Positions 1 to 36,625 of a DNA stretch of 36,625 nt are shown here, piece after piece. This stretch comes from Actinomycetota bacterium. GTDB taxonomy: Bacteria; Actinomycetota; Actinomycetes; Nanopelagicales; Nanopelagicaceae. Made by a program: the position numbers and the translations under genes. The DNA lies in NCBI GenBank assembly GCA_026392945.1, contig JAPLBB010000049.1, positions 1 to 36,625 on the forward strand, in the 5' to 3' direction. The stretch's first letter is position 1. Every line of letters starts with the position of its first letter. The notes beneath the pieces are model-generated. The model did not search any database. It saw only the letters and a list, made by a program, of their open reading frames with translations, and had not been told where the DNA came from.

Positions 1-203
1 ATATTCATTACATCTGCGTAACCATTAGTTGTTACTTCACCAGCAACGTGAACCTGACCGGTAGTAATTAAAGTTTCAACTGCGACTCGGCTCTTTGTAT
101 CTTGCGACAGCAATGAATCTAAAATTGCATCTGATATCTGATCTGCGATCTTATCTGGATGACCTTCAGTCACTGACTCAGAGGTAAAAAGCCGATTTTT
201 CAT
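1..203 (-). CDS. metK: S-adenosylmethionine synthetase, N-terminal part (cut by window edge)
   Basis: MetK makes S-adenosylmethionine from methionine and ATP in the cytoplasm. Only the first 67 or so codons are present; the gene runs off the left edge. The N-terminus contains the family signature [20 protein letters not shown] (residues about 5-24), including the conserved His and Asp near the ATP and metal site, followed by the expected region around [11 protein letters not shown]. The ATG at 203 lies 4 nt after the coaBC stop and has AAGG close upstream, so it is probably cotranslated with coaBC. It is the last visible gene of the pyr-gmk-rpoZ-coaBC-metK run, as in other actinobacteria. No SAM riboswitch can lie upstream, because coaBC abuts it. 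Confidence 0.96.
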
Positions 204-207
204 GACC

Positions 208-1407
208 TTAACCTAACTTACTTACTAATTGATCCAGCAATATATCTGAAAGTGTGTCCTTGGATATTTCTGGTACTTTGATCACATTCTTCTGGTTATC
301 AATGATTAAACCCTCAGTTTTGTCGCTTCCAAAGATTGCACCGCCAGAAACATTATTCACATAAATAATATCTAGTGATTTGCTGGATAATTTATCAAAT
401 CCACTCTTTTCAAGTGCTGATTCATTGCTACTAGTTTCGGCAGCAAAACCAACAATAACTTGGCCAGCTTTTTTACTTTGAGATAGCGATTTCAAAATAT
501 CAGGATTTTTGTCTAGCTCAACCGTACCAAGTGATTCTTTCTTAATCTTTATATCTGAATAATTCAAAACTTTGGCATCTGCTACAGCCGCACTCATAAT
601 TAATGCGTCGCAATGCGGAAATTCAACTGCCAAAACCGCTGCCATCTGCTCAGCTGTTTCAACTGCAGTAGTGGTAATTCCTTCGATAATTGGTAGATCA
701 GTATTTGCAGTTACTAAATGAACTTGGGCTCCCCGGCTTGCTGCCGCCATTGCCAAAGCAAAACCCTGCTTACCAGATGATCTATTTCCAATAAATCTAA
801 TTGGATCTATCGGCTCTCTGGTTCCGCCAGCAGTAATCAGTATTCGTTTACCAGTTAAGTCAGCGCTTTGTTGAATACTTTTATTGACCGCTTCAATGAT
901 TTTAACGGTATCTGGATATCTTCCAACTCCAAAATCTGACCCGGTCATACGACCCTCAGCCGGCTCAACCACAAAGAAACCACGCTCTTTCAAAACCTTA
1001 ACATTTTCAACTGTTGCAGCATTACTCCACATCTCTGGGTGCATAGCCGGCACTAATATCTTTGGTGAAGTAGATGCTAAAACAATATTTGTTAACAGAT
1101 CGTCAGCTCTACCAGCTGCCAATTTTGCCAACAGATCAGCAGTAGCGGGAGCTATAACAATTAAGTCGCTCTCTTTGGCAAGTGAAATATGTGGAACATT
1201 TGTAACATCTGACCAAAGATCTGTAACTACATTGCGGCCAGATAAAGCTTCCCAAGTTGCTTTACCTACAAAGTTTAGGCTTGCAGCAGTTGGAACAACA
1301 TCAACAATAAAACCTTCATCCTGCAGTCGACGCAGAAGATCGCATGATTTATAAGCCGAAATACCTCCGGCTACACCAAGTAGGAGCTTGCGACCACGGG
1401 GAAACAT
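208..1407 (-). CDS. coaBC: Bifunctional phosphopantothenoylcysteine decarboxylase / phosphopantothenate-cysteine ligase
   Basis: This cytoplasmic fusion enzyme performs two consecutive steps of coenzyme A synthesis: CTP-dependent joining of cysteine to 4'-phosphopantothenate, then FMN-dependent decarboxylation. The CoaC flavoprotein domain is N-terminal, with [11 protein letters not shown] near residue 11 and the substrate-clamp motif PAMHPEMW near residue 120, the actinobacterial variant of PAMNxxMW. The CoaB domain follows, with [12 protein letters not shown] near residue 205, AAVADAKV, the KIKK lysine motif and VGFAAET. The length (399 aa) is normal. It starts at ATG 1407, 10 nt after the rpoZ stop, and has only a weak ribosome binding site, so translation probably depends on coupling. 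All motifs look intact. Confidence 0.97.
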
Positions 1408-1417
1408 GGGCAGTTAA

Positions 1418-1696
1418 TTAGCTGGCTGAATCAGCTGGCTTTGGTTCCAAGTTTTCAATTGTTAATAAGCCTTCATTAATTTCACGAAGTGCAATTGATA
1501 ATGGCTTCTCGTGAACATAGGTCTCAACAAGTGGACCAACATATTCAAGTAAACCCTCGCCAAGTTGTGAGTAGTAGGCATTAATTTGACGAGCACGCTT
1601 TGCTGCGTAAAGTACCAAGCTGTATTTTGATCCAGCTTTTTCAAGCAATGCATCAATAGGTGGGTTAGTAATACCGTCTAGTGCTTGATTGGTCAT
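1418..1696 (-). CDS. rpoZ: DNA-directed RNA polymerase omega subunit
   Basis: Omega is the small subunit that helps assemble and stabilise core RNA polymerase by holding beta-prime. The 92-aa product has the family pattern: [20 protein letters not shown] at the N-terminus, the conserved AAKRARQIN helix near residue 32, and the C-terminal [14 protein letters not shown] segment typical of actinobacterial omega. The ATG at 1696 has a good Shine-Dalgarno (AAAGGGG, about 7 nt upstream). It lies 27 nt after the mihF-gmk stop and 10 nt before coaBC, which is the usual actinobacterial gmk-rpoZ-coaBC order. No separate promoter or terminator is evident in the short gaps. Confidence 0.96.
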
Positions 1697-1723
1697 AGGA
1701 ATGCCCCTTTAAATTGTGATGAT

Positions 1724-2590
1724 TTAGCGAAGGGCTAAAGATACCAGTTCAGCCACTGATTGCTCTACTTGATGGTTAATCACTACATGATCAAACTCTG
1801 AGGCCGCTTGCAGCTCTTCTTTCGCCCGATCTAGGCGGGCTTGGGTGGAATGCTCAGATTCAGTGCCTCTATTTACCAACCTTGAAGTCAATTCCTCCCA
1901 GGAAGGCGGTTCGATAAAGACCAAAATTGCACTCTTTTTGTTTGTTCTAACCTGACGTGCACCATTTAATTCAATCTCTAGAATTACATTCTTGCCATCT
2001 AATAATGCATCTTCAACTGCTTGTTGTGGTGTTCCATACTTTGCTCCAGCAAAACTAGCCCATTCTAAAAATTCATTCTTTTTTATCATTTCTTCAAATT
2101 TTTCATCGCTAACAAAGTGATAGTCAATTCCATCAACCTCACCAGTGCGCATTTTTCTTGTTGTAGCAGAAATTGAAATCCAAAACCGATCATCGCTTCT
2201 TAATTTATTGGTAATTGTACTTTTACCTACACCGCTAGGTCCGGAGACAACAAGTAGCTTTCCACTTATGCGAGAGTTTTTCATCAGTAGAAACTCCTGC
2301 CTTAGTAGGTCTAGTTGTCGATGCCCAACACCACCAATTCTACGCGATGGTGAGATGCCGGTTCTTTCCATAATCACATCAGCTCTGGATTGGCCGATAC
2401 CCGGCACTGATTGCAGTAAATCAATTAATTTCATGCGGGCTATAGCTTTGCGCTCATCTTTAAAAAGGTCAAAGAAATAAATCTCACCTAGTGCAACCTG
2501 TTCCTTGACTCTTGCTCGTTCCTGCCTGGCGATTACGGCTTTTAGCCCAGCTTTTCTCCGAGAACGACGACTTAATCTAGGAGGCAACAT
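1724..2590 (-). CDS. gmk: In-frame fusion of actinobacterial integration host factor (mIHF) and guanylate kinase
   Basis: One open frame of 288 codons covers two proteins that are normally separate. Residues 1-102 match mIHF, the actinobacterial nucleoid protein: a basic N-terminal helix (RLSRRSRRKAGLKAVIARQE), then a helix-two-turn-helix DNA-binding part with LLQSVPGIGQSRADVIME and RRIGGVGHRQLDLL. Residues 103-288 are a full-length guanylate kinase (GMP to GDP): P-loop GPSGVGKST at 117-125, then SATTRKMRTGEVDGIDYHF, the GMP-binding region, and the lid arginines. I chose the ATG at 2590, 1 nt after the pyrF stop (TGATATG). It gives an mIHF-like N-terminus; a TTG 10 codons upstream would overlap pyrF and has no ribosome binding site. 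The old gmk start at Met103 keeps its own AGGAG, so free Gmk may also be made. Each part has normal family length. A sequencing error that removed a stop codon is the main alternative. Confidence 0.9.
   Translation of the reverse strand: MLPPRLSRRSRRKAGLKAVIARQERARVKEQVALGEIYFFDLFKDERKAIARMKLIDLLQSVPGIGQSRADVIMERTGISPSRRIGGVGHRQLDLLRQEFLLMKNSRISGKLLVVSGPSGVGKSTITNKLRSDDRFWISISATTRKMRTGEVDGIDYHFVSDEKFEEMIKKNEFLEWASFAGAKYGTPQQAVEDALLDGKNVILEIELNGARQVRTNKKSAILVFIEPPSWEELTSRLVNRGTESEHSTQARLDRAKEELQAASEFDHVVINHQVEQSVAELVSLALR
2282..2298 (-). promoter_or_regulatory. Internal ribosome binding site and ATG for guanylate kinase inside the mihF-gmk frame
   Basis: On the minus strand AGGAG (2298-2294) precedes an in-frame ATG (2284-2282) by 9 nt. 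The ATG is Met103 of the fused frame and lies 14 residues before the guanylate kinase P-loop, where a free-standing Gmk would start. The SD bases also encode the last mIHF residues (Arg-Gln-Glu). Initiation here would give a 186-aa Gmk of ordinary length. That the site is used is inference; its presence and spacing are seen directly. Confidence 0.55.
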
Positions 2591-2591
2591 A

Positions 2592-3284
2592 TCAGCCAAG
2601 AGTACTGGCGATTTGTTCAATTTTTTTTCGCATTTTTAAATCAGAGCCATCCCATAGCGAGGTAATTGGTCTGCCAATCACAACCAAATCTGCTCCGGCA
2701 GATATTGCTTGGCTAGGTGACATTATTCGTGCCTGATCACCAGCGGCATCGCCTTCAACTCTTACTCCGGGCGTTATTAAGGTAGCGGTAGTAGATAAAG
2801 AACGTAGTGCGCTTACTTCAAACGGAGAGCAAACTAAAGATGATGCCCCAGATGAAAGTGCCATCTGTGCCCAACTTTTTGTTGTTTCTTCAATACTATT
2901 TTTTTGGCCCATGGCAGCAAAATCAAGTTCGGAGAAAGATGTTAAAACTGTAACTGCAGTTATTGAACCATTCGGAAGTGCGTCTACCGCTGCCTTAATC
3001 ATTTTATTGCCACCAGCAGCGTGGACAGTCAAAAATTTTGGTGATAAAGATGCGACAGATTCGACTGCTCCCTTTACGGTATTTGGAATGTCATATAACT
3101 TGAGATCAAGAAATAATTCAAAATCACTCTCATCTCTTAGCCTTTCAATCCCTTTTGCACCATGGCGTAAGTAGAATTCCAATCCGATTTTAAAATGACT
3201 TATTGATTCCTTAGCAGCCTTAATCCAGCTAGCCGCTTGAGCAACTTCCTTTGTATCGAGTGCAAGAATTATTGGAAGCTTCAT
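2592..3284 (-). CDS. pyrF: Orotidine 5'-phosphate decarboxylase, short (type I) form
   Basis: PyrF decarboxylates OMP to UMP, the last step of de novo pyrimidine synthesis. The 230-aa protein has the catalytic Lys-Asp array in FLDLKLYDIPNTVKG (about residues 57-71), the N-terminal LALDT strand, VHAAGG, and the C-terminal phosphate-binding TPGVR, DQAR and VVIGRPIT motifs. Length and motif spacing match the E. coli/Bacillus type. The mycobacterial enzyme is longer (about 274 aa) and of the other subtype. The ATG overlaps the pyrD stop by one base (TAATG), so translation is probably coupled; the mihF-gmk start follows 1 nt after its stop. Confidence 0.95.
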   Translation of the reverse strand: MKLPIILALDTKEVAQAASWIKAAKESISHFKIGLEFYLRHGAKGIERLRDESDFELFLDLKLYDIPNTVKGAVESVASLSPKFLTVHAAGGNKMIKAAVDALPNGSITAVTVLTSFSELDFAAMGQKNSIEETTKSWAQMALSSGASSLVCSPFEVSALRSLSTTATLITPGVRVEGDAAGDQARIMSPSQAISAGADLVVIGRPITSLWDGSDLKMRKKIEQIASTLG

Positions 3285-4216
3285 TAAATCCCTCGATGAG
3301 CAAAACCGATTGCATCTCGAAAATCATTCAACCCATTTTTAGTCAGAAGTTGCGATAGCTCTTCTTTTATTTGCATTGCTGCATTTGGGTTACCGAAGGT
3401 AGCAGTTCCAACAGATACAGCACTTGCTCCTGCAAGAATTAATTCAAAGGCATCTTGTCCACTTGCAACACCACCCATGCCAACAATAGGTGTGTTCGGA
3501 AATGCTTGATGAACTTGATAAATCGCTCTAACTGCAACTGGCCTGATTGCCGGTCCGGATAATCCCCCAGTTTTACCAGCTAGTTTTGGCCTCATTGAGT
3601 TTGTGTCGATTACCATTCCCAAAAGAGTATTAATTAATGCCAAACCATCAACACCAGCATTTATAACCGCACCGGCAATCTCAACTATGTCAGTCACGTC
3701 CGGCGACAACTTCGCAATTATTGGGAGCTCTCCACCAATATTTCGTCTTACCGATTCAATAACTGCAACAGCAGTATCTGGATGACAAGCAAAAACTTGA
3801 CCACGATTTTCCACATTTGGGCAAGAAATATTTACTTCAACGGCACTAATACCAGAAAGTGCTCGCAACCTTCGGGCTAGTACGCCATACTCATCAACCG
3901 TTTCGCCAGCAATCGAAATAATAATTTTTGCTTGTTGTTCAATCAACCAAGGAATATCTTTCTCTAAAAATGTATCAATTCCTGGTCCTTGCAAGCCAAT
4001 TGAATTAAGCATGCCACTTGGCGTCTCCGCCATTCTAGGTGTTGCTCTGCCAGTACGAGGCTTAGTCATAATTGATTTAGTTACCACCGCGCCAAGCGAA
4101 CTTAGTGGGAAAAACTGTGAAAGTTCTTGTCCCGAGCTTGCGCAGCCACTTGCGGTAAAAATTGGGTTGGAGAATCTTTTACTGCCAATTTTTGTGGAGA
4201 AATCTAATGCGCTCAT
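3284..4216 (-). CDS. pyrD: Dihydroorotate dehydrogenase, class 1B catalytic subunit
   Basis: This FMN enzyme oxidises dihydroorotate to orotate. The 310-aa TIM-barrel protein carries EVNISCPNVENRG near residues 125-137. The Cys at the catalytic-base position marks class 1; the quinone-linked class 2 has Ser there. GTATFGNPN near the C-terminus is the FMN phosphate site. The pyrK gene lies immediately upstream (2-nt gap), so this is the class 1B heterotetramer that passes electrons through PyrK to NAD+. It has no N-terminal membrane extension, so it is cytosolic. The start is ATG 4216, and it overlaps pyrF by one base. Mycobacteria use an unlinked class 2 enzyme. Confidence 0.94.
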   Translation of the reverse strand: MSALDFSTKIGSKRFSNPIFTASGCASSGQELSQFFPLSSLGAVVTKSIMTKPRTGRATPRMAETPSGMLNSIGLQGPGIDTFLEKDIPWLIEQQAKIIISIAGETVDEYGVLARRLRALSGISAVEVNISCPNVENRGQVFACHPDTAVAVIESVRRNIGGELPIIAKLSPDVTDIVEIAGAVINAGVDGLALINTLLGMVIDTNSMRPKLAGKTGGLSGPAIRPVAVRAIYQVHQAFPNTPIVGMGGVASGQDAFELILAGASAVSVGTATFGNPNAAMQIKEELSQLLTKNGLNDFRDAIGFAHRGI

Positions 4217-4218
4217 AC

Positions 4219-5064
4219 CTATAACGCATCCAAAACAGTTTTACGATCCCAAATAATTTCTGAGCCATCCATTACGGGTCCATCAATACAGGTACGGACC
4301 ATCTTTATGCCATCCTCATGCTTGATTGGCACAACACAAGTCATGCAAACCCCAATTCCACAAGCCATTGCCTCTTCAACTGCGCATTGATGAGCAAGAT
4401 CAAATTCATCAGCAATCTTTGCAATTGCCGAAAGCATGCCCATGGGACCGCAGGAGTAAATTACCTCAGTTCCAAACTCACGAATTAACCTTGGAATAGC
4501 TTCGCTAATCTGTCCATGAATGCCAGCAGTACCATCATCAGTTGTCAAAGTTAATGAGGAAACACTTCGCTTGCCTTCAAGGGGTGCGTAAATCTTATTA
4601 GCTGTACTAGCACCAAGCACCATGTCGACTCGACATCCACGATTTTTAAGCAGTTCAGCAAGAGCGAAAAGTGGCGCAGATCCATAACCGCCGCCGATCA
4701 ACATTGTGTTTGCATTTGTCGTAGGAATTCCGAATGCAGTTCCTAGTGGACCAATTAAATCTACAAACTCTCCAATATTTCTGGCACACAACCATTTACT
4801 ACCTTCGCCATGTGGTGCAACTACTAACTCAATGCTGCCTCCCATTGGACCTTTATCAATTGCACGATAAATCGCAAAAGCTCTTCGTAAAATTAAAGCT
4901 GACTGGCTTCCACCAACTGAAATCGCAACAAAATTACCAGGTCGTGAATGGGCTGCCATATCTGCAACTGCGAAAACCATATGGTGATAGGGGCCTACTT
5001 TTTTATTACTAATCACCTCTGCATTAATTTGAGTTGCGTTCTTATTAATCTTCAGTGGAATCAT
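4219..5064 (-). CDS. pyrK: Dihydroorotate dehydrogenase electron-transfer subunit (FAD, 2Fe-2S)
   Basis: PyrK takes electrons from class 1B PyrD and reduces NAD+. The protein has a ferredoxin-reductase-like FAD domain (RPGNFVAISVG and RRAFAIYR in the first third), an NAD domain with IGGGYGSAPLFALAE, and a C-terminal cysteine cluster EAMACGIGVCMTC followed by RTCIDGPV, giving four ligands for a [2Fe-2S] centre. I start it at the ATG at 5064, which overlaps the carB stop as TAATG and gives 281 aa. A GTG four codons upstream is possible but would sit further inside carB. It is followed after 2 nt by pyrD, its partner. Confidence 0.93.
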   Translation of the reverse strand: MIPLKINKNATQINAEVISNKKVGPYHHMVFAVADMAAHSRPGNFVAISVGGSQSALILRRAFAIYRAIDKGPMGGSIELVVAPHGEGSKWLCARNIGEFVDLIGPLGTAFGIPTTNANTMLIGGGYGSAPLFALAELLKNRGCRVDMVLGASTANKIYAPLEGKRSVSSLTLTTDDGTAGIHGQISEAIPRLIREFGTEVIYSCGPMGMLSAIAKIADEFDLAHQCAVEEAMACGIGVCMTCVVPIKHEDGIKMVRTCIDGPVMDGSEIIWDRKTVLDAL

Positions 5065-8000
5065 TATTTCATCCACTCTTGCAGTGATTTGATGCCGAAA
5101 TCATCTTTTTGCAAAGCAGATATTCCAGCAACAGCTGCTTTAAAGCCTGGGATAGTAGTGATGCATGAGACAGACCTAGATACTGCGGCTGTTCTGATCA
5201 GAAAACCATCATGTCTTGAGCCTCGACCTAATGGTGTATTTATTACTAATTGGACTAACCCCTTGGTAATAACATCATTTGCCGACAGTTGGTTTGAATC
5301 ATTATCTGAATTTTTTCTCACTAGTTCTGATGGTACGCCTTTCTCAGAAAGAAATGCATTTGTTCCGGAGGTGCTATAAATCTTAAAACCTAAATTGTGC
5401 AAATCTCGTGCTGCACGCCAGCCAGGTTCTTTATCCCGCTCTGACAGCGAGATAAATACTGCACCAGACTTTGGTAGCGGACCGAATGCTGCAGTTTGAC
5501 TCTTGGCAAAAGCCAATCCAAAGTTGCTTGCAATACCCATTACTTCACCAGTTGATTTCATCTCAGGTCCAAGCACTGTGTCTATGCCAGTTCCATCAAC
5601 TCTTCTAAACCGATTAAATGGCAATACTGCTTCTTTAACTGAGACTCCATTTGCATGACCGTCACCTGACTTAGGCAAAATATTGCTGGTTCTTAAATCT
5701 GCAATCGGAACACCGGTTGATATCAATGCAGCTGCTTTTGCCAACTGAACCCCAGTTGCCTTTGCTACAAATGGAACTGTTCTCGACGCACGAGGGTTGG
5801 CCTCTAGAACATAAAGCTTTTGTGGACTTCCGCTGATTGCAAATTGAATATTGATCAGGCCTCGCACACCAACATCTTTGGCAATCTTCTCAGTAGCTTC
5901 TCTGATTTCATTTAATAACTCTTTGTTAAGAGAGATGCTTGGCAGAACACAAGCTGAATCGCCAGAATGAACTCCTGCCTCTTCAATATGTTCCATAACT
6001 CCAGCCAAATAAAGTTCTGTACCGTCATACAAAGCATCCACATCAATCTCAATTGCATCATCTAAAAACTTGTCAATTAATACTGGGTGATTTGGCGTGA
6101 CTGCAGTTGCGGCCTCAATAAATCCTCTTAGCGACTCTTCATCATAAACAATCTCCATGCCTCTGCCTCCTAATACATATGAGGGTCTTACTAACACTGG
6201 ATATCCAATACCGTTGGCGATCTGAGCCGCTTCCTCATATGAGTTCGCCATTCCATATTTAGGCGCCAGGAGATTGTTCTTCTTCAATATTTCACCAAAT
6301 GCTCCACGTTCCTCAGCTAAATCAATTGCGTCAGGCGATGTTCCAAGAATTTTTACTCCGGCCTCCATTAATCCTCTCGCCAAGCCCAGTGGAGTTTGTC
6401 CTCCTAATTGAGCGATGACGCCCTTAACCGGCCCAGCTGCTGATTCGGCAGCAATAATCTCCAATACATCTTCAAGCGTTAGTGGCTCGAAATAAAGTCG
6501 ATCCGAAGTGTCATAATCTGTCGAAACTGTTTCAGGATTACAATTGACCATAATTGTTTCATATCCAGCTTTGCGTAGTGCAAATGATGCGTGCACACAT
6601 GAGTAATCGAATTCAATTCCTTGCCCAATTCGGTTAGGCCCACTTCCCAAAATAATCACTGCTTCTTTAGTGCGGGGAAGAACTTCGCTCTCCTCATCGT
6701 AGGCCGAGTAATAATAAGGAGTAAGTGCCGCAAATTCACCCGCACAGGTATCGACAGTTTTATAAACCGGATGCAGACTAAAGCCAATTCTAGATTGTTT
6801 TATTTGAGCCTCTGGCACTTTTCTTAAATTAGCTATCTGCAAATCTGAAAAACCCATCATTTTTGAGGATTTAAGCAGATCTTTGGTTAGCTCACCGGAG
6901 TTAGCAATTTGATTTGCCTGAAGGTTAATCAAATTGATTTGCTCTAAAAACCATGGGTCAATTTTGGTTGCCTCAAATACCTCTTTGACGGTTGCTCCTA
7001 AATGCATTGCTAATTGAACCTGTTGCAATCTAAATTCGGCTGGAGTAACCATCTTTTTCATTAAATCAGAAAGATTCCCATCCTTCCAACTAAAACTTGC
7101 ACCGTTTTTTTCCAAAGAGCGAAGGGCCTTTTGTAAAGCTTCTGGAAAACTACGACCAATTGCCATCGCTTCCCCAACACTCTTCATCGTGGTGGTGAGC
7201 CTTGGGTCTGCCTCAGCAAATTTTTCGAAAGCAAATCTTGGAACCTTAACAACAACATAATCTAATGAAGGCTCAAATGAGGCTGGGGTTGATTTTGTAA
7301 TGTCGTTTTCAATCTCATCTAATGTGTAACCGATTGCCAATTTTGTAGCAATTTTTGCAATTGGAAATCCAGTAGCTTTTGAGGCGAGGGCTGATGATCT
7401 TGACACTCTTGGATTCATCTCGATAACAATTATTCGGCCATCGGTTGGATTAACCGCAAATTGGATGTTGCACCCACCGGTTGCTACTCCAACCTCTCGA
7501 ATAATTAAAATCGAAAGGTCTCGTAACTTTTGATACTCAACATCGGTAAGTGTCATGGCAGGTGCCACTGTTACTGAGTCTCCGGTGTGCACTCCCATTG
7601 GATCAATATTCTCAATGCTGCAAACGATTACAACATTGTCTTTGTGATCGCGCATAACCTCGAGCTCATACTCTTTCCAACCAATTATTGACTCTTCTAG
7701 GAGAACTTCAGTAGTTGGACTGTGCCTTAGCCCAGCACCAGCAATTTGATGAAGATCTGATTCGTTATATGCAATTCCAGATCCAAGTCCTCCCATGGTG
7801 AATGAGGGGCGAACAACTACTGGATATTTAAGTTCTGTAGCAGCAGCTAAGCAATCATCCATGGAATGACAAATTTTTGATTTAGCCGACTCTCCCCCAA
7901 TAGTTTCTACAATTTTTTTAAATACTTCTCTATCTTCACCGCGCTTAATAGCTTCAACATCAGCACCAATTAATTTGGTTCCATATTTTTCAAATGACCC

Positions 8001-8315
8001 ACGCTCAAATAAGGCCATTGCTGCGTTTAGAGCAGTTTGCCCACCAAGTGTGGCTAAAACTGCACTTGGATTTTCTTTTTCCAATATTTTTTCAATTACT
8101 TCAGGTGTGATTGGCTCTATATACGTAGCATCTGCAAACTCTGGATCAGTCATAATTGTTGCTGGGTTGGAATTGATTAAAATAACTCTAATTCCTTCAC
8201 TACGTAGCACCCGGCAAGCTTGTGTTCCAGAGTAATCAAACTCGCATGCTTGACCAATAACAATCGGGCCACTGCCAATTACTAGAACACTTGTTATGGA
8301 GTTATCTCTAGGCAT
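5064..8315 (-). CDS. carB: Carbamoyl-phosphate synthase large subunit
   Basis: CarB uses ammonia delivered by CarA, bicarbonate and two ATP to make carbamoyl phosphate for pyrimidines and arginine. The 1083-aa length is normal. Two homologous ATP-grasp halves are visible: the first begins with [20 protein letters not shown] near residue 10, the second with [20 protein letters not shown] near residue 555. Glycine-rich ATP loops ([12 protein letters not shown] and [10 protein letters not shown]) follow in each. The C-terminal 140 residues form an MGS-like allosteric domain ([19 protein letters not shown]). The start ATG overlaps the end of carA by 8 nt, and the stop overlaps pyrK, consistent with tight translational coupling. 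No damage is seen. Confidence 0.98.
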
Positions 8316-9456
8316 TTTCTTCCTTTAAACCTAATTTTGGAGATTGCATTAACTGAACAAATCTTTCAAACAAATAAGCAGCATCGTGTGGGCCGGCAGC
8401 AGATTCTGGGTGATACTGCACTGAAAAAGCTGGAACTGAGATCATTTCTAATCCTTCAATTACTGAATCGTTCAGCGATATATGAGTTACCCGGCCGCTT
8501 CCGTAAACAGTGTGGAACTCATTTTCCTTTGGCGCAGCTACTGCGAAACCATGATTATGAGCTGTGATCTCAACTTTTCCAGTAGTTAAATCAATTACTG
8601 GTTGATTAATACCGCGATGACCAAAAGGAAGTTTGTAAGTTTCAAAACCTAATGCCCGTCCAAGTATTTGATGGCCAAAACAGATTCCAAAAAATGGAAT
8701 CTCCTCAACCAAAACTTTTCTAACCAGCTCAACAATATCCACCATTGCAGCAGGGTCTCCCGGCCCATTTGATAAAAAGACCCCATCTGGTGAGAGCGCC
8801 TTTATCTGTTCAAAGGTTGTTGTAAGAGGTAGGACATGTACTTCTATACCAAGATTTGCCATGGCCTTTGGTGTTGCGCCCTTAATTCCTAAATCAATTG
8901 AAGCTACCTTAAATCTCGTTGCTATCCCTTTTGGTGGATAAACAACATAAGGTTCTTTAGTAGATACATCCGCTGCTAAAAATGCCCCACTCATTGGCGA
9001 AGTTTTACGAACCCGAACAACCATCTCTTCTCGCGTTAATTTAGTATCACTGAAAATTCCAACTCTCATCGCTCCACGATCACGCAAATGCCTAGTAAGT
9101 GCTCTGGTGTCAACCCCCTGAATACCAACAACCTGCGAGTCAATTAATTCCTGTTCAAGACTTTTTTCACTTCGCCAATTACTAGAAATAGGCGATGGAT
9201 TTCTAACAACAAAGCCTGAAACCCAAATCTTCTTTGATTCTTCATCACTCTTATTCATACCGGTGTTACCTATATGCGGGGCTGTCATTACAACTATTTG
9301 CTTGTGGTAGGAAGGGTCAGTTAACGTTTCTTGATACCCAGTCATACCAGTTGAAAACACAGCTTCACCAAATGTTTCACCACTTGCTGCCCAGGAGTGA
9401 CCTTCAAAAATCCGGCCATCATCTAGCACTAGGTATGCAGTTGATCGATTATCCAT
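8308..9456 (-). CDS. carA: Carbamoyl-phosphate synthase small subunit (glutaminase)
   Basis: CarA hydrolyses glutamine and channels ammonia to CarB. The N-terminal CarA-specific domain has [32 protein letters not shown] and [16 protein letters not shown]. The C-terminal class I amidotransferase domain contains the nucleophile Cys in [12 protein letters not shown] and the His-Glu pair in VQYHPES. I chose the ATG at 9456 (382 aa) because it gives the usual short N-terminus before the LVLDDG strand and overlaps the pyrC stop by 8 nt. The frame stays open a further 19 codons upstream, but those residues do not resemble the family. It overlaps carB by 8 nt. Confidence 0.96.
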
Positions 9457-10741
9457 GATTACCATTAACAATCGCACGGTTGGATAAAACCAATTTACCG
9501 TTATAGATAACATCCGAAATAACCGCCGGTAAATTCATACCTTCAAACGGAGTGTTCTTACTCTTTGATTTTAGATTATTCCGCTCAACCTGCCATGACC
9601 CAGCAGTATCAACGAGAATTAAGTTAGCCGGTGAATTTTCGGCAAACACCTGACCTTGTTGCTTGTAACCTGCAATTTGTGCTGGCTTAATAGACATACG
9701 ATCTACTAAATCCGTCCAGCTCATTAATTTACTTTCGATCATGGTCTTAACCACCACTGAGAAAGCAGTTTCAAGTCCGACCATTCCAAATGCTGCTGCC
9801 TGCCATTCACAATCTTTATCCTCTGCTGGGTGTGGTGCATGATCAGTTGCAACAATATCAATGATCCCCTCAGCCAGGCCTTCCCTGAGAGCCATCACAT
9901 CTTTTTGAGTACGAAGTGGCGGGTTTACCTTGTAAATTGGATCATAGTTCTCAACTAAGTCATCAGTTAGTAATAAATGGTGCGGTGTAACTTCAGCCGT
10001 AACTTGAATGCCGCGCTGTTTTGCCCATCGAACTAACTCAACTCCGCCAGCTGTGGTTAGGTGGCAAATGTGCAATCTTGATTGCACATGCTCTGCTAAC
10101 AAAATATCCCTTGCAATAATTGCCTCTTCAGCAATTGCTGGCCAACCTGGCAAACCAATTCGAGCTGAGACACTTCCTTCATTCATTTGGGCATTAATAG
10201 TTAATCTTGGCTCTTGCGCATGCTGGGCAATAATTCCATTAAATGTTTTAACATACTCAAGGGCTCTTCGCATGATTAATGGATCAGATACACATTTACC
10301 ATCATCGCTAAATATTCTCACTCCAGCAATTGAATCTGCCATTGCCCCAAGCTCAGCTAATTGTTCACCATTTAAACCTTTAGTTACCGCACCAATTGGA
10401 TTAACATCACAGAGACCAGCTTCCTTACCAAGTCGATAAATTTGTTCAACCACACCAGCGGTATCGGCAACTGGATTTGTATTAGCCATTGATGAGATTG
10501 CGGTGTAGCCACCAGCAACTGCTGCCTGGGATCCAGTAAGGACTGTCTCTGAATCTTCCCGGCCAGGTTCACGTAAATGGGTGTGCAGATCAACTAAACC
10601 AGGTAACAAAAGCTTTCCGGTAGCGTCAATTCCATCTGTTTGCTTGCCAGATGATTTACTTAATTTTGATATCACACCATTATTGATCTCAAGATCAACC
10701 AAAGAATTATCCGTTAACTTCGCATTATTAATCTTGATCAT
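9449..10741 (-). CDS. pyrC: Dihydroorotase (class I)
   Basis: PyrC cyclises carbamoyl aspartate to dihydroorotate. The 430-aa protein belongs to the amidohydrolase family. The metal-binding motif [10 protein letters not shown] is near residues 51-60, with the two zinc histidines and the substrate-binding Arg. Further ligands lie in QHAQEP, CHLTT and [16 protein letters not shown] provides the Asp that bridges the metals in class I enzymes, in place of a carboxylated lysine. The ATG overlaps the pyrB stop in ATGA, and the 3' end overlaps carA. It sits in the standard pyrR-pyrB-pyrC-carA order, and no catalytic ligand is missing. Confidence 0.97.
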
Positions 10742-11688
10742 TTAGTTTCACCAATCTGTGCGCCGCCGAGTAATTCATACAAAACAGCCATCCGTACTGC
10801 CACACCATTCTTAACCTGATCAATTATTACTGATTTAAGATCATCCGCACTCTCTGCTGAAATTTCAAGCCCTCTGTTCATTGGGCCCGGATGCATAACA
10901 ATTGCGTTTTTAGAAAGCTTCGACAATCGAGCCGAATTAAGGCCATAGCGTCGTGAGTACTCACGTTCAGTTGGAAAGAATGAATCTGCCATTCGCTCGA
11001 GCTGAATCCGTAGCATCATAACGACATCGCAATTTTCAATTTCACTGTCCAGATCATATGAAATTTTTACTGGCCATTCATTAACACCAACTGGTAGCAG
11101 GGTAGGTGGTGCGACCAAAGTTATCTGAGCGCCTAATTTTGTTAACAGTATTACATTGCTTCGAGCAACTCTTGAGTGAAGTATGTCGCCAACTATTAAG
11201 ACTTTAACTCCAGTTAAATCTTCTTGATCACTTCTTAAGTGTTGCTTTATTGTAAAAGCATCTAGTAAAGCTTGAGTTGGATGTTCGTGAGTGCCATCAC
11301 CGGCATTGATAATTGCTGCTTGGATCCACTGAGTATCAGCTAAACGTTTTGCAGCTCCGGAGCTGCCATGCCTGATTACTACGGCATCTGCTCCCATTGC
11401 CTGCAAAGTTTGGGCGGTGTCTTTTAAGCTTTCTCCCTTGCTAACTGATGAACCTTTTGCTGAAAAGTTAATTACATCAGCAGATAATCTTTTTGCCGCG
11501 GTTTCAAAACTTATCCGAGTTCTTGTGGAATCTTCGAAAAACAGATTAACCACAGTTTTGCCTCGTAGCGTCGGTAGTTTTTTATTTGGCCCATCGGTAA
11601 TTGCAGCTAACTCCTTGGCAGTTGATAGAAGATTTAACGCCTCTTGCTTTGTTAAATCTGCGGTGGAAAGTAGGTGTCCGGAGATCAT
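10738..11688 (-). CDS. pyrB: Aspartate carbamoyltransferase catalytic chain
   Basis: PyrB condenses carbamoyl phosphate with aspartate, the committed step of pyrimidine synthesis. The 316-aa protein has the carbamoyl-phosphate motif [13 protein letters not shown] at residues 50-62, the second-domain contact [12 protein letters not shown], and the C-terminal MHPGPMNRG. No regulatory chain gene (pyrI) is present nearby, so it is probably an unregulated trimer, with control exercised by PyrR at the RNA level. It overlaps pyrR upstream and pyrC downstream, both as ATGA. Confidence 0.97.
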
Positions 11689-12206
11689 TTGATCAACTCC
11701 ACAAGATCCTCATTGTCATACTCTGAAAGATGAACCTTTACGCTCTCACTAATTGAGGTGGGAATATTTTTGCCAACGTAATCTGCTCTGATTGGTAACT
11801 CGCGATGACCACGGTCAACAAGTACTGCAAGCTGAACTGTTTTTGGCCGGCCCAATTCGCCAATTGCATCAAGAGCTGCACGAATAGTTCTGCCAGAGAA
11901 CAAGACATCATCTACTAAAACTAAATCTTTGCCTTCGATTCCACCAGGCGGCAACTTTGTTGTTAGGAGCGGTTTAGGGGGCCGAAGTCTTAGATCATCT
12001 CTATGCAGAGTAATATCTAAAACACCGGTTGCTACCGGTCCTTCGATCTCGGTGATGAATCCACAAATTCGGTCAGCCAGATAGGCGCCGCGGGTTGGAA
12101 TACCCATTAAAACTAAATTATTGATTCCTTGATTGTGTTCGATAATTTCATGTGAAATGCGTTTGATAGCCCGATCGATATCGGCGCCAGATAACAAAAT
12201 ACCCAT
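11685..12206 (-). CDS. pyrR: PyrR, uridine-nucleotide-sensing regulator of the pyr operon
   Basis: PyrR is an RNA-binding regulator with a phosphoribosyltransferase fold and, in many species, minor uracil phosphoribosyltransferase activity. In UMP/UTP-rich cells it binds a conserved hairpin in pyr mRNA. The 173-aa protein has the PRPP-binding motif [18 protein letters not shown] in the middle and [15 protein letters not shown] in the first third, plus a conserved basic region ([11 protein letters not shown]). The ATG at 12206 has a strong AAGGAG. That Shine-Dalgarno is part of a PyrR-type hairpin, so the gene probably represses its own translation. It heads the pyr operon and overlaps pyrB by ATGA. 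Confidence 0.96.
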
Positions 12207-12213
12207 TTACTTC

Positions 12214-12248
12214 TCCTTCGCCGCCTCTCTGGACGGATCGTTAAAGGA
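12214..12248 (-). promoter_or_regulatory. PyrR-binding RNA hairpin covering the pyrR ribosome binding site
   Basis: On the minus strand the leader folds as lower stem TCCTT/AAGGA and upper stem CCG-U-CC / GG-C-GG with a single bulged U, capped by AGAGA. The core TCCAGAGAGGC is the known PyrR recognition loop from Bacillus and mycobacteria. The 3' arm of the lower stem is the AAGGA of the pyrR Shine-Dalgarno, so PyrR binding would hide it. This is the translational-repression arrangement described for Mycobacterium smegmatis. No intrinsic terminator follows, so attenuation in the Bacillus manner is unlikely. The fold was derived by eye. Confidence 0.82.
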
Positions 12249-12256
12249 ATCGCCGT

Positions 12257-12285
12257 ATATTAGCAGAGTATCTGTGGATATCGAA
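12257..12285 (-). promoter_or_regulatory. Predicted promoter of the pyr operon
   Basis: On the minus strand an extended -10, TGC-TAATAT (12265-12257), is preceded at 17 nt by TTCGAT (12285-12280), a weak -35. Transcription would begin around 12250, almost exactly at the 5' edge of the PyrR hairpin. The short leader of about 45 nt would then consist of little but that hairpin and the ribosome binding site. Prediction by eye. Confidence 0.5.
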
Positions 12286-12308
12286 AATCATCAATTTCTG
12301 CGTGTGGC

Positions 12309-12314
12309 TAACCT
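12309..12314 (+). promoter_or_regulatory. Possible -10 element for a leaderless bldD transcript
   Basis: TAACCT ends 6 bases before the bldD ATG, so transcription would begin at or next to the A of the start codon. No Shine-Dalgarno precedes that ATG, and leaderless mRNAs are common in actinobacteria. No convincing -35 is seen. Weak evidence. Confidence 0.3.
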
Positions 12315-12320
12315 GCGGCT

Positions 12321-12770
12321 ATGAATACACATATCCCAGCTGACAGATTACGAATCATTAGAAAATCAAAAGGGTGGAGCTTGCAAGATGTCGAGCGAAA
12401 CTCAAATGGAAAGTGGAAAGCAGTAGTTATCGGTTCTTACGAGAGATCAGACCGATCAATCTCACTTCGCAAGGCAATTTCCCTAATGGAGTTTTATCAA
12501 GTTCCAATTAGCGAACTATTTCCGGAGATTTCACCAGAGATGAACGCCCGAAGCATCTCAATTAATCTGGCAAAACTAGCAGATGACCAAAGTATCAACT
12601 CTGAAAGCTTACGCAAATTTACTAAGTCAATTAGCGATCGTCGTAAGGATTGGAATGGCAAGCTTCTAACAATTAGGGCAAATGATTTGCAGTTCTTATC
12701 ACTGCTTTTGGGCTTAAATGAATCGACCGCCTTGGATTATCTGACAGAGGCGGATCTACTAATCTCTTAA
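12321..12770 (+). CDS. bldD: BldD-type transcriptional regulator with cyclic-di-GMP binding motif
   Basis: This is a 149-aa helix-turn-helix repressor homologous to Streptomyces BldD. Residues 5-70 form an XRE/Cro-type DNA-binding domain (LRIIRKSKGWSLQDVE, then WKAVVIGSYERSDRS, very close to the Streptomyces helix region). Residues 78-149 form the C-terminal ligand domain. The c-di-GMP signature RxD-x8-RxxD is complete: Arg108-Lys-Asp110, eight residues, then Arg119-Ala-Asn-Asp122. In Streptomyces a c-di-GMP tetramer bound there joins two BldD subunits. The neighbourhood (pyrR on one side, nusB-efp on the other) matches the Streptomyces bldD locus. It is divergent from pyrR, and its TAA overlaps the nusB TAA tail to tail by 4 nt. 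There is no ribosome binding site, so it is possibly leaderless. Its targets in this organism are unknown. Confidence 0.88.
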   Translation: MNTHIPADRLRIIRKSKGWSLQDVERNSNGKWKAVVIGSYERSDRSISLRKAISLMEFYQVPISELFPEISPEMNARSISINLAKLADDQSINSESLRKFTKSISDRRKDWNGKLLTIRANDLQFLSLLLGLNESTALDYLTEADLLIS

Positions 12771-13174
12771 ATCGCGATCGAATCCTTAAGTTTTATAATT
12801 CTACCCAGCACGCCATTTATATAACCTGAGGATTCATCGGTTGACAGAGATTTAGCAAGTTCAACGGCTTCATCACATGCCACCTGCAAATCTATATCTG
12901 CTTCCCAAAGAATTTCATATATTGCAATCCGCAATATATTTCGATCCACTGGCGGCATTCGATCCATATCCCAACCTTGGGCATAGGTAATGATTAGCTC
13001 ATCAATTTTGCTTAAATGATCAGTAACCCCAGTAATAATTGTTAATACATATGGTTCTTGAGATAACTCAGTGGCGCCACGGGTTTGAAAAAGATCTGCT
13101 GCTAAAACGTTCTTTATATCTGCTTCATATAAAAAATCTAAAGCTCTTTTTCTAGCCTTACTACGGGCAGACAC
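12767..13174 (-). CDS. nusB: Transcription antitermination protein NusB
   Basis: NusB pairs with NusE (S10) and binds boxA RNA to support rRNA antitermination. The 135-aa all-helical protein has the family pattern: SKARKRALDFLYEAD at the N-terminus, the mid-region IDELI, MPPVDRNILRIAIYEILW, and the C-terminal CDEAVELAKSLSTDESSGYINGVLG. It starts with GTG at 13174, 2 nt after the efp stop, and probably relies on coupling. Its stop overlaps the bldD stop on the other strand, so no terminator fits between them. Confidence 0.94.
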   Translation of the reverse strand: MSARSKARKRALDFLYEADIKNVLAADLFQTRGATELSQEPYVLTIITGVTDHLSKIDELIITYAQGWDMDRMPPVDRNILRIAIYEILWEADIDLQVACDEAVELAKSLSTDESSGYINGVLGRIIKLKDSIAI

Positions 13175-13176
13175 GT

Positions 13177-13737
13177 TTAGTTTGCTCGGCCCAGATATGC
13201 GCCAGTTCGAGTATCAACCAATACTTTCTCATCCTGTTTAATAAATAATGGAACTTGAATTGTTATGCCAGTTTCAACAGTTGCAGGTTTTGTGCCACCT
13301 GAGGAGCGATCTCCCTGTAATCCAGGTTCAGTGTAAGTAATCTTTAACTCAACAGACGCCGCAAGTTCGATAAATAATGGATTGCCTTCATGAATTGCAA
13401 CTACAGCATCGGCATTCTCAAGTAAGTAGTCAACAGCATCCCCAACCGTTTGTTTGCTGATTGAAATTTGATCAAAATTTGTTGAATCCATAAACATAAA
13501 ATCTTCACCGTCGCGATATAAATACTGCATATTTCTTTTATCCACTTGAGCAACTTCAACCTTTACCCCAGCGTTAAAAGTCTTTTCTACAACTTTTCCA
13601 GAAAGTACTGATCTCATCTTTGTTCGTACAAATGCTCCACCTTTGCCAGGCTTAACATGTTGAAATTCAATTACATTCCAAAGCTGACCATCTAGGTTCA
13701 AGGTCATACCGTTTTTCAGATCATTTGTTGTTGCCAT
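13177..13737 (-). CDS. efp: Elongation factor P
   Basis: EF-P binds stalled ribosomes between the P and E sites and promotes peptide bonds at polyproline stretches. The 186-aa length is standard. Domain I holds the tip loop [12 protein letters not shown] with Lys32 at the functional position. [17 protein letters not shown] leads into domain II, and domain III ends with [13 protein letters not shown]. No EF-P lysine-modifying enzyme gene (epmA/epmB type) is nearby. The ATG at 13737 has AGGA about 7 nt upstream. A 62-nt gap to aroQ holds a candidate internal promoter; nusB follows after 2 nt. Confidence 0.97.
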
Positions 13738-13763
13738 TATTTTCCTATCAATTTGAATCCGAC

Positions 13764-13773
13764 ATTATTATCA
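13764..13773 (-). promoter_or_regulatory. Candidate promoter for efp-nusB
   Basis: In the aroQ-efp gap the minus strand reads TTTTCTGATAATAATG. Either GATAAT or the TG-preceded TAATAA could be a -10, giving a leader of about 20 nt that includes the efp AGGA. No good -35 is seen. This would let efp be made independently of the aro genes. Confidence 0.35.
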
Positions 13774-13799
13774 GAAAATTATTGGGCTAGCCTACCTTG

Positions 13800-14231
13800 T
13801 CAGACAACTAGTTTTTGCATTGCGATTAAAGCCAAGTTATAGCTTTCAACGCCAAATCCAGCGATTGAACCCTTCACTACCCCGCTAATTACTGAGGTGT
13901 GACGGAATTCTTCTCGCGATAATGGATTTGAAAGATGTACCTCAATAACCGGGGCGGTAAGCATGGTAACTGCATCACGAATCGCATATGAGTAATGCGT
14001 GAAGGCTGCGGGGTTAAGAATTACTGGCTGCTTCTTATCTGCTGCATCATGAAGCCAAGAGATTAGTTCACTTTCACTATCACTCTGCTTAATCTCTACT
14101 TCGATTCCCAAAGTCTGAGCACTATCTTCGATGGCTTTCTTAAGTTGTGGGTAATCAAAATCCCCATAGTGTTTTTGCTCGCGTAGATCTAATCTAGAAA
14201 GATTTGGACCGTTAAGGACAAGGATTTTCAT
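13800..14231 (-). CDS. aroQ: 3-dehydroquinate dehydratase, type II
   Basis: AroQ converts 3-dehydroquinate to 3-dehydroshikimate, the third shikimate step. The 143-aa dodecamer-forming type II enzyme has NGPNLSRLDLREQKHYG at the N-terminus with the catalytic Arg and Tyr, then NPAAFTHYSYAIRDAV, EVHLSN with the active-site His, and REEFRHTS near the C-terminus. The start ATG overlaps the aroB stop as ATGA. Its position downstream of aroB in aroC-aroK-aroB-aroQ is typical of actinobacteria. All expected catalytic residues are present. Confidence 0.95.
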   Translation of the reverse strand: MKILVLNGPNLSRLDLREQKHYGDFDYPQLKKAIEDSAQTLGIEVEIKQSDSESELISWLHDAADKKQPVILNPAAFTHYSYAIRDAVTMLTAPVIEVHLSNPLSREEFRHTSVISGVVKGSIAGFGVESYNLALIAMQKLVV

Positions 14232-15253
14232 TTGGCTATTCTCTCATAAACCTTAGCCAATAGGCTGGATGAAACATCTTCTAGCCATACTGGTTTTCCG
14301 ATTTTACTTATACCAATGAATCGAACCTTTGATTGCTTTACTTTTTTATCCATAAGAAGCAATGTGCTCAAATTTTTCCAACGACCACGCGGATAGCTAA
14401 CTGGCAAATTGTAGTTCTGTAATAATTCGCGATGTAACTGAACTGCATCCTCTGATAGTCCAGCCAATTCATGGCTTAACTCCGCTGCAAAAACCATTCC
14501 AATGCCTACTGCTTCGCCATGGCGTAATCTATATTTACTATCTTTTTCAATAGCATGACCTAACGTATGTCCATAATTAAGGACTTCTCGTAATTTACTT
14601 TCCTTAAAATCCTTAGAAACAACCTTTGATTTAACCTTAGTAGCACGGTAAATTAACTGCGAATAATCCAATTCATCATCTTGGACAAGGTTTAGAATTC
14701 TATAGTCAGATATGAAACCGCATTTAATGACTTCGGCCATTCCCGCTGATAAATCACGCTTTGACAGTTTCTTAAGAAAGGTTGGATCTATCAAAACTTT
14801 TGCTGGCGAAAAAAATGAACCAATTAAGTTTTTACCAGCTGATGAATTAATTCCAGTCTTTCCGCCAACACTTGCATCTACCATTCCAGCAAGTGATGTA
14901 GGTATTGCATACCAGGTGATACCGCGCAACCAAGTCGCTGCTGCAAACCCAGCCAAATCTGTTGTGGCTCCGCCTCCGAAGCCAACTATTGCATCCTGCC
15001 GGCTTAATCCAATAGCCGCGCATTTTTTCCAAATACGATCTAAGGTTGCTACCGTTTTTTGATTCTCACCATCTGGAGTTGGAAAAAGAGTTAAATTCTT
15101 GCCCTCCTTCAACTTAAATAATCTGATAAGCGATGAAGGAGCAACTAACAGGACCTTATTGTGGTCCTTACATATCTCTTTAATTGACTCAAGCCCATTG
15201 ACTCCCACAACAACTTGGTAGTTGCGATCAGATTTCACATTTATAGATCTCAT
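14228..15253 (-). CDS. aroB: 3-dehydroquinate synthase
   Basis: AroB cyclises DAHP to 3-dehydroquinate using NAD+ and a divalent metal. The 341-aa protein shows the NAD-binding GFGGGATTDLAGFAAATW, the substrate loop GGKTGINSSAGKNLIGSF, the metal-binding region NYGHTLGHAIE, and RHGEAVGIGM. Length is slightly short but within the family range. The ATG overlaps the aroK stop, and the stop overlaps the aroQ start, both as ATGA, so aroK-aroB-aroQ should be translated together. Confidence 0.96.
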   Translation of the reverse strand: MRSINVKSDRNYQVVVGVNGLESIKEICKDHNKVLLVAPSSLIRLFKLKEGKNLTLFPTPDGENQKTVATLDRIWKKCAAIGLSRQDAIVGFGGGATTDLAGFAAATWLRGITWYAIPTSLAGMVDASVGGKTGINSSAGKNLIGSFFSPAKVLIDPTFLKKLSKRDLSAGMAEVIKCGFISDYRILNLVQDDELDYSQLIYRATKVKSKVVSKDFKESKLREVLNYGHTLGHAIEKDSKYRLRHGEAVGIGMVFAAELSHELAGLSEDAVQLHRELLQNYNLPVSYPRGRWKNLSTLLLMDKKVKQSKVRFIGISKIGKPVWLEDVSSSLLAKVYERIAK

Positions 15254-15765
15254 ATCTTGCTCGCTAGCTTTTCGCTAATTATTTTAGCTACCTCCGCTGG
15301 TTTATGGCTATCGGATGAAACAATATCCGTTGCCAAATGCTCATAAATTGGACGACGCTCACTCATTAGATTCATCCATTGTTGACGGGGATTAATCAAA
15401 AGTAGTGGTCTATCTTTATTAAAACCAATTCGAGTTGCAGCTTGTGATATTGAAACATCTATAAAAATAACTGGAAAATCTACCTTTTCAAGAATATTTT
15501 TAATTTGCAAATTTATCGGAGCTCCCCCACCTAGTGCAATCACCCCAGAGATTTCCGCAAGAATTTTTTCAACTACCTCAACCTCAATTTTTCGAAAAGC
15601 AGACTCTCCCTCATCAACAAATATTTCAGAGATCTTCTTTTGTGTAATTTTTTCAATTTCAGAATCAGTGTCAGTAAATGGCATCGATAATTCCTTTGCC
15701 AAAGCGCGGCCAATACTAGATTTGCCAGCCCCCGGTGGACCAATTAATACAACCTTATTTAGCAT
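15250..15765 (-). CDS. aroK: Shikimate kinase
   Basis: AroK phosphorylates shikimate with ATP. The 171-aa P-loop protein has the Walker A GPPGAGKSS at residues 9-17, the shikimate-binding DTDSEIE near residue 32 and FRKIE near residue 57, GGGAP, and the lid segment with RPLL. Size is standard. It overlaps aroC by one base (TAATG) and aroB by ATGA. A lone adenylate-kinase-like reading is excluded by the D-x-D and GGG motifs and by the neighbours. Confidence 0.95.
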   Translation of the reverse strand: MLNKVVLIGPPGAGKSSIGRALAKELSMPFTDTDSEIEKITQKKISEIFVDEGESAFRKIEVEVVEKILAEISGVIALGGGAPINLQIKNILEKVDFPVIFIDVSISQAATRIGFNKDRPLLLINPRQQWMNLMSERRPIYEHLATDIVSSDSHKPAEVAKIISEKLASKI

Positions 15766-16949
15766 TACTTGATTTCTAGGGTTTTAATGTAGTTCTCAAA
15801 ATTGCGTTTAGTCTCTTGAACACTATCGCCACCAAATTTTTCAAGCACAGCATCAGCAAGTACTAAGGCAGCCATTGCCTCTGCGACAATTCCAGCTGCT
15901 GGGACTGCGCAAACATCTGAGCGTTGGTTTATTGCTTTTGCAGCCTCACCGGTTGCAACATCAATTGTGTCCAATGCTTTAGGAACCGTTGAAATCGGTT
16001 TCATTGCAACTTTAACTCGCAATATCTCGCCATTACTCATGCCACCTTCAGTACCGCCAGCACGATCTGTTCGCCTTACAATCTTTCCAGCCTTATTCTT
16101 TTCAATCTCATCATGAGCAACTGAGCCGCGACGCTTTGCAGTAGTAAATCCATCGCCAATCTCAACTCCTTTAATTGCCTGGATTCCCATCATTGCGCCA
16201 GCAAGTCGTGCGTCTAAACGCTTATCCCAATGGGTATGTGAACCCAATCCAGGAGGCAAGTTATATGCCAAAACTTCTACAACACCGCCAAGAGTGTCTC
16301 CATCACGGTGCGCAGCTTCAATATCTTTAATTATTGCCTCACTAACTTTCTTATCTGCGCAACGTACTGGGTCTTCATCAATTCTTGATTTATCTTTAAT
16401 TGTTGGCAATTCATAATCTTCATCAACTGATACTTGGCCAATTGAAATTACATGACTTAAAATCTCAATTCCAATACTTTGTTTAAGGAAAGCACGAGCT
16501 ACGGCTCCTAATGCAACTCGGGCTGCAGTCTCTCTCGCACTGGCGCGCTCTAAAATTGGTCTAGCATCTGAAAAATTAAATTTTTGCATACCTACAAGAT
16601 CAGCATGACCAGGGCGAGGTCTAGTTAATGGCGCATTTCTTGCTAGATCCTTTATTTCCTCATCTGGAACGGGATCAGCACTCATCACCTTTTCCCATTT
16701 TGGCCACTCTGAATTCGCAATTTGAATTGCAATTGGTCCACCTTGAGAAAGCCCAAGTCTAATTCCGCCGGTGATCGTAATTTTATCGGCCTCAAAATTT
16801 TGTCTAGCACCACGCCCAAAACCTAATCGGCGGCGAGATAAATCAAAATCAATATCTTTACTTGTGATTTCAACATGAGCGGGAATTCCTTCAACAATTG
16901 CCGAAAGTGCAGGGCCATGAGATTCGCCCGCGGTTAACCAACGTAACAC
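15765..16949 (-). CDS. aroC: Chorismate synthase
   Basis: AroC makes chorismate from EPSP using reduced FMN. Family motifs are complete: [19 protein letters not shown] at the N-terminus, RPGHADL near residue 108, [17 protein letters not shown], and the C-terminal [20 protein letters not shown] start at GTG 16949 (394 aa). It gives the usual Met-Leu-Arg-Trp N-terminus and has GGAG 6 nt upstream. A TTG four codons earlier leaves that ribosome binding site inside the gene. The gene heads aroC-aroK-aroB-aroQ-efp-nusB, with a promoter candidate about 30 nt upstream. Confidence 0.96.
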
Positions 16950-16975
16950 AGCACTCTCCAATCAATTAGAGCAGT

Positions 16976-16984
16976 ATTATCGCA
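16976..16984 (-). promoter_or_regulatory. Candidate promoter for the aroC-aroK-aroB-aroQ operon
   Basis: The minus strand has an extended -10, TGC-GATAAT, in the 73-nt gap upstream of aroC. It would start a leader of about 20 nt that contains the aroC GGAG. No clear -35 is visible, as is usual for extended -10 promoters. Confidence 0.42.
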
Positions 16985-17022
16985 GATCAACTACTTATCT
17001 TGCTCCTAATTTAACCTTGTAA

Positions 17023-17400
17023 TCAGAGAATCTTGGCTATATATGTACCGCAAATCATAAATGGTGCAAAGGCAACGGTTCTTGATCCCATTAGAAGAGC
17101 ATAGATACCACCGATAATCCAAGTATAAGAAAGTGCGTTAAATAACTGGAGGTAAGAATCAAGCATTAAACCCAAGATGGCTGAAAGCTTTATATCGCCA
17201 GCTCCGATCTTTCCCTTTGCCAAAACATTGATTAGTAAGTAAACAACGAAATTTACTAAGCCAAACTCCCACTTATTGATGATCTTTGGTGTGAACAATA
17301 TGAAAATCAAGAAAATATCAAGATTACTTATTAAGTGGGTTTTAATATCATATAAAGCGATTCGGAGAAGCAAAACTAGAGATAGGAATTCAACGACCAC
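17023..17400 (-). CDS. Minimal A24-family prepilin peptidase (TadV/CpaA-like)
   Basis: This is a small membrane aspartyl protease of the type that cleaves type IV or Tad prepilins. The 125-aa protein is almost entirely hydrophobic, with about four transmembrane segments. It has both catalytic aspartates: Asp18 in YDIKTHLISN (family pattern D-x5-IPN, here ISN) and Asp69 in GAGD, the GxGD motif. It lacks the N-terminal methyltransferase domain of PilD, so it probably only cleaves. The start is GTG 17400 with no clear ribosome binding site, 45 nt after aroE. A prepilin peptidase next to aroE/aroC recurs in actinobacteria. No pilus genes are in this window, so its substrate is not visible. Confidence 0.8.
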   Translation of the reverse strand: MVVEFLSLVLLLRIALYDIKTHLISNLDIFLIFILFTPKIINKWEFGLVNFVVYLLINVLAKGKIGAGDIKLSAILGLMLDSYLQLFNALSYTWIIGGIYALLMGSRTVAFAPFMICGTYIAKIL

Positions 17401-17419
17401 CAGAAAAGGTTAGTAAGAA

Positions 17420-17426
17420 ATTATCA
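17420..17426 (-). promoter_or_regulatory. Candidate -10 element upstream of the prepilin peptidase gene
   Basis: The minus strand reads TTTCTGATAATTTC in the 45-nt gap after aroE, nearly the same as the candidate upstream of efp. The predicted transcript would have a very short leader. No -35 and no ribosome binding site were found. Confidence 0.28.
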
Positions 17427-17445
17427 GAAATATCTTGGGTGTGGA

Positions 17446-18243
17446 TTACTTCTTGATAGCTGCGTGCCCAACTTTTAATAGTTCTTGGCGCATCTGGTCA
17501 AAATCAAATTCTTTCTGCGCAAAGTAATTTATTTGAAAGAGTGCTTGTTCAACTAAGAGTGATAATCCACCTATTACAGTCCGACCTAGGTTTTGATACC
17601 GCTTTGCTAACTCAGTTGGCCATGGATGGTAAATAACCTCAAAAAAGTCCGCCTTGGTAGAGATTATTGATAGCCCATCAGTTGCGCCAGCTGGGGTTGT
17701 TGAAATAATCAAATCACGATCCTGAATCTCCTCAAACCGGTGCCAATCTAGAAAACTAAGATCTAAGTCGACTGCTGCGGCATGTAGCTGGTCGTGCCTA
17801 TTAATTGATCTTGTTAACACAGTAACTTCGGTGCCAGTCCCCTTAAGTGCTCCAATTGCGGCTCTTGCAGTTCCGCCAGCGCCAAGTATAGAAATCTTCT
17901 TACCGAAGTATGGTCTGAGTAAATTCTTGAATGCTAGCAAATCAGTCGATAAACCAATACTTCCAGTTGACTCAAAAATAATTGTGTTAACAGACGCAAT
18001 TTGCTTTGCAATTGGATCAACCCGGTCTACAAACCCAATTGAAATTTCTTTAAGCGGCATTGTTAATGCAAGACCGCGATATCCAGAATTCTTTGCCTTG
18101 AAGTAGAATTCGCCAAATTTATCTTCTGTGATTTCTTCAGACAAAAAATCCGCTTCAATTCCTAACAATTTGTAGGCCGTTGAATGAAGAAGCGGCGAAA
18201 GAGAATGACTAATAGGGCTACCAGCCACCGCCATCTTTATCAT
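17446..18243 (-). CDS. aroE: Shikimate dehydrogenase
   Basis: AroE reduces 3-dehydroshikimate to shikimate with NADPH. The 265-aa protein has the substrate serines in GSPISHSLSP (residues 8-17), the catalytic Lys in LTMPLKE near residue 66, STDLLAF with the partner Asp, and the dinucleotide loop ILGAGGTARAAIGAL. The C-terminal GGLSLLVEQALFQ helix is typical. The start overlaps the mltG stop as ATGA. It is separated from the other aro genes by the small peptidase gene. A quinate-dehydrogenase paralogue is possible in principle, but the aro context favours AroE. Confidence 0.94.
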   Translation of the reverse strand: MIKMAVAGSPISHSLSPLLHSTAYKLLGIEADFLSEEITEDKFGEFYFKAKNSGYRGLALTMPLKEISIGFVDRVDPIAKQIASVNTIIFESTGSIGLSTDLLAFKNLLRPYFGKKISILGAGGTARAAIGALKGTGTEVTVLTRSINRHDQLHAAAVDLDLSFLDWHRFEEIQDRDLIISTTPAGATDGLSIISTKADFFEVIYHPWPTELAKRYQNLGRTVIGGLSLLVEQALFQINYFAQKEFDFDQMRQELLKVGHAAIKK

Positions 18244-19235
18244 TTAAACAAGCCTGCCTTTTCATTGTTTCTAAACTCATTTGCCCAAATATTAAACTGA
18301 CTATATGAATTAGTGAATCTAGTATCTTGCGGCTTAACTGTTATGAAATATATCCAATCACCAGATTCTGGGTTAACTGATGCATTAAGTGCTTCCTGTC
18401 CCGGATTGCCAATTGGGCCTATCGGAAGTCCTTGATACTTGTAAGTGTTGTACCTGGAGTTTACCTCTAACTGCTTGTAAGGCAGGCGTATTTTCCCCCG
18501 AAGGTTTGCTGCATATTCAACAGTAGTGTTCATCTGTAGCGGCATCTTAATTTTTAAGCGGTTATATATAACTCTGGCAATTTTTGTGAAATCTTGCGGA
18601 TCCCCCTCTGCTTGAATAATCGAAGCAATTGTCACCAGCTCAAATGGTGAGAATCCATTAAAACCCTGATCTATTTTGCTAGTTTTTGCTGCAAGATTAA
18701 ATCTTTGGATCATTTGATTTACAGCCGTATCAGTTGAAGTACCAGGAGCAAAAGAATACTGAGCTGGAAATAAGAAACCCTCTAAATTAGATGTTTTATA
18801 TATCTCATCTGGCTTTACGGATGCTGATAAATTCCCAGAAACTAAATTTGATTTTTTAAGCATGTCAAAAATCTCATTTTTCCTTAGTCCTTCAATGAAA
18901 CCAAAAACACCACGATTTCGCTTTGGGTCAAGTAGTTGGTCTAAAGCAGCTTTTGCAGAAATTTTAAGATCGATTTCGTGAATGCCTGGTGATATCGAAT
19001 TAGATCGTTTTTGGTTAATTGCTAGTTTATAGAAAACTTTACTTGCCTTGATAACTCCAGATTTATAAAGTTTTTCGGCGATTTTTGTGCCAGTGTCTCC
19101 AGACTCAATCAATATATCAATTTTCTGACTCGAGCTTGTATCTATATAATCGTTTAATAGAAAAGTATTATGAATCGAATTAGCACCAAAGGTAAAAACA
19201 AATAAACTCAGCACTAGAGCAATATATTTTTTCAA
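18240..19235 (-). CDS. mltG: Endolytic murein transglycosylase (YceG-like)
   Basis: MltG is a membrane-anchored enzyme that cuts nascent glycan strands and so sets their length. Residues 1-20 form a single signal anchor, with the rest outside the membrane. A LysM-like region follows (IDILIESGDTGTKIAEKLYK), then the YceG catalytic domain with VTIASIIQAEGD, ARVIYNRLK and MPLQMNTTVEYA; the Glu in IIQAEGD is at the position of the catalytic acid. The 331-aa length is normal. The start is TTG 19235 with GGTGA upstream, overlapping the ruvX stop. Order alaS-ruvX-mltG-aroE is standard for actinobacteria. Confidence 0.93.
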   Translation of the reverse strand: MKKYIALVLSLFVFTFGANSIHNTFLLNDYIDTSSSQKIDILIESGDTGTKIAEKLYKSGVIKASKVFYKLAINQKRSNSISPGIHEIDLKISAKAALDQLLDPKRNRGVFGFIEGLRKNEIFDMLKKSNLVSGNLSASVKPDEIYKTSNLEGFLFPAQYSFAPGTSTDTAVNQMIQRFNLAAKTSKIDQGFNGFSPFELVTIASIIQAEGDPQDFTKIARVIYNRLKIKMPLQMNTTVEYAANLRGKIRLPYKQLEVNSRYNTYKYQGLPIGPIGNPGQEALNASVNPESGDWIYFITVKPQDTRFTNSYSQFNIWANEFRNNEKAGLFK

Positions 19236-19684
19236 AAGATTTCACCAATAGATGTTCCCGATTTCTCATTCAAAATTGCACTTTCTAAAATATTCACAGC
19301 TGCGATTTGGTCGATTACCGCTTTACTCTCCTTAGAGTTTTTTCCAGCTTCCCTCATTTGCGAATATGCATTTGCAGTAGAAAGGCGCTCATCAACAAGA
19401 TAAATTGGCCCTGAAAAAATACTTTGGATTAATTTTGCAAAATCAATTGCTTGCATAGATTTTGGACTGTTTTCTCCAGATAAGTGTCTTGGATTTCCAA
19501 CTACTGCGTAGATAGGTTTGATATCACTGAATATCTCAGTAAGTTTTTCAGCCAAATTGTCATCATTCAAAACAGTTGCATGTGGCGATACTAAAATTGA
19601 CTCAGAATCTGAAGTCGCAACACCAATTCGCTTCTCGCCAAAGTCAAAACCAATCCTAGTTCCAATTTCGATTGGTTTAGTCAT
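19232..19684 (-). CDS. ruvX: RuvX/YqgF RNase H-fold nuclease
   Basis: RuvX (YqgF) is an RNase H-fold nuclease linked to 16S rRNA 5'-end maturation and, in some reports, Holliday junction cleavage. The 150-aa protein has GFDFGEKRIGVATSD with the first catalytic Asp near residue 14, VVGNPRHLSG with the Asn-Pro turn, and VDERLSTANA with the acidic pair. The gap to alaS upstream is 14 nt, and the stop overlaps mltG by 4 nt. A Shine-Dalgarno-like AGAGTGA precedes the ATG. Confidence 0.93.
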   Translation of the reverse strand: MTKPIEIGTRIGFDFGEKRIGVATSDSESILVSPHATVLNDDNLAEKLTEIFSDIKPIYAVVGNPRHLSGENSPKSMQAIDFAKLIQSIFSGPIYLVDERLSTANAYSQMREAGKNSKESKAVIDQIAAVNILESAILNEKSGTSIGEIF

Positions 19685-19698
19685 TTTTCACTCTATTT

Positions 19699-22380
19699 CT
19701 AATTGATCTTCCCTTTTATCAAGTTGATAATTTCAGATAATGCTTTATCAATAGATTTAGCATCTACTCCTCCGCCTTGTGCAAAATCATCCTTTCCACC
19801 GCCACCACCGCCAAGAACTGCAGAACCAGTTTTTATTAATTCACCAGCCTTAATACCCAATTTATTTGCCTCTGGAGAAACAGCGGCAACAAGTAATGGC
19901 TTTGAACTACTAATAGTAGCTAGCACGATTACCCCGGACTTAATCTTTCCTTTTAAATCAATAGCAATAGAACGCATATCATCTACTGAAATATCATCCG
20001 CTAAATGTTCGCTGATTAAATTAATACTTCCCATCGATTTCGCTTTTTTAACTAAATCCCCTGTAGAGGCCATTGCCTTTGCGCTACGCACAGCGGAAAG
20101 CTCTTTCTCCATACCTTTCATTTTTTCTACCAATTCTGATACTCGTTGAGGCAATTCATCTGGCCGCACGCCTTTAATGATTTCAGTCAAAGAATTAAGC
20201 AATACATGCTCACGTGCTAAGAATTTATAAGCATCGTAGCCAACAAGGGCTTCCACACGTCTAACGCCAGCGCCAATTGAAGATTCTGAAAGCAATTTAA
20301 CCAATCCAAGTTGACCCGATCTTGATACGTGGGTTCCGCCACAAAGCTCTTTTGCCCATTCACCAACACTTACTACCCGAACTTGATCGCCATATTTTTC
20401 GCCAAATAATGCCATTGCACCCATTGCGCGAGCAGCATCTTGCGACATTACCTCTGCATGAACTTGCAAATCGGCAATTAACAACTCGTTGACTCTGCTT
20501 TCTACATCATTAAAAACTGACACAGGCACTGCAGATGTAGATGGAAAATCAAATCTAAATCGGCCGGGCGCGTTCTCAGAGCCCGCCTGAGTTGCAGTTT
20601 CACCCAAAGCTTCTCGAAACGCTTTATGAACCATGTGTGTGGCTGTATGCGCTCTTGAAATAGCTAATCTGCGTTCTAAATCTATATCGGCAATTGCAGC
20701 TGACCCATTTTTTACTACTCCGCTTAACACTGTTCCGCGGTGAACAATTAACCCAGGCAAAGGTGTCTGAACATCATCAATTTGAATTACCGCACCGCTG
20801 GCCAGTTTTATTGTTCCACCATCTGCTAATTGACCGCCGCCTTCAGCATAAAAAGGTGTGCGATCGAGAGTTATTTCAATCTCGGTACCAGGATTAGCCT
20901 CTGAAACACTTTTTCCATCTACTAGTAAGCCAGTTAATTTCGACTCAGCAGAAATATTGTCATAGCCAATGAATTTTGATGTCCCGGATTTATCAACTAT
21001 TCCCCGATACTCAGTTAAGTCAGTATGGCCACTCTTTTTAGCTTTAGCATCTGCTTTAGCTCGATCTCTTTGTTCGTTCATTAACTTTCTAAATCCAGTT
21101 TCATCAACATCAAGTCCCTGCTCACGGGCCATTTCAAGGGTTAAATCAAATGGAAAGCCGTAAGTATCATGTAGTTTAAATGTAGTATCGGCCGATAATG
21201 ATTTGCTGTTTGAACTCTTTAATTCACCTGCCGCTAGATCGAAAATAGTTGTTCCACTTTTTAAAGTTTGAATAAAACTATCTTCTTCTGCCTCTGCAAT
21301 TGCAAGAATGCGATCAGATCCACTTACCAGCTCTGGATACTGCGGTCCCATAGCTTTAATTGATCTCTTCATTAACTCACCCATTACAACGTCCTGTGAA
21401 CCAAGTAAACGCATATTGCGAATTGTGCGTCGCATCATTCTTCTTAAAACATATCCCCTGCCTTCATTTCCTGGGATAACGCCGTCACCAATTAGCATCA
21501 TTGCGGTTCGGGCATGATCTGCAACAACTCGAAGTGAGACATCAGATTTTTCATCCTTTCCGTACTTAACTTTTGTTAGTACGGATGCCTTATCGAGAAT
21601 TATTTTTGTTGTATCGATTTCGTAAATATTCTCAACGCCCTGCAGTAGCGCGGCGGTTCTTTCTAACCCAAGACCAGTATCGATATTTTTTGCTGGCAAT
21701 TCGCCCACAATTGGGAATGAGTTTTTATCTCCACCCTCACCACGAATGTTTTGCATGAAAACTAAATTCCAAATTTCTAAATAACGGTCCTCATCAGCGA
21801 TCGGCCCACCCTCTTTGCCATAAGCACTTCCTCTATCAAAATAAATTTCCGAACATGGACCGCACGGACCAGGAACTCCCATTGACCAGAAATTATCAGC
21901 CATCCCACGTCTCTGAATACGATTCTTTGGAACACCAACTTGTTTCTCCCAAATTTGCGCTGCTTCATCATCATCTTCATAAACTGTTACCCAAAGTTTG
22001 TCTTCACTAAAACCATATCCACCTTCGGATGTTGACTTAGTTAGTAGTTCCCATGCGAGTGAAATCGCACCTTCTTTAAAATAATCTCCAAAAGAAAAAT
22101 TACCGCACATTTGAAAGAAAGAAGCGTGCCGGGTGGTCTTACCAACTTCATCGATATCTAATGTTCGAACACACTTTTGAACTGAAGTTGCGCGTTTATA
22201 TGGTGGCTTAACTTCACCAAGAAAAAATGGTTTAAATGGAACCATGCCAGCGTTCACTAATAAAAGATTTGGATCATCGGCAATAAGTGAAGCGGAAGGA
22301 ACAACAGTGTGCTCAAGCTTTAAAGAATTACCTTTTTCAAAGAAATTTAGCCAGCGGGAACGAATATCAGCGGAGTTCAT
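19699..22380 (-). CDS. alaS: Alanyl-tRNA synthetase
   Basis: AlaRS charges tRNA-Ala and edits mischarged Ser and Gly. The 893-aa protein has the class II catalytic core at the N-terminus ([20 protein letters not shown], then [19 protein letters not shown] and GCGRGY-like [13 protein letters not shown]). The central editing domain holds zinc ligands HTATH and ELCGGTHV. The C-terminal C-Ala domain ends with [16 protein letters not shown] start at ATG 22380; a GTG one codon earlier overlaps the stop of the DUF948 gene (TAGTGATG), and either is possible. All editing and aminoacylation motifs are present. Confidence 0.97.
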
Positions 22381-22382
22381 CA

Positions 22383-22694
22383 CTACGCCTTCGCTTTGCT
22401 TTTTTTCTTACCCTTTTTCTTTAGCTTTGCCGCAGTAACAAGGGCGGCGGCTGCCTTCATGGCTAACGGGTTTTCATCTAGAAATGATTCAGTCGCACTT
22501 GTAACTTTTTTAGTAAGACCTTCAATAGATTTACCAGCATTACTAATGCTTTGCAGTGGGCCGTTAATCATCCGAATAGTTTTTGTAACTTCATCTATTA
22601 AACGTGAAGTTCGGACTACGGTATAGGAAATCGCTATCGCGATCACGGCTAGGGATGACGCAGCAATTATTGTTGCAATTCCACCTGGGCCCAT
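22383..22694 (-). CDS. DUF948-family single-pass membrane protein
   Basis: This 103-aa protein has an unknown role. Residues 6-28 form one transmembrane segment ([20 protein letters not shown]). An amphipathic helical stretch follows ([21 protein letters not shown] and beyond), then a short Ala/Lys tail ending [12 protein letters not shown]. The small protein between aspS and alaS in actinobacteria is usually of the DUF948 family, and this one fits in size, topology and place. The start is ATG 22694 and the stop overlaps or abuts alaS. In many actinobacteria a ribosomal S4 gene and another small membrane protein lie here; neither is present. Confidence 0.72.
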
Positions 22695-22723
22695 GTTGGG
22701 AAGAATACCTGAAAAGGTGGGAA

Positions 22724-24475
22724 CTACTTGGCAGCGGCTGGAGTATCGACCCCAGTCTCTTTGCGTTGTGCTGGTGTAATCGGTGTTGGTGCGCCAGTTA
22801 GTGGATCACCGCCACTTGCAGTCTTTGGAAATGCGATGACTTCTCGAATTGATTGTGCCCCAGCAAGCAATGCGCATAATCGATCTAAACCAAGAGCAAT
22901 TCCGCCATGTGGTGGTGGCCCATAATTAAATGCTTCGAGCAAAAATCCAAATTTACTCTCTGCCTCCGCTTGCGAAAGTCCAATAGTTTTGAAAACTCTT
23001 TGTTGAACCTCTCGTTGATGGATACGAATTGATCCACCACCAATTTCATTTCCGTTTAAAACAATGTCATATGCATAAGCAAGTGCTTCTGCCGGATCCT
23101 TATCAAAGTTGTCGGCAAACTCCGGTTTTGGTCCCGTGAAAGGATGATGAACTGCGGTCCAACCAGCAGCAGCATTATCAGCATCGACCGGTTCGAACAT
23201 TGGTGCATCTACAATCCATACAAATTTCCATAACTTTTCATCAATCAATTTACATCGCACGCCAATTTCAAGTCGAACTGCGCCGAGAAGATTCTGTGAT
23301 GCAGCTGGTGAGCCAGCAGCAAAGAAAATAGCATCGCCATTTTTTGCTCCAACCGTTGATGCAATAGCAGAGCTTTCTTTTTCCGAAAGATTTTTAGCTA
23401 CTGGTCCGGATAACGTTCCATCTGCACCAACTAAAATATATGCAAGCCCTTTAGCTCCCCTTGCCTTAGCCCAATCTTGCCAAGCATCTAATTCACGACG
23501 TGGTGAATCTGCGCCAGATGGCATAACCACTGCCCCAACATATTCAGCTTGAAAAACTCTGAATGATGTCTCCTTAAAGAATTCAGTTACATCTACTAAC
23601 ATATTCTCAAATCTTAAATCTGGCTTATCAGAACCATAAGTCTTCATTGCGTCCCGATATGTCATATGTGGAATCGGGGTTGGAATTTTATAGTTAACAA
23701 CTTTCTCAAAAACTGACGCTAAAACCTTTTCAGCAATTGCAATCACATCAGCTTGATCAGCAAATGAGATCTCAATATCTAACTGGGTAAACTCTGGTTG
23801 ACGATCTGCTCTGAAATCTTCATCTCTAAAGCAACGTGCTATCTGGTAATACCGCTCCATTCCAGCAACCATCAATAATTGCTTAAACAATTGCGGAGAT
23901 TGTGGCAACGCATACCAAGATCCAGGTTGTAGCCTGACTGGAACTAGAAAATCCCTGGCACCTTCTGGTGTTGAACGAGTTAGATATGGGGTTTCTATTT
24001 CAAGAAAATCAGCACTAGCCATTACATCTCTGATCGTAGTTGTTACTTTAGACCGTAATCGTAGATTTTTTGCTGGACCTTCTCTACGCAAATCTAAGTA
24101 ACGATACTTAAGTCGTACCTCTTCTGAAATATTTCCAATATCACCGCTATCAACTGGAAAAGGAAGGGCTGCTGCTTCACTTAACACTTCGAGAGATTCA
24201 CATACAACTTCAATTTCACCGGTTGCAATATCTTTATTCTCATTACCGGCTGGTCGAATCTTTATCGTGCCAGTAATTAAGACGCACCATTCTGCTCGTA
24301 ATTCACCAGCAATTTTCTCATCATTTATTACAACTTGAACTGCACCGGTTGAATCGCGCAAATCAATAAAAGCTACGCCACCATGGTCTCGCCGACGTGC
24401 CACCCATCCCGCTAGAACAACTTTATTTCCAACGCTTTTAGCATTTAAAGCGCCAGCATCATGAGTGCGAAGCAT
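22724..24475 (-). CDS. aspS: Aspartyl-tRNA synthetase, probably the non-discriminating (Asp/Asn) type
   Basis: AspRS charges tRNA-Asp. The 583-aa bacterial-type enzyme has an N-terminal OB anticodon-binding domain, class II motif 2 [20 protein letters not shown], a GAD insert, and motif 3 GIALGLDRL. His31 in [15 protein letters not shown] and the glycine in RPAGN match enzymes that also charge tRNA-Asn; strictly discriminating enzymes have Leu at position 31. If so, Asn-tRNA-Asn would be made by GatCAB amidation, which is common in actinobacteria. The ATG overlaps the hisS stop as TAATG. The specificity call is inference from two positions. Confidence 0.95.
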
Positions 24476-25737
24476 TAATTTGAACTTCCTATTCGTTTAA
24501 TTAAATCTGAAGCAGTAAGAGTACTAGAGAAGACTTCTCCGCTACTCATCAATTTCAACTCACACTTACCAGATGAAATCTCATCATCACCAATAACCAA
24601 GCCGTACAGTGCGCCACTTTTATCAGCTGCTTTCATTCCGCCTTTAAGGCCGCGATCACCGTAGGCCATGTCACAAGTAATTCCATTGCCTCTCAACTCA
24701 GACAAAAGATTAAAAGCCGCCGTTTTACCTTTTTCGGTAATTGGTGCAATAAACAATTTGAGTTGATTTATATCGTTCGGCAAGCAATCCTCAGCCAGGG
24801 CAGCCATAAGTATCCGATCAACTCCAAGGCCAAATCCAATTCCACTAACATCAGATCCACCAAGCGAATTCATCAAACCGTCATATCGGCCGCCACCGCC
24901 AATACCAGATTGTGCTCCTAGTAAAGCATGATCAAATTCAAAGGTTGTGCCGGTGTAATAATCAAGCCCTCGAACCATTCTAGGATTAATTGTGTACGCA
25001 ATTCCAAGTTCGGTTAGTAATTTTTTCACTTCTTCAAAATGCGCCTTGCTCTCATTATTTAAATAATCAAGCAATAAAGGTGCTTTAGACATCGCTTGCT
25101 TAATTTCTTCTCTTTTATCATCAAATAATCTAAGTGGATTCAATTTTGCCCGAGCAGTTGTTTCTTCATCAAGTTTTAAGCTAGATATGTATTTAACTAA
25201 CTCAGTGCGGTGTGAGTCCCGGCTCTTGGAGTCACCAAGTGAAGTTATATTTAATTTGTATTGCTTAAGTCCTAAAGCTTTGAAGGCACTATCTGCCACT
25301 GCAATTACTTCAACATCAATCTCCGGATCGTTATAGCCAATTGCTTCAATTCCAACTTGGTAGAACTGGCGATAGCGACCAGCTTGTGGGCGTTCGGCGC
25401 GAAAGAAAGCTCCAGAATAGAAAAGTTTTACTGGTAATTGGCCGCGGTCAAGGTTGTGTTCAATCACTGCTCGCATTACACCAGCGGTTCCCTCTGGCCG
25501 AAGAGTTAATGATCTTCCGCCTCTGTCCTCAAAGGTGTACATCTCTTTACATACAACATCAGTTGATTCACCAACTCCGCGGGTAAAAACTTCAGTATCT
25601 TCAAATACCGGTAACTCAATTAACGAGTACCCGGCCAACTTTGCAGAATTAATTAGCTGATCTCTAATAAATTCAAATTGTTCAGAGTTTGGCGGGAAGT
25701 ACTCACTTACTCCCTTAGGCGCTTGAAACTTACTCAA
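24475..25737 (-). CDS. hisS: Histidyl-tRNA synthetase
   Basis: HisRS charges tRNA-His. The 420-aa class II enzyme has [11 protein letters not shown] at the N-terminus, motif 2 [19 protein letters not shown] with [15 protein letters not shown], the His-binding loop [14 protein letters not shown], motif 3 [14 protein letters not shown], and a C-terminal anticodon domain. The start is TTG 25737 with GGTGA upstream, 3 nt after the stop of the metallo-hydrolase gene. The N-terminus aligns with the mycobacterial enzyme, supporting this start. Confidence 0.96.
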
Positions 25738-25740
25738 GAT

Positions 25741-26433
25741 TCACCGCCCATTCTGATTAAGAAAATCATCTTGCAGGTAAGGGTTTCTTACGCGCTCTAT
25801 GGCGATTGTAGTTTGCCCACCATGCCCAGGCAGGACATTTAGGTCATCAGGAAGTGTCAAAATTCGCTCTCGCAAGGTTTTGCGCATCTGACTTGCCGAT
25901 CCAGTCGGAAGATCGGTTCTTCCGATACTGCCGGCGAACAACACATCCCCTGAAATAAGTTGTTGATTATCAACGGTATAGATCACAGAGCCTTTGGTGT
26001 GGCCTGGCGCAAAAATTGCACCGATTTCCAAACCAGCAATCTCAAAATGAGAAAAATCCTTCACCTCAACAACATCATCTGGTTCCTTAAAGTTATCGCC
26101 ACCAAATGCAGAGATTAATTGCTCGCTAACTCCACCCTTGTCGATGGCGCCAGTTGGGTCTGTAAGTAAAAATCTATCGTCACCAGTTATGAATGTTCGC
26201 ATCGGAGTTTGCTTGGTAAGAGGCAAAACCGAAAAAATATGATCAAGGTGCCCATGAGTAATTAAAATTCCTACCGGTTTTAAATTATGTTCAGAGACTT
26301 TTTCAATTATGTCTTTTACTAAATTTGGCTTAGCTATACCCGGATCAACAATTACGCACTCTTGGCCAACACCAGTTGCCAAAACCCAACAATTTGTTTC
26401 AAAGTAGGGAGCAATAACCCGATCAACAAGCAT
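25741..26433 (-). CDS. Metallo-beta-lactamase-fold hydrolase (glyoxalase II-like)
   Basis: This is a cytoplasmic zinc hydrolase of the glyoxalase II subfamily that lies beside hisS and rel in actinobacteria; its substrate is not established. The 230-aa protein has THGHLDH (zinc motif), APGHTKGSVIY, LISGDVLFAGSIGRTD and VLPGHGGQTT, so both zinc sites look complete. I use ATG 26433, which has a GGTGGGGGTG ribosome binding site; the frame opens 5 codons earlier at a TTG. The peptidyl-prolyl isomerase often found between this gene and rel is absent. It heads the hisS-aspS operon and is divergent from the DUF349 gene. Confidence 0.86.
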   Translation of the reverse strand: MLVDRVIAPYFETNCWVLATGVGQECVIVDPGIAKPNLVKDIIEKVSEHNLKPVGILITHGHLDHIFSVLPLTKQTPMRTFITGDDRFLLTDPTGAIDKGGVSEQLISAFGGDNFKEPDDVVEVKDFSHFEIAGLEIGAIFAPGHTKGSVIYTVDNQQLISGDVLFAGSIGRTDLPTGSASQMRKTLRERILTLPDDLNVLPGHGGQTTIAIERVRNPYLQDDFLNQNGR

Positions 26434-26611
26434 TTTCACCCCCACCAATCATCCTTTTTTCTCGTTCAGATTTCACTAAATTCAGGTGATTAGGCTATCT
26501 TTTAGCCAGCACCAAACCCAGTAATCAAAGACGCAAAAGCGAAAATGATTACTACGCCCCCCATATAACGAGATCTGTATTACAGAAATCGCGCAACGAA
26601 AGGTAATCATC
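26434..26611. promoter_or_regulatory. Divergent intergenic region with promoters for the hydrolase-hisS operon and the DUF349 gene
   Basis: At 178 nt this is the longest non-coding gap here. On the plus strand TATAAC (26564-26569) is a -10 candidate for the DUF349 gene, followed by a perfect 5-bp dyad TCTGT-ATT-ACAGA (26574-26586) and the GAAAGG ribosome binding site near 26599. On the minus strand TTGGTG followed 16 nt later by CTAATC is a weak promoter for the hydrolase gene. A small hairpin, GGCTA-TCTTT-TAGCC, lies at 26493-26507. None of these is strong alone. Confidence 0.4.
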
Positions 26612-27919
26612 ATGGAGAATACAAATACGCCTAACCTTTCGAATACTGGGGCTGCAGCAGCACTTATTGGTGATCCAGCAAAATTTGGCCGAGTCGGCGA
26701 AGATGGAACTGTTTACGTAATTACACCAACTGGAGATCGCGCCGTTGGGTCATATCCTGGAAAGAGTCCAGAAGAAGCACTTGCTTATTTTGTTAAAAAA
26801 TTTGAAATGGCAGCTTCTGAAGTTGCACTCCTTGCCGCACGCATCAGATCAGGTGCAATGGTGCCAAGTGATGCACATGTAGCAGTTAATAAACTTAGAA
26901 CTCAGATAACTGAGTTAAATGGTGTTGGTGATTTAGCAAATTTAGCTACGTCCCTAGAAAAAATTCCAGCATTAATTTCTGAGCATGAAGGTGCCTACCA
27001 AGCACGCAAGGCCGCACAAAATGCAGAACGTGAAGCTCGTAAGGTTGAAGCAGAGGCAATCAAAGAAAAAATTGTTGCCGAAGCCGAAAGCTTGATCGAC
27101 TCTGTTGCCTGGAAGGTAACAACTGCCAGATTGAAAGAATTATTAGATGATTGGAAGAAGGCACCAAGACTAGACAAAAAAATTGATGCAGCGCTCTGGA
27201 AGAGATTCTCCTCATCTCGTAATAAGTTTGATAAACGCCGCCGAGTTCACTTCTCAAATCTTGATTCAGAGCAGAAAAAGGTTGCTTCTACTAAAGAAGT
27301 AATCGTTAAAGAAGCTGAAAGTCTGGCTAACTCGAGAGAGTGGCTAAACACTGCAAAAAGATATAAGGAATTGATGGACCAATGGAAGGCTTCTGGCCGT
27401 GGCAAGAAATCTGCCGACACTGCTCTTTGGAACAGATTCAAAGCTGCTCAAGATACTTTTTTCAAGTCAAAAAATGCTGACATGGATAAGCGTAAAAACT
27501 CTATGGTCGAAAACCTAGTTAAACGAGAAGCAATGATTGTTGAGTTTGAAGCATTGCTGCCAATTTCTGATTTTAAGTCTGCCAAAAATAAGTTTTATGA
27601 CTTAATGGGTAAATGGCAGAAAATAGGTATGACAGATCGTAAAAAGCGTTCCACATTTGACGCTCGAATCAAAAAAGTAGAAGACGAAATAAATGACTTA
27701 GAGCGTAATTTCCAGCGCAAGAGCGATCCGAGCGCTAAAGCACAAGCTAACAAAGTTGTGCAAGGCTTGGCTGAAGCAATTGAAAATTACGAAAAGCAAG
27801 CCGCTAAAGCAGAGGCTGCTGGTCAAACTGCAAAGGCGATGGTGGCAAGAGAAGCAGCAGCGGCTCGTAGAGGTTGGTTAGAGCAGGCTCAAAAGGGCTT
27901 AACTGAATTTACGAATTAA
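26612..27919 (+). CDS. DUF349 repeat protein
   Basis: This is a 435-aa protein of unknown molecular function. Residues 1-50 form a small domain (GRVGEDGTVYVITPTGDRAVG), and residues 55-160 are helical and charged. Three DUF349 repeats follow at about 150-214, 226-290 and 304-365, each of the form K-ELxDxWK...ALWxRFxxAxxxF and likely coiled helical bundles; the third is more divergent. The tail (366-435) is Ala/Lys-rich coiled coil. There is no signal peptide or membrane segment, so it is cytoplasmic. The ATG is preceded by GAAAGG. It lies next to rel, as in many actinobacteria, and converges with it, sharing TTAA at the stops. A link to stringent control is suggested only by position. Confidence 0.82.
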   Translation: MENTNTPNLSNTGAAAALIGDPAKFGRVGEDGTVYVITPTGDRAVGSYPGKSPEEALAYFVKKFEMAASEVALLAARIRSGAMVPSDAHVAVNKLRTQITELNGVGDLANLATSLEKIPALISEHEGAYQARKAAQNAEREARKVEAEAIKEKIVAEAESLIDSVAWKVTTARLKELLDDWKKAPRLDKKIDAALWKRFSSSRNKFDKRRRVHFSNLDSEQKKVASTKEVIVKEAESLANSREWLNTAKRYKELMDQWKASGRGKKSADTALWNRFKAAQDTFFKSKNADMDKRKNSMVENLVKREAMIVEFEALLPISDFKSAKNKFYDLMGKWQKIGMTDRKKRSTFDARIKKVEDEINDLERNFQRKSDPSAKAQANKVVQGLAEAIENYEKQAAKAEAAGQTAKAMVAREAAAARRGWLEQAQKGLTEFTN

Positions 27920-30084
27920 TTATTAAATATACGATCAACATCATAAACACCCTCAATAGCCCTAACCGCCGCTAACACCGCATCTAAGTGAGAAGCATCT
28001 GCCATTTCAAATGAGAATTTGCAGATTGCAGTTTGATCTTTATTGGTAACGACTGAAGCACTCAAGATATTTACATGTTGATCAGATAGTGATTTTGTTA
28101 CATCTGACAAAAGGCGTGCTCGATCAAGGGCTTGTACCTGTATGTTCACCAAAAAAGTACTCTTCGCTGACAAATTCCACTTTACCCCGACCATCCGGTC
28201 GCCTTGATGAATTTTAAGGTCCCCGATATTTATACAATCTGCCCGGTGAACTGAGACACCACTGCCTCTAGTTATAAAGCCAGTTATTTTGTCTCCTGGA
28301 ACAGGAGCGCAACATCTAGCAAGTTTTACTAGTACATCGCCAGCACCTTCAACATCAATACCCGTAGCACTTTTACGTTCACGTTTAACTGTATTTAAAA
28401 GCGGAGATAAATCATTCTCTGGATGAGCATCTACGGTGCTAATTAGGGCCGTTAACTTTTCAATAACTGAATGGGCTGAGACATGGCCATTACCAACCGC
28501 TTCATACATAGTTTCAATATCTTCATACCTAAGATCATGGGCTAGTTCTAATAAAGCATGACCACCCAATATTTTTTGCAGCGGTAATCCAGCTTTTCTC
28601 ATTTGCCGAGCAATTGACTCTTTACCGGCTTCGATTGCCTCCTCTTTACGCTCTTTTGAAAACCAAGCTTTAATTTTTGACCTAGCCCTAGATGAGGTTA
28701 CGAAATTCAACCAATCATGACTTGGAGCCGCATTAAGTCCTTTGTTAATTACAACATCAACTACATCACCATTTGTTAGGTGCGATTCAAGCGGAACTAA
28801 TTTTCCATTTACCTTAGCTCCAACACATTTATTACCAACCTCGGTATGAACTGCATAAGCAAAGTCAACTGGTGTTGAACCAGAAGGCAAGGCGATTACA
28901 CTTCCTTTTGGAGTAAAAACAAATACTTCTGGAGTTCTTAAGTCATAACGAAGAGTTTCTAGGAAATCCCCAACATCTTCACTCTCTTGCTGCCATTCAT
29001 GCAATTGACGCAGCCAAAGCACTTCAGGGCTTTTGCCAGATTCAGTATTTTTTGATTTATATTTCCAATGCGCAGCAATTCCATACTCAGCTCTTGCATG
29101 CATATCAAAGGTACGGATTTGAATTTCAACCGCTTTACCATTGGGCCCAATTACCGTGGTGTGAAGTGATTGATAAAGGTTAAATTTTGGCATCGCAATG
29201 TAATCTTTAAATCGACCAGGCACTGGACTCCAGCGTGCGTGAATTGATCCTAAAACACCATAACAATCACGAACTGAATCAACTAAAATTCTAATTCCAA
29301 CTAAATCATATATATCGTTAAATTCACGGCCTCTAACTACCATTTTTTGATAAACACTATAGAAATGCTTTTGTCTACCAATAACCTGTGCGCTTATGCC
29401 TTCAATTTTCAAATCTGCATCTATCGCAGTTACTACCTCTGAAGTTAGCTGATCTCGAGCAGGAGATCTCTCCCCTACTAATCTTTCAATTTCCTCAAAC
29501 TTTTTTGGCTCTAATATCTTGAAAGAAAGATCTTCTAACTCCCACTTAATTGCATTCATACCCAGTCGATGTGCAAGTGGGGCATAGATATCAATTGTCT
29601 CTTTTGCTTTACGTTGAGCAGTTTCTGGGGCAATAAAATCCCAAGTTCGAGCGTTGTGAAGTCGATCTGCTAATTTAATTACTAAGACTCTGATATCTCG
29701 AGACATTGCAACAACCATTTTGCGAAGTGTTTCTGCCTCTGCAGTTGGTCCATAAGTTAATTTATCAAGTTTTGTTACGCCATCTACTAAAGAGGTTACC
29801 TCATCCCCAAACTCACTCTTTATTTGCTCTATTGAATATGCCGTGTCTTCTACAGTGTCATGTAATAAGGCCGCCATTACAGTAGGTAGATCCATGCCAA
29901 GATCAATCAATATCTGAGCTACTGCAACCGGGTGAGTTATATAAGCTTCACCAGATTTACGAAGTTGGCCAGCGTGTGCTTTTTCGGCGGCGATAAATGC
30001 ACGCTCAAGATCTTTATTTGAGAAACCCGGATGAGATTGAGTTAAACCATCAACTAGCGGCTTCAACAATTCAATGTTTGTCAT
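27916..30084 (-). CDS. rel: Bifunctional (p)ppGpp synthetase/hydrolase Rel
   Basis: Rel makes and degrades (p)ppGpp, the stringent-response alarmone. The 722-aa protein shows the N-terminal HD hydrolase with LLHDTVEDT (His75-Asp76, Glu79-Asp80) and LADRLHNARTW. The synthetase domain has IYDLVGIRI, RFKDYIAMPKFNLYQSLHTT and EIQIRT. RFKD at 291-294 is the signature of bifunctional enzymes; synthetase-only RelA has an acidic variant. A TGS domain follows (about 385-445), then a helical/CC region with CCAPVPGD, and a C-terminal ACT domain (about 650-720). Both activities should be intact. The start is ATG 30084, 30 nt after secF; the apt gene usual between them is missing. Confidence 0.96.
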   Translation of the reverse strand: MTNIELLKPLVDGLTQSHPGFSNKDLERAFIAAEKAHAGQLRKSGEAYITHPVAVAQILIDLGMDLPTVMAALLHDTVEDTAYSIEQIKSEFGDEVTSLVDGVTKLDKLTYGPTAEAETLRKMVVAMSRDIRVLVIKLADRLHNARTWDFIAPETAQRKAKETIDIYAPLAHRLGMNAIKWELEDLSFKILEPKKFEEIERLVGERSPARDQLTSEVVTAIDADLKIEGISAQVIGRQKHFYSVYQKMVVRGREFNDIYDLVGIRILVDSVRDCYGVLGSIHARWSPVPGRFKDYIAMPKFNLYQSLHTTVIGPNGKAVEIQIRTFDMHARAEYGIAAHWKYKSKNTESGKSPEVLWLRQLHEWQQESEDVGDFLETLRYDLRTPEVFVFTPKGSVIALPSGSTPVDFAYAVHTEVGNKCVGAKVNGKLVPLESHLTNGDVVDVVINKGLNAAPSHDWLNFVTSSRARSKIKAWFSKERKEEAIEAGKESIARQMRKAGLPLQKILGGHALLELAHDLRYEDIETMYEAVGNGHVSAHSVIEKLTALISTVDAHPENDLSPLLNTVKRERKSATGIDVEGAGDVLVKLARCCAPVPGDKITGFITRGSGVSVHRADCINIGDLKIHQGDRMVGVKWNLSAKSTFLVNIQVQALDRARLLSDVTKSLSDQHVNILSASVVTNKDQTAICKFSFEMADASHLDAVLAAVRAIEGVYDVDRIFNN

Positions 30085-30114
30085 AGCCTATGGCTGTCTA
30101 GTTATTTTAGAATA

Positions 30115-31158
30115 TTAGCGACGTCGATAACGCTTTGGCTGGTTTCGTGGGCCACGATTAACCTGGTTATCTAAAACTGAAGTGTCAACTACTTTATCTC
30201 CCCGATTTCCTACCCGCTTTGCAAGGGCCTGCATAGCTGGCTCTCGCTCACGTAAAGCGGCAAGAATTGGTGTTGCGATAAATATTGATGAGTAGGTTCC
30301 GGTAGCAAGTCCGATAAACAAAGCTAGTGATAAATCTTTTAGTGTTCCTGCACCAAGTAAACCAGCGCCAACGAAAAGAATTGATCCAACAGGAAGAAGT
30401 GCGATAAAGGAAGTATTAAATGAACGAACTAAGGTTTGGTTGACTGCCAGATTTGCTGCCTGTGAATAGGTGCTCTTGCCGCTTGATGCAATTCCGCGAG
30501 TATTTTCGCGAACTTTATCAAACACAACCACTGTGTCATAAAGTGAATAACCTAAGATAGTTAAGAACCCGATTACAGTAGCTGGGGTTACCTCAAAACC
30601 AACTAGCGCATAAATTCCAACGGTAATAAATACGTCGTGAATTACCGCAATGATGGCTGCAATTGCCATTTTTGATTCAAATGCCATTGCCAGGTAAAGC
30701 ATCACAACAATTAAGAATCCAAATAATCCATACAGGGCTTTACGAGTAATTTCAGCACCCCAAGATGGACCAATTATTTGGGAATCAATAGAGTCAACAT
30801 TCACCCCAAATTTTGTAGCAAGTTTGTCCTCAACTGCAGTTTGTTGAACCGAAGTTAATGCATTTGTTTGGACTCTAACCTTGTCGTTACCAATCTTTTG
30901 GACAATTATTTGAGATGTAATTCCAGCCTCGGTTACAGCAGACTCGGCAGAAGTTACTGAAGCGTTTGAAGAAGTTACAGTAAATGATGACCCACCTTTA
31001 AATTCAATACCTAGATGTAAGCCTTGTGTGAAAAGTGTGGCTGCGGAGGCAAGAATTAATAAGCCGGAGAATGAATACCAAATCTTTCGCTTACCAATAA
31101 AATTAAATGAGGTTTCGCCACGGTATAAGCGACCACCTATTCCAGAGAGCTTAGCCAT
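30115..31158 (-). CDS. secF: Protein translocase subunit SecF
   Basis: SecF works with SecD and SecYEG to drive protein export using the proton motive force. The 347-aa protein has six membrane segments: one N-terminal (WYSFSGLLILASAATLF), a large external loop beginning GIEFKGGSSFTV, then five C-terminal helices including FLTILGYSLYDTVVVFDKVREN, the conserved SecF signature. A basic cytoplasmic tail (RNQPKRYRRR) ends the protein. The ATG overlaps the secD stop as TAATG. Confidence 0.96.
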   Translation of the reverse strand: MAKLSGIGGRLYRGETSFNFIGKRKIWYSFSGLLILASAATLFTQGLHLGIEFKGGSSFTVTSSNASVTSAESAVTEAGITSQIIVQKIGNDKVRVQTNALTSVQQTAVEDKLATKFGVNVDSIDSQIIGPSWGAEITRKALYGLFGFLIVVMLYLAMAFESKMAIAAIIAVIHDVFITVGIYALVGFEVTPATVIGFLTILGYSLYDTVVVFDKVRENTRGIASSGKSTYSQAANLAVNQTLVRSFNTSFIALLPVGSILFVGAGLLGAGTLKDLSLALFIGLATGTYSSIFIATPILAALREREPAMQALAKRVGNRGDKVVDTSVLDNQVNRGPRNQPKRYRRR

Positions 31159-32693
31159 TATTTATTCCCCTCAATTGGCAAATTACTTGTCGCAACTATT
31201 CCTAGTGATTTCGCTGAGAAGCCAGATAATGGGCGGCCTTCGCTATAGAAGGACAGTTTTGCCAGAACTGTCATTAAAGGCTTTGTAAAGAAGAAAACAA
31301 CAATTAAATCAATTACAGTGGTGAGTCCAAGTGTAAATGCAAATCCTCTTACGCCGCCTACTGCAAAGAAGTAAAGTACTACGGCAGCAATCATAGAAAC
31401 CGCATCGGCAACAATTACTGTGCGACGGGCACGCTTCCATCCAGTTTCAACTGCAGATTTAAGTGACCGACCTTCTCGAACTTCATCTCGAATACGCTCA
31501 AAGTAAACAATAAATGAGTCTGCAGTAATACCAATAGCCACAATTACTCCCGCAATACCTGCTAGAGTCAATGTAAATCCAATTGCTTTACCTAATAATA
31601 AGATAGAAAGAAGCGTAATTGCGCTTGCAACCAATAAGGAACCGACAGAAACAATTCCTAAGCCACGATAGTAAAGAATTGAGTACAGGATTACTAATAA
31701 AAGTCCAAGTGCTCCAGCAATTAAGCCACCCCGAAGTTGATCGGCACCCAGAGTTGGTGAAATCTGTTGAACTTCACCACGATCAAAAGCAAGAGGTAAT
31801 GCGCCGTACTTGAGAACATTTGCTAAATCTTGCGCTTCAACTTGACTAAAACTTCCAGTAATTTGCGCAGTTCCAGTGTTAATCGGTTCATTAATTCTAG
31901 GAGCTGAGTAAACCAAACCATCTAGAACAATTGCTGCTTGATTTTGCGGAGATGGCAGTGAAGTAAGTCGAGTTGTCATTGCACCAAACTTGCTAGTTCC
32001 TTCGCCATTAAAATCTAAAGTTACATACCAACCAGAGGCATTTTGAGTGCTGATTACAGATGAGGCTTTTGTTACCTGGCGACCTAAAACCTCTGCTGGT
32101 GCCAAAATATATTTAGCTGTTCCCTCGCGGTCGCAACTAATAATCGCTACTGACTCACTTACGCCACCGCCACCTTGTCGGTTTTGGGCAAGTGTGCAAT
32201 CTAGAGCGGCAAACTGAGAATTCAATTCTGGCGTAACTCCAGCCGGTAGAGTCACATTTGTTGCATCACTACTTGTAGTTGTGGCATTTGCCGCTCCTAC
32301 TGCCAAAACTGGTCTGAACCTAAGTTCAGCAGTTTGACCAACTAAATCCACAATTCTTCTTCCAGTTTCACCAGGAACAGAAATAATAATCTGACGATTA
32401 ACACCGCTGCCTTGTGCAGAAACCTCTGACTCCGCAACGCCTAATGAGTTAACGCGCTGGCGAATAATTCCAACTGCCTGATCAATAGCTTCAGTGGTTA
32501 CTTTTCCAACTTGGCCTGCTTCGATTCGAGGCTGCAAGGTAACGCTGGTTCCGCCTTGAAGATCTAGACCTAACTTAAATGATGTTGCGCCAACTGCAAA
32601 TGCAATACCGGTGAAAGCCAGAATTGTAAGAAGCAAAATTGAAATCGTGCGAACGGCACGTGATTGGGTATTAGCAATTTTATTGGCAGACAT
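31158..32693 (-). CDS. secD: Protein translocase subunit SecD
   Basis: SecD is the larger partner of SecF in the Sec accessory complex. The 511-aa protein has the first membrane helix at about residues 15-35, then KLGLDLQGGTSVTL (family D1 motif), an extended periplasmic P1 domain that here includes a Gly-rich loop and two cysteines (LDCTLAQ and IISCDR), and five C-terminal helices with IAGVIVAIGITADSFIVYFERIRDE, the conserved D5 region. The start is ATG 32693 without an obvious Shine-Dalgarno. The gene lies 79 nt after ruvB, where yajC is normally found in actinobacteria; no yajC is seen. Confidence 0.95.
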   Translation of the reverse strand: MSANKIANTQSRAVRTISILLLTILAFTGIAFAVGATSFKLGLDLQGGTSVTLQPRIEAGQVGKVTTEAIDQAVGIIRQRVNSLGVAESEVSAQGSGVNRQIIISVPGETGRRIVDLVGQTAELRFRPVLAVGAANATTTSSDATNVTLPAGVTPELNSQFAALDCTLAQNRQGGGGVSESVAIISCDREGTAKYILAPAEVLGRQVTKASSVISTQNASGWYVTLDFNGEGTSKFGAMTTRLTSLPSPQNQAAIVLDGLVYSAPRINEPINTGTAQITGSFSQVEAQDLANVLKYGALPLAFDRGEVQQISPTLGADQLRGGLIAGALGLLLVILYSILYYRGLGIVSVGSLLVASAITLLSILLLGKAIGFTLTLAGIAGVIVAIGITADSFIVYFERIRDEVREGRSLKSAVETGWKRARRTVIVADAVSMIAAVVLYFFAVGGVRGFAFTLGLTTVIDLIVVFFFTKPLMTVLAKLSFYSEGRPLSGFSAKSLGIVATSNLPIEGNK

Positions 32694-32772
32694 GAGAGCT
32701 AATTCTAGGCTGAGGTGTGTTTATTGAGAAATCCAACCAAACTCGCCTCGAATTTATGCGCTAATTAGTGAT

Positions 32773-33828
32773 TTATTGCGCGATATCTGGATCTTGATCA
32801 AAGAGCGAGGCATCTGTGCCAATCTGTACAGAAAGCGGAGGTTTAATTCCAAGATGTGCCCAGCCAGCTGCAGTGGCAACTCGGCCACGAGGAGTGCGTG
32901 CTAAAAATCCCATTCTAACTAAAAATGGTTCTGCTAGTGATTCAATGGTTTCAATCTCTTCACCCACAGCCATAGCAAGTGTAGATACTCCAACTGGACC
33001 ACCATTAAAGTTTTTGACCAAGGCGGTCAAAACTGATTTATCAAGGCGGTCTAATCCAATCTCATCTACCTCGTATATTTTTAGTGCAGCCATTGCATGA
33101 TCGATCTGAACAACTTTTTCTTTATTTACTTGTGCATAATCTCTGACTCGACGCAATAAACGATTTGCAACCCGTGGTGTTCCGCGTGATCTTGAAGCGA
33201 TCTCAGCCACAGCAGCTTTATCTATTTGTATTTCTAGCAAATCTGAACTGCGCTTAATTATTTGGGCTAACTCATCAGCTTCATAAAAATCTAATTGCGC
33301 AGTAAAACCAAATCGATCCCGAAGTGGGCTTGGCAACAAACCTGCTCTAGTTGTAGCGCCAACCAATGTGAAATGCGGAAGATCTAGCGGAATTGAGGTT
33401 GCACCGGCACCTTTGCCCACAATAACATCAACCCGGAAATCTTCCATCGCAAGATAAAGCATCTCCTCCGCCGGGCGAGACATGCGATGAATCTCATCAA
33501 GAAAAAGTATCTCTCCTTCAACTAGTGATGAAAGGATTGACGCTAAATCTCCTGCATGTTGAATGGCAGGTCCTGAGGTAATACGAATTGGTGCGTCCAT
33601 CTCAGATGCAACGATCATTGCCAATGTAGTTTTGCCAAGACCGGGCGGGCCTGAGAAAAGAATATGATCTGAAACTGATTTACGTTCTTTCGCAGCTGAT
33701 AAGAGGAGATTTAACTGATCCCTCACTCTGAATTGCCCAACAAACTCACCTAAAGTTTTGGGCCTAAGGGCTAGCTCTGCAACTCGCTCTGCATCATCTG
33801 CGCCTTGGTCAATTATGCGATCGGTCAT
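32773..33828 (-). CDS. ruvB: Holliday junction branch-migration helicase RuvB
   Basis: RuvB is the AAA+ motor that drives branch migration with RuvA. The 351-aa protein has Walker [10 protein letters not shown] near residue 61, Walker [10 protein letters not shown], sensor [12 protein letters not shown], the arginine-finger region PLRDRFG, and a C-terminal winged helix with [17 protein letters not shown] and TPRGRVAT. The ATG overlaps the ruvA stop (TAATG). The order ruvC-ruvA-ruvB is standard. Confidence 0.97.
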
Positions 33829-34415
33829 TATTTTTTACCACCTGTTTTCAGTGCTAACTTCAATATTTCAGCAGCACTTAGATTCTCAATCTTTTCAGAT
33901 CCAGCAATTTGCGAAATCATTGCGCTAGATTCTTTTGCAGAGTAACCAAGGCCTTGCAACGCATTTTCTACCTGGTTAGTAATTGAAAGTTTGGCACTCA
34001 CATTACCACCAGCAAAATTTGCCGCCTTATCCTTTAACTCAAGCACTAGCCGCTGCGCACCCTTTTTACCAAGACCGGGAACAGATTCTAAACTCTTTAA
34101 ATTAGATGAAACTATTGCATTAGCGATTACTGAGGCTTCACTTGCCGCCAATATAGATTGCGCAACCTTTGGACCAATTCCAGTTACTGATAAGAGTAAT
34201 TCAAAGAAATCACGATCTACTAGATCTACAAAGCCATAGAGCGTAAGTGCATCTTCTCTAACAATCAGATAGGTATGAAGATTTACTAATTTGCCTACTT
34301 GCATTTGCGCTGCAATTCGAACTGGCAGCTGCACCAGGATTCCCACCCCACCAACCTCAACGACAATTGAACTTATTGATGTTGATTTAACTGTTCCGGA
34401 AATAGAACTGATCAT
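33828..34415 (-). CDS. ruvA: Holliday junction DNA-binding protein RuvA
   Basis: RuvA tetramers hold the four-way junction and load RuvB. The 195-aa protein has the N-terminal OB fold ([26 protein letters not shown]), two helix-hairpin-helix motifs ([16 protein letters not shown] and [22 protein letters not shown]), and a C-terminal RuvB-binding domain with [14 protein letters not shown]. The ATG overlaps the ruvC stop as ATGA, and the stop overlaps ruvB. Confidence 0.95.
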
Positions 34416-34933
34416 CGCTTCTTAGTCGCCCTTTTCTTTGCGGTTGCCAACTTGGCATTTCCCACACCTCGCCAATGATGGCAGATTGCTAGCGCCAAGG
34501 CATCAGTACTATCTACTGGTTTTGGAATTTCTTTTAACTTAAGCAACCTTTTTACCATCTGTGCAACCTGCTTCTTATCTGCCCGGCCCGACCCAGTCAC
34601 TGCTGCTTTAACCTCACTGGGGGTATGTATTACAACTGGAATTCCAGCTTTTGCAGCAAGCAATAAGGCAACACCTGCAGCTTGACCAGTTGCCATTGCT
34701 GTTCGCACATTTAGTTGCGAAAAAACTCGTTCAACTGCAATTACATCTGGCTTATATTTATTTATCCAAACTGAGATCTCTTTTTCTAATTCAAGTAATC
34801 TAAATTCAAGCGGTGCTTCTATATCAGTTTGGATTACGCCAACCCCCACCATCTCTAACTTTTGTGGACCAGTAGAATCAACAATTCCGATACCGCACCG
34901 AGTTAAACCGGGATCAATTCCTAAAACGCGCAT
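34412..34933 (-). CDS. ruvC: Crossover junction endonuclease RuvC
   Basis: RuvC resolves Holliday junctions by paired nicks. The 173-aa RNase H-fold protein has the catalytic acidic residues: the Asp in [13 protein letters not shown] near residue 6, the Glu in [11 protein letters not shown] near residue 68, and the acidic pair in [13 protein letters not shown] near residues 141-144. [19 protein letters not shown] is also typical. A basic tail (AKKRATKKR) ends the protein. The ATG lies 30 nt after the yebC stop. Confidence 0.95.
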
Positions 34934-34963
34934 AGGTAAAGCCTAATCAGCCTGAAATAAGTA

Positions 34964-35719
34964 TTAACTAAGGCTCGCCATTACCTCATCTGAAACATCA
35001 AAGTTTCCATAGACATTCTGCACATCATCTAGCTCTTCAATTACCTCGATTAAATCAAATACCTTCTTCGCTGTTTCAGCATCGATTGGAATAGACATAG
35101 TTGGTAAAAATGAAGTATCTGCAGAGTCGTAATCAATACCAGCAGTTTGAAGTGAAGTACGCACTGCGACTAAGTCAGAAGGTTGAGTAACAATCTCAAA
35201 TGAATCTCCCAAATCATTAACTTCATCAGCTCCTGCATCTAACACAACCTCAAGTAATGAATCTTCAGTTACTTTTCCACTGTTCTTTGATACCAGCACA
35301 ACCCCTTTTCGATTAAACAAATATGAAACAGAGCCAGGATCTGCCATGTTGCCGCCATTACGAGTTACAGCAACTCTTACCTCAGAAGCCGCCCGATTTC
35401 GATTATCAGATAAACATTCAATCATTAGCGCAACCCCGCCAGCAGCATAACCTTCATACATAATGGTTTCCCACTCTTTACCACCAGTTTCAAGACCAGC
35501 CCCGCGCTTTACCGCGCGATCAATATTGTCAGCTGGAACAGAACTTTTCTTTGCTTTTGCAATTGCATCAAACAAGGTCGGGTTACCAGAAACATCTGCG
35601 CCGCCAGCTCGTGCTGATACTTCAATTGCTTTAATCAATTTGGCAAAATTTTTAGCACGCCGAGAATCAATTATTGCTTTTTTGTGTTTAGTAGTTGCCC
35701 ACTTGGAATGGCCGCTCAT
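34964..35719 (-). CDS. yebC: YebC/PmpR-family DNA-binding regulatory protein
   Basis: YebC-family proteins are conserved three-domain proteins reported as DNA-binding regulators and, more recently, as translation factors acting on stalled ribosomes; the role here is not determined. The 251-aa protein begins [18 protein letters not shown], the family hallmark, followed by [29 protein letters not shown] and [22 protein letters not shown]. The ATG has GGGAGAG upstream. It sits between pdxT (15-nt gap) and ruvC, the usual actinobacterial arrangement. Confidence 0.94.
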
Positions 35720-35734
35720 ATCTCTCCCATACTT

Positions 35735-36340
35735 TTAATTGTTTGCAAACTCGCGACAAATATTTTCAATAAAGTACTTATGAACTCGATTATCCCCAGT
35801 TAGTTCAGGATGAAATGAGGTGGCGAGCAAATGTCCTTGCCGGACCGCAACTGGATGCTTATCTCCATTGGTATCAGCTATTTCAGATAAAACTTCAACA
35901 TTTTCACCAACAGACTCAACCCATGGAGCTCGGATAAATACTGCCCGAATCGCCGGTTCAGTTATTCCTTTAAATTTAAGATCGGTTTCAAATGAATCAA
36001 CCTGGCGGCCAAAAGCATTACGTCGCACGACCATATCAATTCCACCAAAGCTCTCCTGTCCAGCAATTGCATCCTCAACTTGATTAGATAGCAAGATCAT
36101 TCCAGCACAAGATCCATATGTTGGCATACCACCGTTAATACGCTCTTTTATCAAATCAAACAGGTCGAATGATCTGGCAAGTTTTGCAATTGTTGTTGAC
36201 TCTCCCCCGGGAATTACTAGGGCTGAAATACTTTCAATCTCACTCTTTGTTTTTACTGCGATCGCATCAACACCGCAATCACTTAGAGATTGGATGTGTT
36301 CACGTACATCACCTTGGAGTGCGAGTACTCCAATTTTCAC
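35735..36340 (-). CDS. pdxT: Pyridoxal 5'-phosphate synthase glutaminase subunit
   Basis: PdxT hydrolyses glutamine and passes ammonia to PdxS for PLP synthesis. The 201-aa class I amidotransferase has GVLALQGDVREH at the N-terminus, IPGGESTTIAKL, the nucleophile Cys78 in YGSCAGMILL, and the His-Glu of FHPELTGDNRVH near the C-terminus. It starts with GTG at 36340, 2 nt after the pdxS stop; the N-terminus matches the family exactly. Catalytic residues are complete. Confidence 0.96.
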   Translation of the reverse strand: MKIGVLALQGDVREHIQSLSDCGVDAIAVKTKSEIESISALVIPGGESTTIAKLARSFDLFDLIKERINGGMPTYGSCAGMILLSNQVEDAIAGQESFGGIDMVVRRNAFGRQVDSFETDLKFKGITEPAIRAVFIRAPWVESVGENVEVLSEIADTNGDKHPVAVRQGHLLATSFHPELTGDNRVHKYFIENICREFANN

Positions 36341-36342
36341 AA

Positions 36343-36625
36343 CTACCAGCCCCGCTCCGCAAGACGATGTGGCACAGGAATATCAGCAACATTTATACCA
36401 ACCATTGCTTCTCCTAGGCCTCGAGATACTTCAGCAACAACCTTTGCGTCAGTAAAGTACGTAACAGCCTTAACACAGGCAGCCGCACGCTTTGCTGGAT
36501 CGCCAGATTTGAAAATTCCAGATCCTACGAATACACCATCTGCACCTAATTGCATCATCATTGCTGCATCTGCAGGTGTTGCAATTCCACCAGCGGTAAA
36601 TAACACAACTGGGAGCTTGCCAGTG
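36343..36625 (-). CDS. pdxS: Pyridoxal 5'-phosphate synthase lyase subunit, C-terminal part (cut by window edge)
   Basis: PdxS builds PLP from ribose 5-phosphate, glyceraldehyde 3-phosphate and ammonia. Only the last 93 or so codons lie in the window; the gene continues beyond the right edge. The visible part has [20 protein letters not shown] and [13 protein letters not shown], the conserved phosphate-binding end of the barrel, and finishes with LAERGW, the family's usual C-terminus. It is followed after 2 nt by pdxT, its partner. Confidence 0.96.

Follow-up and report, generated by a model that had tools for sequence, protein, structure and literature searches.

The closest described relatives of this locus are the actinobacterial IHF proteins, mIHF (Rv1388) and sIHF (SCO1480), and bacterial guanylate kinases (Gmk) such as Rv1389 of Mycobacterium tuberculosis. 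In M. tuberculosis, mihF, gmk, and rpoZ are arranged in this order as separate genes of one operon, and the abundance of mIHF places it in the top ten proteins (PMC6155035). The native mIHF of M. smegmatis is essential, and its replacement by fusions with EGFP, HaloTag, or other partners leaves growth near normal (PMC10028186). Mycobacterial mIHF stays functional with a fluorescent protein or HaloTag at its C-terminus, so that cargo is tolerated at this end (PMC10028186).

The window, the whole stretch of 36,625 nucleotides analysed here, contains a gene in which the two proteins are joined in one reading frame. Its mIHF half belongs to the same H2TH family as mIHF and sIHF, is of the same length, and lies at the same place between pyrF and gmk. 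It aligns end to end with Streptomyces coelicolor SCO1480 (4itq/6bek) and with mIHF (6tob). It differs from separate mIHF proteins in being joined to Gmk, in its lower profile score (83 bits against ~125–150 in most of them), and in lacking the third arginine of the motif RRxRGLG. The Gmk half is a complete domain, in which the P-loop, TTR..R..E, and YGT blocks are conserved. Unlike the M. tuberculosis enzyme (1s4q/1z8f/1znw), which is encoded by a separate gene (PMC6155035), it carries a predicted DNA-binding protein of 102 aa at its N-terminus. The earlier note on this DNA knew of no described example, and likewise no description of an mIHF-Gmk fusion was found in the open full-text literature. 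The NCBI curators have classed actino_IHF as an equivalog domain, and joined proteins may be known to them.

The mihF-gmk gene of the window

Table 1. Position of the fused gene, its parts, and its neighbours in the window.
Feature	Position	Strand	Remarks
mihF-gmk fusion gene	1724..2590	minus	288 aa, 32.5 kDa; ATG 2590-2588, stop 1726-1724
mIHF domain, 102 aa	2285..2590	minus	residues 1-102; H2TH nucleoid protein; NF041260 and PF22525
Guanylate kinase domain, 186 aa	1727..2284	minus	residues 103-288; TIGR03263
Linker, last mIHF helix to first Gmk strand	2257..2281	minus	AlphaFold: helix 90-104, strand 112-116
Shine-Dalgarno sequence AGGAG	2294..2298	minus	inside last mIHF helix; 9 bases before in-frame ATG
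Internal ATG	2282..2284	minus	presumed old gmk start, probably giving free Gmk (20.8 kDa); conserved in genus
pyrF	2592..3284	minus	stop one base ahead of mIHF ATG
rpoZ	1418..1696	minus	directly downstream of fusion gene

The 288 codons are open, with no stop between the mIHF and Gmk parts, and the split into 102 and 186 aa is exact. In an NCBIfam profile search, the 288-aa protein matches actino_IHF (NF041260) at 83.4 bits, above the cut-off of 60, and the same protein matches guanyl_kin (TIGR03263, an equivalog) at 233.4 bits, above the cut-off of 160.45. Pfam agrees with NCBIfam, the H2TH domain PF22525 being found at 62 bits (cut-off 27). The frame and both NCBIfam profiles bear out the earlier reading of a complete mIHF and a complete Gmk in a single frame. 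The predicted pI is 11.4 for the mIHF domain, which is strongly basic, and 5.9 for the Gmk domain.

In the complete single-contig genomes of the genus, mihF-gmk is the sole copy of each domain. Complete genomes beyond the genus likewise have one mIHF match and one Gmk match each. Both domains are under purifying selection, with omega of ~0.06 for mIHF and ~0.09 for Gmk in the four usable pairs, beyond which dN/dS is saturated.

The AlphaFold model has a mean pLDDT of 92 overall and for both domains. The mIHF part is modelled as an all-helical bundle, whose last helix (residues 90–104) holds the internal start, and Gmk begins at residue 112. At a pTM of 0.67, the relative arrangement of the two domains is uncertain. 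In the Foldseek comparison, M. tuberculosis Gmk is ranked first (1z8f/1s4q). The residues P118, G122, K123, T143, R145, R148, E151, and E176 are invariant across the 31 rows of an alignment in which the stops of separate relatives were read through, purely to keep the rows colinear. The P-loop of other genera is GPGGVGKG. Neither the sequence nor the length of the linker is consistent across fusions. Because this is the sole gmk found in the complete genomes of the genus, it presumably has GMP kinase activity, and the fusion would thus carry an active guanylate kinase.

The fused gene belongs to the last part of a pyrimidine operon with the order pyrR-pyrB-pyrC-carA-carB-pyrK-pyrD-pyrF-[mihF.gmk]-rpoZ-coaBC. 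This is the genomic place expected for mIHF, after pyrF and next to gmk and rpoZ. Further upstream in the same operon (3284-12206, minus strand), the pairs pyrR/pyrB, pyrB/pyrC, and carA/carB overlap by a few bases and are still separate genes.

Distribution and origin of the fusion

A real, widespread, and recurrent gene fusion is present at this locus. The window genome is fragmented (69 contigs, 85% complete), and a sequencing or assembly error masking a stop codon might be suspected in it. The alignment of relatives, which the earlier note had proposed as a check on such an error, speaks against this. In the window's genus (g1), all 20 readable loci spanning the junction share the unbroken fused frame, at 65–84% identity, and so neither chance nor error explains the frame. 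Three of these loci are from complete single-contig genomes, and the gene is fused across two families. The artefact is rejected on these grounds, and its probability is practically nil. Named near relatives of the window are SCGC AAA278-I18, AAA028-A23, and BACL4 (acI records), which we take to be acI-B, Nanopelagicus.

In the family of the window (f1), 131 of the 150 sampled loci and 11 of the 17 genera are fused, and separate mihF and gmk are seen in the genera g5, g9, g10, g12, g14, and g17. In another family, f36, 138 genomes have a match, and the fusion is present in 129 of them. Family f36 is almost certainly Microbacteriaceae, as a 4.5 kb stretch of one member shows 77% DNA identity with a Microbacteriaceae record. 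The third family is f34, where the fusion is seen in g103 (4/4) and in five species of g117; the latter genus (L276-L285) holds fused and separate species side by side. The matches listed from the class sample of 395 genomes add no other family in which the fusion is unbroken.

Some record names in the collection are to be read with caution, among them the Pontimonas label of L084. The name looks wrong for a metagenome-assembled genome titled Bifidobacterium breve (L069), which is related to acI at 77% identity, and for records named Sanguibacter, Xylanimonas, and Schaalia (L070-L074), in which the mihF-gmk loci are nearly identical.

On the tree of mIHF plus Gmk, the label fused or separate needs at least four changes: in f36, in g103 of f34, and two in f1. 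A larger Gmk tree including g117 needs six. Early-branching genera of f1 are separate, and g10 and g17 are nested among fused genera, which would imply either a later split or that the fusion occurred twice. Judging from these trees, the fusion has originated at least three times independently.

Where relatives keep mihF and gmk apart, the ends of the two overlap or lie almost side by side, the junction being TGATG in g10, ATGA in parts of g17, and GTGA in f26. The genus g117 offers a natural before-and-after of the fusion. Its separate species have ATGA, TTGA, or GTGA stop/start overlaps. In its fused species, the gmk start is gone, and the alignment around this place is changed by about one base. 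These facts indicate that the fusion arose by a small frame change and not by simple loss of a stop. The earlier note had suggested a tolerated loss of a stop codon. As a mechanism this does not agree with the change of about one base at the stop/start overlap in g117, and a one-off loss is also at odds with a fusion that has several origins and is fixed in most of f1 and nearly all of f36. It can be considered that two neighbouring operon genes, with little or no gap or with a stop/start overlap, would become a single frame by one such small change. For the window's own lineage, which is too old to show the joining event, we infer the same origin.

The presumed old gmk start inside the frame

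In Escherichia coli infB, in-frame internal initiation generates a full-length and a short form from one gene. The arrangement in the window is alike in that a Shine-Dalgarno (SD) sequence and a start codon lie within a longer frame, in the same reading frame. It is different in that the short form would be a whole enzyme, formerly the product of an independent downstream gene, and the use of the start is predicted.

An SD and a start are present at the junction in 20 of 20 genomes of the genus, compared with at most 5 of 20 in any of 41 control windows in the same genes. In g7 they are seen in 22 of 27, against at most 10 in 41 control windows. They are at the background level in g16 and g3, and g15 is ambiguous. 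The control-window test retains the relatedness within the genus. Shuffles of synonymous codons, which ignore it, reach 9 at most, compared with the 18 that were observed. The anti-SD of the genus is canonical.

Codon -19, relative to the P-loop, has G as its last base in each of the 20 genus genomes, although the residue that it encodes varies between Q, E, K, and R. At codon -18, GAG is found in 19 of the 20, and at codon -17 all 20 have TTT. An ATG at -14 is seen in ten genomes, and the remaining ten all have TTG at -15. This TTG is seen in 10 of 10 genomes without the ATG but in 1 of 10 with it (Fisher p=1.2e-4, relatedness ignored).

The gmk SD and start inside the frame appear to be kept by selection in the window's genus, and this conservation makes both the fusion and free Gmk likely products. 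In acI-B/Nanopelagicus, the old SD and start would drive a free 21 kDa Gmk beside the 32 kDa fusion, and internal initiation of this kind is the most likely state of the window's genus. The interpretation given in the earlier note stands in part, the single frame for both domains being right; the retained gmk start, found in 20 of 20 genus genomes, had been overlooked there.

Six g16 loci, four g3 loci, and most f36 loci contain no start codon near the junction. In such lineages, which include many Planktophila-like and Microbacteriaceae members, the fusion is predicted to be obligate, as the sole form of the protein.

The mIHF half and the role of the fusion

The window has RRIGGVG at residues 83-89 (~2344-2324, minus strand) in place of RRxRGLG, a motif that is a common trait of most separate family members and not a curated criterion. 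Mutation work on M. tuberculosis IHF has reportedly placed DNA binding on these arginines. Position 4 is Arg or Lys in 72 of 80 separate genes versus 7 of 159 fused genes. Three fusion lineages of independent origin (f1, f36, and g103 of f34) have Gly, Ala, or Gln there, and Arg or Lys is still kept in the young fusions of g117. All eight separate genes without it belong to g17, which is itself among fused genera. The informative independent pairs of arginine loss and fusion all point one way, and the association is not significant because only three such pairs are supported. The NF041260 scores also fall, from ~125–150 bits in most separate genes to 68–87 bits in some fused lineages.

In several f36 loci (L193, L194, L196-L198, L200, L201, and L203; genera g156, g159, g224, g215, and g210), gmk lies right after pyrF or nearly so. 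Across the whole genomes of these members, several of which are complete, nothing scores as mIHF above the curated cut-off. It seems that some Microbacteriaceae have lost mIHF altogether and kept Gmk. NF041260 has no match in the sampled genomes of family f5 (G204, G231, G248, G264, G279, and G291), which may be a further lineage without mIHF. The repeated loss of the arginine and the later loss of mIHF suggest that a relaxed or changed role of mIHF would fit better than strong selection for tethering.

If tethering were selected, mIHF would anchor Gmk on the chromosome to supply GDP and GTP close to replication and transcription, and this would be why the fusion is kept. This is consistent with a fusion that arose independently three times or more, was maintained for long, and is obligate in many lineages, with the strong purifying selection on both domains, and with the mIHF part being predicted as strongly basic. 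However, 152 of 159 fused genes no longer have the arginine, the mIHF scores have dropped in some fused lineages, several Microbacteriaceae gave up mIHF but not Gmk, and the window's genus retains a predicted start for untethered Gmk. Selected tethering is rather unlikely. It can be speculated that a gene fused at least three times became a two-product gene, where a lineage-specific internal start sets the ratio of DNA-bound to free Gmk and mIHF was altered alike across lineages; this too is unlikely. The frame might also be mainly a coupling device, or the polypeptide might be cleaved, with separate mIHF and Gmk as the working products. The internal start conserved in g1 and g7 agrees with this, but many genes of g16, g3, and f36 have no start codon near the junction, and free mIHF would require cleavage, which makes such an explanation very doubtful.

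A neutral fusion is a real possibility, though we give it somewhat less than an even chance. In this view, the joining was an accident within a compact, overlapping operon, and the product is tolerated without gain. The stop/start overlaps and tiny gaps at the junction of separate relatives, the inconsistent linker, and the functional C-terminal fusions of mIHF (PMC10028186) are all compatible with it. On the other hand, the overlapping pyr and car pairs of the window stayed separate, yet mihF and gmk were fused repeatedly and remained fused.

The reading that we consider probable is a two-domain mIHF-Gmk protein that arose by frame joining of operon genes, with both the fusion and free Gmk made in the window's genus and with weak tethering. 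The product would consist of an mIHF-type DNA-binding domain, a short linker, and an active guanylate kinase, and would be the only source of both in the cell. DNA binding by the mIHF half is probably weak and transient, so that Gmk would be on the nucleoid part-time, any benefit of this being conjectural. The fusion, its single copy, its recurrence, and the conserved internal start are read in the sequences, from which the two products, the DNA binding, and the lack of strong tethering are surmised.

In mycobacteria, mIHF is essential and very abundant, and the fused families stand in contrast to this. Because mIHF occurs in at least two large families only as the front end of Gmk, in nearly all members, its dose, mobility, and role there cannot match those in the model organisms. 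Given the abundance of mIHF in M. tuberculosis and its fixed ratio to Gmk in the fusion, the dosage of either mIHF or Gmk must have really changed, which counts against the reading preferred here. If the internal start does set the ratio of DNA-bound to free Gmk, GTP supply would be linked to the chromosome state. The conserved internal start would be a clear example of an old gene start that persists within a fused gene, and the lineages without mIHF are a natural test of the purpose of this nucleoid protein.
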